A stretch of 56,441 nt of DNA from Chloroflexota bacterium. GTDB lineage: Bacteria > Chloroflexota > UBA11872 > VXOZ01. Of the stretch, positions 1 to 56,441 are shown piece by piece (the first letter of the stretch is position 1; every line of letters begins with the position of its first letter). The stretch covers positions 1-56,441 of the forward strand of contig JAPOQA010000001.1 of NCBI GenBank assembly GCA_026710945.1. The letters are read 5' to 3'. The notes beneath the pieces are model-generated. The model was not told the DNA's origin and ran no database searches. It saw only the letters and a list, made by a program, of their open reading frames with translations. Both the position numbers and the translations under genes were made by a program.

Positions 1-115
1 CAAGGCTGTCCACGAACGCTGCCGCAAACCTGACAGGATGGTCGTCCGGGATCAGTTCCTCCAGCGTCGGCGGCAGCAGCCAGGCCTGTTCACGACTAAA
101 CGGTCGCAACGGCAT
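1..115 (-). CDS. IS1182-like transposase, N-terminal fragment cut by window edge
   Basis: Reading down from an ATG at 115 gives [20 protein letters not shown] and then [18 protein letters not shown] before the window ends. This matches the typical N-terminus of IS1182-group (IS5-like, DDE) transposases, where a 'LLPP(S/T)L.EL(V/I)P.DHPVRF...VD' block precedes the catalytic domain. A GAGGT Shine-Dalgarno lies about 7 bases upstream of the ATG. Only 38 codons are visible, so neither the catalytic residues nor intactness can be judged, and I could not identify the terminal inverted repeat in the flank. Family call is from the N-terminal motif only. Confidence 0.72.
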
Positions 116-521
116 CGTCACTACCTCTCTACCAACTATCCCACCACCTCACCTTGCTCCTCTTCACGCCAGTATACATCCGGTAGAACTACTTTTGAGA
201 CAGCCTCCCAGGGAGAGGGAGTAGTTCTTGCGCCTCCGGCCGGGGTTCCGCAACGGTCTCCCCAGGGAGAAGGGGTCTTTTTGCTTGCCGACCTGAGTTG
301 TGCAAGTATCTCCGGTGCAAGCAGTTTTGTCAGTCCCGTACTCGACTCGGGGTCTAAGAATTGAGACCGAGAATTTGCTGCTCCGCCATCCAAACCTGTA
401 CGCGGGTTGCCCTACGCGCCGAGCCGGGGGCCTCCACTGGGACAACACAAGCCTTTCTGCCATGGGCAGATGTTGTGTGCAGGTCCTCTTGTTGGGACGC
501 CAGTCGGACTGGGCTGTGCCT
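116..521. other. Non-coding stretch with GGGAGAGGG-type repeats
   Basis: No convincing gene. Around 205-225 and 260-280 there are copies of the CCCAGGGAGAGGG-type palindromic repeat that recurs in many intergenic spaces of this window. The block ending 'CTGAGTTGTGCAAG' at about 292-306 resembles the repeated block at 3830-3900. Several open frames cross here on both strands, but they have no family resemblance and no good ribosome binding sites. Confidence 0.5.
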
Positions 522-2042
522 CTAGCGCGCCACTTCAGCCGCGCCGCTTGCGGTGGAGCTTTGGTCCCATTGTGGTGAAGATGGGGATTCATCCCTGGCG
601 TTCACGACCGCCAATGCGGAGAGGACCCCAAGGAGTACGCCGAGCAGAATGCCGATACTATGCACGAAGAGACTATCCACGAGACTGTGGGCACAGAAGG
701 CAGCCAGACTGCCCATCAGTCCGAGTGCGAGCAAGCGCCCCCACGCGTCGGAAGTTTGCCGCCAATTGTGAGCGGCCAATCGCCAGGCGAGACCCAAGAA
801 GAGCAGAAAAGCGGTGAGTGTTAGCAGTCCCCCTTCTGCCGCTAGATTGAGGTAGTAATTATGCGCGTGGCCGACGCCGGTCGGCCAGCCGGGCAACGCA
901 TAGGTTGCATATGCCTTGGGGTAGTTGCCAATGCCCACACCGAGGAAGGGATTTTCGGCAAACATCTGCCAGCCGGCATACCACTGCGAAACCCGCTCTA
1001 AGATAGCCCAGTTGTCAGGGTTCGGTCCGGCGCGCAATTCTTGCACCAGACGCGAGCCATACGTGAACAAATCAGTCACACGGGTTAGCAATGCCTCCGG
1101 CACTAACCCAAACACCAGGACAACCAGCGTTCCCGTCATCCCACCGTATGCCAGCGCGATGGCACGCATTCGGTTGCGTTGGCTGTCGAGCAACCAAACC
1201 ATGCTAAGCGCCGCCAGCGTTCCCAGCCAGGCTCCCCGCGAAAGGCTGAGCGCAATGCCGACTGCCAGTGCGATACTTGCACCCCATCCCAATAGACGTA
1301 TATTGCCACGGGGTGCTGAGAGCGCTATAGCAAGTGCAATGGGGAGAATCAGCGCCAGGTAGCCCCCGTACGGGTTGGGTTGCCCAAACGTGCCGTGGGC
1401 CCGCATCAGAATGCCTCCGGCGAGAAAGTGCGGCGGGCCGATCCGGAACGCTACCTGAAGCAAGCCGATGCCAACCTCTGCCAGGGCAACGAACAACAGC
1501 ACCCCGACCAATGCAGCGAGCACGCGGCGGCTACGCACCGTCGTGGCGGTGACAAGGTAGATCACAAAGAGCTCGGCCCACTTGCTAACCTCTTTTATGC
1601 TCAGCAACAGACTGTCCGCGGCGAGCGCGGAGAGTCCCATTGGAATTAATACAATGATGATGGGTATAGTCAAAGATGGCAGCGAGGGCGTGGACCACCG
1701 CCCCACGAGCATACCGGCGAGCCAGGAGAGACCGATGAGCGCGACAAGGGGCTCGTTGACCGTTATGTCAACATTGTCCGGAAGGCTGATTGTACGGATG
1801 CTGCCAAAGGGAACAGTCAACAGGAGCATGCCGACACCCAAGACCGGATAGGCAAAGACGGCCACAGTCCCCGCCACCGCGCCGATTGTCAGAAGCGCCC
1901 ATAAAGGAGGCAGAAACCACGCCACCAGGAGCGCGGCGAGCACGCCGCAGAAACCAAGCAAACGCCATATTTGCATTGAAAGGCGTTGCCGAGCGTAGAT
2001 CCGTTCGGAGAGCGCGGTGCTGTACTTGATCATGGTGTTCAC
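522..2042 (-). CDS. O-antigen ligase / polymerase-like (Wzy_C) membrane protein
   Basis: A 506-residue polytopic membrane protein with about 10-12 hydrophobic segments. It carries the hallmarks of the O-antigen ligase/Wzy_C family: GTFGQPNPYGGYLAL at residues 217-231, SLSRGAW at 266-272, and, at the end of a large periplasmic loop, GHAHNYYLNLAAEGG from residue 391, the region holding the conserved histidine of WaaL-type enzymes. Such proteins move lipid-linked glycans at the outer face of the cytoplasmic membrane; in a Chloroflexota-type cell envelope the acceptor is unknown and could be a protein or a surface polysaccharide. The first codon taken is GTG at 2042; an ATG three codons later (2033) is equally possible. 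No partner genes are adjacent, although glycosyltransferase genes lie at the far right of the window. The specific substrate cannot be told from sequence. Confidence 0.85.
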   Translation of the reverse strand: MNTMIKYSTALSERIYARQRLSMQIWRLLGFCGVLAALLVAWFLPPLWALLTIGAVAGTVAVFAYPVLGVGMLLLTVPFGSIRTISLPDNVDITVNEPLVALIGLSWLAGMLVGRWSTPSLPSLTIPIIIVLIPMGLSALAADSLLLSIKEVSKWAELFVIYLVTATTVRSRRVLAALVGVLLFVALAEVGIGLLQVAFRIGPPHFLAGGILMRAHGTFGQPNPYGGYLALILPIALAIALSAPRGNIRLLGWGASIALAVGIALSLSRGAWLGTLAALSMVWLLDSQRNRMRAIALAYGGMTGTLVVLVFGLVPEALLTRVTDLFTYGSRLVQELRAGPNPDNWAILERVSQWYAGWQMFAENPFLGVGIGNYPKAYATYALPGWPTGVGHAHNYYLNLAAEGGLLTLTAFLLFLGLAWRLAAHNWRQTSDAWGRLLALGLMGSLAAFCAHSLVDSLFVHSIGILLGVLLGVLSALAVVNARDESPSSPQWDQSSTASGAAEVAR

Positions 2043-2500
2043 TATAGCACGGGGCGGAGCGGTGATCGGAAAGGCACGAGGGAAGTGCGGTAGTCGTTTG
2101 CGACCGGCTGTTATGCGCTGTGACTTGGAGAATCTTTACTTGAGTTTGATAGTTGAGAGGATGAGCCCGGATTAGGGATAAATTTGCCTGGCCCTGGCGC
2201 TTTCGCGCATCGGGGCGAGAACTGTGAGGCTAATGTCGGCCCAAGTTCGTCAGAATGGTTGCGTTGCACACAGACGCCACTGGGAGCGATATCCGGCAAA
2301 GCGAAAACCACCCCTCACCCCGACCCTCTCCCCAGGGAAAGGGAGCAAGGCGACGGAGGGAGCTACGCAAGGAAAGAGGTTTATTCTTTTCCTTGCGACC
2401 AGGGCAATACAAGATTCTCCCCAGGAAGTAGAAGATTCCCCATGTCCGATCAAGTACGTACTGGAGGATTCTTGGAGCACAAAGCAAATCACGTCACTGC
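2043..2500. other. Intergenic stretch with one palindromic repeat
   Basis: Between two divergent genes. It holds a repeat at about 2309-2345 (CCCCTCACCCCGACCCTCTCC followed by CCAGGGAAAGGG) of the type that recurs at 11.15, 38.0, 38.15 and 46.77 kb. Open frames here overlap the repeat and show no protein family features. Confidence 0.45.
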
Positions 2501-2521
2501 TTGCCAAAAGCAGCAAGAGCA

Positions 2522-3325
2522 GTGAGCACTCCGACCAAGTCCGACAATGAACCGCTGCGCTGGCGGGAAGTGGCCCAGGCGGTGCGGCAGCAACAGATAG
2601 GCCACAGCATAGTCTATCGCACGGAAGTAGATTCCACGATGGAAGTCTGCCATGCACTGGCACGCGCCGACGCTGAGTCCGGAGTGGTTGTGGCGGCCGA
2701 CTCCCAGAGTGCCGGGCGGGGCAGGCAAGGCCGGGCTTGGCACGCGCCGCCCTCTACCTGTCTGCTCTTTTCCGTACTCTTGCGGCCGACACTGAAGCGC
2801 GATCAGTGGTTGCACGCGCTATGGCCGCTGGCGGTGGCGCTGCAAGAAGCCACGGAGCACGTAACCGGCCTGCGCGCAGCGATCAAGTGGCCGAACGACC
2901 TCATTCTATGCGGCAAGAAGCTCGGGGGGCTGCTCGCAGAGACCACGGCGGACGCCGTGGTAGTCGGCGCGGGCCTCAACGTAAACTTTCCCGCAGGAGC
3001 CCTCTCGCTCGACCAACCGGTTGCCACGGTTTCAGACGCGCTTGGCCGTCACGTCTCCCGCGAAGAACTCTTGGTCGCCAGCCTTCGTTCGTTTGACCGT
3101 TGGTACCGTCGCTGGCTTGCGGCGCCCGACGAGGTGTGGCAGGCCTGGCGAGACGGCGCGTATTTGATCGGTCAGCCTGTGGACGTATCCGTTGGCGGGA
3201 ACACGTTCAGCGGAATCGCGGAGGACCAGGACCGCAAAGGGCGCCTCTGCGTCCGCGCAGCCGATGGGCGCGTGCGTCGATTCACGGCAGGGGATGCGAG
3301 CGTCCGCCCAATCCGTGCGCGGTAA
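2522..3325 (+). CDS. birA: Biotin--[acetyl-CoA-carboxylase] ligase (BirA, catalytic type without HTH)
   Basis: Attaches biotin to the carrier lysine of biotin-dependent carboxylases through biotinyl-AMP. The protein opens the ligase fold with YRTEVDSTMEVCHAL and has the biotin/ATP-binding loop SAGRGRQGRAWHAPP, a slight variant of the canonical GRGRxGRxW, then IKWPNDLIL and GGLLAE blocks typical of BirA/LplA enzymes. A C-terminal SH3-like domain (from GQPVDVSVGG to the end) matches the BirA C-terminal domain. There is no N-terminal helix-turn-helix, so it should be a ligase and not the repressor form. The start is uncertain: GTG at 2522 (267 residues) is used here, and an in-frame TTG at 2501 would add seven residues. 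Neither has a strong ribosome binding site. Confidence 0.93.
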   Translation: MSTPTKSDNEPLRWREVAQAVRQQQIGHSIVYRTEVDSTMEVCHALARADAESGVVVAADSQSAGRGRQGRAWHAPPSTCLLFSVLLRPTLKRDQWLHALWPLAVALQEATEHVTGLRAAIKWPNDLILCGKKLGGLLAETTADAVVVGAGLNVNFPAGALSLDQPVATVSDALGRHVSREELLVASLRSFDRWYRRWLAAPDEVWQAWRDGAYLIGQPVDVSVGGNTFSGIAEDQDRKGRLCVRAADGRVRRFTAGDASVRPIRAR

Positions 3326-4111
3326 CGGCACGGGGAGCATGCCTGCGGCTGACCGGGTGGTGTGCCACTCCCGGATTGGGAGAGTATGCGGACCCATCGA
3401 GCGGCGCGGTGTCCCAGGAACGAAGGATTCTATCCTGCGCTCACCAATAGCAAGCTATCGCGCCACTCTACCAAACAGTCGGAAATAGGCTGGACCGGCA
3501 CCGACTTCCCTCTCGCTAGCTGACCCTTGCGCAATTTTGACGAGGGCGTGCAAATTGGCTGGAATAGCGAAGATTCCCCTCTCCCCAAGAGGCCGTCTCA
3601 TAATTCCGCTACAGAGCACGGTAGGTAAAATGAGGAAAGCAGCCAAGTGGCGGATCGTATTGACAGAGTGGTAACAGTGATGGAACCGGTAGCTTGAAAG
3701 CTTGATGCGACGCCCAGAAAGCAACAAACGTCTATCTCAAGACCTCGCTTAGCCTCTCTGCACGGCAGTATACTTCGGTAAGGCCAATTATGAGACAGCC
3801 TCCCAAGGAGAGGGAGTCCATTCGCCTATAGACTTGAGTTATGCAAGGGTCTCCCCAGGGAGAGGGAGTGTTCTCACCTGTAGACTTGAGTTTTGTAAGG
3901 GTCTTCCCTGGGTGAGGGAGTGTTCTCGCCTGGAAGCCTGCGCAATGCAGAAACCTCCCCAGGACGAGGGAGGTCTCTTCATCAGCAGGGACAACAAGCT
4001 GTGCAAGGCATGCCCCGTACGTGGTACGGGGCTGTCTTCGACGGAGAGTTGGATTGGACCCCAATCAGGGTTGATCGAGGAGAACCCGGAATGGGACAGT
4101 TGTTCGAGCTG
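3326..4111. repeat. Intergenic block with degenerate tandem GGGAGAGGG repeats
   Basis: No gene recognised. From about 3795 to 3990 there is a degenerate tandem array: a block of roughly 55-60 bases containing 'GACTTGAGTT(A/T)TG(C/T)AAGGGTCT' followed by 'CCCAGGGAGAGGGAGTGTTCTC' is present about three times with drift, each time offering a CCC...GGGAGAGGG palindrome. Similar units occur at 205-320 and near 10.9-11.2 kb. Open frames across it (for example 3455-3727 minus) look like chance. Confidence 0.6.
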
Positions 4112-4846
4112 CTACGCCTGCGCCTCGGCCTCCGGCTGTTGGAGTTCGATGACGACGCGCCGCTCGTCCCCGGTGCCGGTGGAATGGGTCGAGACGTCGT
4201 CGTCTTCAGCGAGGGTCAAATGGATGATGCGTCGCTCGTGGGGCGGCATCGCCTCCAGCGTGATTGCCTTGCCGTTTTCGCGAACCAGGTCTGCCAGACG
4301 GCGGGCCATACCGGTGAGCAATTCCTCACGGCGCTGGCGATAGCCGCCAATGTCGACCACGACGAGATCGTGCTCGCCAAGCTGTTTCGTCAGCATAAGA
4401 TTGAAGAGGAATTGGATCGAACGCAGCGTGGTGCCGCGCTTACCGACAAAAGTGTCAGTGCCATCGCCGGAAACGTTGAGTCGGAGTGGCTCGGTTCCGG
4501 TCACCTCAACTGTGACGGTGCTGCCAAGATGGTGGAAGAATTCGCGGAGGAGTTCCGTAGCATCGTCAAGCTGTTCCTGCGCCAGCGGCAACTCCGGGGT
4601 CTCCGGCGCCGGTTCGGGGGCGGCCGCTTCCGCAGGAGTTTCTTCCTCGTCTGTCTCGTCAGCAGCGCCTTCCGGTTTCAATTCCACGAGCACGCGGGTT
4701 TCTTCACCGCCAAGGCCGAAGAGACCTCCGGAGCCCGCGCTAATGACCCGAACGGTCACAGCATCGCGTGAGGCACCGAGTTCCTCGAGGGCGTTCTGAA
4801 TTGCATCTTCGACTGTTTTGCCGGTTGCTTCAACGCTTTCCGCCAC
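4112..4846 (-). CDS. khpB: KhpB/Jag RNA-binding protein (Jag_N-KH-R3H)
   Basis: Homologue of SpoIIIJ-associated protein Jag, now called KhpB, a single-stranded RNA-binding protein. The 244-residue product has a Jag_N domain at 1-53 (VEATGKTVEDAIQNALEELG and the GGLFGLGG turn), an acidic Pro/Glu-rich linker at about 57-95, a KH domain from about 96 with the GXXG loop seen as VGKRGTT (134-140), and an R3H domain with ERRIIH at 204-209. The start chosen is GTG at 4846: it places the family N-terminus correctly and sits just after a purine-rich GGGAGAAG stretch inside the end of yidC, giving a 17-base overlap. A longer reading to 4933 would add 29 basic residues that simply read through yidC in another frame. 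The yidC-khpB order is the conserved one. Confidence 0.94.
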   Translation of the reverse strand: MAESVEATGKTVEDAIQNALEELGASRDAVTVRVISAGSGGLFGLGGEETRVLVELKPEGAADETDEEETPAEAAAPEPAPETPELPLAQEQLDDATELLREFFHHLGSTVTVEVTGTEPLRLNVSGDGTDTFVGKRGTTLRSIQFLFNLMLTKQLGEHDLVVVDIGGYRQRREELLTGMARRLADLVRENGKAITLEAMPPHERRIIHLTLAEDDDVSTHSTGTGDERRVVIELQQPEAEAQA

Positions 4847-5906
4847 CTTTTTTCTTCTCCCTCTTGCGCGACCTTGATCTGCCAGTGTTGGGCGCTTCTT
4901 TGGCAGCGCCTTCTCCCTGGTCGTCGGCATCATCCAGGCCGAGTTCTTGTAGAGTCGTTTCGGTGAGGTCGGGTATGGACGAACGTTTCACTCCCCCAAA
5001 TGATAACCCACCCAGGAGTCCGCCGGGACGCTCCGGCGCCACCTCTTGCTGACTCTTTGCGGGTGCTTGGGGCGTCTTCTTTTGGCCGTCTATCTTGGTC
5101 GCTGGCGGGGCAGCGGGCGATTGCGCCGGTTTGGCACTTTGGCTGTTGCTGTTCTGGGCAACCGCTGCCGGCGCCGTTGCCGGTACGTTCAGGCCCTTGT
5201 CCCGCATGATGAACCACTGCTGCCCGATGCTGAAAACATTGGAAACCACCCAATACAGGGCAAGACCCGATGGAAACTGCATAGCAAAGAAGACAATCAT
5301 GATGGGCATGAACTGCATCACGTTCTGGATCATCTGCTGCTGCGGGTCTTTGGTCATTCGATTCATCATCATGCGTTGCACGACCCACTGGGTGGCGCCG
5401 GCGGTGAGCGCCAACGCGCCGGGCAGCTTGAACGGCAAGTCAACGCCCGGCGGCAGCCAAACGTCGGGTACGGCCAAGTCGGAAAGCCATAGGAATGCCA
5501 TCTCCAGGCCGGCCATCGTCACTTCGTCGTTTGTCACACCAATGATGGCCCAGTAGAGTGCGAACAGTACGGGCAACTGGGCTAGTTGTGGCAGACATCC
5601 CATGAGCGGATTAACGCCGTGCAGCTTGTAAAGCTCCATCTGGGCCTGTGCCATGGCTTGACGGTCACCCTTATGTTGTCTCTGCAATTCCTTCAGGCGG
5701 GGCGACAACAACTGCATGCGACGTGAAGAGCGCAGACTTGTCACACTGAGCGGAAAGAGAATGAGACGTACGATGACTGTGAAGATCATGATGGCAATGC
5801 CAAAGCTCGGCACGCCCGCGTATTCGGTCAGATCGTAAAGACGGAGCAAGCCGCTTTGGAGGCCACCAACGAGTATGTCGTTCCAGAGTGTGCCGAAAAA
5901 TTCCAC
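4830..5906 (-). CDS. yidC: Membrane protein insertase YidC
   Basis: YidC/Oxa1-family insertase of 358 residues that inserts and folds proteins in the cytoplasmic membrane. It is the short Gram-positive-like form without the large periplasmic P1 domain. The family core is clear: FGIAIMIFTVIVRLILFPLS with the conserved membrane arginine, a cytoplasmic hairpin (SPRLKELQRQHKGDRQAMAQ), LYKLHGVNPLMGCLPQLAQL, and the late segments MPIMIVFFAMQFPSGLALYW. The C-terminus is long, low-complexity (Ala/Pro/Gln) and ends in a strongly basic KKREKK-type tail, as in ribosome-binding YidC proteins. The start is GTG at 5906. It lies between yidD and khpB in the usual order. Confidence 0.97.
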   Translation of the reverse strand: MEFFGTLWNDILVGGLQSGLLRLYDLTEYAGVPSFGIAIMIFTVIVRLILFPLSVTSLRSSRRMQLLSPRLKELQRQHKGDRQAMAQAQMELYKLHGVNPLMGCLPQLAQLPVLFALYWAIIGVTNDEVTMAGLEMAFLWLSDLAVPDVWLPPGVDLPFKLPGALALTAGATQWVVQRMMMNRMTKDPQQQMIQNVMQFMPIMIVFFAMQFPSGLALYWVVSNVFSIGQQWFIMRDKGLNVPATAPAAVAQNSNSQSAKPAQSPAAPPATKIDGQKKTPQAPAKSQQEVAPERPGGLLGGLSFGGVKRSSIPDLTETTLQELGLDDADDQGEGAAKEAPNTGRSRSRKREKKKGGGKR

Positions 5907-6043
5907 TGGAACCGCTTTCTCTTCCTAAGTGTTGCCGGGATACTTGATATTGTCTCTGTGCCTACCCACCACGGCTGTCACCGGGGTGATTCGCGGCACC
6001 CACGAGCGCGGTGTCATCCAACCTGCCGCTTTGTGTTTCTACT

Positions 6044-6310
6044 CTACGTCCGCCGCGTTCGGCTGCTCACGGCAGCGTCATCGCGAGCAATCTCGGGCAC
6101 CGGATCGGCGCCGCCGGGATGGAACGGGTGGCACCGCGCGACGCGCTTGATGCCCAACCAGCCGCCCAGGAGCAGTCCATGCTCCACGATTGCGTCGTAG
6201 CAGTACTCCGAGCACGTAGGCGCGTACCGGCAGCTTGGCGGCAGCAGCGGCGAAATCGCCAGCCGGTATCCTTGAATGAGCCGCAGCGCAACCGAACTGC
6301 CGAGGGACAC
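6044..6310 (-). CDS. yidD: Membrane protein insertion efficiency factor YidD
   Basis: Small (88 residues) cytoplasmic-face protein of the YidD family, which helps YidC-dependent insertion. The family signature is complete: [20 protein letters not shown] followed by [15 protein letters not shown], with the conserved cysteines, and [13 protein letters not shown]-like ending seen here as [20 protein letters not shown]. The start is GTG at 6310, preceded by GGGAGAAG about eight bases upstream. It sits 50 bases downstream of rnpA and 137 bases upstream of yidC in the standard rpmH-rnpA-yidD-yidC-khpB arrangement. Confidence 0.95.
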
Positions 6311-6360
6311 GAGACATCTTCTCCCGGTTTCTCAATCTTTCGAGGCCCTGTCGGCAAGTC

Positions 6361-6774
6361 CTACTCTTGATGCGCCTTGCACTCCGAGGGCAGCAGATGT
6401 GCGCGCATGAGCACGGCATGAACATGCCGGTGAAGCTCCCAGAACGAAACCCTGACTGCGTCTCGACGGGCAATGAATACAAGGTCCATGCCCGGTCGTA
6501 TGTGAGGATAGTGCTTGCGCACAGACTCACGCAGCCGCCTCCGGACACGGTTTCGGGTTACAGCATTGCCAAGACGTTTCGAGGTAATGAAACCGCACCG
6601 GCTGAGCGAGAGGTGGTTCGGTTGGACTATGAGTCTAACAGTTTGCGCCGACCTAGTCGCAGCCGCCGACCTAGTCGCAGCCGCCGACTTCGTCGCAGGC
6701 TTCGACCTTGTCGTAGGCGGCGACCACGCCTTGCCCTGGGTCAGGACAAACGTAAAATCACGTTGTTTCTTAAT
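6361..6774 (-). CDS. rnpA: Ribonuclease P protein component with hexapeptide-repeat insertion and no standard start codon
   Basis: Protein subunit of RNase P, which matures tRNA 5' ends. Translating the minus strand upstream of yidD gives KKQRDFTFVLTQGK (strand beta-1), CGFITSKRLGNAVTRNRVRR (the diagnostic RNR motif, here at residues 74-80), then LVFIARRDAV, ending at a TAG at 6361. Two things are odd. First, between the early strand and the core (about residues 19-43) there are four degenerate hexapeptide repeats (PTTRSK, PATKSA, AATRSA, AATRSA), coded by an 18-base tandem repeat at about 6648-6718. Second, the frame is closed by a TGA at 6796-6798 and contains no ATG, GTG or TTG before the conserved region; the only near-cognate candidate is ATT at 6774, three bases after a GGAG. 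Either ATT is used, or a small sequence error or frameshift lies nearby. Confidence 0.85.
   Translation of the reverse strand: MKKQRDFTFVLTQGKAWSPPTTRSKPATKSAAATRSAAATRSAQTVRLIVQPNHLSLSRCGFITSKRLGNAVTRNRVRRRLRESVRKHYPHIRPGMDLVFIARRDAVRVSFWELHRHVHAVLMRAHLLPSECKAHQE
6646..6717. repeat. 18-bp tandem repeat inside rnpA
   Basis: On the plus strand the unit reads approximately CGCCGACCTAGTCGCAGC, with two near-identical copies followed by two diverged ones. It codes for the (A/P)(A/T)TRS-type hexapeptide repeats inserted in the RNase P protein on the minus strand. The length, a multiple of three, keeps the frame open. Confidence 0.85.
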
Positions 6775-6913
6775 CTTCTCCGTTTGGTTCGATCCTCATG
6801 CGGAGCCTTCTCGACGGCCCTGCGCTTTAGCGCCTCTCGCCTTCGCGCTTCCATCAAGGGACACGCGGCAAACGCGTGCGTTACACGAAAAGGAAAGAGA
6901 AGGTCAAGCAGGC

Positions 6914-7051
6914 TCAGACGGTAAGCCGTGTGCGATGCTTATCTCGTCTGTGCTTTAGGATTCGTCGCCCCGCTCGCGTGGACATGCGCGCACGAAACCC
7001 GTGCCTGCGCAGCCGTCGCCGCACTTTCGGTTGGTAGGTTCTCTTCGGCAT
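6914..7051 (-). CDS. rpmH: 50S ribosomal protein L34
   Basis: A 45-residue protein starting at ATG 7051 and ending at TGA 6914-6916: it begins [19 protein letters not shown], continues [17 protein letters not shown], and ends with TRLTV. This is a standard bacterial L34 (the KRTYQPK start and the RMST..GR.IL..RR..R core). A purine-rich GGAAAGAAGGA ribosome binding site lies upstream, and a good sigma-70 promoter lies 35-60 bases further out. It heads the rpmH-rnpA-yidD-yidC-khpB cluster; dnaA is not in view. Confidence 0.97.
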
Positions 7052-7084
7052 TCAGAATTATCCTTCTTTCCTTTATCTGACTTT

Positions 7085-7114
7085 ACTATAACATTCCGCT
7101 GAATCTACGGTCAA
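7085..7114 (-). promoter_or_regulatory. Sigma-70 type promoter for rpmH operon
   Basis: On the minus strand, -35 TTGACC (7109-7114) and -10 TATAGT (7085-7090) are separated by 18 bases. The rpmH ATG is 34 bases downstream of the -10 box. Each hexamer matches the consensus at five of six positions. Confidence 0.7.
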
Positions 7115-7300
7115 AGCACCGCTTGCCGCCCCACGAAAAGCGGTCGCTCCACTCTTTCACGGCAGGTTCTCTTCTACCCGCCCACCAAGTTCGCGCGAGA
7201 CTCGCTCCTGCGAGCAGGCAAAGACTGAGAGTGCGGCGCGAGCGGCAGGACGACGGCTACCGCAGACTTAGTCTTCCAACGTGTAGCGATAGGCGGAAAA

Positions 7301-7636
7301 CTACCCGCTGGTGCGGATAACCAGATATGTCATCGGGAACTCGCCACTGTTGCGCAGACCGTGGCGCGTGCCCTCCGGCGCAAAGAGCGCTGCCATGGCT
7401 TCCATCGGATGTTCCTCCTCGCCCAGGGTCGCCATGCCGCTGCCGGAGATGAGAAACATGATCTCTTCGCCGCCATGCTCGTGCGGCGGGTGCGCTGCCT
7501 CACCCGGATTAATGGAAGAGAGGTGGAGTTGCAGGACCTCTGCGCCGGCTTCCTCGCCTACAAACGGCAAGGAGAAACCGCGTTCGTGAACGCGTTTGCG
7601 CGCTTCGTCCCACGAAATAACGACCGGCTGTTTCAT
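7301..7636 (-). CDS. Cupin-domain protein
   Basis: Small single-domain cupin of 111 residues. The metal-binding cupin motif 1 is visible as HPPHEHGGEEIMFLISGSG and motif 2 as APEGTRHGLRNSGEFP, giving the expected histidines and glutamate. The start at ATG 7636 has an AAAGG nine bases upstream; an ATG three codons earlier (7645) lies directly against that site and is less likely. Single cupins bind a divalent metal and serve as isomerases, dioxygenases or sugar-binding proteins; the reaction cannot be assigned. Its neighbour upstream is a Gfo/Idh/MocA-type protein on the same strand, so a shared sugar or small-molecule pathway is possible. Confidence 0.85.
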   Translation of the reverse strand: MKQPVVISWDEARKRVHERGFSLPFVGEEAGAEVLQLHLSSINPGEAAHPPHEHGGEEIMFLISGSGMATLGEEEHPMEAMAALFAPEGTRHGLRNSGEFPMTYLVIRTSG

Positions 7637-7783
7637 AAGTGTCATCCTTTCAACATGCCTACCGTGCGGCGTGGTACTCTCTCTTCCTCCCGCTTGTCAC
7701 TCCAACGCGCCCAACCGACCATTGCGCAGGTTGCACACCTACGCTACCGGAGTACAGTCGCCCCAACGCGCATCGGGTCCAGC

Positions 7784-8974
7784 TTAACCGCGCGGATAGA
7801 AAGTGTCCACGAGACGGTCTACGTCCGTCGGCTCGCAACCGTACTTCTCCGTGAAGCTCTCATGGACTTTCTCTTCATATTGTGTGGTCTCCTGCAGGGG
7901 GAATGAAATGGTCGTCCGATCCTTCCCACCGGACTCCAACATCGCGATGTCCATCTCCTGGTCGAGCCGCGCGGCGTGCGCGCCATACGCGGGCTCGGCG
8001 TCTTCCCGCACTGCCGTAGCGATGCTCAGCAGTTCGTCGGCTACTTGCACCTGATTCTCGGTCAAGGAATACTGCTGGAAGGGATTTTCCCACGTAACGC
8101 GCCGGTCGGGGAGCGCCACCTCGAGGCGCTCGAGGACTTCTACGCCGTCTCGCTCGCTCGTAATGCGCTGCGGCAGGACCGGTGTGCTTTGAGCGCCCGA
8201 AAGCAGTTCGTCGGCGGGAACGGCGTGGATTTCGTCGCCCACGATTGCGCCGTGAGTTCCGTCAATCTGCGAGCAGCGAAAGGCCCCGCGACCAAGGGAC
8301 CGGGCATGGATAACGTTGGAGTACGCAGAGAGCGCCGTCACCCCGTTCGCAAAATCAATGATGCCGATGGAGAGTCTTTCGCTCTCGTGGTGACGCAGCA
8401 TGCGGTCGATGATCGGCACCACCGGGCTGGTATGGGAAACACCCATCACCGCCGTGGGGTCCGCCCCCGCCCAAAGGCGGAGGACGCTCATGCCGTGGTA
8501 GCCGCCCTCCTCGAAGATGCGATAGATGCGGCTGACAGTGCCGATAGCGCCGGAGTTGATAACTTCCTGCTTGAGGCGGATGAGCGGCTGGCGGTAGTAG
8601 TTCTCCGCCACTTCCAGCTTCACCCGGTTTTGTTGTGCCGTCTCGATCATCAAGTCGGCGAGTGGCAGAGTCCTCGCGATTGGCGTCTCCACGATTTGGT
8701 GGATGCCGTGTGTCGACAGAAAGCAACTCAGCGCATGGTGGGCGTCGCCGGGCACCACCACGTCGGCAATGTCTAACGATTCGTTCGCTACAAGCTCTCG
8801 CGCAGAGGTGTATGCTCTGCACCCATACCGCGCCGCCACCTCTTGGGCCCGCTCCTCCGTGGCGTCGCACACGGCCACGAAGTTGAATACATCATCCAGC
8901 GCAGCAAGCACCGGAGCGTGGGCCCCCGCGCCCCGGCGCCCGGCGCCGACCAGAGCGATATTGAGACGTTCCAT
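7784..8974 (-). CDS. Gfo/Idh/MocA-family oxidoreductase-like protein
   Basis: A 396-residue protein with an N-terminal Rossmann fold (NIALVGAGRRGAGAHAPVLA at about residues 5-24, then AVCDATEERA) and a C-terminal Gfo/Idh/MocA-type domain (RLKQEVINSGAIGTVSRIY). These enzymes usually oxidise or reduce sugars and polyols with NAD(P). The conserved EKP motif that carries the catalytic lysine reads VETPIA here, so the lysine is replaced by threonine and the protein may not be a standard dehydrogenase. A strong AAGGAGG ribosome binding site precedes the ATG at 8974. It is followed 147 bases later by the cupin gene on the same strand. Substrate unknown. Confidence 0.88.
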   Translation of the reverse strand: MERLNIALVGAGRRGAGAHAPVLAALDDVFNFVAVCDATEERAQEVAARYGCRAYTSARELVANESLDIADVVVPGDAHHALSCFLSTHGIHQIVETPIARTLPLADLMIETAQQNRVKLEVAENYYRQPLIRLKQEVINSGAIGTVSRIYRIFEEGGYHGMSVLRLWAGADPTAVMGVSHTSPVVPIIDRMLRHHESERLSIGIIDFANGVTALSAYSNVIHARSLGRGAFRCSQIDGTHGAIVGDEIHAVPADELLSGAQSTPVLPQRITSERDGVEVLERLEVALPDRRVTWENPFQQYSLTENQVQVADELLSIATAVREDAEPAYGAHAARLDQEMDIAMLESGGKDRTTISFPLQETTQYEEKVHESFTEKYGCEPTDVDRLVDTFYPRG

Positions 8975-9129
8975 GGTTTCGGCCTCCTTACCTTAAACTA
9001 ACTGGGAGCTACTTACAGTCTAGTCCGCAACGGTCTCAGGATGGATGCCTGGCATACGTACGGTGTCAGTCACGTTACCGTTATTCTATGGTACGCTGGC
9101 AAATGTTGAAAGGGACAGAGGAGATGAAT

Positions 9130-10167
9130 ATGCAAGAGCCGTTGTATATTGAGGTTACGCGCGGCGCGCTTGTAGAGAGCGTACATCGTGCCCACGCTGC
9201 GGTCGTGGATAACGCCGGAAACCTTCTGTACGCCGCTGGTGATCCGGAGAGAGTTACGTTCTTGCGCTCGTCGGCAAAACCGATCCAAGCACTCGCCATG
9301 GTCGAGAGCGGCGCCGCAGGACGATTTGGTTTCACAGACCGTGAAGTTGCGGTGATGTGCGCGTCGCATTTTGGCGAGCCGTTTCACGTAGCTGCCGTGC
9401 AAAGCATTTTGCAGAAGATTGGCTTGGATGAAGAAGCATTGGCGTGCGGCACGCACGCACCCACTCACGCGCCGAGCGCGGAGGCGCTGGTCCGCGCGGG
9501 CGAGTCTCCCCGGAAGATTCACAATAACTGTTCCGGCAAGCATGCCAGCATGCTCTCGCTCTGCCGGCACGCCGGGTGGAACATTGAAGGCTATACCGCA
9601 CCCGACCATCCGGTGCAGGTGCGCCTACGGAAGGTTCTGGCGGAGATGGCCGGGGTTCCCACGGAGGATGTTTACGTTGCCGTAGACGGCTGCAATGCGC
9701 CGGTATTTGCCATTCCGCTCCGCAACATCGGCCGCGCATTCGCTCAGTTAGCACAGCCTGCCGCCGTCTCACCAAACCGGGAGGCCGCGATCCAACGTAT
9801 TTCGCAAGCAATGCGGGCTCATCCGGAAATGGTGTCCGGCACGAACGGCTTTACCACGAACCTCATGCGCGTGGCGGGTGACAACGTGGTGTCAAAGAGT
9901 GGCGCCGAAGGGCTCTTCTGCGCAGGCGCCCTGTCCCAAGGCTGGGGCGTCGCGGTCAAGATAGAAGACGGGGATGCTCGCGCCCACCCGGTGCTGGTGC
10001 CCGAACTCCTCGCTGCACTGCACGTCATCGACTCCGGTCAACGCGATCGACTGCGCGAACTGCACGCTCCGGGGGTCCTTAATACCGCTGGGGTCACGGT
10101 GGGAGCAATACGACCGCACTTTACGCCAACGGGCGAAATATTGTCCAAAGTAGCAATGCCCAGGTAA
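9130..10167 (+). CDS. L-asparaginase of the Rhizobium etli AnsA (type II / bacterial 'asparaginase' PF06089) family
   Basis: A protein of about 345 residues in the family that hydrolyses L-asparagine and is unrelated to classical E. coli-type asparaginases. Visible family blocks are RSSAKPIQALAMVESGA, the SHFGEPFHV segment, the HNNCSGKHASMLSLCRH core, DGCNAPVFAIPL and MVSGTNGFTTNLM. The start chosen is ATG 9130, which has GAGGAG six bases upstream; ATG 9124 and a longer reading from 9088 are also open. Its 3' end overlaps the end of the convergent membrane-protein gene by 47 bases. Confidence 0.93.
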   Translation: MQEPLYIEVTRGALVESVHRAHAAVVDNAGNLLYAAGDPERVTFLRSSAKPIQALAMVESGAAGRFGFTDREVAVMCASHFGEPFHVAAVQSILQKIGLDEEALACGTHAPTHAPSAEALVRAGESPRKIHNNCSGKHASMLSLCRHAGWNIEGYTAPDHPVQVRLRKVLAEMAGVPTEDVYVAVDGCNAPVFAIPLRNIGRAFAQLAQPAAVSPNREAAIQRISQAMRAHPEMVSGTNGFTTNLMRVAGDNVVSKSGAEGLFCAGALSQGWGVAVKIEDGDARAHPVLVPELLAALHVIDSGQRDRLRELHAPGVLNTAGVTVGAIRPHFTPTGEILSKVAMPR

Positions 10168-10876
10168 TTGCGCCGACCGTTCCGTATTCGAACACTACCG
10201 CCATGCCCATTCTCTTGGCGCGGTACGCGCGGGCCAATCCAAGCACCACGTGGACGTGCAGCAAGAGCGCCAGCGCCTCTTGGAACGCCGGCAGCGGCCA
10301 AAAGCTCAGCGCCCACGTGATCTCGCCCACGATCAGAGCCGTCAACAAGCTGTATGTTTGAATTGCGGCCCGGGGCATACGTTCGCGAAACAGTATAGAC
10401 ATGCTCCCAGCGTGCGCGGCGATGGCGGCAAGCGCCGCCTGCAAGACGATATTGATATTCCACGTATCGAGTGTGACAAAGAGCATGGCAATCGCGACGT
10501 AAACGGTCGCTTGGTTGGGCCATGTGATTGAGCGCCGCGCACTGTAGTAGCGACTCTGGTGGTAGTCCATAATCGCCAGGAAAAAGAGGACGCCGAACAG
10601 GGCGCTGCCGATGAGAGTTGCGCGTTCGTCGGGGATCGTGCGCCAGAACAGCGCGCTTGCCAAGGTGAGCAAGAGCGGCGCTAACATCCATGCCGACTCT
10701 TCACGCCGGGCTCCCACGATTTCTCGCAATGCGGCAAGCACGACACCGAGCAGGACGAACACGGCAACGATCAGCAGCGGCATGGTCGCGCGCGACGTGA
10801 GCAGTACGCCAACGGTAGCAATCGCGCTCAATACGATAAGCCGGTCGAAGAGGAGCCGCTGATACCAATTCTGCAC
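10121..10876 (-). CDS. Polytopic membrane protein of unknown function
   Basis: A 251-residue protein consisting almost wholly of hydrophobic helices (about seven to eight), with short basic loops and no recognisable catalytic motif. I do not recognise the family with confidence. It overlaps the 3' end of the asparaginase gene (tail to tail, 47 bases). Because membrane-protein composition is preserved along the whole length and the frame is the only long one on this strand, it is likely real. No operon partner is seen; the region upstream is non-coding repeat. Confidence 0.75.
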   Translation of the reverse strand: MQNWYQRLLFDRLIVLSAIATVGVLLTSRATMPLLIVAVFVLLGVVLAALREIVGARREESAWMLAPLLLTLASALFWRTIPDERATLIGSALFGVLFFLAIMDYHQSRYYSARRSITWPNQATVYVAIAMLFVTLDTWNINIVLQAALAAIAAHAGSMSILFRERMPRAAIQTYSLLTALIVGEITWALSFWPLPAFQEALALLLHVHVVLGLARAYRAKRMGMAVVFEYGTVGAITWALLLWTIFRPLA

Positions 10877-11251
10877 GTTGTTTGTCTACTCCCTAGGGAG
10901 ACCTCTGCATAGCCCTTGCCGGGGCGGGGAAATCCCCTCTCCCGGCGGAAGCCTGTGCGCAACCCTTCCCAAGGCGGGAACGTCCCCTCTCCCGGTGGAA
11001 GAGGTTAAGAGCCTGCCCCGTACTCGTTACAGCGTATCGACACGTTACGGGGATGAGGGAAAATACCCGCAAGCCAGGCGCTTTCTTGCCGATGTTGCTC
11101 ATCTATGTATGGATCCTATAGGTAAGAGGGACGGGATTAGGCAGAAATCCCCTCACCCCTGCCCTCTCCCCCAGGGAGAGGGAGTAGCTCGTACGCCTCT
11201 GGCCTAAGGTACGCACAGGTCGCTTAGAGGCAGGATAGCACGTTTTTGCTT
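10877..11251. repeat. Non-coding stretch with palindromic repeats upstream of tRNA-Cys
   Basis: Holds tandem related blocks: 'CCCTTGCCGGGGCGGGGAAA' followed by TCCCCTCTCCC at about 10914-10941, and a second copy 'CCCTTCCCAAGGCGGGAACG' followed by TCCCCTCTCCC at about 10971-11000. A CCCCTCACCCCTGCCCTCTC / CCCCAGGGAGAGGG repeat follows at about 11150-11185. No gene is supported in this stretch. Confidence 0.6.
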
Positions 11252-11280
11252 TTGACTTGGTGCACTTCCAAGACTATACT
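11252..11280 (+). promoter_or_regulatory. Sigma-70 promoter of tRNA-Cys
   Basis: TTGACT (11252-11257) and TATACT (11275-11280) with a 17-base spacer, 43 bases before the mature tRNA 5' end. This is one of the best matches to the sigma-70 consensus in the window. Confidence 0.8.
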
Positions 11281-11323
11281 TTAGGTGAAAGAGACGCGGG
11301 AGAATTCCCTTCTTACAGAAGAC

Positions 11324-11398
11324 GGCGACGTAGCCAAGTGGTAAGGCGAGGGTCTGCAAAACCCTTATACAGCGGTTCGATTCCGCTCGTCGCCTCCA
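11324..11398 (+). tRNA. tRNA-Cys (GCA)
   Basis: A complete cloverleaf: acceptor GGCGACG pairs with CGTCGCC, the anticodon loop contains TCTGCAAAA with GCA, the T-arm is AGCGGTTCGATTCCGCT, the discriminator base is T, and CCA is encoded (11396-11398). The sequence closely matches bacterial tRNA-Cys. It stands alone with its own promoter and a downstream intrinsic terminator. Confidence 0.97.
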
Positions 11399-11440
11399 GC
11401 GGTCTTGCCATTGCAGGCACAGTAAGCAATTTGCTCGAAG

Positions 11441-11463
11441 AGCGCCCGGCGAGGCGCTTTTTC
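11441..11463 (+). terminator. Rho-independent terminator after tRNA-Cys
   Basis: Stem AGCGCC (11441-11446), loop CGGCGA, stem GGCGCT (11453-11458), then a run of T to 11462. It lies 43 bases downstream of the tRNA. Confidence 0.85.
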
Positions 11464-11720
11464 ATTTAACGCTGTTTACGATACAGGCTCACTGTTGATG
11501 TCGCTTCGCGATCGGCAACAGCAGAATTGGATGGAAGATAACTCTCCGTGCCAACCGCAGGTACCCAGTCTGTGGCTGCTTCTGCTATTCGCGCTGCGCC
11601 CTGGTCTTTCCGCCCTTCCGGTCTCAAACGGACTCCACCTGAAGCCGTGTCCGACAGAGCACCCCGCCTGAACGGCTCAACTTGAGGAATCTGCGCGCCG
11701 GCCGGCAAGCGATCGTAATC

Positions 11721-12509
11721 CTACACGAGGAATGATCGCAGCACGTGGCGGAGGGCGACCTGCTGCTGGCGGATACGGTCGGTCAAGGGTTGTAGGCCCG
11801 GCGTTTCAAATCCCACCACGCGCCGAATGACCCCGTGCCGCAGAAGTGTCGGTTCGAGGGCGCCGGAACGGCTGGCGCGCACGGAACCGGGGTTAGACAC
11901 GACGAGGCCGCTGCGATTGTAGTTGCCGTCCACGTGGTCGCCCCTGCAGACGGCGTACCCGTGGGACTCGAGGGTATCCAGCAGCGCGACGTCATCAGCG
12001 ACAATCCGCGCAAAGAGAGTGCGCTCCCGCATGCCGCTTTCATACATGTAGAAGCACTGGGAGGTCACATCTTCGTGCAGCGAGACGAGCAGCTCCGCTC
12101 GGTGCTGCAGGAGATAATTCAGGACGATCTCGTTCTCGGGCTGGGCAGTGGGACGCTCGAAGTGGCGGTTGAGGTCTACGACGCCGTTGCCGCGAATGCC
12201 GCGCGCATAGCCGATTGGATTTATGAGAGGCAAGAAGATGAAGCGGATGTGCTGCGCCGCGGCATGGTTAGCCTCATCCTCCCAGAATTGAAGCAGAGCG
12301 AGCGGCCCGGCAATCTCATCACCGTGCGTGCCGGCGAGGACAATGGCGCTACGTTCGCCATCGCCTACCGCTCCGGCGTAAATCGGGAAACGAATGCCAA
12401 ATCGCTCTACCGCGCCTATTTCGGTGAATGAAAACTGGGGAAACCGGGCAGCGAGCGCCTGGTACCGGTGGACAAGCTCCCATACACGGTTTGGATCGCG
12501 GCGGGGCAT
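11721..12509 (-). CDS. M14-type zinc carboxypeptidase / succinylglutamate desuccinylase-like protein
   Basis: A 262-residue protein with the M14 metallopeptidase layout: HGDE (zinc-binding H..E) in VLAGTHGDEIAGPLALLQFW, then PLINPIGYARGIRGNGVVDL with NRHF, the third zinc ligand in LVSLHEDV, and the likely catalytic glutamate in VVGFETPGLQ. This is the pattern of small M14 enzymes and of AstE/AspA-type deacylases. The start ATG at 12509 lies three bases after the recR stop codon, so the two genes are probably cotranscribed and translationally coupled. The substrate cannot be told: peptide or amidated amino acid are both possible. Confidence 0.85.
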   Translation of the reverse strand: MPRRDPNRVWELVHRYQALAARFPQFSFTEIGAVERFGIRFPIYAGAVGDGERSAIVLAGTHGDEIAGPLALLQFWEDEANHAAAQHIRFIFLPLINPIGYARGIRGNGVVDLNRHFERPTAQPENEIVLNYLLQHRAELLVSLHEDVTSQCFYMYESGMRERTLFARIVADDVALLDTLESHGYAVCRGDHVDGNYNRSGLVVSNPGSVRASRSGALEPTLLRHGVIRRVVGFETPGLQPLTDRIRQQQVALRHVLRSFLV

Positions 12510-12512
12510 AGC

Positions 12513-13121
12513 TTAGGCGTTATCCTGACGCCCTTGCAAGGCGCTTGCTATGGTCCCCTCGTCGGCGTATTCGAGGTCTGCGCCGGTCGGCAAGCCCCGC
12601 GCCAGCCGCGTAACGCGCGTGGCGAACGTCGCGGAAACCTGAGCCACGTAGCTAGCCGTCGTGTCGCCTTCGTGGTCGGCGTCCATGGCGAGAATCAATT
12701 CCTCTACCGGTTGCGCTTGCAACCGCTGGACGAGTTCAGCGATTCTCACGTCTTCCACGTTGCGGCCTTCCAACGGCGACAAGGAGCCGTGCAGAACGTG
12801 ATAGAGACCGGCGTAGAGGCCGGTTCGCTCGATTGCCAGGAGGTCCAGCGGCTCTTCGACGACGCAGATGCGACTCCGGTCGCGGTCCGGGTCCTGACAA
12901 ATAGGACAGGGATCGTGCTCACTGAGATTGAAACAACGCGAGCACCAGACCGTCTGAGCGCCCAGATTCTCGAGGGCTGTCGCGAGGTTGCGGGCGAGAT
13001 CCGGAGATGAGCGGAGCAAATAAAACGCCAGTCGTTGTGCTGTACGGGGGCCGATGCCGGGCAGCCGGGATAGCTCTTCGATGAGCCGAGCTACGGGCGC
13101 GGGGAGGCTCATCCGGGCCAT
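12513..13121 (-). CDS. recR: Recombination protein RecR
   Basis: A 202-residue RecR, which acts with RecF/RecO in loading RecA at gaps. It has the N-terminal helix-hairpin-helix (LSRLPGIGPRTAQRLAFYLL), the four-cysteine zinc motif (CSRC...CPIC), the Toprim domain (CVVEEPLDLLAIE) and the C-terminal VTRLARGLPTGADLEYAD block. An AAGGAGA site lies upstream of the start. It follows ybaB by 37 bases, the near-universal ybaB-recR arrangement; dnaX, often before them, is not here. Confidence 0.97.
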   Translation of the reverse strand: MARMSLPAPVARLIEELSRLPGIGPRTAQRLAFYLLRSSPDLARNLATALENLGAQTVWCSRCFNLSEHDPCPICQDPDRDRSRICVVEEPLDLLAIERTGLYAGLYHVLHGSLSPLEGRNVEDVRIAELVQRLQAQPVEELILAMDADHEGDTTASYVAQVSATFATRVTRLARGLPTGADLEYADEGTIASALQGRQDNA

Positions 13122-13158
13122 CGCTACGCTGTCTCCTTAGATTGAGAATACGGTGGCG

Positions 13159-13485
13159 CTACGTCAGACCGGGAATATTCATGCCGCCCGTAACGGCGGA
13201 AAGACGGCGGCCCGCAAGCTCCTGCGATTTGCCCACGGCATCATTGACAGCGGCGACGAGCAAGTCCTGCAACATGGCAACGCCCTCTTCGTCTACCTCA
13301 CCCTCCGGGGTGACGGTGGACTCCAGGACGTCGGGTAGGATTTCGATGGCATGCACTTTCTGATGGCCGGTCATAACGACCTTGACCGCTCCGCCACCGG
13401 CGGTGCTTTCTACCAACTCTCTTTCCAATTCTTCCTGGATTTTCGTCATCTTTTGCTGCATCTGCCGCAGCATCTTCATCGACAT
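13159..13485 (-). CDS. ybaB: YbaB/EbfC family nucleoid-associated protein
   Basis: A 108-residue DNA-binding protein of the YbaB/EbfC family. It begins with the Met/Gln-rich coiled coil (MKMLRQMQQKMTKIQEELER), followed by the VESTAGGGAVKVVMTGHQKV beta region and the VAAVNDAVGKSQEL helix, as usual for the family. A GGAG eight bases upstream supports ATG 13485. It is the first gene of the ybaB-recR-M14 peptidase set. Confidence 0.95.
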   Translation of the reverse strand: MSMKMLRQMQQKMTKIQEELERELVESTAGGGAVKVVMTGHQKVHAIEILPDVLESTVTPEGEVDEEGVAMLQDLLVAAVNDAVGKSQELAGRRLSAVTGGMNIPGLT

Positions 13486-13672
13486 GCGCAGTTCTCCTCA
13501 ATGGTGGCTGTGTATTCACAGCATACCAGATGGGCAGCAGGACGAATAGGCACGAAACTGTTCTTTACTTTTCCGTCTGACAATGCCTATAATGGTGCCA
13601 GGCCACAATACGTGTGTGGGCATGATGTGTCTTTGCCAAAAGAGTAAAACGTGAAGAGGGTGAAGGTAACCA

Positions 13673-14857
13673 GTGCAAGAATCACCAATGACAGAAGTTC
13701 CGATGACGATGGAGTCCTTGCTGAGCGAGATTGAAAGTTCAATTCGCACAGTGCGGCGCGGCGACGTGGTTGAAGGCGTTGTCGTGCAGTCTGCCTCTGA
13801 TGAGATCATGGTGGACATCGGTCTCAAGGCAGAAGGAATTGTCTCCGGCAGGGAACTCGCGCGCATGGATGAAGCGCTCGACATGAGCGTGGGTGAGAAA
13901 GTGCTGGTGTACGTAGTAAACCCTGAAACCGCTGAAGGTCATGCGTTGCTTTCCATCCGGCGCGCGATGGCAGAACGTGCCTGGCGGGAGATCGAAGAGC
14001 GATACAACAACGGCGAAATCCTGGAAACCTCCGTTATCGACGCCAACAAAGGCGGCGTGATCGTAGACATCGGGTTGCGCGGTTTCGTGCCCAGTTCCCA
14101 GCTTGTTTCGTTGGAACGACCGCCGAACCGGGATGCGAGTGAGGAAGACCTCTTGGCGCGCCTCTCCGAGCTTATCGGACGGGAACTAAAGCTCAAGATC
14201 ATCGAAGTGGACCGGCGCCGAAACCGGCTGATTCTCTCCGAACGCCTGGCGGAACGTGAGATGCGCGCGCAACAGCGCGAGCAGTTGCTCAAGGAACTCG
14301 AAGTAGGCCAGACACGCGAGGGCGTGGTGAGCAACCTTTGCAGCTTTGGCGCGTTCGTAGACTTGGGCGGCGCCGACGGCCTGGTGCACATTTCTGAGAT
14401 TTCCTGGAGCCGCGTGGAGGACCCAAGTGAGGTGCTGGGCGTCGGCGAGCGCGTAAATGTCAGCGTACTCAGCCTGGACCATGAAAGTAAGAAGATCGGC
14501 CTCTCCATTAAGCGCACGGAAAAAGACCCCTGGGAAGGCATTGAGGCACGGTATCCCGTAGGCAGAGAAGTGCCTGGCATCATCATTAAGATTGCCCCCT
14601 TTGGCGCATTCGTGCGTGTTGAAGACGGTATCGAAGGACTGGCGCACAATTCCGAAATGACGCCGGAAGGGCGAGACCTCTTGCAGGAAGGCTATGAACT
14701 CACATTCCGGGTACTCAGTGCCGATCCGCAACGTCATCGCATGCGCCTATCACCCATAGACTTGGAAGAGAAGCTTGGGCACTTGATGGATGAGGCCGAC
14801 GACGAGGAACCTGAGCACACCGAATTAGAGCCTGCATCCGAAGCACAGGACGACTAA
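13673..14857 (+). CDS. rpsA: 30S ribosomal protein S1 (four S1 domains)
   Basis: A 394-residue S1-family protein with four OB-fold S1 repeats: the first begins at GDVVEGVVVQSASDEIMVDI, the second at GEILETSVIDANKGGVIVDI, the third at GQTREGVVSNLCSFGAFVDL with VHISEISWSR, and the fourth at GREVPGIIIKIAPFGAFVRV. Four-domain S1 proteins are common outside Proteobacteria. It binds mRNA on the small subunit and aids initiation. The C-terminus is acidic. GTG at 13673 has a GAAGG six bases upstream; an ATG at 13688 is an alternative start. Confidence 0.95.
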   Translation: MQESPMTEVPMTMESLLSEIESSIRTVRRGDVVEGVVVQSASDEIMVDIGLKAEGIVSGRELARMDEALDMSVGEKVLVYVVNPETAEGHALLSIRRAMAERAWREIEERYNNGEILETSVIDANKGGVIVDIGLRGFVPSSQLVSLERPPNRDASEEDLLARLSELIGRELKLKIIEVDRRRNRLILSERLAEREMRAQQREQLLKELEVGQTREGVVSNLCSFGAFVDLGGADGLVHISEISWSRVEDPSEVLGVGERVNVSVLSLDHESKKIGLSIKRTEKDPWEGIEARYPVGREVPGIIIKIAPFGAFVRVEDGIEGLAHNSEMTPEGRDLLQEGYELTFRVLSADPQRHRMRLSPIDLEEKLGHLMDEADDEEPEHTELEPASEAQDD

Positions 14858-14976
14858 GCAAGAAAGAGAAAGAGTCGATCAGGCACATAACTGCCACTGT
14901 TCCCATGTGATGTGGCAAGTACGGCGGGGCCGGCTTCTACGAAGAAGACTGCGACAATGGAGCCAGGAGTATTGTC

Positions 14977-15657
14977 GTGAGTCCTATGTTCGACAAATTT
15001 ACGGTTCGGGCGAAGCGGGTTCTCATGTTTGCGCACGACGAGTCTCGCCGCCTTAATCACGACTATATTGGTACGGAGCACTTGCTCCTTGGCTTGGTGC
15101 GTGCCAAGAAAGGGAGCGCCGCGAAGATGTTGGCCGGCATGGGGGTGGATCACGCCACAGTGCGCGATGCGGTAAAGTCAGTTACGGAACGGGGAACACA
15201 TAGCGTTGTTGGCGACATAAGCCTCACAAAGCGCGCCAAGAAGGTAATTGAACATGCCGCCGAAGAATCACACCTGATGGGACACGACTATATCGGCTCC
15301 GAGCATATTCTCTTGGGTCTCGCGCGTGACACCAACAGCACAGGCGCAAGGCTCCTAAGCGACATGGGAGTGGGGCCGGACAAGATACGCGGCGCCGTGG
15401 AGTTTGCCGCTGAACGTGGGAAGCAGATCAAAGCATCCCAGCTCAGCTTTACTCCGGGCGCAAGCAAAGCACTTGGGTTAGCAGCGGAAGAGGCGCGCCG
15501 GTTAGGGCATAGCGAAGTTGGCACCGGGCACCTGCTCCTTGGTCTTGCAAGCGAAGGCGAAGGGCTCGCGGCCGGTGAACTGCAGGGCCTCGGTGTGGAC
15601 CTGCAAAGGGTGCGCCGACAGGTAAGACAGGCGGTCAGCCAAGGAGAAGCATCGTGA
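14977..15657 (+). CDS. Stand-alone triple Clp-N repeat protein
   Basis: A 226-residue protein made only of Clp N-domain (ClpA/ClpC amino-terminal) repeats: about 1-75 ([34 protein letters not shown]), 76-150 (KRAKKVIEHAAEES, HDYIGSEHILLGLA) and 151-226 ([29 protein letters not shown]). There is no ATPase domain. Its first 20 codons are nearly identical to those of the adjacent clpC, so it arose by duplication of the clpC 5' end and gained a third half-repeat. AGGAG precedes the GTG start by seven bases. Its stop overlaps the clpC start by four bases (GTGA), so expression is coupled. It may act as an adaptor-binding decoy or substrate receptor for ClpC; that is inference. Confidence 0.85.
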   Translation: MSPMFDKFTVRAKRVLMFAHDESRRLNHDYIGTEHLLLGLVRAKKGSAAKMLAGMGVDHATVRDAVKSVTERGTHSVVGDISLTKRAKKVIEHAAEESHLMGHDYIGSEHILLGLARDTNSTGARLLSDMGVGPDKIRGAVEFAAERGKQIKASQLSFTPGASKALGLAAEEARRLGHSEVGTGHLLLGLASEGEGLAAGELQGLGVDLQRVRRQVRQAVSQGEAS

Positions 15658-18119
15658 GTCCCCTGTTCGACAAATATACGGATCGAGCGAAGCGGGTTCT
15701 CATGCTTGCGCAAGAAGAGGCGCGCCGCTTCAACCACAATTACATCGGCACCGAGCACCTCCTGCTGGGCCTCGTGCGCGAAGGCGAAGGCATTGCCGCG
15801 AAGGTGCTCTATGACATGGGCGTGGACCTCACCAAGGTGCGCAGTGCCGTGGAGTTTATCATCGGCCGCGGCGAGCGCGTGAACGTCGGTGACATCAGCC
15901 TGACACCCCGCGCGAAGAAAGTCATCGAGCTTGCGGCAGAAGAGGCCCGACGCTTGGGTCACAACTATATTGGCACGGAGCACTTGCTGCTCGGCTTGGT
16001 CCGCGAAGGCGAGGGAATCGCGGCCGGCGTGCTGGAAAGCCTGGGCGTGAGTCTGGAAAAGGTCCGGCAGAAGGTCATCCAATCGGTGAGTCAGCAGCCC
16101 TCGCGTCCTATCCAAGAGAGCAGCGGACGCCAGTCTTCTTCGCGCACTCCCCTTATCGACCAGATGGGCATCGACCTCACGGCTGCGGCGCGTGCAGATA
16201 AACTCGATCCAGTGATCGGGCGCCAGCAGGAGATCGAGCGCGTCGTGCAAATCCTCTCCCGCCGCACGAAGAACAATCCGGCACTAATCGGTGAACCCGG
16301 CGTCGGCAAGACGGCCATTGTGGAAGGTCTGGCGCAGCGGGTCGTGTCGGGCGACGTGCCGGAAACGTTGCTCGGGAAACGCCTGCTCACCCTCGACATT
16401 GGCGCGCTCGTTGCCGGCACGAAGTACCGCGGTGAATTTGAAGAACGCCTCAAGAAGATCCTCGAGGAAATCCGTGGTTCCGGTGACTGTATGCTCTTCA
16501 TCGATGAGTTGCATACTCTCGTTGGCGCCGGAGCGGCGGAAGGCGCGGTGGACGCCGCCAACATCCTCAAGCCCGCGCTGGCGCGCGGAGAACTGCAGTG
16601 CATCGGCGCGACCACATTGGACGAATACCGCAAGTACATCGAACGTGACGCAGCGCTGGAGCGACGCTTCCAACCGGTGCACGTGCGCGAACTCGACATT
16701 GAAGAAACGATTTTGGTGCTCCAGGGCGTTAAGGAACGCTATGAGGAACACCACAAAGTTCATATTACCGATGATGCCGTCAAAGTAGCGTCAGAGATGT
16801 CCGGCCGCTACGTGACCGACCGCTTCCTACCGGATAAGGCGATCGACTTGATCGATGAGGCGGCTTCCCGCGTGCGTATCCAACAAGCCAACACCTCCAA
16901 CGCGCTGCGCAACGCGGTTAAAGACCTCGACGGCGTCGTGCGCGAAAAAGAAGACGCCATTGAGAGTCGTCAGTATGACGAGGCGGTTGGGCTGGGCGAA
17001 AAGGAAGCGGAACTGCGCAAGAAGATCGAAGACCTCGAGTCGGATTGGCCGAACACCGAAGAGAAGTGGCCCGAAGTTACAAAAGAGGACGTGGCGACTG
17101 TGGTCTCCATGTGGACGGGCATCCCGGTCACGCGCATCGCCCAAGAGGAATCGGCACGACTGCTCCACATGGAAGAGAACTTGCACGAGAAGGTGGTGAG
17201 CCAGGAAGAGGCCATCAGCAACGTATCCAAAGCCGTGCGGCGGGCCCGTGCCGGCCTGAAAGACCCCAAGCGGCCGATTGGCTCCTTCATTTTCGTCGGA
17301 CCCACAGGCTCCGGCAAGACCTACCTCGCCCGAGCGCTGGCGGAGTTTATGTTTGGCAGCAGCGACGCCATGGTCCGGCTGGATATGTCGGAGTACATGG
17401 AGAAACATACGATTTCTCGTTTAGTCGGCGCGCCGCCAGGATACGTGGGGTACGAAGAAGGCGGCCAACTCACCGAGGCGGTGCGACGGCGCAGCTACTC
17501 GGTGGTGCTCCTGGACGAGATCGAAAAGGCCCATCCCGACGTCTTCAACGTGCTGCTCCAAATCATGGAGGACGGTCGGCTCACCGATGGCAAAGGCCGC
17601 ACGGTAGACTTCCGCAACACTATCCTCATCATGACCTCCAATGTGGGCGCGCACCTCATCAAACGCGACGCCGCCGTCGGCTTCCGGCTGGAGGCCAACG
17701 ACCTGCGCAATGAGGGACAACTCTACAAAGAGATGCGGGAACGCGTGATGGCGGAAATCAAGAAGACATTCCGGCCTGAATTCCTCAATCGCGTGGATAG
17801 CGTGGTGGTGTTCCGTCACCTCTCAAAAGAGGACATTATCAGCATCGTTGACATTCAGCTCGACGAAGTGCGGGCGCGCCTCACGGAGCAAGAGATTACG
17901 TTGGAAGTTACCGACGAGGCCAAAGAACTGCTGGTGGAACAGGGCTACGACCCCGATAACGGAGCGCGGCCGCTCCGGCGTGTAATTCAGAATTTGATTG
18001 AAAATGAACTCGCGGAAGGACTGCTGGCGGACAAATTCCACGCGGGCGATACGGTCGTGATTGACCGCGAAGGTGAAGAATTGCGCCTGGAAGTGCGCAT
18101 GCTTGTGGAACAAACGTAG
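15654..18119 (+). CDS. clpC: ATP-dependent Clp protease ATP-binding subunit ClpC
   Basis: An 821-residue Hsp100 unfoldase. Two Clp-N repeats (1-150) come first, then AAA-1 with Walker [10 protein letters not shown] and Walker B-containing [20 protein letters not shown], a short coiled-coil M domain (about 415-460), and AAA-2 with [16 protein letters not shown], sensor and [20 protein letters not shown], then the C-terminal D2-small domain. It hands proteins to ClpP. The GTG start is preceded by AAGGAGAAG inside the end of the triple Clp-N gene. ctsR, mcsA and mcsB, which accompany clpC in Firmicutes, are absent here. Confidence 0.97.
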
Positions 18120-18154
18120 TCCGACCGTACAATCTTCTGTTGCACGAACAATAA

Positions 18155-18178
18155 GCAGCCCGGCGCAAGCCGGGTTGC
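18155..18178 (+). other. Strong GCAA-tetraloop hairpin downstream of clpC
   Basis: GCAGCCCGGC, a GCAA loop and GCCGGGTTGC form a 10-bp stem with one G-T pair, 35 bases after the clpC stop. It lacks a T-run, so it could be a weak terminator or an RNA-stabilising 3' element. Confidence 0.5.
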
Positions 18179-18301
18179 TGGCGTTAAGCCGGCTGGGAGT
18201 GTGGCGGGGCCGCTTTCGCTACAATATATGAGACGGCAGAAGCAGAGGTGGGCATGGAGCCTGCCGGCGCACAGAAGTAAGAATCCAGAATAGGGCAGCC
18301 G

Positions 18302-19747
18302 GTGAGCAAGTCCAAGAGCGTGTATGTCTGCCAGCAGTGCAGCTACGAATCCCCAAAGTGGGCGGGACAATGTCCTTCCTGCCAAAGCTGGAATAGCCTG
18401 GTGGAAAGCGTGCAGCGCGAGGGCGGGGCGGGCACTTCACGTTCAAGGCGCCGACCGCTTGCTGGCGCACCGCAGGCACAAAAGCTGCAGGACATTCCTC
18501 CCAGCGACCTCATCCGCATTCCGGTACCGATCGGCGAACTCCACCGGGTCCTGGGCGGCGGGCTGGTACCGGGGAGCGCCGTGCTCCTCTCCGGCGACCC
18601 GGGGATAGGGAAGTCCACGCTCTTGCTGCAGTTTGCGCTCGCATTGGCGCACGCCGACCGGCCGGTGCTCTATGTATCCGGTGAAGAGAGCGCGGCGCAG
18701 ATACGCCTGCGGGCGACGCGGCTCGGTCTCGACCCGCAGGAGCTCTACGTACTTGCCGAAATCGGCCTTGCGGACATACTGGATTCTATCGCTGACGTGC
18801 GGCCCGGTCTCGTCATCATTGATTCGATTCAAACTCTGGTAAGCGCGGAGCTCACCGGCGTACCGGGCAGCATCGGTCAGGTGCGGGAGTGCGCCTCCCA
18901 GTTGGTCGCCTTGGCAAAGCAGACTGGGATTACGCTATTCTTGGTCGGTCACGTTACCAAAGAAGGCAACGTGGCCGGACCGAAGACGCTGGAGCACATG
19001 GTGGACACGGTGCTCGCGTTGGCCGGCGACCAGCACCACAACTACCGCATTCTCAAGGCGACCAAGAACCGCTTCGGGTCTACGAACGAAGTGGGCATCT
19101 TTGCCATGCAGGAGCGGGGGTTGGTGGAAGTGCCCAACCCCTCGGCGGCCTTTCTGGCAGAGCGGGAGCCGATTCCGGGGTCTGCCGTCGCCGCGCCCTT
19201 GGAGGGTTCCCGGCCGCTCCTCGTCGAGGTGCAAGCGCTCGTAACGTACAGTCCGCTGGCGGTGCCGCGCCGCATGGCGAACGGCTTCGATCAGAGCCGC
19301 CTGCACATGCTGATTGCGGTGCTCACCAAGCGGGCGGGCTTGCGCTTGGCCGATCAGGACGTCTACGTTAACGTGGTCGGCGGCCTGGAGTTGGATGAAC
19401 CCGCCGTAGACCTTGCCGTCTGCTTGGCAATTGCCTCCAGCGTTGCAGACGTGGCGCTGCCGGGCGATCTGGTTTCAATTGGTGAAGTGGGGCTGGCCGG
19501 TGAATTACGCAGTGTCTTCAAGCTGGAAGAACGTGTACTCGAAGCGACGCGTCGCGGCTACAACCGGGCCCTGCTGCCGCGCGCGAGCAAGCTTGGCGCG
19601 CTTGGAGATGCTCGCCCCGATCTTTCCCGCGCCGAGAGCGTGCGGCAGGCGATCCGTCTTGCCTTGGGCAAGACGCCAACGGAGAGCCGAAAAGGTCAAA
19701 ATGGAGGTGCGCGTGAAGGCACGGAAGAAGCCGCTGCCCACCGGTGA
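18302..19747 (+). CDS. radA: DNA repair protein RadA (Sms)
   Basis: A 481-residue RadA, a branch-migration ATPase in homologous recombination. The N-terminal zinc finger is CQQCSYESPKWAGQCPSC; Walker A is GDPGIGKSTLLLQ; the RadA-specific KNRFGSTNEVG motif is present, and the C-terminal Lon-like domain follows (QDVYVNVVGGLELDEPAVDL). The gene begins at GTG 18302 about 180 bases after clpC on the same strand; clpC-radA(-disA) is a common order. The basic C-terminal tail reads into the repeat-rich spacer. Confidence 0.96.
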   Translation: MSKSKSVYVCQQCSYESPKWAGQCPSCQSWNSLVESVQREGGAGTSRSRRRPLAGAPQAQKLQDIPPSDLIRIPVPIGELHRVLGGGLVPGSAVLLSGDPGIGKSTLLLQFALALAHADRPVLYVSGEESAAQIRLRATRLGLDPQELYVLAEIGLADILDSIADVRPGLVIIDSIQTLVSAELTGVPGSIGQVRECASQLVALAKQTGITLFLVGHVTKEGNVAGPKTLEHMVDTVLALAGDQHHNYRILKATKNRFGSTNEVGIFAMQERGLVEVPNPSAAFLAEREPIPGSAVAAPLEGSRPLLVEVQALVTYSPLAVPRRMANGFDQSRLHMLIAVLTKRAGLRLADQDVYVNVVGGLELDEPAVDLAVCLAIASSVADVALPGDLVSIGEVGLAGELRSVFKLEERVLEATRRGYNRALLPRASKLGALGDARPDLSRAESVRQAIRLALGKTPTESRKGQNGGAREGTEEAAAHR

Positions 19748-19781
19748 TAAGATGAGCGCTCAAGGTTCAATGTGAGCGCAA

Positions 19782-19846
19782 GCGAAGCCGCGCACACTAG
19801 CGAAGCTACACACACTAGCGAAGCTGGGCACACTAGCGGAACTCGG
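19782..19846. repeat. 18-bp short tandem repeat
   Basis: Three 18-base copies of GCGAAGC(C/T)...CACACTA at 19782-19799, 19800-19817 and 19818-19835, plus a partial fourth. It starts 34 bases after the radA stop. Confidence 0.85.
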
Positions 19847-20090
19847 CTTATTTGTCATTTCGAGCGCAGCGAGAAATCTAAGGCGCTCAACCGCATTCAC
19901 TTTGCCTCTGTATTCTCTAACGTCGGAACGTCAGTTGCTCTGGGCAGAGCTAGCTTCCCGCTTGAGTTAGTGTACAGATGGTGTCAAACAGATTGGTTCC
20001 CGTTTTCGCGGGAATTGTAAATGTCAGGTAATTCGTTGACAGATTTGAGAACAAAAGCAGCTGAACGCAGTAATCTACATGAACAGTACA

Positions 20091-20224
20091 CATGTCATTC
20101 CGAACAGAGCGCAGCGAAGAGTCGCTAAGAGCGCGGAATCTAAGATGTTGAGCCTATTGGGCGACACGTTGCATGGGCCCTAGATTCCGCGAACAGGGTT
20201 CGACGCTCCGCTCGGAATGACATG
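20091..20224. repeat. 134-bp palindromic intergenic element (MITE- or REP-like)
   Basis: Begins CATGTCATTCCGA and ends TCGGAATGACATG, with GCGGAATCTA facing TAGATTCCGC inside; arms of 52 and 44 bases surround about 38 bases of unique sequence. Terminal bases are perfectly inverted, inner parts are imperfect. The motif TGTCATT(C/T)CGAGC...GAAATCT also occurs once at 19854-19883. No coding capacity, so mobility would depend on a transposase elsewhere. Confidence 0.75.
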
Positions 20225-20390
20225 CACCGTCAACTCCTCAGAATGGAAAGCGAATTCTGTCAACGAATAACTCAACACTTACAGGAAAGACTCACAGGCT
20301 TGAATGCTATTGTCATAGCAAAGACGAACTATCTTCCGAGCGTGCAATGCAACGTAGCCGACGCATTCCCGTCGAATGAGGTCCAGGCTC

Positions 20391-21095
20391 GTGACGAACT
20401 CCGGTCTTGCAGCAATCATCGTCGGCGGCGGCCGCAGCAGCCGCATGCAAGGGAGCGACAAGCTCTATGTCCCCCTTGGCGGGCGACCGGTGATTGCCGT
20501 GACCGTGGAGGTCTTCGAGTCGGCTGCGGTGGTCGACACCATCGTACTGGTCGTGGCGGCCGACCGTGTCGTGCACTGCCGAAAACTCGCCCACGAGCGA
20601 GGCTGGAACAAGATTAAGACTGTGTGTGCGGGCGGAGCGAGCCGCAGCCATTCGGTAGCCAACGGCCTGCACGCGCTGCAAGAAACACCGGCGGCGTACG
20701 TAGCCGTACACGACGCAGCGCGTCCTTTTGTAACCTCGGAACTCATTGCGCGCGGCCTGAGCGCAGCGCAGCAGCATGGTGCGGCGGTCCCAGGGATACT
20801 CTGTGCCGACACCATCAGGCGCGTCGACGAGCACGATAAAGCCCGCGAGACGCTCCCGCGCAGCGCCTTGCGTGCCGTACAAACGCCGCAGGTCTTCGCG
20901 CGCGCTTTACTTGAGCGGGCGTATGCAGAACAAGAGGCGAACTTGGACTCTTTCACCGATGATGCGGCAGTGGTGGAGTCTATGGGCGCCCCCGTCCATG
21001 TGGTGACGGGGGACTATGGTAACATGAAAATCACCACGCCGACGGACTTGGCATTCGCCCAATGGCTGGTGCAACGGAGCGATGGAGAAGCCTAA
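20391..21095 (+). CDS. ispD: 2-C-methyl-D-erythritol 4-phosphate cytidylyltransferase (IspD)
   Basis: MEP-pathway enzyme that joins CTP and MEP for isoprenoid synthesis. It has the nucleotidyltransferase start AAIIVGGGRSSRMQGSDKLY, the VAVHDAARPFV block containing the conserved aspartate and arginine, LRAVQTPQVF and FTDDAAVVESMG, all diagnostic for IspD. The usual 'AAGSGxRMG' motif is slightly altered (VGGGRSSRM). The start is GTG 20391 or a codon five residues earlier at 20376. The TAA stop overlaps the ispF ATG by one base. Confidence 0.95.
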   Translation: MTNSGLAAIIVGGGRSSRMQGSDKLYVPLGGRPVIAVTVEVFESAAVVDTIVLVVAADRVVHCRKLAHERGWNKIKTVCAGGASRSHSVANGLHALQETPAAYVAVHDAARPFVTSELIARGLSAAQQHGAAVPGILCADTIRRVDEHDKARETLPRSALRAVQTPQVFARALLERAYAEQEANLDSFTDDAAVVESMGAPVHVVTGDYGNMKITTPTDLAFAQWLVQRSDGEA

Positions 21096-21685
21096 TGGAG
21101 GCCGGGCAGACGGAAACGGCGCCTGCCGAACGGAATGAGAGTGAGGCGACTACTCGCGCACCGGTAATCCCACCGCTTCGCATCGGCGTTGGCTACGACG
21201 TTCACCGTCTTGTACCCGCTCGACTGCTCGTGCTCGGAGGCGTGCGTGTGGCGCACGAACTGGGTCTCGCGGGGCATTCGGACGCCGACGTATTGGTGCA
21301 TGCGATCATGGATGCGCTGCTCGGGGCGGCGGGACTGCCCGACATCGGTCGTCAATTCCCCGCGGACGATCCGCAGTACCAGGACGCTGATAGCTTGCAA
21401 TTGTTGGATGACGTGCGTAAGCTACTGACTGAACAACAATGGCGTGTCGTCAACGTAGATAGTACAATCTTGGCACAAGCACCTAGGCTCGCAAGCTATA
21501 TCCCTGAGATGCAATCAAACCTTGCCGGGACGCTGGGTGTAGAAACAGTGAACATAGGTATCAAAGCCACTACCACAGAAGGACTTGACGCCATCGGTGC
21601 CGGCCACGGCATCGCGGCGCATGCCGTGGCGCTCCTTATGCACGACCCATCGCTACAAGACTGCGCGTGTATCTCGCCCCGCTAG
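21095..21685 (+). CDS. ispF: 2-C-methyl-D-erythritol 2,4-cyclodiphosphate synthase (IspF)
   Basis: Catalyses ring closure of CDP-ME phosphate in the MEP pathway. The fold markers are GVGYDVHRL (zinc-binding D-x-H), LAGHSDADVLVHAIMDALLG, DIGRQFPADDPQYQDADSL and KATTTEGLDAIGAGHGIAAHA. It carries an N-terminal extension of about 30 residues before the conserved RIGVGYD start. ATG 21095 is chosen because it shares a base with the ispD stop (TAATG) and follows GGAGAAG. With ispD it forms the common ispDF pair. Confidence 0.96.
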   Translation: MEAGQTETAPAERNESEATTRAPVIPPLRIGVGYDVHRLVPARLLVLGGVRVAHELGLAGHSDADVLVHAIMDALLGAAGLPDIGRQFPADDPQYQDADSLQLLDDVRKLLTEQQWRVVNVDSTILAQAPRLASYIPEMQSNLAGTLGVETVNIGIKATTTEGLDAIGAGHGIAAHAVALLMHDPSLQDCACISPR

Positions 21686-21776
21686 GGGCTTTTGGCGATC
21701 GCGCACGGGCTGAGAGCTCAGTCTGCGCGGTCCAATGTTCACTGATGCGCAGTGTTGAGACGAGGGGATTTTTCTC

Positions 21777-22466
21777 ATGAGCATACTCCGTGCGCTGCGG
21801 CAGGACATTCGTGTGACGCTCGAGCGTGACCCTGCCGCGCGCAACGTAATCGAAATCATTTTGGCCTATCCAGGCGTGCACGCTATCTGGTTCTATCGCC
21901 TTACCCACGCGCTGTGGCAATTGGACGTGCCGGTCGTGCCGCGTTTTATCTCCCATATCGCTCGCTTTCTCACCGGCATTGAGATTCATCCGGCGGCACA
22001 GCTCGGCCCAGGCCTCTTCATCGATCACGGCATGGGGGTCGTGATTGGCGAGACCGCGAAGATTGGTGAAAATGTCACTCTCTACCAGGGCGTCACCCTG
22101 GGTGCGCAGACGCTGCATACCGGCAAGCGCCATCCCACCTTGGGCAACAACGTTGTGGTAGGCGCGGGAGCGAAAGTCCTGGGGCCGGTGACAATTGGCG
22201 AAGACTGCGTCATTGGCGCGGGAGCCGTTGTCCTCAATGACGTGCCGCCCCATGCCACCGTGGTGGGCGTGCCGGGTCACGTGGTGGCGATGCGCGATCC
22301 CCACACAGGCGAGAGCGCGCGGGTGGTTCAGCCCGATCCCATGGCCGAAGCGCTCTACGCCCTGCAGAAACGCGTCGTAGACTTGGAGGCGCGGCTAGCG
22401 CGCTTTGAGAATGGTGGAGCGCCGGCAGAGCATGAAGAGTCGCTGGAGAGATGCCGTGACGCTTAG
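21777..22466 (+). CDS. cysE: Serine O-acetyltransferase
   Basis: A 229-residue CysE that makes O-acetylserine, the precursor of cysteine. The N-terminal helical part ([20 protein letters not shown]) is followed by the left-handed beta-helix with [59 protein letters not shown]. The catalytic His of HPGAxIG is replaced by the HPAAQLG variant with DHG intact. A C-terminal helical stretch ([20 protein letters not shown]) is predicted to coil. It overlaps the start of cysS by 11 bases. Confidence 0.95.
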
Positions 22467-23871
22467 CATATCCAATACGCTCGGCGGCCAAAGAGAGCCG
22501 TTCGCGCCCCTCGACGGCAAGAACGTCAAGATGTACGTGTGCGGTATGACGCCCAAGCGTGAGCCGCACATCGGCCATGCGCGGCTTTTCGTCGCTATGG
22601 ACATGATTCGACGCTACCTTGCCTACCAAGGCTACGAAGTCCAGCACGTGCAAAACATCACCGACGTGGACGATAAGATCATCGCGGCGGCGGAACGCGA
22701 GGGCGTGACGCCGGATGAAGTAGCGCAGATGTATACGGACGCCTATGACGCGGTGATGGGCAACCTGAACGTGCTGCGGGCCCATGAGTTCCCCAAGGTT
22801 ACCAAGACCTTGCCGCAGATTATCGCTATGATCGAGGGCCTGATTGAAAAGGGGGCAGCGTACACGGCCGAAGAGGCGGTGTATTTCTCGGTCCCGGGCT
22901 TTGCGGAGTACGGCGCGCTTTCTACCCGGACGGAGGAGAGCGGTATCCAGGCCGGCGCTTCCGGACGCGTGGATGATGAGCCGGGCAAGCGCGACCCCCG
23001 TGACTTTGCTCTGTGGAAGCCGGCGAAGCCCGGCGAACCCTGGTGGCAGAGCCCGTGGGGCCAGGGTCGTCCCGGCTGGCACATCGAGTGCAGCACGATG
23101 ATTTATGAAACGCTCGGCGAGCAAATCGACATACACGGCGGCGGCGCGGACCTCATCTTCCCCCACCACGAGAATGAGATCGCGCAGAGTGAAGCGTTTA
23201 CGGAGAAAGTCCCGTTCACCAAGTACTGGCTCCATACCGGTCTGCTGACGATCAACGGCCAGAAGATGGCGCACTCGCTCGGCAACTTCATCACGATCGA
23301 GGACATTCTCAAAGAGTACAGCGGGCCGGTGCTGCGGCTCTACCTGCTCTCCGTACACTACCGTTCGCCTCTCACCTATTCATCGGACAGCCTCGATCAA
23401 GCGCGGTCCGGCATGGCGCGCTTGACCGGCGCGTTGCGTGTGCAGGCCGGGGGCAGCGGCAGCACCGATGCCTTACTAAGCCAGGCAACGCAGCAGGCCG
23501 AGACCGGCTTCTTTGCCGCCATGGACGGCGATTTCAACTCCGCCGGCGCTCTGGGGCAACTCTACGAACTCGTGCGCGAGATCAACCGTTTGGGGGCTGA
23601 GGCGCGGCCGTCCACCCTGCAGGCCGCTCAGGAGACGCTGGTGAACCTGGCCGATATCTTGGGTATTGACTTGCAAGAGATGCTGGAGGCGGAAATGGCG
23701 ACCGGTGACGGTGACGCCGCCGGATTCATTGACCTGCTTGTGGAGCTGCGTTCCGACCTGCGCCAGGAAAAGCAATTCGCGCTGGCGGACAAGGTGCGGG
23801 ATGAGTTAGCAGCACTTGGCATCGCCCTGGAAGATACCCCCGCCGGTACGGTCTGGCGGCGGACGTCGTAG
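22456..23871 (+). CDS. cysS: Cysteinyl-tRNA synthetase
   Basis: A class I synthetase of 471 residues charging tRNA-Cys. Zinc-ligand cysteine and HIGH motif are in [19 protein letters not shown]; also [21 protein letters not shown] with zinc-ligand Cys, and [16 protein letters not shown]. The KMSKS loop reads KMAHSLGN, keeping the first lysine but losing the second. GTG 22456 is the preferred start because GGAGAG lies eight bases upstream; longer readings to 22405 run into cysE. Gene order ispD-ispF-cysE-cysS is a recurrent cluster, and the only tRNA of the window is tRNA-Cys. Confidence 0.95.
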
Positions 23872-24213
23872 CCTGGACGACGTGCCCCGACTGCGTTCTC
23901 AGCAAATGTAGGCATCACTCTAGGAAGCCGTACGTCGTCTTGTCTTGAGCAGGGTCTGTTCGCTTGCGAAAGACCGGAGCGGGGGACAAGCCCCCGCGCT
24001 ACATGGCCAGAGCGACCTCCGGTAGGTGCAGGTTTGCAACCTGCACGCGACGCATTGGTAGCTTTGGCCGACCGGTCGCAAACCAATTTGGTAACACACA
24101 CGCTGACCCGGCGGGGAACAAGATCTTAAATTCTCTCAGATAGTGGTTAATTGGGCCAAAGCACAACACCGTTCGCGCTGAGCTTGTCGAAGCGCAAGTG
24201 GCGGCCTCTGGGC
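23872..24213. repeat. Spacer with inverted copy of the 28-kb repeat unit
   Basis: At about 23983-24070 it carries GCGGGGGACAAGCCCCCGCG followed by GGTAGGTGCAGGTTTGCAACC. This is the reverse complement of the unit that forms the tandem array at 27971-28615. A further common motif, TTCGCGCTGAGCTTGTCGAA, lies at 24173-24192. No gene seen. The pupylation locus is therefore bracketed by inversely oriented copies of one repeat. Confidence 0.75.
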
Positions 24214-25731
24214 TCAGGGCCCAGATTCGTCACTCTCTTCCTCAAAGATGTGCTGGATACTCTCGCCAAAGTCTCGCGCTTCGTCGTCGTACGTTGCAAA
24301 GGGATTTGGCATTTCCAGCACCCGGCCATGGGCGGCGATGGCTTTCCAGTCCAGCACGTAGGGTATGACATCCCAACTATTGTTGGCGGCCACGTCCTCC
24401 CAGTCGTCCACGTAGTCATAGGCGAGAAAGAAATAGCGCCGATCCCACATGAGGTTCTCCAGATTTGACCTCAGGTCTTGCCACGGGATGGCCGTATCGG
24501 CCCCGGCGGCGGCCAGCGCGCGCAACGCCAGACTCCGCCCGTGGGCGCGTGTGTCGATTGGCGCTTGCGTCTCGGCCGTATAGACGGCGTCGCCTTCCGC
24601 CCAATAGAGATTCCGGTGCAGCTTGGCCAGCACGTCGAAGAGACTGATCGACGGGTCAATTTGGTGATAGGAGAGATCGAGTTTTATCAGGTCTGGGTCG
24701 GTCCAGGCCTGGTCGCTGCCGGCATAGCGCTTGATTTGCTCATGCTTCGTAACCCAATCCAAATAGCCATCGAGTCGCGCCGGGTCCCGCTCGAGTTCGT
24801 CCAGCACCCACGCCCAATTTTCCAGAGTCCATTCCGTATCCGCGTCGCGCCCCACAAAGCGCCGCTCGGCCTCACGCAGATAGCCTCGCTGCACCTCAAT
24901 GGCGGGGATGTACTCGTCGTTATCGGTACCCACCGTCCAACGGCCGCCGGTAGTCGCGGCAATGCGGCGGAGGTCTCGCACTGGATCGGCAAGGACAAGC
25001 TGCGGGCTCCAGCCCTGCTCGAGCAACTGGGCAACCAGCGCGGTCGTGCCAATCTTCAGCGCCGTCGTGTACTCCGAGCGATTTACGTCGCCGACGATGA
25101 CGTGCAACCGGCGGTACGTACGCTCCGCCAGTGGCTCGTCCCGCAGATTGATGATGGGCCGTCCGCCAAAGCGCACGCGATGGCTTACATCGATGGTTAC
25201 GAATTGCGCCCGCTGGGAGAGGGCAAAAGCAGCCGGGGTATCGTCGCCGCGGGGCAGCAGGCAGCCGGCTCCCGTGTAAATCTGGCGGGTAACGAGAAAC
25301 GGGAGCATGCCATCGACAAAGTCGCTATCGTACGGACTCTGCCGGATGCAATAATTCTCATGGTAGCCGAACGTATGGCCGAAATAGTCTGTGTTGTTCT
25401 TGACGAAGTAGGCCTGCGACTGCAATTCGGCGGCTTTCACGGCTTGGTTGATGATGGTCTCGCCCGCTCGCTCATGGGCGACGATGTCGGTCAGCGTGCG
25501 GCACTCAGCCGTAGCATGTTCCAGGTGACCAAGGTCCAGGTACATACGTCCGCCATTGAACAGAAAGCCGCCGTTTCCCGGCACCTCGCCCCATTCGCGG
25601 GGAGGCGGGTCAATCAGACCGTGTCGACACCCGCGAAAGATAGCATCCTTCACCAGCAGGGCAGCGCGCACAGGCTGCATACTGCCTACACAGCCGTATT
25701 CTATTTCGGTGCCGAACAGAGCATCTTCCAT
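24214..25731 (-). CDS. pafA: Pup ligase PafA-like protein
   Basis: A 505-residue glutamine-synthetase-like ligase that attaches the Pup C-terminal glutamate to substrate lysines. It begins GTEIEYG (residues 7-13, ATP/Mg-binding), lacks the insertion that marks Dop, and has NGGRMYLDLGHLEHATAECR with Asp66 in the position of the catalytic aspartate of PafA. Further PafA/Dop blocks are VKNNTDYFGHTFGYHENYC, LPFLVTRQIYTGAGCL, NLRDEPL and YRRLHVIVGDVNRSEYTTAL. Compared with the usual 'SHPEYATAEC' the histidine-proline segment is altered (GHLEHATAEC), and the C-terminus is about 50 residues longer than in Mycobacterium. The neighbouring gene is the better Dop match, so this is assigned as ligase. 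It lies 311 bases downstream of pup. Confidence 0.85.
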   Translation of the reverse strand: MEDALFGTEIEYGCVGSMQPVRAALLVKDAIFRGCRHGLIDPPPREWGEVPGNGGFLFNGGRMYLDLGHLEHATAECRTLTDIVAHERAGETIINQAVKAAELQSQAYFVKNNTDYFGHTFGYHENYCIRQSPYDSDFVDGMLPFLVTRQIYTGAGCLLPRGDDTPAAFALSQRAQFVTIDVSHRVRFGGRPIINLRDEPLAERTYRRLHVIVGDVNRSEYTTALKIGTTALVAQLLEQGWSPQLVLADPVRDLRRIAATTGGRWTVGTDNDEYIPAIEVQRGYLREAERRFVGRDADTEWTLENWAWVLDELERDPARLDGYLDWVTKHEQIKRYAGSDQAWTDPDLIKLDLSYHQIDPSISLFDVLAKLHRNLYWAEGDAVYTAETQAPIDTRAHGRSLALRALAAAGADTAIPWQDLRSNLENLMWDRRYFFLAYDYVDDWEDVAANNSWDVIPYVLDWKAIAAHGRVLEMPNPFATYDDEARDFGESIQHIFEEESDESGP

Positions 25732-26042
25732 GCTGCGTATTCCAATGTGGCGTGTGCTTAGCCGGACGAGTGCGGCGCTAGTTTTCCGCGTACGATTGTA
25801 ATGGACATTCTGACCTAGCGGACAATGTAAACTCAGGCGACCTACTCTTCACGGGAGTTCATGGAGAAAGGCCGAAAGGCTACTGAAACATGCAAAAGTA
25901 GATACATGTGCCAAGAGCGTTCGATTGTTCGCCGGCCTCTCAATAAAGTTTGCCATTAGCATGGGATTCGCGGGGGAATAATTCGAACTTCACCGAGAGT
26001 TACTCGACCGGCGCCTCGGATGCGTGGCTTCGCGACCGTTGG
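25732..26042. other. Spacer between pup and pafA
   Basis: No open frame of note on the minus strand. Weak -35/-10-like sequences (TTGTCC and TACAAT on the minus strand, near 25800-25830) are possible but poorly spaced, so a separate pafA promoter is only suspected. Confidence 0.35.
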
Positions 26043-26267
26043 CTACTCTCCACCAGGCTGCGGTGTGGGGTCGGGCACCTCGCGAATGATGCGCTTGATC
26101 TCTTCGTCAAGATCGTCGGTTTCGGTTTTCTCCGGCGCCTCAGTGGGCGTTTCCGTGGGCGCCTCGGTGCCTGCCTTGAAAGAACGCGGGCCACCCCGCA
26201 GCAACCCCTGCCACGCTGTAGTGTTGGAGAGTTCTTTCTGAAATCCATTCCCAGCATACCACGTCAC
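26043..26267 (-). CDS. pup: Prokaryotic ubiquitin-like protein Pup (C-terminal Gly-Gly-Glu)
   Basis: A 74-residue Pup. The middle ETDDLDEEIKRIIREV (49-64) aligns with the ETDDLLDEIDDVLEE helix of mycobacterial Pup, and the protein ends PGGE, a Gly-Gly-Glu that would need no deamidation before ligation. A Thr/Pro/Glu-rich linker (TEAPTETPTEAPEK, 34-47) precedes the helix. The N-terminus (MTWYAGNGFQKELSNTTAWQ) is unlike mycobacterial Pup. The start is GTG at 26267, overlapping the dop stop by four bases (GTGA), with a perfect AAGGAGG six bases upstream inside dop. A longer in-frame reading to 26360 lies within dop and is not credible. It sits between dop and pafA on the same strand, as in classical pup loci. 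No other Pup-like frame is present. Confidence 0.9.
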   Translation of the reverse strand: MTWYAGNGFQKELSNTTAWQGLLRGGPRSFKAGTEAPTETPTEAPEKTETDDLDEEIKRIIREVPDPTPQPGGE

Positions 26268-27778
26268 GAGTCGCCTCCTTGTTGCACTGCTCGGCGGAGT
26301 TCTTCGATTGTTTGACACCCATCCACCAATTCTTGCTGTCTCTCCACTGTGGCTCCCCACAGTTCATTCAGAGATAGAGTGAAGGGCGCTCCGTTGTGCC
26401 CAAAGGTGACGGATCCCCACTCCATTTCCGTAATGTACGGCGCGAACTTGGCGAGGCAAGCTGCGCGCACCGTGGCACGCGTGCCTGCGGGGGCTGCGGT
26501 CTCCGCGCGGTCGATGTCCGCATCCGTCACAATGCGCTGCATCCGTCCGGCACGGGTCAGCATGTGGTAGAGGCTCACCGCAGGGTCCACCATGTGGTAC
26601 GCGAGATCAAGCCGCAGCACCGCCGGGTCATCCCAGTTGACGGCGTCTTCACCGCTGATCTGGGCGAAGAGCGCGAGCTTTGCCACCCAATCCAGACGGT
26701 CGCGCAGGCGCGTGGGGTTCGCATCCAGCAGATCAAGCACGGTTCCCCACTCATCCAGCACCCAATCGGTCTCGTCATCGCGATGGCGGTATCGTTGCGC
26801 CGCTTCCCAATAGAGGCGCTGGATGTCAATGGCGCGCAGTGTAGAACCGTCGGCCATTGCAAGGGGCTGCTGCAATTTGAGATCGCGGGAGACCGTTTGG
26901 AGTGCCTGCACAGGGTGTCGGAGTTGCACCCGTGGCGCAAGACCTTCCTCGACCAGATCGAGCATCAAGGCCGTGGCGCCGACGCGCAATGCCGTGGCGA
27001 ATTCGGAGCAATTGGCATCGCCAATGATAACGTGCAACCGGCGGTACTTCTGGGGGTTGGCATGCGGTTCGTCCCGCGTATTGAAGATCGGGCGCTGTGT
27101 AGTAGTGTTGATGCCAACTTCGGTCTCAAAGAAGTCCGCCCGCTGGCTAATTTGAAAACCGCCGGTGCGGCTCGTTGCCGTCTCATACGCCGCTTTCCCC
27201 GCGCCCGCATAAATCTGACGGGTGACGAAAAAGGGGATGCAGGCTGAAATCAGGTAGTCTAAAGACACGCTGCGGCTCACAAGATAATTTTCGTGGCAGC
27301 CGTAACTCCTACCGTGATAGTCTGAGTTGTTCTTGACGAGGCGCACGCCGTTCTCTGGTCCGACGGCGGCGTTGCGGGCCTGTTGGGCACGGAAGACCAC
27401 ACGCTCGCCGGCCCTGTCTTGGGCTACGAGATCATGCAGCGAGAGACACGCATCGGTGCAGTATTCGGGATGATTGTGGTCGTTGTAGAGACGCGCGCCA
27501 TTGGCAAGCACGGTATCGGCGAGGAGGTCCTGTCGGCTGAGATGCCTGCTCTTGGCAGTGTTGCCGCGCAGGTCGTGCGGGTCTTGGTCCAAGCGTTTAA
27601 CTCGTTTGCCGCGCAGGTCTACGCGCGGGTTTTCCGCCGTGTAGTCCCACCCGCGGAAACAGTCCGCCAGCGGCGCGCTGCGCACGAGCATGGCCGCCTC
27701 GTAGGCGAAATCCACGGTTTCCGCGGCGTTGGCGCAGAGCATGCCGTACTCGGTCTCAATTCCCACCGGGCGATTCAT
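26264..27778 (-). CDS. dop: Pup deamidase/depupylase Dop
   Basis: A 504-residue Dop, the same length as the mycobacterial enzyme. It begins GIETEYG (6-12); the Dop-loop region follows (about 49-90, RVDLRGKRVKRLDQDPHDLR and more), then NGARLYNDHNHPEYCTDAC with the catalytic Asp100, LVKNNSDYHGRSYGCHENYL, FNTRDEPHANPQKYRRLHVI and IGDANCSEFATALRVG. These match Dop rather than PafA. Because Pup here already ends in Glu, deamidation is not required and the likely role is depupylation. It heads the dop-pup-pafA set on the minus strand; upstream lie only repeats, so the promoter is in 27779-27900. Confidence 0.93.
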   Translation of the reverse strand: MNRPVGIETEYGMLCANAAETVDFAYEAAMLVRSAPLADCFRGWDYTAENPRVDLRGKRVKRLDQDPHDLRGNTAKSRHLSRQDLLADTVLANGARLYNDHNHPEYCTDACLSLHDLVAQDRAGERVVFRAQQARNAAVGPENGVRLVKNNSDYHGRSYGCHENYLVSRSVSLDYLISACIPFFVTRQIYAGAGKAAYETATSRTGGFQISQRADFFETEVGINTTTQRPIFNTRDEPHANPQKYRRLHVIIGDANCSEFATALRVGATALMLDLVEEGLAPRVQLRHPVQALQTVSRDLKLQQPLAMADGSTLRAIDIQRLYWEAAQRYRHRDDETDWVLDEWGTVLDLLDANPTRLRDRLDWVAKLALFAQISGEDAVNWDDPAVLRLDLAYHMVDPAVSLYHMLTRAGRMQRIVTDADIDRAETAAPAGTRATVRAACLAKFAPYITEMEWGSVTFGHNGAPFTLSLNELWGATVERQQELVDGCQTIEELRRAVQQGGDS

Positions 27779-28631
27779 GTGTCTATCCTGACTTTGCGAT
27801 TGTAGAATCTAGTATAGCAAGCCGCAGCGCGATTGGACGCCGCGTCCGCGAGACCGTCGCGTCCGCGGAGTCGCCGCACGTCGAGAGGGATTTACACAAC
27901 GTGCTCAGGATTGAGACACACAGAAATGTAGCGCGGGGGCTTGTCCCCATACCGGAAATCGTTCTGGCCTTGTAGCGCGGGGGCTTGTCCCCCGCTGGCC
28001 TGGCACGTGTTACCCAAACGGGCTGCTTTTGGTCGGTCGAGCAACTCGCGTGCCCCGTGCAGGTTGCAGACCCGCACCTACCGGAGATCGCTCCGGCCTT
28101 GTAGCGCGGGGGCTTGTCCCCCGCTGGCTTGGCACGTGCTACCCAAATGGGCTGACTAGGGTCGGTCGAGCAACTCGCGCGCCCCGTGCAGGTTGCAAAC
28201 CTGCACCTACCGGAAATCACTCCGGCCTTGTAGCGCGGGGGCTTGTCCCCCGCCGGCTTGGCGCGTGGTACCCAAATGGGCTGCTTTTGGTCGGCAGAGC
28301 AACTCCCGCACCCCGTGCAGGTTGCAAACCCGCACCTACCGGAAATCGCTCCGGCCTTGTAGCGCGGGGGCTTGTCCCCCGCTCGCTTGGCGCGTGGTAC
28401 CCAAATGGGCTGACTAGGGTCGGTCGAGCAACTCGCGCGCCATGTGCAGGTTACAAACCTGCACCTACCGGAAACCGCTCCGGCCTTGTAGCGCGGGGGC
28501 TTGTCCCCCGCTGGCTTGGCGCGTGGCACCCAAATGGGCTGCTCTTGGTAGGTCGAGCAACTCGCGCGCCCCGTGCAGGTTGCAAACCTGCACCTACCGG
28601 CGATTGCTCTGGGCAAAAACGCGTTGCCGGC
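27779..28631. repeat. Array of five 129-bp tandem repeats
   Basis: Units begin (TGTAGCGCGGGGG) at 27971, 28100, 28229, 28358 and 28487, an exact 129-base period, to about 28615. A truncated start also occurs at 27926. Each unit has two palindromes: GCGGGGGCTTGTCCCCCGC, and GTGCAGGTTGCAAACCTGCAC (9-bp stem). Odd units carry GGCTGCTTTTGGTCGG (CTCTTGGTAGG in the fifth), even units GGCTGACTAGGGTCGG, so the array alternates as a 258-base higher-order repeat. Because 129 is a multiple of three, long open frames cross it on both strands (277 and 508 codons) with no family likeness; they are artefacts of periodicity. The first 190 bases (27779-27970) are otherwise plain sequence that would include the dop promoter. 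Confidence 0.9.
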
Positions 28632-29516
28632 TTAGCGGGGATCCTGCGGGCCGATGTCGCCTTCCGCCAGGATGCCGTAGAGTTCCGGTCGGCGGAAGCG
28701 GGGATGGAAGACGCCTTGCGAGCGGCGCTCGGCGAGGAGTTGCTTATCGAGGTCGGCAGTGACCATCACTTCGTCATCGGCGTCATCCGGCGAGGCCGCC
28801 ACCAGTTGTCCCAGGGGATTGTAAACCACGACCATGGGATTACTGTAGTGCGCGCTCCCGCCGGTTGGCGGCGGCCCACAGGCGTTGATCGCGACGAGAA
28901 AGACCCCGTTATCGATGGCGCGCGCGGGAAACGTGCGGCCGGCGTAGTCTTTCCAGGCGCGGTTGCGGCTGGCGTGGTCCGGCGGCTCGCCCCAGTCACC
29001 GACCGACCAGACGTAGGGTGCCAGAATGACCTCAGCCCCTTGCAACGCCACCATGCGGCTCGACTCCGGCAGCCAGTTGTCGAAGCAGATGTTCACGCCA
29101 ACTTTGGCGACACCAATGTCGATTACGGGGGGAGTGCCGCCGCCGCGCCAGTAACCCACCTCCGCCGGTGGGATGTGTATCTTGCGCGACTTGCCAATGT
29201 ACCCATCAGAACCCACGATCACGTAGGTGTTATACACAATATCGCAGTCGTTTTCGGCAATGCCGGCGGCGAGCATGACGTTGTGCTCCCGCGCCAGGTC
29301 TACGAGCGCCTGCGTGGAAGGTCCCGGCACCGGCTCGGACGCTTCCCAGATTGCCGGTGTGATCGAATAGCCGCTCAGACCAAGTTCCGGAAAGCAGATG
29401 AGATCGGGATTCTCCGCCTTGGCCCGCACGACCCACGCGGCGTGATGATCAAGGTTCTCCCGCGGCGACGCCGGGCGGCTGCACAAGGAGACTGCCGTGA
29501 CACGAAAGCTATCCAT
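28632..29516 (-). CDS. Carbon-nitrogen hydrolase (nitrilase superfamily)
   Basis: A 294-residue CN-hydrolase. The catalytic triad is visible: Glu in ICFPELGLSGYS (about residue 44), Lys in IGKSRKIHIPP, and Cys in VGVNICFDNWLPE. The family amidases and N-carbamoylases act on non-peptide C-N bonds; the substrate cannot be identified. The start at 29516 has a weak AGCTTTCG-type upstream. It abuts the repeat array downstream and has no operon partner. Confidence 0.92.
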   Translation of the reverse strand: MDSFRVTAVSLCSRPASPRENLDHHAAWVVRAKAENPDLICFPELGLSGYSITPAIWEASEPVPGPSTQALVDLAREHNVMLAAGIAENDCDIVYNTYVIVGSDGYIGKSRKIHIPPAEVGYWRGGGTPPVIDIGVAKVGVNICFDNWLPESSRMVALQGAEVILAPYVWSVGDWGEPPDHASRNRAWKDYAGRTFPARAIDNGVFLVAINACGPPPTGGSAHYSNPMVVVYNPLGQLVAASPDDADDEVMVTADLDKQLLAERRSQGVFHPRFRRPELYGILAEGDIGPQDPR

Positions 29517-29873
29517 AGGAAGCTGTATCTGGCGAGTTGTAATGCAATGGCATAAAATTTGTCTTCCTCAAAGGAGCGAGATTTGAGCACATCCGCACAT
29601 AGCGTGCCACACTACCACTCCGATTGCAGTATTAGGATCAGACCTGGTAAGGCATAGACTTACCACTTGACCTCAGCGCTTAAGAGCCACATTGATTATC
29701 CATCGGCTCACACATCCGCGCCATGGGCGAGTTTCCATATCCATGCCTCATTGCAGCGAAAAGCACAGCAGCCTCGGCGCACGTAGGGCAACATCTGACT
29801 GGGAGCAGGGACTAGTGACCAAGTTCACAGGGGCACAATACCGGAGAGCCAGAAAAAGAAGCACCTTTTGGGC
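29517..29873. other. Gene-free spacer
   Basis: No supported gene and no repeat recognised. Base composition shifts to AT-richer sequence here and stays so through the AAA/PIN pair to about 31.9 kb. An open frame at 29692-29922 plus lacks family features and overlaps the 3' end of the PIN-like gene. Confidence 0.4.
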
Positions 29874-30371
29874 TCATTCTCCCATTAGTTCTGGGCAAAC
29901 AAAGTCCACTTCGACACCGTGATCTTGGAGCGCTACACGGTGAAGCCACCAGTCCGTATCTGAAGCGTTTAGAATCTTCGGATCGGTCCCACTGGCAACA
30001 GCTACGGCAACAAACTTTCGATCATCCTGATCAAAAGAAAACAGTCTTGGGTCAGTTGGAAATTCCACAAATCCACGTTCTGCGTGAGGACTTATGTATA
30101 TTCTGCGGCAGTGTTTTGGATTCGCCTGGTTCTCGAAGAGCCACTTGAAAAATGAATCTCCAAGCCCAGGTTGACCTGATGGGTGAAGGTTTCTACGGTA
30201 TTCGTCCAGAATTAGGTTCTCGTAATCTAGCAAGAGGATGCACTCTCTGCGCAGTTTGCTTAACCTGGCAATACACTCACTGACGCACTCTTGATCTGCT
30301 TGCTCAGCTTTCCCGTTAGCAACGACGGCGACATTTGTATCCATTACAAAGTCCAACTTCCGCATACTCAA
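29874..30371 (-). CDS. PIN-like putative nuclease, partner of AAA ATPase
   Basis: A 165-residue protein with a PIN-type layout: MDTNVAVVANG near the N-terminus (Asp11), LDYENLILDEY (acidic Glu57), FDQDDRKFVAVA (Asp114/116/117) and LNASDTDWWLH (Asp138/140). These acidic clusters sit in the order of the four metal-binding acids of PIN RNases. I do not recognise a named family. Its ATG at 30371 overlaps the AAA gene stop by four bases (ATGA), so the two are coupled. Composition is AT-richer than nearby genes, suggesting transfer. It may be the effector of a two-gene defence or toxin-antitoxin-like module. Confidence 0.75.
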   Translation of the reverse strand: MSMRKLDFVMDTNVAVVANGKAEQADQECVSECIARLSKLRRECILLLDYENLILDEYRRNLHPSGQPGLGDSFFKWLFENQANPKHCRRIYISPHAERGFVEFPTDPRLFSFDQDDRKFVAVAVASGTDPKILNASDTDWWLHRVALQDHGVEVDFVCPELMGE

Positions 30372-31729
30372 TGAGCCAGTCCCTGTCTCTTGATAGCAGC
30401 ATTGCTCATTGCTGCCATCTCACCAAATTGGTCGCCAAAGAAATCCTCTGGCCAATTTGAAATATTCCCAAATTTGTCTAGTTCGAGTTCGCTCAAATTC
30501 GAGGTCCCATCGCCGTCTGTCGAGCAAAAATACAAACGCACCCTCTCTTGATCAATCTCTCCTTCAGCAATTCGACGCTGCAGTCTGCGGAGCAAGTGCT
30601 CGCTGTGACTCTCAAACAAGATTTGCGTCCTTCGTTCATTCCAAGCGTCTATGAATACATCGGCAAGCTCAGCCTGAGTCGATGGATGCAAATGAATGTC
30701 TGGCTGCTCTAGGATCACCGTTGACCCTTCGCGTACGAAAAAGCACTGCACTAACACGGGTAATATCTGCGATACGCCAAACCCAATGTCGGTGAGAAAG
30801 ACTTCTGGCGAACTAGAGGTCTTGCGAACCTTTACTTCAAAGAGCCGTTTACCCTCACCTAGCGGCTCAACTTGAAAGTCATGAACAATTCCAAGACGCT
30901 TGAGCCACTGTGCGACATACTTCTCTACGGTGAGGTGCGCTTCACCCAATCTTTCGAAATTCCCATCGCGAGTTGACAACATCGACTCAATTGCAAACTC
31001 GCCACCGGAGCCAACCCCTGAGGGCTGGGCACCCGACCACTGATAGATGCGCCTTGGATATATGCGAAAAGGGCCAACGTATCGCAAATCCTGGAGTTGC
31101 CTTGTTAGCTCATACCTAAGGCCAAATATGAAGCTACGGTCAGCGAACAGGTCTTCAGCCTGATATGGAAACTCACAAAACTTCGACTGGCGTGAATAAC
31201 GATCAGGAGTCCAAGTAGACTCTGCTAGATCAAGATTCTTGCCCCTCTCGTACACTCTATATGCAAACTCACCATCTTTTTTTTTCATGCCGAACGATCG
31301 ACTGTCGGCTAACTGATATTCCATTTCCTCCAACAACAGCGATCTCTTGGAGTCGATTGTATTCTCTCTTACTTCAACACTAAACCCAATCTCTTCTCCC
31401 TCACTTACAAACCCACCTTTGTAAACATCGGGTACCCTAATTCTTTCCTTAGATTTCCACTTGAGAGATATCTTTAGGGCTCTAGTCGTGTCGTGTTCAT
31501 GTATGACACTATCAAAGTCGCCGAGGTCCACAAGTGTATTCTCATCGCCAAAGTGAAATACAATACCTTGGTCAGGAGCATCGACTGTCTGTTTCATAAG
31601 TAGCAAACTTTGGATGAGACTAGACTTACCAGAACTGTTGGAGCCAAAAAAACCGGTTATCGGCTTAAGCGTTACATCTCCAGTGCTCTCCCAGGGTTTA
31701 AAGTTCTCCAGCCGCATGTTTGTCAACAT
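30368..31729 (-). CDS. AAA/ABC-type ATPase with DUF3696 C-terminus (OLD/RecF-like)
   Basis: A 453-residue ATPase. The N-terminus has LENFKPW..GDVTLKPITGFFG and the Walker A SNSSGKSSLIQSLLLMKQT (29-47); the C-terminal half has Walker B in VILEQPDIHLHPSTQAELAD, followed by the H-loop in ILFESHSEHLLRRLQRRI. This is the pattern of DUF3696-containing AAA_15/AAA_21 proteins, close to ABC-type sensor ATPases found in phage defence operons. The last part (EGEIDQERVRLYFC to SAMSNAAIKRQG) is the DUF3696-like tail. It overlaps the PIN-like gene by four bases. No nuclease (Toprim) domain is evident in the ATPase itself, so the PIN protein would supply it. Confidence 0.85.
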   Translation of the reverse strand: MLTNMRLENFKPWESTGDVTLKPITGFFGSNSSGKSSLIQSLLLMKQTVDAPDQGIVFHFGDENTLVDLGDFDSVIHEHDTTRALKISLKWKSKERIRVPDVYKGGFVSEGEEIGFSVEVRENTIDSKRSLLLEEMEYQLADSRSFGMKKKDGEFAYRVYERGKNLDLAESTWTPDRYSRQSKFCEFPYQAEDLFADRSFIFGLRYELTRQLQDLRYVGPFRIYPRRIYQWSGAQPSGVGSGGEFAIESMLSTRDGNFERLGEAHLTVEKYVAQWLKRLGIVHDFQVEPLGEGKRLFEVKVRKTSSSPEVFLTDIGFGVSQILPVLVQCFFVREGSTVILEQPDIHLHPSTQAELADVFIDAWNERRTQILFESHSEHLLRRLQRRIAEGEIDQERVRLYFCSTDGDGTSNLSELELDKFGNISNWPEDFFGDQFGEMAAMSNAAIKRQGLAH

Positions 31730-31932
31730 CTGAAATTACTCTGCTAGTAAGTTCACAAGACAAGGTCGCCCCAAGACGAACACTAACACCTGACGGGCTA
31801 CCTAGCAAATTTGAACTCGATGTCTTACTGCGTGACTCTTGACCACATACCCCCTACTTGCGGGATTGACGGGAAGCTGCTAAATTACATAACAATATGG
31901 GCATCGTACGCATTCTCAGAGAGGAGCATGCT

Positions 31933-33144
31933 ATGCGACTTCTAGACTGGAAAAGAACTATTCTGCTGGCGGCACTGGCGCTGCTGGCGTCGCTCGTGAT
32001 TGCCTGCGGCGGGGATGCCGCTCCTGACGAAGAGAAGGACATGGCAGCGGCGGAATTACCGCCCTTCAAGGTTGGCGTGATGGAGTCGCTCACTGGACCG
32101 GGCGAGACCTATGGCAGCGTGGCGGTGCAAGCCAAGCAGATGGCCGTGGATGAGATTAACGCGGCGGGCGGCATAAACGGCCGCATGCTGGAGCTCATAG
32201 TCGAGGACTCCAAGTGCTCGGCCCAAGACGCCATTACTGCCTACAATAAGCTTACCGACGTGGACGGCGTCAAGATTATTCTGGGAACGTCTTGCAGCGG
32301 CGCAATGCTGGGGGCGGCCCCTCTGGCGGAAGCCGATGGAGTAATCCTCTTTTCCGGCTTGGCGACGAATCCGGATATTGCCAATGCTGGCGACTACATC
32401 TTCCGCACGTCGATCAGCGATGCCCTATTGGGCGTTGACGTTGGCAACACCATGTGGGCGGACGGTGTGCGCAACCTGGCGACCATCTCCGAGACCACCG
32501 ACTACGCCGAGGGTGTGCGCCGTACCTCCGTGGCGCAATTCGAAAAGCGCGGCGGCACGGTGGTGGCGGAGGAACGCTATGGTTCCGATACCACTGACTT
32601 CAGGACCCAGCTCACAAAGCTGATTGGCGAAAGCCCGGACGCGCTGCTGATTGCCGCGCAGTCTGAGTTCACCGGCGGCACCATCATCAAGCAGGTGCGC
32701 GAGTTGGGCTTTGAAGGGCAGATATATTCCGACATCGTACCGGTTGGCGCCACGGCACTTGAAATCGCCGGCGATGCCGCTGCCGGCGCCAAGGCCATCT
32801 TGGCGGATATTTCTCCGAATAACGCCAAAGGCCAGGAAGTGCTGGCCAATTTCCGGGCGCGGTATGACTATGTCACGCTGGCCTGGTTCTTGGGCTCGGC
32901 CTATGACGATGTCTACATCACGGCCGAATGCCTCAAGCAGACTGACGACGATCAGGACGCTGACGGCATGCGCGACTGCCTGTACGCCATCACTTGGTCC
33001 GGCGCTATTGGCGAGAACTACAGCTTCGATGAGAACGGCGAGGTCGTCGGCCTTACCAACGTGGTGGTGGAAGTTCTGCCCATAGCCGAGCGGACTCCGG
33101 AGAACCAGGGCTACAAGGTGCTCGGCAGCGCGCCGACTGAATAG
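31933..33144 (+). CDS. Branched-chain amino acid-type ABC substrate-binding lipoprotein (copy 1)
   Basis: A LivK-type periplasmic binding protein of about 403 residues. The lipoprotein signal ends at the lipobox SLVIAC after a hydrophobic stretch (LLAALALLASLVIAC). The mature part begins with FKVGVMESLTGPGETYGSVA and has INGRMLELIVEDSKCSAQDA, both typical of type I periplasmic-binding folds (Peripla_BP_6). ATG 31933 follows GAGAGGAG. It is followed by a close paralogue and then the permease genes, which fixes its job as the ligand receptor of an importer. The ligand (branched-chain amino acid, urea, amide or other) cannot be told. Confidence 0.93.
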   Translation: MRLLDWKRTILLAALALLASLVIACGGDAAPDEEKDMAAAELPPFKVGVMESLTGPGETYGSVAVQAKQMAVDEINAAGGINGRMLELIVEDSKCSAQDAITAYNKLTDVDGVKIILGTSCSGAMLGAAPLAEADGVILFSGLATNPDIANAGDYIFRTSISDALLGVDVGNTMWADGVRNLATISETTDYAEGVRRTSVAQFEKRGGTVVAEERYGSDTTDFRTQLTKLIGESPDALLIAAQSEFTGGTIIKQVRELGFEGQIYSDIVPVGATALEIAGDAAAGAKAILADISPNNAKGQEVLANFRARYDYVTLAWFLGSAYDDVYITAECLKQTDDDQDADGMRDCLYAITWSGAIGENYSFDENGEVVGLTNVVVEVLPIAERTPENQGYKVLGSAPTE

Positions 33145-33205
33145 GGCAGGGCATATTCCAGCACGAATTAGCTGCCCTAGCGCACGTTCAAAGAGGAATT
33201 GCGCC

Positions 33206-34411
33206 ATGCGTCAAAGACCGCCGATCCGACTTTTCTCGCTCATAGCGCTTGCGCTGCTGGCCTTGCTCGTCATCGGCTGCGGCGGCGCTGCAGTCACAGA
33301 GCAGGAAATGCCGGAGGGTGAAGAACCGCCCTTTAGGATAGGCGTGATGGAGTCGCTCACCGGCCCCGGCGAGACGTACGGCAACGTGGCGATCCGCGCC
33401 AAGCAGATGGCCGTGGACGAAATCAACGCCGCGGGCGGCGTTGACGGCCGCTTGCTTGAACTCGTTGTGGAAGACTCCCAGTGCAGCGCCAAGGAAGCGG
33501 TCGCCGCGTACCGCAAGCTGACCGACGTCGACGGTGTGAAGATTATCCTTGGCACCTCCTGCAGCGGCGCCATGCTCGGGGTCGCCCCGCTGGCGGAGGC
33601 CGACGGGGTCATCCTGTTCTCGGGGCTGGCGAGCAACCCGGACATCGCCAACGCAGGCGACTACATCTTTCGCACCCAAATCAGCGACGTTGAGGTCGGC
33701 ATCGGCACCGGGAACCTGATGTGGGCCGACGGCGTCCGCAAGCTGGCTACCATCACCGAAGCCACCGACTACGCCGAAGGCGTGCGCCGCACCACAGTGG
33801 CCCAGTTCACGAAACGGGGCGGACAGGTGGTGTCCCAGGAGTCGTACGCGTCCGACGTTACCGACTTTCGGACCCAATTGAGCAAACTGTTCGACGAGCA
33901 GCCGGACGCGCTGCATCTGGCGCCGCAGTCCGAGTTCGCGGCCGGTGTCATCATCAAGCAGGCGCGCGAGCTGGGCTACGCAGGCCCCATCTACGCCGAG
34001 ACGATTTCCGTGGGCACGACGGCCCTGGAGATCGCCGGCGACCACGCCACCGGGATGAAAGCTATCACGGCAGACCTGCACCCCGACAACGCCAAAGCCC
34101 AAGAGGTCTTGGCAAACTTCCGGCAACGCTACGACTACGTCACATTGCCGTGGCACCTCGGCTCCGCCTATGACAACGTGTACATTGCCGCCGAGTGTCT
34201 CAGACGAACCGGCGATGACCAAGACGCGGATGGCTTCCGCGACTGCATGTACGAAATAACCTGGAGCGGCGCGATCGGCAACGACTACAGCTTCGACGCC
34301 GACGGCGAAGTGGTGGGACTTTCCAGACTGGTCGTAGAGGTCCTGCCCGTTGCCGAAAGGACGGCGGAAAACCACGGCTACAGGGTGTTGGGGAGCGCGC
34401 CGACCGAATAG
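33206..34411 (+). CDS. Branched-chain amino acid-type ABC substrate-binding lipoprotein (copy 2)
   Basis: A 401-residue paralogue of the preceding gene, alike along its whole length (both share GVMESLTGPGETYG, KQMAVDEINAAGG, VDGVKIILGTSCSGAMLG and end LGSAPTE). The lipobox is LLVIGC. It differs in ligand-lining loops, e.g. KAITADLHPDNAKAQEVLAN versus KAILADISPNNAKGQEVLAN. Two receptors may serve one transporter with different ligands. It starts 61 bases downstream of copy 1 on the same strand, with AGAGGAATT before ATG 33206. Confidence 0.93.
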   Translation: MRQRPPIRLFSLIALALLALLVIGCGGAAVTEQEMPEGEEPPFRIGVMESLTGPGETYGNVAIRAKQMAVDEINAAGGVDGRLLELVVEDSQCSAKEAVAAYRKLTDVDGVKIILGTSCSGAMLGVAPLAEADGVILFSGLASNPDIANAGDYIFRTQISDVEVGIGTGNLMWADGVRKLATITEATDYAEGVRRTTVAQFTKRGGQVVSQESYASDVTDFRTQLSKLFDEQPDALHLAPQSEFAAGVIIKQARELGYAGPIYAETISVGTTALEIAGDHATGMKAITADLHPDNAKAQEVLANFRQRYDYVTLPWHLGSAYDNVYIAAECLRRTGDDQDADGFRDCMYEITWSGAIGNDYSFDADGEVVGLSRLVVEVLPVAERTAENHGYRVLGSAPTE

Positions 34412-34665
34412 GAGGGGCGGACACAACGTCAACCGTCCTTTGGACGTATGCTTGACCGGAAAACGCAAGTCTGCGGGCAAGCGGCCGCTTACTCACTATT
34501 CCAATTGGGTTGGCGAGCGCTGCGGACGAACTGACCAATGGATTCGACATCGTCATGGCACGCAAGGCACTCCAACGGCTTGTAAAGGAGCCTTCGGCAG
34601 AGAACGGCATGTCAGGTCCCGCGTGGCCACTACGCCTACGTATATCCTGCTGAGAGAGAACGCAC
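34412..34665. other. Spacer between binding protein and LivH gene
   Basis: 254 bases with no supported gene. The operon probably continues through it. Confidence 0.3.
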
Positions 34666-36015
34666 TTGATTGCACAACGTGTCAGCCTGAATAACCTCCT
34701 GGCAATCGTGCTCACCGCAGCCGCTGCGGCCTACGTCGGCTGGAAGATAAGCCAGTCGCCCGATCAGGCCGTGCAGTTCGCGTTCAACGGCTTGTCCGTT
34801 GGAGCCGTATACGCCATACTCGCCATGGGGTTTACCCTGGTCTACAGCACGGTCTGGTTCTTCGATCTCTACTATGGCGCGGCGGCTGCGCTCGGCGCGT
34901 ACGGCGTCTTCTACCTGCGGTCGCAAGAGACCCTCGGCGGGCTCTACGCAGTAAACAACGTATTCGTGAATGTCCTGTTCGCCGCGGTGACCGCCGGTGT
35001 CGTGGCCTGGGCCCTCTACGAGAGCCTGTACCCACGCTTCCGTGCGCGTTTTAGCCCAATCGTCCTGCGCGCCATCCTGGGCCTCGTGGCGGCAGGAGCA
35101 GGCGTCTATACGGGCTATGTACTTTCGTTTCCCAAAGACCTGCACCTCACCCTAAGTCCGGTGATTGCAATCGGTGTAGCCGTGGCTTTCACCTGGTCTC
35201 TGTACCAGGTCTTGCAGGGAGTTTGCGCCGGCCGCGTATTGCTGGGGCTCGTGAGCATTACCGGCCTCGTGGCGGCGGCTCTGGGAGCATACTGCGGCTA
35301 TCTCATCGCCACCACTCCCGATTCTAAGCTCTACTTGAGTTGGGGGCTCTCTTGCTTTCTGGCGGGCATCGTCGGTCTTGCCTTCTATCGGGGGCTATAC
35401 GTATACATGCGAGAGCGGTCGCGGTCGCCCCTTATAATGCTGGTCGCGTCGCTCGGTATCCTGCTGGCAATCACGGCACTCACGAGCATTGTCTTCGAAA
35501 GCACGCCGCGCCCACTGCCGGAGGCGCTTGGCAACGATCCGTTGGCCATCGCCGGGGCCACTATCAAAGGCTTCAACGTCTTCACCGTGGGTGTGGCGCT
35601 CGTGGGCTTCTTGTTTCTGCAATTTCTACTCAAGCAGACCGCCTTCGGCAAGGCAGTGCGTGCAATTGGCGATGATGAAGAAGTCTCGAAAGTGGTGGGC
35701 ATTAATACTACCACGGTCATTGCCGTCGTCTTCTTCATCGGCGCAATCTATGCCGCCATGGCCGGACTGCTGAGCGGCCATGACACAGCCATTCAGCCCA
35801 GAATGGGATTATTGCTCCTCTTGAAAGGCTGGATCGCCTCTGTGGTCGGCGGTATCGGCAACCTGCAAGGCGCCATTGTTGGCGGGTTCGTGCTGGGCAT
35901 GATCGAGCAGTTCGGCATCTGGGACTTAGCGGGAGAGTGGAGAGACGTCATCTCCTTCTTACTCCTGATTCTCTTCCTTTCCTTCTGGCCCACGGGCCTT
36001 CTGCCGAGAAAGTAG
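34666..36015 (+). CDS. livH: Branched-chain amino acid ABC permease LivH, with extra internal membrane segment
   Basis: A 449-residue LivH-type permease, about 150 residues longer than usual. The early part (AVQFAFNGLSVGAVYAILAM) and the late part (GKAVRAIGDDEEVSKVVGIN, then GWIASVVGGIGNLQGAIVGG) are standard. Between roughly residues 95 and 240 there is an additional stretch of about four hydrophobic helices not found in ordinary LivH. The start appears to be TTG 34666 (GAGAGAGAA upstream), with a GTG five codons later. It is followed by livM after four bases. Confidence 0.9.
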   Translation: MIAQRVSLNNLLAIVLTAAAAAYVGWKISQSPDQAVQFAFNGLSVGAVYAILAMGFTLVYSTVWFFDLYYGAAAALGAYGVFYLRSQETLGGLYAVNNVFVNVLFAAVTAGVVAWALYESLYPRFRARFSPIVLRAILGLVAAGAGVYTGYVLSFPKDLHLTLSPVIAIGVAVAFTWSLYQVLQGVCAGRVLLGLVSITGLVAAALGAYCGYLIATTPDSKLYLSWGLSCFLAGIVGLAFYRGLYVYMRERSRSPLIMLVASLGILLAITALTSIVFESTPRPLPEALGNDPLAIAGATIKGFNVFTVGVALVGFLFLQFLLKQTAFGKAVRAIGDDEEVSKVVGINTTTVIAVVFFIGAIYAAMAGLLSGHDTAIQPRMGLLLLLKGWIASVVGGIGNLQGAIVGGFVLGMIEQFGIWDLAGEWRDVISFLLLILFLSFWPTGLLPRK

Positions 36016-36019
36016 GCGC

Positions 36020-37075
36020 ATGCAGACAAACGCAGAGAGCAGCAGCAAGCCCACGCGGCTTCTTGGCAATTCCCAGGCACTCCTGGCATCCGCCAAGGGC
36101 AACTTGGAACTGTGGGCAAATTTGCTCATTATCGCCTGGGCGCTTGGTTTCATGCTGTGGCAAGGGGTAGGGTTTGCCATTACGGTGGGCACCGTCTTTG
36201 CCATCTGGGCGATACTCAGCGTCAGCCTGAACCTCGTCGTGGGGTTTACCGGCTTGCTCTCGGTGGGCCACGTTGGCTTCTTCGGTATCGGCGCGTACAC
36301 CGTGGCGATCCTCACCTCGCGAGCTGAGTACGAACAACTGCGCACCGAGGCCATCCCCACGTTTGGCTGGCCCTTCTTCGCGGCGCTGCCTGTGGGCGTA
36401 CTGCTCGCCGGGATAATCGCCATTGCAGTGGGCGTGGTGTTCAATCGCTTCCGAGACGATATCTACGTGCTCGTTTCATTTGGATTTGCCATTATCAGCT
36501 TTAACATCTTCTTGAATTGGCGGGGGCTCACGCGTGGAGCGTTCGGCATTCACGAAATTGCCCGGCCGGCGGTAGGCGGCTGGGCGCTTGACGACGAATT
36601 AGGATTCCTCATATTCGCCCTCGCGATTCTCGCGATCGTCGTGCTGCTTTCCTGGCTCATCGTGACCTCCTCGTTCGGTCGCGTGCTCACCGCCATCCGC
36701 GAGGACGAGGAGGCGATTGCGGTATTTGGCTTCCGAACTACCCACTATAAGCTCGCGGTATGGACAATATCGGCCATGATGGCAGGTCTGGCCGGCGGGC
36801 TCTTTGCAAGCTGGACAACGTTTGTAGACCCGAATTCATTCATTTTGCTTGAATCAATGCTGCTGGTCGCTATCGTGATTCTTGGTGGGCTGGCCACCAT
36901 ATGGGGTTCGCTTCTCGGTGCCATGGCCTTTGTGCTTCTAGAAGAGGGCATGCGCTTTCTGCCGTTCCTGCCCACTATTCACGTCGGCCAAGCGCGACTG
37001 GTCGTGCTGGGCATACTGTTAGTGCTGTTGATGCTCTTCCGGCCTCAGGGCTTGGTTGGGAGGTATAAGCTATGA
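36020..37075 (+). CDS. livM: Branched-chain amino acid ABC permease LivM
   Basis: A 351-residue inner-membrane permease of the LivM family: LSVSLNLVVGFTGLLSVGHV with the FGIGAYTVAI stretch, RGAFGIHEIARPAVGG, FGRVLTAIREDEEAIAVFGF (the EAA-like cytoplasmic loop) and FVDPNSFILLESMLLVAIVI. It forms the transmembrane pair with LivH. Its stop overlaps the livG start by four bases. Confidence 0.95.
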   Translation: MQTNAESSSKPTRLLGNSQALLASAKGNLELWANLLIIAWALGFMLWQGVGFAITVGTVFAIWAILSVSLNLVVGFTGLLSVGHVGFFGIGAYTVAILTSRAEYEQLRTEAIPTFGWPFFAALPVGVLLAGIIAIAVGVVFNRFRDDIYVLVSFGFAIISFNIFLNWRGLTRGAFGIHEIARPAVGGWALDDELGFLIFALAILAIVVLLSWLIVTSSFGRVLTAIREDEEAIAVFGFRTTHYKLAVWTISAMMAGLAGGLFASWTTFVDPNSFILLESMLLVAIVILGGLATIWGSLLGAMAFVLLEEGMRFLPFLPTIHVGQARLVVLGILLVLLMLFRPQGLVGRYKL

Positions 37076-37833
37076 GACCCGGTGCTGAACAGATCGACGA
37101 TCCGTATGTCATTCAGACGGATAGCATTTCCAAGAATTTTGGCGCCGTGCGGGCCGTGCGGAAACTTTCTATTTCCATTCCCAAGCGGGGCCTGACCAGC
37201 ATCGCCGGGCCGAATGGATCGGGAAAGTCCACGTTGGTAAACCTCCTGAGCGGCGTGCTGCCGCTGGACGGAGGCATCGTCATTGTAGCCGGCACCAGCC
37301 TGAAGGTGGTAAAAGCCCACGACAACCCCGCCTTCGGCTTGACCCGCACGTTCCAGGAAGTGCGACTCTTCGACCAGGTCACCGTGTGGAACAACATCAT
37401 GGTGGTGCTGTCCGAACGCGGACCCTTTCGCGCGCTGCTGGAGCGCGTAAAGCCCGCGCAACGGGATAAGGTGCGCGGCATCTTGGAGAACGTCGGCCTC
37501 TGGGATAAGCGGGATGCCCTGGCCATGAATCTTTCCTACGGTCAGCGCAAGCTATTGGAAATCGGCCGCGCTATGGCTATGGAGGCCGATATCTACCTCT
37601 TCGACGAGCCCTTTGCCGGCCTCTTCCCCGAGATGGTGGAGAAGGTGAAGGAAATCATGAACCGCATGCGTGAACAGGGCGATACCATCGTCTTCATTTC
37701 CCACAATATGGATATCGTGCGTGAGCTGTCCGATCACCTTATTATCCTGGATAGCGGCAGCCTGCTTGCGGAAGGAGCAGTGGACGAGGTATTGAGCCGC
37801 CCGAAGGTGATCGAAGCCTACTTGGGAGCGTGA
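37072..37833 (+). CDS. livG: Branched-chain amino acid ABC ATP-binding protein LivG
   Basis: A 253-residue ABC ATPase. Walker A is GPNGSGKSTLVNLLSG, the signature is LSYGQRK (a frequent LivG variant) and Walker B is IYLFDEPFAG, with the H-loop in FISHNMDI. The TFQ Q-loop and 'GLTRTFQEVRLFDQVTVWNN' block are typical of LivG. Start ATG 37072 overlaps livM. Between livG and livF there is an unusual 416-base gap instead of the usual tight spacing. Confidence 0.95.
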   Translation: MRPGAEQIDDPYVIQTDSISKNFGAVRAVRKLSISIPKRGLTSIAGPNGSGKSTLVNLLSGVLPLDGGIVIVAGTSLKVVKAHDNPAFGLTRTFQEVRLFDQVTVWNNIMVVLSERGPFRALLERVKPAQRDKVRGILENVGLWDKRDALAMNLSYGQRKLLEIGRAMAMEADIYLFDEPFAGLFPEMVEKVKEIMNRMREQGDTIVFISHNMDIVRELSDHLIILDSGSLLAEGAVDEVLSRPKVIEAYLGA

Positions 37834-38249
37834 ACTCAAGCGACGAGTGTGCTAGAAAGCTCCCGCTGGGGATGAACTGAAGCTACAGGCAGATACCTAT
37901 TCCCTGACTGAATCCAATGCAGGAATACTCTAGGTGTAAAAAAACACCTGACACGGCCTACTGAACAGAAACCACTCCTGCCCCCTCTCCCACTGGGAGA
38001 GGGCCGGGGTGAGGGGAAAACTCCAGAGCACTTTCAAATTGCAAAAGCACACGCCGCAAACTCAATCCGCGAGAATCTCGACTAAGGACAACACAATGGG
38101 CACCCCCACAACCTACTAATCAGGAACCACTCCTGCCCCCTCTCCTCGGGGAGAGGGCCGGGGTGAGGGGAATACTCCAGAGCACTTTCAGATTGCTATA
38201 ACACACGCCGCAAACTCAAATCGCGAGAAACTCGAGCTAGGACTTCACA
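37834..38249. repeat. Tandemly duplicated livF leader (154-base period)
   Basis: About 130 bases at 37967-38098 are repeated at 38122-38252, with a 154-base offset. Each copy has CACTCCTGCCCCCTCTCC and GGGAGAGGGCCGGGGTGAGG, then CTCCAGAGCACTTTCA, ACACGCCGCAAACTCAA and an ATG near the end (38096 and 38250). The second ATG is the livF start. The first opens a seven-codon frame (M-G-T-P-T-T-Y-stop). A small AGGTGT/ACACCT hairpin lies at 37931-37948 without a T-run. Confidence 0.85.
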
Positions 38250-39044
38250 ATGGATACTCCACAAGAGACAGCCCAGGCGCAGGACCCCAATCCGCCTGCT
38301 GCCGGTACCATCACGAACGACGCGCCCATTCTCGAGCTCTCCGGCATCTCCGTGCACTACGGCGCCGTGGTCGCGCTCGATGACGTTTCGCTGGGGGTGC
38401 GCAGAGGCGAAGTCGTGGCCGTGATGGGCCCTAACGGCGCCGGCAAGTCCACGGTGCTCAAGGCTGTTATGGGGCTGGCGCCCGTGGTTTCGGGTGAAGT
38501 CCTGTGGCGGCGGGAACGGCTGGCGGCAAAGACCCACGAGATCGTGAAAGAAGGCATTGCATTCGTGCCACAGGGCCGGCGCGTCTTCACGCATCTCACC
38601 ATCCAGGAGAACCTGGAAATGGGCTGCCTCCACTTGAAAGACAAGGCGGAGAAACAGCGCCGTCTCGAGTCAGTGATGCGCATTTTCCCAATCTTGGAGA
38701 GCAAGCGCCGCGACCTCGCCAGCGCGATGTCCGGCGGACAGCAGCAAATGCTCGCCCTGGGCCGCGGCCTCATGGCCGGTCCCGACGTGCTCCTGCTCGA
38801 TGAACCCACCCTCGGCCTGGCGCCCATCGTGGTCAAAGAGGTCTTCGAGCGCGTTTCCGAGATCAGCGAGCGGCTCAAGACGACCATCATGATCGTGGAG
38901 CACAACATCAAAGGCGTGCTCGACATCGTCGACCGCGCCTACGTCCTCGATAAGGGCCGCGTCGTCTTCACCGGCACCCCCGACACCATCCGCGAAACCG
39001 ACATCCTCACCCAAGTCTTTCTCGGCAAATCCGGCGCGAGCTAG
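38250..39044 (+). CDS. livF: Branched-chain amino acid ABC ATP-binding protein LivF
   Basis: A 264-residue ABC ATPase, partner of LivG. It has GPNGAGKSTVLKAVMGLAPV (Walker A), VPQGRRVFTHLTIQENLEMG (the LivF-specific Q-loop region), SGGQQQMLALGRGLM (signature) and VLLLDEPTLGLAPIV (Walker B). An N-terminal tail of about 25 residues (Gln/Ala/Pro-rich) precedes the domain. ATG 38250 is taken; the same ATG context is duplicated 154 bases upstream. It closes the importer operon. Confidence 0.95.
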   Translation: MDTPQETAQAQDPNPPAAGTITNDAPILELSGISVHYGAVVALDDVSLGVRRGEVVAVMGPNGAGKSTVLKAVMGLAPVVSGEVLWRRERLAAKTHEIVKEGIAFVPQGRRVFTHLTIQENLEMGCLHLKDKAEKQRRLESVMRIFPILESKRRDLASAMSGGQQQMLALGRGLMAGPDVLLLDEPTLGLAPIVVKEVFERVSEISERLKTTIMIVEHNIKGVLDIVDRAYVLDKGRVVFTGTPDTIRETDILTQVFLGKSGAS

Positions 39045-39247
39045 CGGAGACCAGCCAAGTCTCCGCAAACATCAAGCGTATTGGATTGTGCTGACCAAGG
39101 TTGTCCTGCTGCTTGAGTCTTGCCTGTATTTGCGCTCGCATCAGCTAACTTGCTTACTAAGCCCGTGGACTCGGCAAGAAATTCTCAAGGTATCCTGCGA
39201 CAGGGAGGGTGTATACTTGCAATGGACGGGAGCACTGAGTTCACATT

Positions 39248-39541
39248 GTGCGTATCATCAACCTGGAATACCTCTTTGAGTCCCTAAAGCGCCACGCTAG
39301 TGCCAGGCAGCAACTAGAAGCTTGGTATGACCGAGCGCGAAACGAAGCTTGGGGCACACCCGCCAAACTGAAGAAACTCCATGGCAGAGCAAGTTTAGTT
39401 GGCAAGAATTGCGCCGCTTTCAGAATCATGGGCAATCGCTATCGAGTGGTAGTAGAAATCGACTACAATCGCAAGTTAGTTGACATCCGCTTCATCGGTT
39501 CGCACTCGGACTACGACCGCATAGACGTCCAGGAGGTCTAA
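39248..39541 (+). CDS. higB: HigB-type toxin (pair 1)
   Basis: A 97-residue type II toxin of the HigB (RelE-fold mRNA interferase) family. Typical blocks are KRHASARQQLEAWYDRARNE, WGTPAKLKKLHGRASLVGKN, CAAFRIMGNRYRVVVEIDYN and VDIRFIGSHSDYDRIDV, the last being the family's C-terminal (FIGTHxEYDRID) motif. It starts at GTG 39248. The antitoxin gene follows after two bases. Toxin first, antitoxin second is the HigBA order. Confidence 0.92.
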   Translation: MRIINLEYLFESLKRHASARQQLEAWYDRARNEAWGTPAKLKKLHGRASLVGKNCAAFRIMGNRYRVVVEIDYNRKLVDIRFIGSHSDYDRIDVQEV

Positions 39542-39543
39542 GG

Positions 39544-39807
39544 ATGGCAAACCCCGATCCCATACGCACGGAACAGGAATACCAAGTTGCGCTTGCTAGG
39601 ATTCGTGAGTTATTCCACGCAGAAGAAGACACGCCTGAGGGCGACGAGCTTGAGATGCTCGTTGACCTAGTCCAAGTCTATGCAGCGGAGCACTACCCGA
39701 TTGATCCACCAAGCCCTAGTGTGGCTATGGAATACCATATGGACCAAACCGGCAAGGCTCCGACTGACCTGGCCTCCCTTACCAAAGAGCACGACAAGGT
39801 TTCCTGA
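39544..39807 (+). CDS. higA: HigA-like antitoxin lacking intact HTH domain (pair 1)
   Basis: An 87-residue protein that matches the N-terminal part of HigA antitoxins (EYQVALARIRELFHAEEDTP, GDELEMLVDLVQVYAAEHYP, IDPPSPSVAMEYHMDQTGKA) but stops where the XRE helix-turn-helix should begin. Just after the stop, the +1 frame reads RFPEVTSHKPLPRTETRRAH, resembling the 'KVSEVLS.KRPL....RRLH' HTH of full-length HigA. One base of insertion near 39800 would explain it. The remnant may still bind the toxin but probably cannot autoregulate. Confidence 0.85.
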   Translation: MANPDPIRTEQEYQVALARIRELFHAEEDTPEGDELEMLVDLVQVYAAEHYPIDPPSPSVAMEYHMDQTGKAPTDLASLTKEHDKVS

Positions 39808-39952
39808 GGTCACGTCGCACAAGCCGCTACCACGTACCGAAACGAGACGAGCGCATGGGGCAGAGGCAAGGTGACCAAAGAGGTATTTGAAGAATATGTC
39901 GCTATATGCGCGGAGTGTATAATTGACCAAAAGGGAGTCTTGACCACGCGTT

Positions 39953-40246
39953 GTGCGTATTGTATCTAAAAGGACGCTCAGGGAGTTTTGGGAGCGCCAC
40001 TCAAGTGCAGCAGACCCTTTGCGCGATTGGCACAAAAAGGTCAAGAAGCTAGATTGGAAGACGCCAGCACAGGTGAAGGAGCACTTTCCAGACGCAAGCA
40101 TCCTTCCCAACTATCGCATAGTGTTTAGGATCAAACACAACGACTATCGGCTTGTGGTGAAAGTGTTCTACCCCGGTCGCGTGGTATACGTACGGTTTAT
40201 CGGCACCCATGCCGCGTATGACCGTATCAACGCGGAGGAAATCTAA
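39953..40246 (+). CDS. higB: HigB-type toxin (pair 2)
   Basis: A 97-residue paralogue of the first toxin: SKRTLREFWERHSSAADPLR, WKTPAQVKEHFPDASILPNY, VFRIKHNDYRLVVKVFYPGR, VVYVRFIGTHAAYDRINAEE. It starts at GTG 39953 and is followed after two bases by a second antitoxin. A TATAAT box at 39919-39924 lies upstream. Confidence 0.92.
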   Translation: MRIVSKRTLREFWERHSSAADPLRDWHKKVKKLDWKTPAQVKEHFPDASILPNYRIVFRIKHNDYRLVVKVFYPGRVVYVRFIGTHAAYDRINAEEI

Positions 40247-40248
40247 CC

Positions 40249-40512
40249 ATGAATAAGACCGAAACAATTAGCAGCGAGGCTGAATACGACGCAGCTTTGG
40301 CCCGGATTTCCGAACTCATGGACGCCCTGTCAGGGCCACAGGGGCAGGAAACGGATCCGAATCACCCCCATCGAGTCGAACTCGATTCACTTGTCAGCCA
40401 AGTCGAACGCTACGAGGACGAGCACTACCCCATCGATCCTCCCAATGCAATTGAGGCCATTGCGATCGCCATCGACCAAACCGGCAAGACCCCGAGTGAG
40501 CCGCTCCCCTAA
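40249..40512 (+). CDS. higA: HigA-like antitoxin lacking HTH domain (pair 2)
   Basis: An 87-residue partner with the same N-terminal HigA features (EYDAALARISELMDALSG, VELDSLVSQVERYEDEHYPI, DPPNAIEAIAIAIDQTGKTP). It stops after EPLP, again without the HTH. Twenty-two bases past the stop lies the target site of the IS5-family insertion, at the place equivalent to the degenerate HTH remnant of pair 1. Two pairs in tandem probably arose by local duplication. Confidence 0.85.
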   Translation: MNKTETISSEAEYDAALARISELMDALSGPQGQETDPNHPHRVELDSLVSQVERYEDEHYPIDPPNAIEAIAIAIDQTGKTPSEPLP

Positions 40513-40579
40513 CCGAAAAGCACGACACGGTCTCTTAGAGGGTGTTTCCAAAGTATTAGAGTTGTATTAGACTTGATGT

Positions 40580-40960
40580 ATGAAACGCAAACCATACCCC
40601 AGCGACCTTACCGACCAAGAGTGGGACATTCTGCTTCCCTTACTCCCGCCCGCCAAGCCTGGAGGACGGCCACGCACAGTCGATATACGAGAGATAGTCA
40701 ATGGCATCGTGTATGTTCTGCGTACCGGATGCCCGTGGCGTATGCTTCCACACGATCTCCCACCCTGGCAGACAGTGTACAAATACTTTCGCAGATGGAC
40801 GCTGGACGGAACTTGGGAAGGAGTCCACGAGGCATTGCGTCCCAACGTCCGACAATCAGAGGGCAGAAGCCCGTCCCCCAGCGCAGCGATCATAGCTAGC
40901 CAGTCTGTAAAGACGACGGAAAAAGGGGGCCTCGCGGCTATGATGCTGGTAAGAAGGTGA
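40580..40960 (+). CDS. IS5-family transposase, upstream frame (orfA)
   Basis: 126 codons. The N-terminal DUF4096-type region is [60 protein letters not shown]. Near its end a homopolymer run (GGAAAAAGGGGGCC at about 40919-40932) would allow a -1 shift into the second frame: read in -1, the sequence continues [20 protein letters not shown], the expected catalytic region. Confidence 0.93.
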
Positions 40961-41364
40961 TGGGTCGCAAGCGTCACATCGCCGTGGACACGATAGGGCT
41001 GTTGCTGGCCGTCGTGGTCCACCCAGCTGACATTCAGGACCGAGATGGTGCAAAGTTGGTCATCAATAAGCTGGTAGGAAGGTTTCCGTACCTGCGATTG
41101 ATCTGGGCGGACGCTGGTTACGCTGGTCAATTGGTTGATTGGGTGATGTCCTTATCGGGCTGGGTCTTGGAGATTGTGAGGCGTCCGAGAGACAGGCATC
41201 ATTTTGAGGTGTTGCCGCGAAGATGGGTCGTTGAGCGAACATTGGCATGGCTCGGACGCTCTCGTCGGTTGAGCAAGGATTACGAAGCCCTGACCGAGAC
41301 AACCGAGGCTTGGGTACACATAGCTATGATTCATCTTATGATCCGTCGCCTAGCTCCTTCATGA
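40957..41364 (+). CDS. IS5-family transposase, downstream frame (orfB, DDE part)
   Basis: 135 codons in the -1 frame relative to orfA. Catalytic Asp in [12 protein letters not shown], Asp in [12 protein letters not shown] and Glu in [20 protein letters not shown] are all present, so the fused product should be active. It is probably made only as an orfAB fusion, although a GTG start at 40957 exists. Confidence 0.93.
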
Positions 41365-41542
41365 CACCCTTTGGAAACACCCTCTTAGACCTTGCCTGGC
41401 AAGTAGAAAGGGCAATGAGCCCTTAGTCTATGGCCTCAATCCTGAAACATATGCCCAGCAACCCGCACACTCCGTGCCAGTACGCCCTGTATATACGATA
41501 CCGTTGGGGCTAACCACCATAGTCGGACGCTTGCAGTTGAGT

Positions 41543-43297
41543 TCATTTTTTCTGTTTAGGCGGGGGGGGGGCAGGGAGTTCACGAAGTCGGTCTATCAAC
41601 ACTCCCAAAAATACTGCGATCTGAGCGGTAGAACACTTCTTGGTCACTCGGCGAATCGCTCGACCGACATCCTCGTCTGCGTACTTATGCTTCTCAAGAT
41701 AGTCAATCATGGCTTCGATATCTGGTTGACGCTCTGACTGTTGCGAACGATCCTTCGGTGGATACTGGGAAGGATGTGCCACACGCGAAGGGCCGTCGTC
41801 TGCGCGTTGCACGCTCTCAGTAATCTGAATAAGGTCCTTTGCAATCGGCTGAGATGACTTCTCAGGTTGTTTGACCGGGAGGCTGCCGAACTTACCCCCT
41901 TTGCTCGCGAGATGCTTGCGGTGTTTGATGAGCAAGGTTTGACCAATCTCAAGCTTGACCCACTGCCACTCAAAGCCATCCACCGATGACGGTATGGGTT
42001 CTTTGACCGCTTTAGCATTCCCCAAGCCGACAACGTGCAGGTCGCCATTATCCAAGTGGACCAAAGCATCTGCGCGTGTTTTCGGCGCGACCCAGTGGAG
42101 TAGGTCTGGATACTGATAATCCTTTGGTGTTTTGCCATTCGCGATTGCAGATAGCCGTTCGGCCTCTGACCTAAAGAGTGCAGAATCCAGAACTTCAACA
42201 GGTGGATCCGTTTCAGCATTCACGCCAAGAATAGCGCCAGCCATGGTTGCGATCGTATCGGTGTCAGTACCAATGGCGTTGGCGGCAATTCGCAATGCTG
42301 CTTCGGGTTGTGGCTCGCACCAGGTTAAGCCTACTGCTGCCACTGCTGTTAGCATTCCGCTTCCGCGCCGCGCCGGGTCGGCAAGGTCCAAGCGATCTAC
42401 GAGAGCGTCGTATCGCTCAGAGCCAGTCTGCTTTTCCGTATCAGCAGTAACTTGAATCGTGTTCCGGCAACTGTCGATCGCCCGTGTCCAGGCATCGGCA
42501 AATGCGCCGGACTTGTGCTCAAATGATCCTCGCCAGTACTGCCCAATCTCCATGTCGCCCTGAATCATCGCGGGTATCTTGGCAGCAACTTCTAAAGCAT
42601 CCATAAGGTCGTCAGATGTCGGGTAGTCTCCAGCGTTCAGCGCATGGGCAAGTGCTAATGCGTGAAGAACCGCACCCATCATCCCGTCCGGGTGAGAGTG
42701 AGTACAAATGGCATTGCGTACAACGTCTGGCAGGAAAGTTGTCGGATCATTGAGAGCGTGCGCAGCCCAAACGTGCGGCTGAATGCGCATCGCGGCGCCG
42801 TTGCCCCCGGAGTCAGTCCACCCTTTGTAAGTGTTGGCGAACCACTGTACCCGTGGCCGGGCAAGGTTCGAAGCTGCGGCACTCGTGGACTTGCCTCCTC
42901 CAAGCGCATAGCTTAACCAAACCGGGAGTTCAACTTTGGAAAAGGCCTCTACGTCAAAGCCGTCTGCGCGGATAGATCTGCCGGTAGCTAGCCGCAACTG
43001 CGAATCATCCGAATAACACCCTTTCGGAAGGTTAGCAGTGACACCTACGCGGCCCCCTATCCGCCGCTTCCACTCGATGGGTTGGCAAAGAGGCTGACCC
43101 GCCGTGCGCCTCTCAAGTCCTCTCTTGTCCGTCAACTCGCTAATCCAGCCAAGAGCGTCACCGTATGCTGCCCAGAGCGCAGATCGTTGAACTCTTTCAG
43201 AATGGCTGATGGCACTGGACTCTTCGTCTTGGGTGTGGCTTGACCCCCCCCTCCCACTCAGCTTTACACCGTCATCAAACAACCGTGGTTCAGTCAT
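41543..43297 (-). CDS. ADP-ribosylglycohydrolase (ARH/DraG-like), partner of DarT-like enzyme
   Basis: A 584-residue protein with an N-terminal ADP-ribosylglycohydrolase domain: GDALG (46-50), YSDDSQLRLA with the two metal-binding aspartates (95-104), GGNGAAMR (164-171), ICTHSHPDG (197-205) and the second metal motif GTDTDTIATMAGAILG (343-358). The last 200 residues are a charged extension ending in a proline run (PAPPPPKQKK). Start ATG 43297 overlaps the DarT-like stop by four bases (ATGA) and is preceded by GGAGGTG, so the two proteins are translationally coupled. ARH enzymes remove ADP-ribose; here it is likely to reverse or restrain the DarT-like enzyme. A longer reading to 43321 lies inside the DarT gene. 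Confidence 0.87.
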   Translation of the reverse strand: MTEPRLFDDGVKLSGRGGSSHTQDEESSAISHSERVQRSALWAAYGDALGWISELTDKRGLERRTAGQPLCQPIEWKRRIGGRVGVTANLPKGCYSDDSQLRLATGRSIRADGFDVEAFSKVELPVWLSYALGGGKSTSAAASNLARPRVQWFANTYKGWTDSGGNGAAMRIQPHVWAAHALNDPTTFLPDVVRNAICTHSHPDGMMGAVLHALALAHALNAGDYPTSDDLMDALEVAAKIPAMIQGDMEIGQYWRGSFEHKSGAFADAWTRAIDSCRNTIQVTADTEKQTGSERYDALVDRLDLADPARRGSGMLTAVAAVGLTWCEPQPEAALRIAANAIGTDTDTIATMAGAILGVNAETDPPVEVLDSALFRSEAERLSAIANGKTPKDYQYPDLLHWVAPKTRADALVHLDNGDLHVVGLGNAKAVKEPIPSSVDGFEWQWVKLEIGQTLLIKHRKHLASKGGKFGSLPVKQPEKSSQPIAKDLIQITESVQRADDGPSRVAHPSQYPPKDRSQQSERQPDIEAMIDYLEKHKYADEDVGRAIRRVTKKCSTAQIAVFLGVLIDRLRELPAPPPPKQKK

Positions 43298-43989
43298 TCG
43301 AACACCTCCGGTGCAAGACATACTGGAACGTCTAGACCTAGGACTCCCAAAGCCCCTTCAATATCCTCCAGAGACCGTTCTAGCTGTACATCAATTTGCT
43401 GTAGATGATCGCAAGACAGTTCACCCGGGTATAGGACTTCAGCTTGTCGGTCAGTGGGCCAAGCTGCCAACATGCCGTCGGTGCGACTGTGACGCTCATC
43501 ATAGCGACCGAGTACCGTGTCCGTGAACATTAAGGAGAATCCAGCTAAGCCCTCCGCACGTTTACAGGCAGGATATATGTTGTTGGTCGTAGTAAACACA
43601 ACGCCAGGGTGGGTAAGAACACAAGGGCGAAACGATAGAATGACCCAAGGGTTGTGCTCCACAGGGTGCCATTTCGTTGAATGACTAAACATCCAGTTAT
43701 TGATGCGCTCTACTGAGAGATTAACATAGTCAAGCCATTCCGGGTCTTTTCGATGAGCTGCATTCGGTTGATAGACGTGCTCAAGGTATTTGTCGCTGGA
43801 CACCCGTTTTCGGCTCTTGACTGCCTCTGCGGCTATGATCCCAACTGCGCCTGTCGTTGTAGTGAAGTGAACCACCTGGCTGATCCTACGACGTTCCGCA
43901 GCTACTGCGATAGCCGGGCAACCCGGAAGACGATCGATCTCTTCCACAGTTCTAGGCCGAGCCGGAATGCAGTCTCGTTCAGATACCAC
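43294..43989 (-). CDS. DarT-like (DUF4433) DNA ADP-ribosyltransferase
   Basis: A 231-residue protein of the DarT type. A typical DarT start (ISQVVHFTTTTGAVGIIAAE, NAD-binding His41/Thr43) is followed by RVSSDKYLEHVYQPNAAH, WLDYVNLSVERINNWMF, WVILSFRPCVLTHPGVVFTT, and near the end RQAEVLYPGELSCDHLQQID, whose Glu184 fits the catalytic glutamate in the QAEVLV motif. DarT enzymes use NAD+ to modify bases in single-stranded DNA, stop replication and act in phage defence. It starts at GTG 43989 after AAGGT inside the helicase 3' end. It is followed by an ARH-type hydrolase, not by a macrodomain DarG. Confidence 0.85.
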   Translation of the reverse strand: MVSERDCIPARPRTVEEIDRLPGCPAIAVAAERRRISQVVHFTTTTGAVGIIAAEAVKSRKRVSSDKYLEHVYQPNAAHRKDPEWLDYVNLSVERINNWMFSHSTKWHPVEHNPWVILSFRPCVLTHPGVVFTTTNNIYPACKRAEGLAGFSLMFTDTVLGRYDERHSRTDGMLAAWPTDRQAEVLYPGELSCDHLQQIDVQLERSLEDIEGALGVLGLDVPVCLAPEVFE

Positions 43990-43990
43990 T

Positions 43991-45430
43991 CTAGACCTTT
44001 ACGAGATCGTAAGTCTCAGAATCAATGTAGTCGAACACTGAAGAGCGCTCACCCGGCTTATAGCCCAACATGACAGTCTTTCTCGCACGCCCCACTCCCA
44101 TTGCTACCAATCTACGTAGTGACTCGAGTGTGCCGTCCCCATCCTCATTGCCGTGTGGTGTAACCTCGTTGCTCAGTCCAGGCAATAGAACATGATCGAA
44201 TTCAAGGCCTTTCGCCGAATGGATCATAGACAACGCAACCAGTTCCGGCCCCGTCGGCCACTCTGGGTTTCGAGTTAGCTCGCAATATCGAATATTCCGC
44301 TTTCCCAATGTATTTCTTAGGCAGTCGAACCAGCCCCCGCCCCAAGGCTGGAGAATTGCGATGGTTTCGCTAGTGTGGAGAAAAGGTTGCACCTGATCAA
44401 GCATGTAGTCAATCTGCGCGCTATACTTGCCCACCACTACTCGGGGGCGTATGTCAGACATCTGGCAGGACTCCTCGTCTGGAACAACACCGTCAGCGTC
44501 TGGTGGTAAGTCTGAAACAAGTGAAGAAGCAAGCCGTGCGATCTCCGCCGTGTTACGATGATTGCGAGCAAGCCTAAAGGCCATCCCTTGCCTCCTCATA
44601 TCAATGCCTAGTTCTCCCCACTGGAAGCCTTGGGCATAGATTCGTTGCGCAGTATCAATTATGAATGTGGTCACGTGATCTTCATTCAAGTGCGCCAAGA
44701 TGGTGCGGATCTGGTTTGCGGAAAGATCCTGCGTTTCATCGACAACCACAATGTCATAACCTTGACAAGGCACTCTCGCGGCCTTTAGCGCAACGTCATT
44801 CCAATCGACCGTGCCTTTCTCTGCTTTCATTATTTCATACGGAGCAATAACTTGGTCCAAAATCTTGTGACGAAGTTCTCGAGGGACCGCTGGCGCTCTT
44901 CCACGTCCAGACCTCGTTGCATTTAGATACCTGTCTCGGTGTCCAAGCGGGAACCTGCCCTGGACGTACTTGACCTCATCGTAGAAGTATTCCTGATTTT
45001 CAAAAGGAACACCTGCCTCTCTCAGTAAGGAACATATCCACTGACGTCCGTCGTCCTTTAGGATGTTTGGTTCCTCAAGAAGACTCCTCGCCCAATACCC
45101 AAAAGTCTCAACATCGAGGACGATGTCATCCAAAATGTCGACCTGCTCTGCTGCGAGCTCACTAATGTACCCTCTCAATGTTCGATTGAATGTTAGTACC
45201 AGAACTCGCACAGGATCTATAGAACCTAAGCGCGCACGTCGATTCCGACGCGAATTGCATAGCTGTCGGAGGCGAAGCAACGCTGCGGTAGTTTTGCCGC
45301 TACCTGCAGCACCTCGAATCAGTCGGAAGCCCGGTTGAGCATCAGTCAATATTCTGAGTTGTTCGGGGGTAGGAGTTATTCTCTGTAATGTACGCACTTG
45401 CGCCCCGACTATACGGTATAGCATACTCAT
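43991..45430 (-). CDS. UvrD/Rep-type superfamily 1 helicase-like protein
   Basis: A 479-residue SF1 helicase. Motif I is RGAAGSGKTTAALLRL (39-54), motif II VVVDETQDLSANQI (228-241), motif IV region RLARNHRNTAEIA, motif V MIHSAKGLEFDHVLLPG and motif VI VGRARKTVMLGY. It is shorter than UvrD/Rep and has no nuclease domain, so it resembles the helicases that accompany defence modules (for instance GajB). The ATG at 45430 is taken; later starts (GTG 45397) are possible. One base separates its stop from the DarT-like start, forming a three-gene unit. It begins 67 bases downstream of apbC, so cotranscription with that gene is not excluded. Confidence 0.9.
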   Translation of the reverse strand: MSMLYRIVGAQVRTLQRITPTPEQLRILTDAQPGFRLIRGAAGSGKTTAALLRLRQLCNSRRNRRARLGSIDPVRVLVLTFNRTLRGYISELAAEQVDILDDIVLDVETFGYWARSLLEEPNILKDDGRQWICSLLREAGVPFENQEYFYDEVKYVQGRFPLGHRDRYLNATRSGRGRAPAVPRELRHKILDQVIAPYEIMKAEKGTVDWNDVALKAARVPCQGYDIVVVDETQDLSANQIRTILAHLNEDHVTTFIIDTAQRIYAQGFQWGELGIDMRRQGMAFRLARNHRNTAEIARLASSLVSDLPPDADGVVPDEESCQMSDIRPRVVVGKYSAQIDYMLDQVQPFLHTSETIAILQPWGGGWFDCLRNTLGKRNIRYCELTRNPEWPTGPELVALSMIHSAKGLEFDHVLLPGLSNEVTPHGNEDGDGTLESLRRLVAMGVGRARKTVMLGYKPGERSSVFDYIDSETYDLVKV

Positions 45431-45497
45431 GGCTGGCCTGTGTCAGCCTGCTCTGAGTTGCCATCACACTGAAGAAAAGTAGCCAGTCTGTATACCG

Positions 45498-46571
45498 CTA
45501 GTTGATTACTACACCCTCTTGGCCGGCGATGCTGATTTGTTGGGCTACTGCTCCTGCTACGTCGCGGTAGATGGCGGCCAGGGGTGAGTCCGGTTGCGTG
45601 GCTGCGATGGGTTTGCCTTCATCGCCGCCCTCGCGGATGGCCACGTTCAGGGGCACCTCGCCGAGGAAGGGCACGCCCATGGCTTCCGCCGCCTGGCGCG
45701 CGCCGCCGTGGCTGAAGATTTCCGTACGTTCGTCGCAGTGGGGGCAGAGGAAGTAGCTCATGTTCTCCACGATGCCCAGGATGGGCACGCGCAGTTGTTG
45801 GAACATGCCGATGGCTTTGCGGGCGTCGGCCAGAGCTACGTCCTGCGGCGTGCAGACGATCACCGCGCCCGCGCCGGGAATGGACTGCGCCAGGCTGAGG
45901 GGGGCGTCGCCGGTGCCGGGCGGCAGGTCGACCACCAGGTAGTCGCGCTCGCCCCAGTGGACGTCGCCAAGAAATTGCGTGAGTAGGCGATGGACGATAG
46001 GCCCGCGCCAGATCATGGCCTGCTCCGGCTTGATGACGAAACCGGCCGACATGAGCGTAATGCCGTAAGCCTCAGCGGGGATCACCTTGCTGCCCGCGCC
46101 GCGCAGTTGCGCCTGCGATCCCATCATCATGGGAATATTCGGGCCGTAGACGTCGGCATCCAGCAGACCAACCTCCGCGCCGGTCTGCGCCAGCGCAATT
46201 GCCAGATTCACGGCGGTGGTGGACTTGCCCACGCCGCCCTTGCCGCTGGCAACGAAGAGCACATTCTTTACATCCGTCAAGAATTCCGCCGACTCAGGGG
46301 CCAGGCGCTTGGCCACTTCCGACCGCGTATCGATCTCCACGGCCTGTACGCCGGGCACGCCCAAAAGCGCCTTCCGGCACTCGTTTTCCAGGTGCTCCTT
46401 CATGGGGCAGGCGGGGGTAGTCAGTACCAACTGAAAGGCCGCCGTGCCCTTCTCGAAGGTCATTTCCCGCACCATGTTCAGTGTAACGATGTCTTTATGC
46501 AGATCGGGGTCCTGCACCACGCGCAGTGCGTTTACCAGGTCGTCGGTTTGCGGAGTCCCATTCACAGCCAT
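45498..46571 (-). CDS. Mrp/ApbC-type Fe-S cluster carrier ATPase
   Basis: A 357-residue P-loop ATPase that binds and transfers iron-sulphur clusters. The N-terminal DUF59 (MIP18-like) domain (LVNALRVVQDPDLHKDIVTL) is followed by the deviant Walker A ASGKGGVGKSTTAVNLAIAL, DADVYGPNIPMMMG, DLPPGTGDAPLSLAQ and the CPHC pair (FLCPHCDERTEIF) that holds the bridging cluster. A GAGAGAGG lies upstream of ATG 46571. The upstream neighbour is non-coding repeat. Confidence 0.95.
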   Translation of the reverse strand: MAVNGTPQTDDLVNALRVVQDPDLHKDIVTLNMVREMTFEKGTAAFQLVLTTPACPMKEHLENECRKALLGVPGVQAVEIDTRSEVAKRLAPESAEFLTDVKNVLFVASGKGGVGKSTTAVNLAIALAQTGAEVGLLDADVYGPNIPMMMGSQAQLRGAGSKVIPAEAYGITLMSAGFVIKPEQAMIWRGPIVHRLLTQFLGDVHWGERDYLVVDLPPGTGDAPLSLAQSIPGAGAVIVCTPQDVALADARKAIGMFQQLRVPILGIVENMSYFLCPHCDERTEIFSHGGARQAAEAMGVPFLGEVPLNVAIREGGDEGKPIAATQPDSPLAAIYRDVAGAVAQQISIAGQEGVVIN

Positions 46572-47145
46572 GCCTTAATGCCTCTCTCTCAGTTTCTTGA
46601 TTGTGCCGAATGTCCTGCGTTAGTGTGATGCAGCCTGTTTTGAGTTCTTTACGTAGTTCAACCAAGCGAGCGGGATTGCATGGAACTCGCCCTAATCCTC
46701 TGTCTGAGTGAAGCTGCCACGTAGCTCCGTCAGGCACCTGAATGCCTACACTATCGACACCTGGCAACCCCTCACTTCGGCCCTCTCCCCAGGGAGAGGG
46801 GGAAGTCCCCGCCCTTCTGGTGAAAAAAGCGCAAAAGTCTTATTGGTAGAAGTCCAGAGCCTCATCCCCTGCAACGCGTCGTGCCATTCAAGCAACACAA
46901 CGCGGTTGCGATACTTCATTAATTGTAGTATCGCTCAAACTCAACGATAGCATGTTTGAAAACGGAGTGTAAAGCAATCACTCGTGCGATTCGTCTCGTA
47001 GTCGGGCGCGCGAGGCGTCGTATCGCGGCCAGCACGTGCAGAATCACAGGGTAGAGTACAATGGGTCTTGATGGGAATCAGTGTCAGGTGCGACACCAAT
47101 TGAGATTTCGTTTCGTGAAACTGAAAGACGAAGGATTGCTTGTCT
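46572..47145. other. Divergent spacer with one palindromic repeat
   Basis: Between apbC (minus) and the M16 protease (plus). It holds a CCCCTCACTTCGGCCCTCTC / CCCCAGGGAGAGGG repeat at about 46769-46802. No gene supported; promoters for both genes should lie here, but I found no strong boxes. Confidence 0.45.
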
Positions 47146-48411
47146 ATGTTCGATAAGACTGCCTTGGCAAACGGTATGCGCGTAGTCTCCGCCACACTTC
47201 CGCACACGCGCTCGGTCTCGGTGATCGTGCTTGTGCGTGCCGGGTCTCGCTATGAGCGCGACCCTGAAGCCGGCATCGCCCATGTGTTTGAGCACATGCT
47301 CTTCAAAGGCAGCAAAGGTTGGCCGACGGCGCAGATAGTCAGTGAGTCCATCGAGGGTGTTGGCGGATCGATGAACGCCAGCACGGATAAGGAAATCGTC
47401 GACTACTGGTGCCGCGTGGCCCAGCCGCACTACACATTGGCGATGGACTTGCTCGCCGACATCTTCCTGAACCCGCTGCTCGAGCATGAAGAACTGAAGC
47501 GCGAGCAAGGCGTCATCTTGGAAGAACTGCGCATGTATCATGACGATCCCCGCAGTTGGGTCAGCATCCTGAGCGATCAGATCTGCTGGCCGGGGCACCC
47601 CCTGGGCAGAGATATTGGCGGCAGCGCCGAAACCGTGCAAGCCATTACGCCGGAGATGATCCACGATTACCGCGGCCGCATGTATAGTCCGGAGAATACC
47701 GTGCTGGCAGTAGCGGGCAACATCACCCACGAGCAGGTGGTGGCCGATGCCGAACGCCTCTACAGCGCTTGGACGAACGGCGCGCCGGGGGACTACCTGC
47801 CCTGGACTGAAACCGATGCAGGACCCAATGCCATCGGCGAAGCGCGAGAATCCGTCGAGCAGATGACCATGCTGCTTTCCTTCCCGAGCCTCTCGATGTT
47901 CGATGAAGACCGGTATGCGCTGGGCCTGCTCAATACCATACTGGGTGAGGGCATGAGCTCACGCCTATTCCTGGAGGTCAGAGAAAAGCGCGGTCTGGCC
48001 TATAGCGTCGGCTCCTACCCGCGCCACCAACTCGACACCGGCATCTTTACCATCTATGGCGGCGTTGATCCCGATCATGCAGCGGATGCCCTGCGCTGCA
48101 TCATGGACCAAGTACACGGTCTGCTTGAGCCCGTGCCGGAGACGGAGCTGCGGAAAGCGAAGGAGTTTACAAAAGGACACCTCCTGCTCGGCTTGGAAAG
48201 CACGCAAAGTGTGGCCGGTTGGGGCGGCGTGCGCGAGCTTCTCCACGGGGAACTCATCACGCCTGATGAAGCCGTTGCCCGCATCGAGGCGGTGACCGTG
48301 GACGATATCCAGCGCGTGGCTAAGCGACTCTTCCCTTCCAACGCCGCAAAACTCGCCGTAATGGGACCCCGTGACCTCAGCCAAGAACTCTTGCCAATCG
48401 TGACGCAATGA
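47146..48411 (+). CDS. M16-family zinc protease (processing-peptidase-like)
   Basis: A 421-residue insulinase-family peptidase. The inverted zinc motif HVFEHMLFKG (HxxEH) appears near the N-terminus with the downstream glutamate in the usual place, and the second homologous half carries REKRGLAYSVGSYP. This fits the PqqL/YmxG-type single-chain M16B proteases. ATG 47146 is chosen (MFDKTALANGMRVVSA); the TTG at 47140 is an alternative start. The gene is followed by a lipoprotein gene 58 bases later. Confidence 0.94.
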   Translation: MFDKTALANGMRVVSATLPHTRSVSVIVLVRAGSRYERDPEAGIAHVFEHMLFKGSKGWPTAQIVSESIEGVGGSMNASTDKEIVDYWCRVAQPHYTLAMDLLADIFLNPLLEHEELKREQGVILEELRMYHDDPRSWVSILSDQICWPGHPLGRDIGGSAETVQAITPEMIHDYRGRMYSPENTVLAVAGNITHEQVVADAERLYSAWTNGAPGDYLPWTETDAGPNAIGEARESVEQMTMLLSFPSLSMFDEDRYALGLLNTILGEGMSSRLFLEVREKRGLAYSVGSYPRHQLDTGIFTIYGGVDPDHAADALRCIMDQVHGLLEPVPETELRKAKEFTKGHLLLGLESTQSVAGWGGVRELLHGELITPDEAVARIEAVTVDDIQRVAKRLFPSNAAKLAVMGPRDLSQELLPIVTQ

Positions 48412-48469
48412 GGCAATTGCTCCACACGAGGCGCGACTGACACATTTCGCTTCCGGGAGGGACACGTAC

Positions 48470-48955
48470 GTGCGGCATAGGCGCAGTTTCAAGGTCATTC
48501 TCACGACTCTGGGTGCTTTGTCACTCGTGTGCGTGTTCCTGACCGGCTGTTCGCTCGGCGATAGCGAAGGTCCTCGTTTGGCGTTTAGCAGCAGTGTGCG
48601 TCTCGATACGCAAGGGGCAACGCACATAACGATTGTGGTGCGGAATGTGGGAGAGCGACTCTATACCGATGACGAAGAAATCGACGGCCGCGGTGAGGTG
48701 TTCAATAGCTCGGAGCAGTTGCTCGCACGCTTCGCAGAACTACCGATAGGGCGACTGGCGGTGGATGAGGAAGCAACGTTAGCCACCTGGCAAGGCACCC
48801 TGGAGCCGGACACGTATCTCATGCGTTGGACCACCTCCCGCTTCGGCGGAGTGGAGCTGGAATTCACTCTGCTGAAGCGCTTTGGGGTGTTGGAAGTTGG
48901 CTCAATCAGGGAACGAATACTTGCGCCTGATCCCGCTCCCACATCCCCATCCTAG
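48470..48955 (+). CDS. Predicted lipoprotein of unknown function
   Basis: A 161-residue protein with a lipoprotein signal: basic start (RHRRSFK), hydrophobic segment and lipobox FLTGCSLG. The mature part is beta-rich by eye (THITIVVRNVGERLYTDDEE, FRFGGVELEFTLL-like end) and may adopt an Ig-like fold; no catalytic motif is seen. GTG 48470 is the start. It lies downstream of the M16 protease on the same strand, so the two may be coexpressed. Confidence 0.75.
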   Translation: MRHRRSFKVILTTLGALSLVCVFLTGCSLGDSEGPRLAFSSSVRLDTQGATHITIVVRNVGERLYTDDEEIDGRGEVFNSSEQLLARFAELPIGRLAVDEEATLATWQGTLEPDTYLMRWTTSRFGGVELEFTLLKRFGVLEVGSIRERILAPDPAPTSPS

Positions 48956-49075
48956 TTTGGCGAGTGCTCGCATCCCTTGCAGCACAACCCACCTTGGCGG
49001 ACTTGGGTCGTACGCGTATCCATCCGGTAGACGTAGCTGTCATTGGGCAAATGCCCGTCTCAATGCAGATAAGGC

Positions 49076-49933
49076 TCATTTGCAGGCGCTCACCGCCTCT
49101 TTTCTCCCTTTACGCGCTTTGATAACGATGCCCACGGAGGGAGAACTCTCAGTGCGAATCGGCTGTGGATCGTCAAACGCGTTTACCAGACGCCGCACCC
49201 AGGAAATCCAGCGAGAGTTCTTCTCTTCTTGACCGAACCGATTGCACGATGTGCAGAATCCTCTTTCAATGATGTTCTTGCCGATACCGTATAGCAAGAA
49301 GTGGGCAAACGGCAGGCATCGCGGCGTTGTAAACCACAACTCCTCGATCACAAACCCGGCCGCACGAACGCTGCGAGTAATCTCTTCCGCCGAATAGAGC
49401 CGCACGTGATCCGCCCAAATGCCGGCAAGCCACCAAATATGCGCAGGCACGTGCGTGCCAAAAGCGCGTTCGAGAATCCAATTCAATGGGTCCCACAGGA
49501 ATGGATACTTCGCGTGAGGTACCGAGATGAGTAGCAGTCCGCTATCGCCGAGCACACGATGTAATTCCGCAAGCGCAGCCCCGTCTTCGACGATATGTTC
49601 CAGCACTTCGGAGCACACAACCGCATCAATCGCACCCGCTCCGAATGGCAGTGCGCAAGCGTCCGCACGGCCGAGATCTACGGCTGTATTCTGTGTCTGC
49701 ACCTTGGCCGCGGCGACGTAGTCTGCGTTGAAATCTATGCCGATTACACCGGCCTGGGGATAGAGCGTGTTGAGAGCTTTCACATAGAATCCACGACCGC
49801 AGCCGACGTCGAGAATGTGGCCACTGCCGGCGGGTTGAAGATGGCGCAGGATCATCGCGGCTCTTGCGGCAAACGCAGGGTCGATTTCACGTGCCAAGTA
49901 TCCGGCAATGGACTCGTCAAGAGAAGGTGTCAT
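49076..49933 (-). CDS. Class I SAM-dependent methyltransferase
   Basis: A 285-residue methyltransferase with motif I ILDVGCGRGFYVKAL, the acidic loop VIGIDFNADYV, ALPFGAGAIDAVVCSEVLEH (motifs II/III) and a C-terminal extension. It resembles the methyltransferase type 11 group often found with glycan clusters. The convergent or divergent neighbours are the lipoprotein (tail to tail) and a glycosyltransferase (head to head), hinting at a role in surface glycan or lipid-sugar modification. Substrate unknown. Confidence 0.9.
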   Translation of the reverse strand: MTPSLDESIAGYLAREIDPAFAARAAMILRHLQPAGSGHILDVGCGRGFYVKALNTLYPQAGVIGIDFNADYVAAAKVQTQNTAVDLGRADACALPFGAGAIDAVVCSEVLEHIVEDGAALAELHRVLGDSGLLLISVPHAKYPFLWDPLNWILERAFGTHVPAHIWWLAGIWADHVRLYSAEEITRSVRAAGFVIEELWFTTPRCLPFAHFLLYGIGKNIIERGFCTSCNRFGQEEKNSRWISWVRRLVNAFDDPQPIRTESSPSVGIVIKARKGRKEAVSACK

Positions 49934-50282
49934 GCTTGACTATCCCAGTTTTTCCCTCACAAAGACATCTGCGCTAAGGACGTGCCTGTGACTGAAGTTC
50001 TCCTACGTCCAGCTCGCAATGCGCATCGGCGCGGCACCACCCCGGCCGGCGGCATACCGCGCCGTGGCTGTTTCTCAACGTAGCGAGGTGCACCGAATCG
50101 TAGTAGCATACAAGCTATCACAGAATACAGTCTAGCCTACGTCGTTCTTCGTGCGCTCGCAGGGCAATGCTACGTTTTGCAGAGGCGCATTTCAAACTGC
50201 CGCGCAACTTCAATTCCTGCCACGAGATGTCACATGTACGCCAAACTCCTACCGTCGAGCGCGTGCATGTAGGAAGTCCGCC
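49934..50282. other. Divergent spacer before GT4 glycosyltransferase
   Basis: No gene supported. A longer in-frame reading of the downstream glycosyltransferase begins at 50151, but the family N-terminus starts at 50283 so this stretch is taken as regulatory spacer. No convincing promoter boxes seen. Confidence 0.4.
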
Positions 50283-51488
50283 ATGCGCATCCTATATCTC
50301 ACTACGTATTATCTGCCGCACAGCAGTGGCATTACCGCCTACATGCACCGCGTCGCTCGGGAGCTGGCTCAGCGCGGCCATACGGTTACAGTGCTTACCT
50401 CCCGTCACGACTCTGCGCTGAGTGCGGAGGAGTTGTTGGAGGGCGTTCGCATCGTACGGCTTCCAGTACTCTTTCGCGTCAGCAAAGGGCCGGTGATGCC
50501 CGCGTTCTTTGGTGTTCTGGGCGCGTACTTGCAGGAGCACGATGTAATTCACATCCACCTCCCCTTTTTTGAAGCTGCATATGCGGCCATCATGAATCGC
50601 AGGCGCAAACCGCTTATCCTCACAGTCCATACCGATCTTCATTTGCCTGCGGGGGTTGTCAACCGGCTCGCGAGTGCCGCGGTCAACGTGATGCAGCGCG
50701 TTGCGGCGCGGCACGCTGACTGGCTGTGTTCCTACACGTGGGACTTTGCTCGACACTCGTACCTCCTTTCCCCCTTACTCAGAAAGGCACTGGTTATTCA
50801 CCCGCCGGTCACGGTAGCCGCCCCAACTGAGGCAGACATCGCTGCCTTTCGCCTGCAACATGATCTTGACGGAACGCTCATAGGGTTTGCCGGTCGCTTT
50901 GCCGAGCAGAAAGGCCTCCATGTGCTTTTCGACGCCCTAGCTAAAGTGCAATGCCGCGTGCCGCACGCACGTCTGGTGATTGCAGGTGACTACCGCAATG
51001 TCGTTGGTGAAAGCTACTACGCCCGTTTGCGTCCTCAACTTGACGCACTGGGGGATCGAGTTGTGCTACTGGGACATCTGGAAGGGAAGTCGCTTGCCTG
51101 CTTTTACGCGGCGTGTGCTGTTCTGGCGCTTCCGAGCACAAGCCCGATGGAGTCATTTGGCATCGTGCAGGTTGAAGCCATGCTGTGTGGCACACCGGTC
51201 GTCGCGTCCGATCTTCCCGGCTGTCGCCAACCGGTGCGCCTCACCGGCATGGGACGCATTGTGCCGCCAGGTGACAGCGATGCTCTGGCCGCGGCGTTGC
51301 TGGCAGTGCTAGAAGACCCCGGCCGCTACACGCAGTCACCCCACGAGATCGCCCATGTTTTCGACTACGAGCGCACCATAGACTTGCACGAAGAGCTATA
51401 TCGCACGAACAGGGTTGTCGAGGACGACCGCAAATTCGAGCCGCCGGCTGCTTCCCAAGGGTCACGCCAAGAGTTGCAAGTGGAATGA
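50283..51488 (+). CDS. Glycosyltransferase family 4
   Basis: A 401-residue GT-B fold enzyme: MRILYLTTYYLPHSSGITAY at the start (acceptor side), and in the donor half GFAGRFAEQKGLHVLFDAL, then LPSTSPMESFGIVQVEAMLC with the conserved E(x7)E pair and GTPVVASDLPGCR. Transfers a sugar from an activated donor to a lipid or glycan at the membrane. ATG 50283 has AGGAAG six bases upstream. It overlaps the giant membrane-protein gene by four bases (ATGA), so the two are coupled and probably share a surface glycan pathway. Confidence 0.93.
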   Translation: MRILYLTTYYLPHSSGITAYMHRVARELAQRGHTVTVLTSRHDSALSAEELLEGVRIVRLPVLFRVSKGPVMPAFFGVLGAYLQEHDVIHIHLPFFEAAYAAIMNRRRKPLILTVHTDLHLPAGVVNRLASAAVNVMQRVAARHADWLCSYTWDFARHSYLLSPLLRKALVIHPPVTVAAPTEADIAAFRLQHDLDGTLIGFAGRFAEQKGLHVLFDALAKVQCRVPHARLVIAGDYRNVVGESYYARLRPQLDALGDRVVLLGHLEGKSLACFYAACAVLALPSTSPMESFGIVQVEAMLCGTPVVASDLPGCRQPVRLTGMGRIVPPGDSDALAAALLAVLEDPGRYTQSPHEIAHVFDYERTIDLHEELYRTNRVVEDDRKFEPPAASQGSRQELQVE

Positions 51489-54400
51489 GTAGCCCTGGCA
51501 CATCCGAAACTGCATCCAGGAGCCAGCGCCGCTCCGACCGCGCGCTCGCCGGAGATGTGTTTAGCCTGGGAATCTATGGTATATGGCGATTCGGACCGTG
51601 GCTGCTTCTCGCCACAGCGCTGTTGGTCGGCGCGTGGTTTCGGTTCACCGGCCTGGACTGGGATGCCAGCACGCACCTCCATCCGGATGAACGCCATATC
51701 ACCATTACGACGGCGCAGGTGCAGTGGCCGGGATCTCCCTTGCAGTACTTCGATACGGAGACCTCGCCCCTCAATCCATACAACCAGGGCGTTGGCTCCT
51801 TCGTCTACGGCACGCTGCCTATGTTCGTCACCAAGGCCGCGGCCGGCATTGTGGACAAAGATGCCTACGACGGCATTCACCTCGTCGGTCGCTTCCTCAC
51901 GGCCACTTTGGATGTCCTCATTATTTTGCTAGTCTTCCTCATTGCTCGCCGTCTGAGCGGCCGCTGGGGAGGAGCATTGGCCGCCGCTCTCTACGCCTGC
52001 GCGGTGCAGGCGATCCAGCAAGCTCACTTCTATACTGCCGACACGTGGGTAACATTCTTCGCTACGTTTGCGCTCTGGTGGGCGCTCCGCTGGCAAGAAG
52101 ATGGCCGATGGTACAACCTCGTCGGTGTCAGCGTCATTGCCGGCATGGCCCTGGCAAGCAAGCTTGGCGTAGCGACGCTTGCCGTTCCGATCGGCGTTGC
52201 ATTCATGTTGCGTGCCTGGCGGGAAACGCAATCACCGGCCTTGGCCCTGACCGGACGTCTGCTGGCGCGTCTCAGCGGCCATCTGCTGTTGGGCGGTGTG
52301 CTGGTGTATGCTACGCTCCGCCTCTTCTTGCCATACGTCTTCGCATCTGCTTCCCCATGGGACCCACGGCTCAATCCGCGCTATACTCAGGACATCGAGA
52401 CTTTGCGCTACTTGGCGGGGGGAGAGGCAGACTTTCCGCCGTCGTTTAGCTGGGCTACGGCCAACTACCCGTTGTTTCCTCTCGAACAAATGTTTCGCTG
52501 GGAAATGGGGTGGGCGCTCGCGGCAGTTGCGTGGCTGGGGTTGCTCTGGGGCATCTGGCGCATACTACGGCACAAAAACCTTGTTTTCGCGCCTGTTGTC
52601 GTGTGGGTGATTGTGCACTACGGCTACCAGGCCGCTCAATTCGCCAAACCGGGGCGCTACTTTCTGCCGGTCTATCCGGCATTTGCCGTACTTGGCGGCG
52701 TATTCCTCTGCTGGTTCGCCTGCAATCTCTCGCAGGGCAATGTACACGCCTGGCTGCAACGCATCGGCCCGCTGGCAAGGTTTGCCCGCAGAGACAGAGC
52801 CGCACGGCGCAGCCGATGGCTGCCTTACGCCGGCCTGGGACTTACAGTCGTCGTGCTGATGGGTGCATTTGCCTGGGCATTTGCCTACACACGAATCTAC
52901 ACCGAGCCGGTGGCCCGCGTACGCGCCAGCGAATGGATCTATCGGAACGTCCCAGCCGGCGCAGTGCTCGCAGCAGAACACTGGGATGACGCGCTCCCGC
53001 TGCGGCTCTCCGAGCAGGTGGGCACACCCGGCCAATTTCAATATGTTCAGCTTCCCGTCTTCGCCCCGGACACGAGCGAAAAACTGGAGGAGATGGTCCA
53101 CGCCTTGACTCAAGCGGACTACGTTGTCATCAGCAGTAACCGCACCCACGGCGTCATCCGGCAGCTTCCGGCGCGCTATCCCATGACGGCACAGTACTAT
53201 CGTCAGATCTTCGCGGGTACGCTTGGCTTTGCACCCCTGCGGACCTTCACCCATTTTCCCAGTCTCTTCGGCTGGGAAATTGACGACAGTCAAGCGGAAG
53301 AGCAGTTCATTGTTTTCGACCATCCGACGGTCCATGTCTTCGTGAAGACCGCCGGCTTTGATCCGGAACGGGTGAGAGCAGTGCTCTCACCGCACCTTTC
53401 GACCTTGCCTCAAGCCCTCACACCGGGGCAACTTGCGTATAACGGCCTCTTACTTACTGCGGCGCAGCAGGAGGGCCTCAAAGAGCGCGGCACGTGGTCG
53501 GCGTACTTCGACCGCAACAGCATCGTCAACGCTGTGCCGTGGCTGGTGTGGTGGCTGGCGATTCTGCTCCTGGGTTGGATAACCTGGCCCTTGCTGTGGC
53601 GTATCTTTCCCATGGTGCCCGATCGCGGCTATCTGCTGGCGAAGAGCATCGGTCTTCTCTTCAGCGCGTACATTCCCTGGTTGCTGGTAAGCAACGGTTT
53701 GCCCGCAACCGGACGCGCCGGCACGTTGCTTGCCATCGCCGTGATTGGACTGGCCAGCGCCTGGGTGCTTAGCCGCACCTGGAAGCGATTCATTCACTTC
53801 TTGAAAAAGCAACGCGCGGAGATCTTGATTGGCGAAGCGGTCTTTACCGGCGTCTTTGTGTTCTTCCTTTGGGTGCGCCTGACGAATCCCGATCTCTGGC
53901 ATCAGCACTACGGCGGCGAGAAACCGATGGACTTTGCCCACGTGAATGCTCTCATCAAAGCCGGAGCGTATCCGCCGTACGACCCGTGGTTCGCGGGCGG
54001 TTATGTCAACTATTACTACATGGGGCACCAGGTTTTCAGCTCCTTGATTCGCTTGCTCGGAATCGTACCGTCGGTGGCGTACAACCTGGTCGTGCCGCTG
54101 ATTGCCGCCCTTCTGGCGGCAAACGTATACACGTTTGGGACTACGGTATGGCGTCACGCCACGCGCGGCATGCGGCTGCTCGCGGGAGTTGGCGGAATCG
54201 TCTTCGTAGCGTTGCTAGGCAACTTGGAAGCCGCCCTGCAGTGGTTTCGGAAACTAGCGGCGATTGATACTCCCGACCACTTACCCACAGGCGGCGCATG
54301 GCTGGGACAAACCCTGGTCAACCTACTGCGGGGCGAGCCGCCACCCGGCTTTGACTACTGGCTCAGCACGCGGCTGATCGAAGGCGCCATTCACGAATTT

Positions 54401-55846
54401 CCCTTCTTCAGCTTCCTCTACGGCGACCTGCATCCCCACGTGCTGGCGCTTCCGTTCACCATGGTGGCGCCGGTGGTCGCTTTGGCCTTAGTCTTGAGCT
54501 ACCGGAATAGACCTGCGTACGAAGCGCAGATCACCGGCCCGGCTCCGGTCAATTGGCTGCGTCCGCTGCTGCGCTTTCCCACGTTACCGCTGTTGCTTCT
54601 CGGTGGGTTCGTGCTGGGCTTTCTCCGTACCGCGAATACGTGGGACTATCCTACCTACGCTTTGCTCCTCGGCGGCGCGGTGGTGCTGGTCGAACGTCGC
54701 GGTCTGATCCGGTTGGAGATACCGGCATGGGTGCGCCTCGGCGCAGCGGGTATCGGACTATATCTCGTCGGTCGCATCGCCTTTGCACCGTATCTCGACC
54801 ACTACCAGTCGTTTTTCCTCGGCGTGAACGGCACTGAATTCCAAACCCCGCTGTGGCAGTATCTCGTGATCCACGGCGTGCTGCTCTTTTTCGTCGCCGC
54901 TTTCTTGGTGCGGGAGTTGCTCCACTTGCGCTCAGCGTACGACATCCGCGTCTTAGGCACTTTGCTCGTACTTCAGATTGCGCTTGCAAGTGTGCTCTGG
55001 CAGCGGCCGATCGTCCTCTTGCTTCAGACTGCCCTTGTGTTGGCGCTCCTCGTGGCATTGCGCCCCCAAGCGGCGCGACCCACTCGACTGCTGGCCGGTA
55101 TGGTAGCGCTGGCGGCGCTGCTGGGCATTATCCCTGAATTCCTCGCCATTGACGGCGACGTGGGGCGCATGAACACCGTCTTCAAGTTCTATCTCCAAGC
55201 CTGGACTCTGCTGGCACTCGTAGCGGCTGCCATGCTGCCGTACCTCTGGCAGCAGATCCACTTGCGGCGCATCCTCCTGCCGGTGGGCGCACTGCTCGTC
55301 TTACTGGCCCTGCTTTACCCGCTCTCGGCGATTCCGAGCCGCGGTCAGCACCGCCTGGTACCGGACCTCGTCACCCTGGACGGCGCGGCGTTCATGGAGC
55401 AGGCGGTGATCCACGATCAGGACCGCGAAATACCGCTCAAGTGGGATGCGGAAGCAATCCGCTGGCTGCAAGACAATATCGAAGGTACACCCACGATGTT
55501 GGAAGCGACCATCCCCTACTTCCGCTGGGGCGCGCGCGTCGCCATTCACACCGGCCTGCCCACGGTGCTGGGTTGGGACTCGCATGAATGGCTCCAGCGC
55601 TGGGAATACCGCCCCATGATCGAGCAACGCAGGGTGGACGTCCAGACGATCTACGAGACCGCGGACTACGGCCTGGCTTTGCGGCTGCTGCGGCAATACA
55701 ACGTGGACTACATCTACCTGGGAGACCTGGAACGCGCCTACTACACGGGCCCAGGCCTGGGGAAATTCGACCTGATGGGCGACTTGGGAATTACGCCAGT
55801 CTACGCCAACGAACGTGTGACGATCTACCGCGTGGAGCAGCGCTGA
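51485..55846 (+). CDS. Giant fused membrane protein: GT39-like half plus DUF2298 (Chlor_Arch_YYY) half
   Basis: A 1453-residue polytopic membrane protein with more than 20 hydrophobic segments. The first half (about 30-600) resembles GT39/Agl23-type proteins: LDWDASTHLHPDERHITITT carries an acidic loop of the kind seen in Dol-P-sugar transferases, and a soluble loop follows around residues 470-650. The second half (about 690-1453) matches DUF2298: LTNPDLWHQHYGGEKPMDFA, PPYDPWFAGGYVNYYYMGH, FPFFSFLYGDLHPHVLALPF, LRTANTWDYPTYALLL and GRMNTVFKFYLQAW. In many genomes these are two genes. It is probably a surface or protein glycosylation enzyme; the donor is unknown. It starts at ATG 51485 overlapping the GT4 gene. 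Confidence 0.9.
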   Translation: MSSPGTSETASRSQRRSDRALAGDVFSLGIYGIWRFGPWLLLATALLVGAWFRFTGLDWDASTHLHPDERHITITTAQVQWPGSPLQYFDTETSPLNPYNQGVGSFVYGTLPMFVTKAAAGIVDKDAYDGIHLVGRFLTATLDVLIILLVFLIARRLSGRWGGALAAALYACAVQAIQQAHFYTADTWVTFFATFALWWALRWQEDGRWYNLVGVSVIAGMALASKLGVATLAVPIGVAFMLRAWRETQSPALALTGRLLARLSGHLLLGGVLVYATLRLFLPYVFASASPWDPRLNPRYTQDIETLRYLAGGEADFPPSFSWATANYPLFPLEQMFRWEMGWALAAVAWLGLLWGIWRILRHKNLVFAPVVVWVIVHYGYQAAQFAKPGRYFLPVYPAFAVLGGVFLCWFACNLSQGNVHAWLQRIGPLARFARRDRAARRSRWLPYAGLGLTVVVLMGAFAWAFAYTRIYTEPVARVRASEWIYRNVPAGAVLAAEHWDDALPLRLSEQVGTPGQFQYVQLPVFAPDTSEKLEEMVHALTQADYVVISSNRTHGVIRQLPARYPMTAQYYRQIFAGTLGFAPLRTFTHFPSLFGWEIDDSQAEEQFIVFDHPTVHVFVKTAGFDPERVRAVLSPHLSTLPQALTPGQLAYNGLLLTAAQQEGLKERGTWSAYFDRNSIVNAVPWLVWWLAILLLGWITWPLLWRIFPMVPDRGYLLAKSIGLLFSAYIPWLLVSNGLPATGRAGTLLAIAVIGLASAWVLSRTWKRFIHFLKKQRAEILIGEAVFTGVFVFFLWVRLTNPDLWHQHYGGEKPMDFAHVNALIKAGAYPPYDPWFAGGYVNYYYMGHQVFSSLIRLLGIVPSVAYNLVVPLIAALLAANVYTFGTTVWRHATRGMRLLAGVGGIVFVALLGNLEAALQWFRKLAAIDTPDHLPTGGAWLGQTLVNLLRGEPPPGFDYWLSTRLIEGAIHEFPFFSFLYGDLHPHVLALPFTMVAPVVALALVLSYRNRPAYEAQITGPAPVNWLRPLLRFPTLPLLLLGGFVLGFLRTANTWDYPTYALLLGGAVVLVERRGLIRLEIPAWVRLGAAGIGLYLVGRIAFAPYLDHYQSFFLGVNGTEFQTPLWQYLVIHGVLLFFVAAFLVRELLHLRSAYDIRVLGTLLVLQIALASVLWQRPIVLLLQTALVLALLVALRPQAARPTRLLAGMVALAALLGIIPEFLAIDGDVGRMNTVFKFYLQAWTLLALVAAAMLPYLWQQIHLRRILLPVGALLVLLALLYPLSAIPSRGQHRLVPDLVTLDGAAFMEQAVIHDQDREIPLKWDAEAIRWLQDNIEGTPTMLEATIPYFRWGARVAIHTGLPTVLGWDSHEWLQRWEYRPMIEQRRVDVQTIYETADYGLALRLLRQYNVDYIYLGDLERAYYTGPGLGKFDLMGDLGITPVYANERVTIYRVEQR

Positions 55847-55904
55847 GGAAACTATGACAAGCCTAAGGGATCGTAGGCACTTCTCAGTAGATCCCAACAT
55901 CTCC

Positions 55905-56426
55905 CTAATCCCGTTTTACGCTGGGGTAAGTGTCACAGTACCCTATGTGGTGTGTGCCTTCTGCTTCCTTACGGATAAGCGCGAGCACGGCTGCAGTTGC
56001 TTCTTCCTCGGAGAGACCGGCTTGCACCTGTGAGGCAGCAGCTTTCAACCAGATCTCCAGCATGTGGTTCTGCCCTTGGTCAAGCTGATTGGGATTTGGC
56101 TTTCCGGCTATGCCAAAGCGTTCATACCACCATACGAGGCCAACTGTATACGCAAGCACTTCCTCGGCCTCACACCCCTCTTTGGATGCGAGTGGCCTTC
56201 CCTCGCGCGCAACCTGATGGAGATAGGCATGGATGATTTCATGTGCTAGCACTGCTGCTAGAAGGTCTACGCTAAATTCCTGGTAGTACCTCTGGTTGAA
56301 CACGATACGCTCTCGGTTGGGGTCATAGTGAGCATAGGTACCTTCACGCAATGCCTTCCATTCAACGACTGTGCCAAGCTCTTGCCAAGAGGCCATCAGC
56401 CCCTGCCCGGTAGGAGTAGTTGCCAT
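55905..56426 (-). CDS. Zincin-like metallopeptidase domain protein (possibly truncated by window edge)
   Basis: A 173-residue reading with LAAVLAHEIIHAYLHQ (HExxH zinc motif) and, about 15 residues on, KEGCEAEEVLAYTVGLVWWY, a plausible third ligand and conserved glutamates. This fits a small zinc metallopeptidase-like domain but I do not recognise a named family. The ATG at 56426 is inside an open frame that continues to the window edge (at least five more codons), so the N-terminus may be longer. The C-terminus is an alpha-helical, glutamate-rich stretch (LSEEEATAAVLALIRKEAE). Confidence 0.7.
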   Translation of the reverse strand: MATTPTGQGLMASWQELGTVVEWKALREGTYAHYDPNRERIVFNQRYYQEFSVDLLAAVLAHEIIHAYLHQVAREGRPLASKEGCEAEEVLAYTVGLVWWYERFGIAGKPNPNQLDQGQNHMLEIWLKAAASQVQAGLSEEEATAAVLALIRKEAEGTHHIGYCDTYPSVKRD

Positions 56427-56441
56427 TACCGTTGCCGCCTG

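Follow-up and report, generated by a model that had tools for sequence, protein, structure and literature searches.

The gene pair at positions 29874–31729 of the window (the whole 56,441-nucleotide stretch of Chloroflexota DNA that we analyzed) is almost certainly a copy of HEC-03, a candidate defense system, as judged by its matches to the HEC-03A and HEC-03B profiles. We put the full reading, in which a stand-alone, horizontally acquired HEC-03 copy joins a PARIS-like sensor ATPase to an RNA-cutting PIN protein against phage, at a probability of roughly 60%. Both open reading frames were present on the minus strand at the coordinates first described, with the ATPase gene (30368–31729, 453 aa) upstream of the PIN-like gene (29874–30371, 165 aa). 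The ATPase matched PADLOC HEC-03B (PDLC04148) over nearly its full length with E=2.1e-129, and the runner-up ATPase profiles in PADLOC-DB, NsnB (1.1e-63) and PDC-M55A (5.5e-62), followed by a wide margin. The PIN protein matched HEC-03A (PDLC04147) and no other PADLOC profile, its residues 8–161 aligning to profile positions 3–153 of 159 with E=2.4e-38. The original prediction could point to no named system that joins these two proteins, which was not supported, the pair being HEC-03A/HEC-03B of PADLOC.

HEC-03 was reportedly defined by Payne et al., in a 2024 preprint (doi 10.1101/2024.01.29.577857), as a candidate embedded in Hma operons. The name itself, "Hma-embedded candidate," comes from this preprint, which is cited in PMC12988326; the latter describes antiviral activity for several HECs, HEC-06 included. 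HEC-03 is also listed among the defense systems of the rumen in a second paper (PMC13356809). A literature search found no paper linking DUF3696 with PIN.

The original prediction gave the two genes a four-base overlap. That they overlap or abut was upheld; the exact overlap (30368–30371, minus strand, 4 nt reading TTGA as ATPase stop and PIN start) requires the TTG start, and an in-frame ATG two codons (six bases) further on would instead leave a 2-nt gap. Resting on the TTG start, the 4-nt overlap is probable, not certain, and with either start the genes show the two-gene adjacency of HEC-03. In relatives, a 4-nt overlap is available to 48 of 79 pairs and a 1-nt overlap to 13 of 79 (61 of 79 together), and 78 of the 79 measurable gaps between the genes were 25 nt or less. 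Since such overlaps are common in relatives, tight coupling of ATPase and PIN is a feature of the family. At the locus we found no sigma-70-type promoter and a count of terminator-like sites not above chance, and the stretch 3′ of the PIN stop held no unusual fold.

Distribution and neighbors of the pair

Of 323 PIN relatives that a genome-wide scan gave, the best 80 were kept for pairing analysis. The ATPase gene lay directly upstream on the same strand in all of these best 80 of 323, which by record title span at least a dozen phyla; the taxa include Chloroflexota, Cyanobacteria, Planctomycetota, Bacteroidota, Acidobacteria, several proteobacterial classes, Desulfobacterales, Verrucomicrobia, Nitrospira, Nitrospinota, Spirochaetales, Latescibacterota and others. 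Within the phylum of the window, 14 of 400 genomes had a PIN match, and the ATPase adjoined it in 14 of 14. The co-occurrence on which the original prediction depended was therefore found elsewhere. Identity matrices of the two proteins correlated with r=0.50, above all 999 permutations, a value for which shared descent alone would suffice.

HEC-03 also occurred on plasmids of Aeromonas, Acinetobacter, Azotobacter, Tistrella, and Rhodococcus, with the ATPase adjoining the PIN gene in every one of the five plasmids inspected. Some of these copies were on conjugative plasmids and adjoined toxin-antitoxin genes. A search of viral contigs and phage records found no PIN relatives.

Among the loci examined, the PIN gene was never seen without the ATPase. 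The ATPase was seen without an intact PIN partner in two genomes, G062 (locus L072), where no PIN gene follows it, and G190 (locus L041), where about 100 residues are missing, in frame, from the PIN; both lie beside Hma-like genes. This asymmetry is what would be expected if the PIN protein were the harmful partner, and it suits that reading, with the cases being few and assembly error possible.

The surroundings of relatives were of the defense type that had been proposed. In genome G145 the gene order was HmaA-HmaB-[ATPase-PIN]-HmaC, and in G004, of the same genus as the window, a helicase ORF whose tail resembles HmaA was followed by ATPase-PIN, then HmaB, and further on by PDC-M38A and PDC-M38B. 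The tail of this helicase ORF is that of the helicase next to a methylase in G062, and the G190 locus adjoins an HmaB-like gene. Embedding among Hma genes was thus seen in the relatives G145, G004 and G062, and not in the window copy. When flanks were compared informally with control regions, Hma genes flanked the relatives but the control regions held defense-like genes too, and we claim no measured enrichment. DndA/SspA matches beside two relatives were left out of the defense count, as they probably represent ordinary cysteine desulfurases.

In 6 of 97 loci (L155, L156, L157, L159, L083 and L146), an RNA ligase gene (PF09414) directly followed the PIN gene. Plasmids of Aeromonas, Azotobacter, and Tistrella carry these three-gene loci, as do two MAGs, and the position of the ligase suggests RNA damage and repair, with RNA as the substrate. 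No RNA ligase gene lies 3′ of the window pair, where the next gene encodes a C-N hydrolase. An Acinetobacter soli plasmid (L158, 1.8–11.3 kb) carried the ATPase split into two ORFs ahead of the PIN gene, with an HNH endonuclease gene after them and DpdE/DrmMI-like helicase and methylase genes before them.

The PIN protein and the ATPase

Pfam recognized the smaller protein only weakly, as PIN_3 (E=0.095), but it was modeled with confidence as a PIN fold. The AlphaFold model had a mean pLDDT of 94.9, and its best Foldseek matches were the PIN domains AF0591, SMG6, PAE0151, VapC, and FitB, with E values of ∼1e-3 to 1e-2. In a second structural comparison, the top rank went to VapC toxins (Z 10.1 and rmsd 3.2 Å across 129 residues). 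The acids noticed in the original prediction were conserved across homologues: among 81 aligned sequences, D11 was found in 79, E57 in 78, D117 and D138 in all 81, and D140 in 77, with 9 of the 81 deviating at one of these positions. D49, W141, and C159 were invariant in the same alignment. We are confident, on the basis of the model and this alignment, that the 165-aa protein has a PIN fold with the acids expected for a metal-dependent nuclease. PIN domains mostly cut RNA, and we infer that this protein would do so, although likeness to the PIN fold is no proof. Two other matches were set aside as chance: one to sigma-70 region 4 (E=0.016), given the confident PIN fold, and the only one that the PIN profile found among PDB sequences, to a TIM barrel designed de novo (E=0.0046).

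The structural matches raise the alternative that the pair is a toxin-antitoxin or plasmid-stability module with no dedicated sensing of phage, in which the ATPase merely neutralizes a PIN toxin. VapC and FitB toxins are the best structural matches and share the fold and acidic residues, the genes are tightly coupled, and the pair occurs on conjugative plasmids adjoining toxin-antitoxin genes. Identity to VapC/FitB is low, however, at 10–19%, and the partner is an ATPase rather than VapB or FitA. No small DNA-binding antitoxin of the VapBC kind was found upstream of the PIN gene; a 453-aa ATPase stands there instead, as in the best 80 of 323 relatives. This ATPase is as conserved as the PIN protein (mean identity across relatives 52% and 50%, respectively), and several copies of the pair lie inside Hma. 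We regard a toxin-antitoxin module as unlikely and a defense role for the HEC-03 pair as likely.

The ATPase, of the ABC/SMC-head type, carries Pfam domains AAA_15, AAA_21, and, at its C terminus, DUF3696, all above curated cut-offs. Walker A (GSNSSGKS) occupies residues 29–36, a GFGVSQ motif residues 316–321, and a Walker B-like segment, VILEQPDIHLHP, residues ∼338–349. The protein contains LEQPDIHLHP, and the earlier description of a sensor-type ABC ATPase with this motif matched the ORF exactly. In an alignment of 69 sequences, G29, N31, S32, S33, and K35 of Walker A and H346-L347-H348-P349 were invariant. The model (mean pLDDT 90.3) was nearest to the solved structures of Septu PtuA, Gabija GajA, OLD, Rad50 and SMC heads, with PtuA, GajA, and OLD the top Foldseek matches.

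ABC ATPases carry a catalytic Glu where HEC-03B has a Gln. Walker B of the window protein reads E341-Q342, with Gln in 69 of 69 sequences, and alignment with PtuA places Q342 at the catalytic Glu position. At the equivalent site, solved PtuA entries read DQ in two cases and DE in another, the DQ resembling the well-known Glu-to-Gln trap mutant. A Gln here is mostly common to related DUF3696 ATPases and is therefore a trait of the wider branch. Q342 may slow ATP hydrolysis in HEC-03B.

These features bear on a second alternative, a Septu-like constitutive effector in which the ATPase would be a targeting subunit, not an inhibitor, loading on foreign or aberrant nucleic acid for the PIN protein to cut in place. 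Among the nearest solved ATPases are PtuA of Septu, OLD, and Rad50, proteins that bind DNA or act as part of nuclease complexes, and the Gln at the catalytic position, present in all 69 sequences, could favor long-lived ATP-bound clamps. Against this, PIN domains are established mostly as cutters of RNA, the subset of loci linked to RNA ligase favors RNA damage, and the fact that no PIN was found without the ATPase also fits inhibition. Such an effector seems to us rather unlikely, if somewhat less so than a toxin-antitoxin module.

Proposed mechanism and related systems

The preferred reading borrows its logic from PARIS, in which the nuclease AriB is held by an ATPase hexamer until the latter senses phage proteins and lets it go, after which AriB cuts tRNA (PMC12409363). 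In HEC-03, the ATPase would serve as sensor and scaffold and keep the PIN protein from acting. A cue from the phage, such as a phage protein, a DNA end, or a nucleotide change, would shift the ATPase complex so that the PIN protein is freed or armed, and cleavage of RNA (tRNA, rRNA, or mRNA) would then halt translation and phage growth. Sensing, restraint, release, RNA cleavage, and protection are all proposed; judged by its anatomy, HEC-03 would work as PARIS does, with PIN replacing Toprim. The step in which the ATPase restrains and then releases the PIN protein is offered tentatively, as slightly short of an even bet.

PARIS shares with HEC-03 the two-gene logic of an ATPase sensor with a small nuclease and is its likely mechanistic model. 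The effectors differ, AriB being a Toprim/DUF4435 protein; no such match was found for the partner here, which has a PIN fold, and the ATPase matched HEC-03B far above AriA (E of 2e-129 versus 3e-24). Septu (PtuA with the HNH protein PtuB) and Gabija/OLD (ATPase-Toprim) use ATPases of the same superfamily as HEC-03B, whereas HEC-03 has neither an HNH partner nor a Toprim domain and its nuclease is a separate PIN protein. Pfam and PADLOC gave no HNH match in the PIN-fold partner, and Pfam at E values up to 1 found no Toprim domain in the ATPase, only AAA/P-loop domains and DUF3696. Menshen (NsnB) and PDC-M55A supply the nearest other ATPase profiles, but their match scores were half that of HEC-03B, and among the 33 other window ORFs scanned no Nsn family, the partners NsnA and NsnC included, was detected at E≤1e-10.

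A more specific version makes HEC-03 a PIN-based counterpart of PARIS in its own right: an ATP-locked, SMC-type ATPase with a natural Gln at the catalytic Glu position would hold an RNA-cutting PIN protein and release it on infection, and an added RNA ligase in plasmid and some chromosomal lineages would reseal the RNA. We consider this version improbable as a whole; if true, resealing of cut RNA by the ligase would make the HEC-03 response reversible. With this analysis, a candidate known only from databases becomes a concrete two-gene system open to experiment, its effector fold named, its catalytic residues probably identified, and its ATPase possibly ATP-locked. Relatives ready for study include the Aeromonas and Azotobacter plasmid copies and an RNA-ligase variant hinting at reversible RNA damage.

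The window copy and its setting

The window copy agrees with HEC-03 in both protein matches and in its two-gene operon, and it has relatives inside Hma operons, one of them in the same genus. It differs in standing alone, apart from Hma operons, and its genome has no match to HmaB. HEC-03 thus travels alone, outside the Hma operons that served to define it.

The AT-rich composition pointed out in the original prediction was borne out, the pair having 47.1% GC compared with 59.1% in the remaining window. Comparison of positions 28000–34000 with same-genus genomes by blastn delimited a low-GC insert (47.7%) at 29524–31853 that contains the pair, and outside it no 1.86-kb stretch of the window fell below 51% GC. 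The insert sits between the gene for the C-N hydrolase and those for branched-chain-type ABC substrate-binding proteins; homology to sister genomes stops at ∼29516–29523 and resumes at ∼31854. The slot contains two other ORFs in G003 and, in G004 and G005, an ORF of 670–679 aa that points either way with respect to its flanks. Because other genes fill the slot in three sister genomes, the pair is probably recent cargo of a variable slot. Low GC, the variable cargo slot, and the conjugative plasmid copies together point to mobility and horizontal acquisition.

The immediate neighbors of the window pair are housekeeping genes, with no obvious defense island, and this counts against the preferred reading, as does the lack of an HmaB match in the genome. 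This location is what a housekeeping RNA-processing pair with no defense role would predict. Presence of the pair is patchy, however, both across the phylum (14 of 400 genomes) and among sister genomes, 4 of 5 of which lack it, and the low GC, the copies on plasmids, and the embedding of relatives among Hma genes also speak against a housekeeping function, which we consider very improbable.

A second low-GC patch of the window holds three adjacent minus-strand genes (41543–45430), encoding a UvrD/GajB-like helicase (43991–45430), a look-alike, by eye, of the DarT ADP-ribosyltransferase (43294–43989), and an ADP-ribosylglycohydrolase-like protein (41543–43321); these are possibly a second defense or toxin-antitoxin module. 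Two matches to the Pup-ligase family lie on the minus strand at 24214–27778, one of them at 26264–27778, so that a pupylation system is probably present in the organism. Positions 28000–28620, which separate the Pup-ligase-family genes from the C-N hydrolase gene, contain repeats in units of ∼130 bp, one frame of which reads GLVARGLVPRWLGAWYPNGL....

Follow-up and report, generated by a model that had tools for sequence, protein, structure and literature searches.

In the literature searched, reversal of the mark that DarT enzymes leave has been reported for two kinds of eraser only, the macrodomain protein DarG of DarTG2 and the NADARs, which partner DarT in DarTG1. A conserved pairing of DarT with an ADP-ribosylglycohydrolase (ARH) would add a third eraser superfamily. 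ARH-fold immunity proteins also accompany the toxins of the Tre1-Tri1 and Listeria type, which modify protein and are used in competition between bacteria, and the target of DraT, the partner of the ARH DraG, is dinitrogenase reductase. According to PMC12255303, which cites LeRoux 2022, both DarTG1 and DarTG2 defend against phage. DarTG2 is often located within restriction-modification operons (PMC5179494, PMC12255303).

In the window, the whole 56,441-nucleotide stretch of Chloroflexota DNA analysed here, a DarT gene lies between genes for a UvrD-like helicase and an ARH (Table 1). We consider it probable that this operon represents a third DarTG-like type of toxin-antitoxin system, most likely an antiviral module. 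A sequence-only reading of the DNA had proposed a new system, and no earlier description of the same composition was found in the literature searched or in PADLOC. A brief mention of DarT with ARH may exist, for instance in de Souza and Aravind 2012, reportedly the source cited for DarT adjoining different hydrolases.

Results

The operon and its spread

The three minus-strand genes have almost no spacing, as first described, and their coordinates and both junctions were confirmed in the sequence. The TAG stop of the helicase is followed after one base by the DarT GTG, with AAAGGT just 5' of it, and the DarT stop and ARH start overlap as ATGA, preceded by GGAGGTG. Among relatives, the helicase and DarT genes overlap by four bases (-4) in 26 of 42, and in 36 of 43 the DarT and ARH genes overlap or lie no more than 23 bases apart. 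Judging by the alignment, the true helicase start is probably the GTG at 45397 (468 aa) rather than 45430, because residue 12 fills the start-methionine column of the family and relatives are mostly 463-476 aa long.

Table 1. The operon and adjoining features, with positions in the window
Feature	Position	Strand	Basis
UvrD-like SF1 helicase	43991..45430	-	Pfam UvrD_C/UvrD-helicase; helicase positions invariant in relatives
DarT, DarT1-type DNA-base ADP-ribosyltransferase, predicted toxin/writer	43294..43989	-	PF14487, AlphaFold model, 8BAQ match
ARH/DraG-type ADP-ribosylglycohydrolase with C-terminal extension, predicted antitoxin/eraser	41543..43297	-	PF03747, model, fold matches
Helicase stop/DarT GTG junction with AAAGGT ribosome-binding-like site	43985..44000	-	Sequence
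DarT stop/ARH start ATGA overlap with GGAGGTG site	43290..43312	-	Sequence
Variable livF–mrp site holding the operon, IS5-like element and two TA pairs	39100..45497	.	Four genus-mates compared
Two HigB-like TA pairs	39248-40512		First pair matches PADLOC PD-Lambda-2 A/B models
Split IS5-like transposase gene	40580-41364		

The operon is genuine and its gene order is conserved. We counted 49 distinct loci with helicase, DarT and ARH in this order, the window included, from eight NCBI phyla as judged from record titles, and this recurrence in 48 other loci shows that the association of the genes is not due to chance. Protein identity to these other loci is mostly ~35-60%, and 23-30% in the most divergent. 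The distance matrices of DarT, ARH and helicase are correlated (Spearman 0.71-0.77), to a degree reached in 0 of 2000 permutations. The neighbourhood survey therefore bears out the expectation that the three genes would be found together in unrelated genomes. Carriers include Salmonella, Streptomyces and Cereibacter plasmids and viral contigs, together with 21 of 5,426 complete E. coli genomes; GenBank phage records held neither a DarT nor an ARH of the operon's type. A scan of the genome collection with the single DarT protein gave no match, and the loci were recovered by an alignment-based ARH scan.

The writer, the candidate eraser and the helicase

Pfam searches matched all three families named by the sequence-only reading (UvrD, DarT and ADP_ribosyl_GH). 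The DarT scores 70.4 bits against PF14487 (cut-off 22.5) and its AlphaFold model has a pLDDT of 94. In a fold search the best PDB match was the E. coli C7 DarT1 structure 8BAQ with Z 24.0, compared with 15.5-16.6 for DarT2 structures, and in a profile search 8BAQ was matched with E 8e-25 and DarT2 with E 0.11. By sequence and predicted fold the enzyme is thus nearest to DarT1, the guanine-specific type. (One 'DarT2' row of the tree was in the wrong frame and its position was disregarded.) Equivalents of DarT1 H17, F18, R52, S63, N104 and E152 are conserved in relatives, as are the window residues H41, F42, R80, S92, N136, Q182 and E184. N136, R80, S92 and E184, which correspond to the base-holding Asn, Arg52, Ser63 and Glu152 of DarT1, are present in 44 of 44 DarTs, E184 being the Glu characteristic of ADP-ribosyltransferases. 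The NAD-binding and catalytic Glu residues, whose absence had been named as grounds for rejecting the proposal, are therefore in place. The columns equivalent to K74 and Y75 are variable or Ser/Ala here, at a spot where the alignment is uncertain; because these readers of guanine O6/N7 in DarT1 are not kept, the DNA base that is marked may differ from guanine.

The ARH scores 114.3 bits against PF03747 (cut-off 26.2), and its model (pLDDT 86) matches the folds of MJ1187, ARH1, ARH3, DraG and Tri1 with Z 31-36. Its di-metal site (E54, S96-D97-D98 and D345-T346-D347) is invariant in 41 of 41 relatives. Structure prediction, which the earlier reading had suggested, thus gives a DarT1-type fold and an ARH fold, and the alignments show the catalytic residues of both to be intact. 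The catalytic domain spans residues ~30-390 and is followed by a small beta domain (407-462), a disordered stretch (481-523) and a helical region (527-573). A UvrD-type tudor identity was considered for the beta domain and found no support; Pfam gave no match there.

The helicase scores 43 bits with UvrD_C and 31.5 bits with UvrD-helicase. Positions in Walker A, in DExQD and elsewhere in the helicase (G40-G43-G45-K46, D231-E232-Q234-D235, R292 and R448) are kept in 40 of 40 relatives, and with Walker A, DExQ and the motif IV/VI arginines all retained the protein belongs with the UvrD-like SF1 helicases. The best of its PADLOC matches was C3a187, at 71 bits. Helicase hits on plasmids of E. coli, Geobacillus, Thermus, Deinococcus and cyanobacteria come without a DarT and were set aside as different helicases.

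Variant gene sets

One variant is L194, in which the same helicase-DarT pair is followed by a DarT1-type NADAR (PF22397, 299 bits) in the slot where the window and the other relatives have a PF03747 ARH. Only one of the eight DarT1-NADAR loci surveyed in the phylum of L194 has the helicase. NADAR and ARH therefore alternate in the eraser slot, a natural experiment in which the predicted antitoxin enzyme is swapped and the toxin chemistry is held constant. The sequence-only reading had taken a hydrolase of another fold to stand in for DarG. By position the replacement stands, but the DarT is of the DarT1 type and L194 has a NADAR in this place, so the partner replaced by ARH is really NADAR.

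Among the loci surveyed, every DarT whose clade score was strong had an adjacent eraser, and an ARH was seen without DarT in one case (L039). Four loci (L137, L140, L009 and L203) have DarT and ARH and no helicase; the pair in L203 sits inside a BREX operon, between an AAA protein and pglZ-brxL. In Xenorhabdus (L024) the helicase is frame-broken, with DarT and ARH intact.

Genomic site

In genus-mates the livF–mrp site is either empty or holds a methylase-HNH and Dsr1-like cassette, as in G109 and G149, and the triad was absent from it in all four compared. The IS element and the two toxin-antitoxin pairs noticed beside the operon are present, as a split IS5-like transposase and HigB-like pairs.

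The genome of the window also carries a complete DarTG2 (at G000:C23). With that system already present there is no evident need for a second DarT, which counts against the reading that we favour.

Discussion

It is possible, in our view a little short of an even chance, that the ARH takes ADP-ribose off a base in DNA, probably at guanine N2, and that the dedicated helicase directs DarT to single-stranded viral DNA. In the reading that we favour, DarT would use NAD+ to attach ADP-ribose to a base of single-stranded DNA, by homology most likely at the amino group of guanine. The ARH, translated from the overlapping next frame, would strip this mark and thereby protect the host chromosome. The helicase would be needed for targeting, making or recognising single-stranded DNA, for instance at phage forks or recombination intermediates, an obvious route to its substrate for a DarT system. 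During infection it may tip the balance from erasing to marking, so that phage replication, and probably the cell too, is stopped. Erasure of a mark on a DNA base would be an activity found for no ARH in the literature searched, and the DarT–ARH pair is directly testable, since E. coli has intact copies, in an operon of 3.76 kb.

A different role for the helicase, which we regard as unlikely, is on the protective side, where it would clear stalled polymerases at DarT-marked forks or admit repair, helicase and ARH together forming the antitoxin. Its closest solved relatives, HelD, UvrD and PcrA, are consistent with this, and RecF recombination and nucleotide excision repair handle DNA ADP-ribose lesions in E. 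coli (PMC7003065). However, the helicase-free DarT–ARH pairs and the broken helicase of L024 indicate that it is not essential for protection.

The ARH might instead erase a mark on protein or RNA, with a DarT that no longer modifies DNA. Known ARH activities concern arginine, serine and phosphate ends. The ARHs tested so far (SCO5809 and human enzymes) left guanine-linked ADP-ribose in place (PMC11833690), which also counts against the reading that we favour, as the specificity of the window ARH would then have to be new. The loss of the K74/Y75 equivalents and the further invariant residues W115 and R169 in DarT relatives point the same way as these ARH activities. Yet the positions that serve catalysis and base holding in DarT1 (R52, N104 and E152) are invariant, and the ARH alternates with NADAR, an eraser of guanine-linked ADP-ribose, behind the same helicase and DarT; we therefore find this explanation doubtful.

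Defence by the operon also has to be weighed against a host regulatory or stress switch, as proposed for the DarTG of M. tuberculosis; PMC12170906 describes mycobacterial DarTG as governing replication and gene expression. In favour of a switch and against defence, PADLOC revealed no visible excess of defence genes among 124 triad-flanking ORFs as against 124 beside ordinary ARHs, a rough comparison that was confined to the two closest ORFs on either side and returned families rather than proteins. Single defence neighbours do occur, namely BREX (L203), RADAR within ~13 kb in E. coli, and the Dsr1-like and methylase-HNH genes at the homologous site. Against it, the distribution is patchy and mobile: the helicase survey gave 3 of 396 genomes and no more than 3 of 398, the genus-mates examined lack the triad, and copies lie on plasmids and on an IS-flanked island. 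Tn7-like neighbours also occur, and the island in E. coli has the very sequence of Salmonella plasmid DNA. We consider a switch improbable. A selfish addiction module, chiefly keeping plasmids or islands in the population, deserves equally little credence, for in spite of the conjugative and mobilizable plasmids, and the adjoining integrases and transposases, many copies are chromosomal, the ARH is a large enzymatic body where most addiction modules have small proteins, and addiction has no need of a dedicated helicase.

Comparison with known systems

The third DarTG-like type that we favour shares parts with several described systems. Gabija GajB, Nhi and AbiO likewise have a UvrD-like SF1 helicase, but the partners of the window helicase are DarT and ARH and there is no nuclease partner. 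DraT-DraG is also a reversible pair of ADP-ribosyltransferase and ARH, although the window ARH scores only 25 bits against the DraG model TIGR02662 (cut-off 337). Tre1-Tri1 and the Listeria pairs (6DRE, 8ZA7) combine an ADP-ribosyltransferase toxin with an ARH-fold immunity protein (Z ~31), whereas here the writer belongs to the DarT family and the operon also has a helicase. DarTG2 has the DarT fold and the same writer and eraser logic, but the window operon is without a macrodomain DarG, its base-holding residue is Asn, not His, and the fold match reaches only Z ~16. DarTG1 differs in having NADAR (PF22397) in place of ARH, and the window operon in placing a helicase first and in not keeping K74/Y75. 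With DarTG1, however, it shares the structural type of DarT, the R52, S63, N104 and E152 positions and an eraser gene directly 3' of DarT, and in L194 a DarTG1-type NADAR stands behind the same helicase and DarT.

Conservation of the operon

The operon in the window, which encodes in order a UvrD-like SF1 helicase, DarT, a predicted DNA-base ADP-ribosyltransferase, and an ADP-ribosylglycohydrolase (ARH), is real, widespread and coherent, and its function we infer. The sequence-only reading had proposed three closely packed minus-strand genes, and both the genes and their junctions hold up: a single base separates helicase and DarT, DarT and ARH meet in an ATGA, and AAAGGT and GGAGGTG sites are present. 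The more likely helicase start is the GTG at 45397 rather than 45430, since residue 12 is the start-methionine column of the family alignment and relatives' lengths agree (complete ones are mostly 463-476 aa).

Operon genes and neighbouring toxin-antitoxin pairs in the window
Feature	Position	Strand	Remark
UvrD-like helicase	45430-43991	-	above Pfam curated cut-off
DarT	43989-43294	-	above Pfam curated cut-off
ARH	43297-41543	-	above Pfam curated cut-off
Two adjacent HigB-like toxin/antitoxin pairs	39248-40512		first pair matches PADLOC PD-Lambda-2 A/B

The neighbourhood survey that the same reading had suggested finds the triad at 49 distinct loci, the window counted, in eight phyla by record titles, although several records are metagenome bins and single phyla could be binning errors. 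Plasmid records from Salmonella, Cereibacter (two) and Streptomyces, found with a DarT query at 37-39% identity, all have the order helicase, DarT, ARH, the helicase of one Cereibacter record being present though unannotated. With an alignment of these plasmid ARHs as query, a scan of genome contigs gave about 34 more loci with all three genes, order and strand kept. Triad ARHs score about 160 bits or more against the subfamily profile, and the ordinary matches of that scan (22-76 bits) had neither helicase nor DarT adjoining. Further triads lie on Rhodococcus, Streptomyces NBC_01220 and Shinella plasmids and in four whole-genome matches (L134, L135, L192 and L193), and four viral contigs carry triad genes (three full sets, one ended by the contig edge). 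The E. coli copy, identical or nearly so to that of the Salmonella plasmid, occurs in 21 of 5,426 complete genomes, always on the chromosome.

Searching 396 and 398 genomes, from the phyla of loci L012 and L032, with a helicase profile gave six matches of at least 229 bits: four full triads, two of them in the genomes by which those phyla were chosen, one helicase-DarT-NADAR set and one helicase without DarT. Among 301 genomes of the window's phylum, a DarT profile had three strong matches, all triads and the window included; the weaker ones include two helicase-free DarT-ARH pairs and a DarT1 paired with NADAR. By predicted starts, the spacing from helicase to DarT is exactly -4 in 26 of 42 loci, and that from DarT to ARH is -4 to +23 in 36 of 43. 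Across the three proteins, pairwise distances show correlations of 0.71 to 0.77, as would be expected if they travel together.

At L195 (genome G1007), NYN, GmrSD and PglZ genes adjoin a related helicase that has no DarT beside it, and this looks like another helicase-containing defence cluster.

A variable site within the genus

In the window, livF and mrp flank the operon, the toxin-antitoxin pairs and an IS5-like element. At 53% GC, the operon is lower than the window as a whole (58.6%) and than livF and mrp themselves (63-64%). In four genus-mates livF and mrp share a contig and the operon is absent; in two the gap is short, and in the other two it holds about 5 kb, in which a small gene accompanies genes for an N6-methylase-HNH protein and a 967-aa Dsr1-like protein. 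The interval (39100-45497 in the window; L150, L151, L152 and L153) is thus a variable site, and related toxin-antitoxin copies occupy it in genus-mates. Besides its PD-Lambda-2 A match, the first pair has an 87-aa partner covering the start of the 402-aa B model; no third PD-Lambda-2 component was seen beside it. The window's genome carries a complete canonical DarTG2 elsewhere (L148 5215-6949, G000:C23), with a DarT of 216 bits and an overlapping macrodomain partner. Elsewhere in the window, the lowest GC content (about 47%) is at about 29000-31500.

Predicted activities of DarT and ARH

The window DarT scores 13 bits against the strict NCBIfam model, which requires 150, and the ARH 25 bits against the strict DraG model, which requires 337; PADLOC models recognise the DarT weakly (E 1e-5) and do not match the ARH. 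These scores mark the DarT as divergent and its partner as unlisted. Searched against solved structures, the profile of the family gives E 8e-25 for E. coli C7 DarT1 and just 0.11 for DarT2, and the AlphaFold model (pLDDT 94) superposes on DarT1 with Z 24.0 (191 residues, 1.9 Å) and on DarT2 structures with Z 15.5 to 16.6. In DarT1, H17 and F18 contact NAD, R52, D54, M71, N104 and E152 are required for activity, and S63 stands where DarT2 has tyrosine (PMC11543638). The NAD-binding and glutamate residues, which the sequence-only reading had marked for checking, are kept: H41 in 43 of 44 DarTs and E184, like R80, S92 and N136, in all 44. D82 is conserved in 33, and the M71 position is occupied by Phe, Tyr, Met or Leu. 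In the alignment, the guanine-reading K74 and Y75 have no conserved equivalents in triad DarTs. From profile, fold and kept residues, with K74 and Y75 lost, we predict that the enzyme modifies a DNA base by chemistry like that of DarT1; guanine is the most likely target, though the base is uncertain.

The ARH catalytic domain (residues 30-390, approximately) matches MJ1187, ARH1, ARH3, DraG and Tri1, the last an immunity protein, at Z 31 to 36. The metal-site residues and E54 are invariant among relatives, and a C-terminal extension has a helical end and, before it, a small beta domain with conserved W446, G452 and Q453 that matches no Pfam family. The ARHs assayed so far, one bacterial and the human ones, leave guanine ADP-ribose in place (PMC11833690), so erasure of a guanine mark by the triad ARH, if true, would be a new activity for the family. 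This is both the main interest and the main risk of the proposal.

Writer and eraser as the probable core

At L194 (525-3334), helicase and overlapping DarT are followed by a convergent NADAR gene where the ARH would stand, scoring 299 bits to PF22397, the DarT1-associated NADAR antitoxin. Of the eight NADAR loci surveyed, just one has the helicase. DarT-ARH pairs without helicase occur at L009, L137, L140 and L203. The swap and these pairs point to writer and eraser as the core, with the helicase an added, usually conserved part. One Acidimicrobiaceae bin (L039, 6692-8575) has an ARH of the triad subfamily alone, with neither DarT nor helicase, the single such case. No strong DarT of the clade was seen without an eraser, which is weak evidence among loci mostly collected through their ARH.

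Three neighbourhoods favour a role in defence. On Nostoc sp. C052 plasmid pC052_C (L203), the DarT-ARH pair, whose 531-aa DarT has an N-terminal extension, sits within a BREX operon, an AAA protein on one side and pglZ-brxL on the other; the L140 pair is preceded by a DrmMI/type IIG-like methylase; and the E. coli island has RADAR rdrB about 13 kb away. Against this reading, a scan of the nearest ORFs of triads found no general excess of defence genes.

Comparison with known systems

DarTs in operons with different hydrolases have been stated, citing older work (Schuller et al. 2023). In the open-access literature searched we found no description of the helicase-DarT-ARH composition, although a passing mention may exist in older work, and we file the triad as a variant of the DarTG kind not described there before. 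It falls outside both DarTG1 (DarT1 with a NADAR antitoxin) and DarTG2 (DarT2 with the macrodomain DarG), because the defining antitoxins of both are absent from it.
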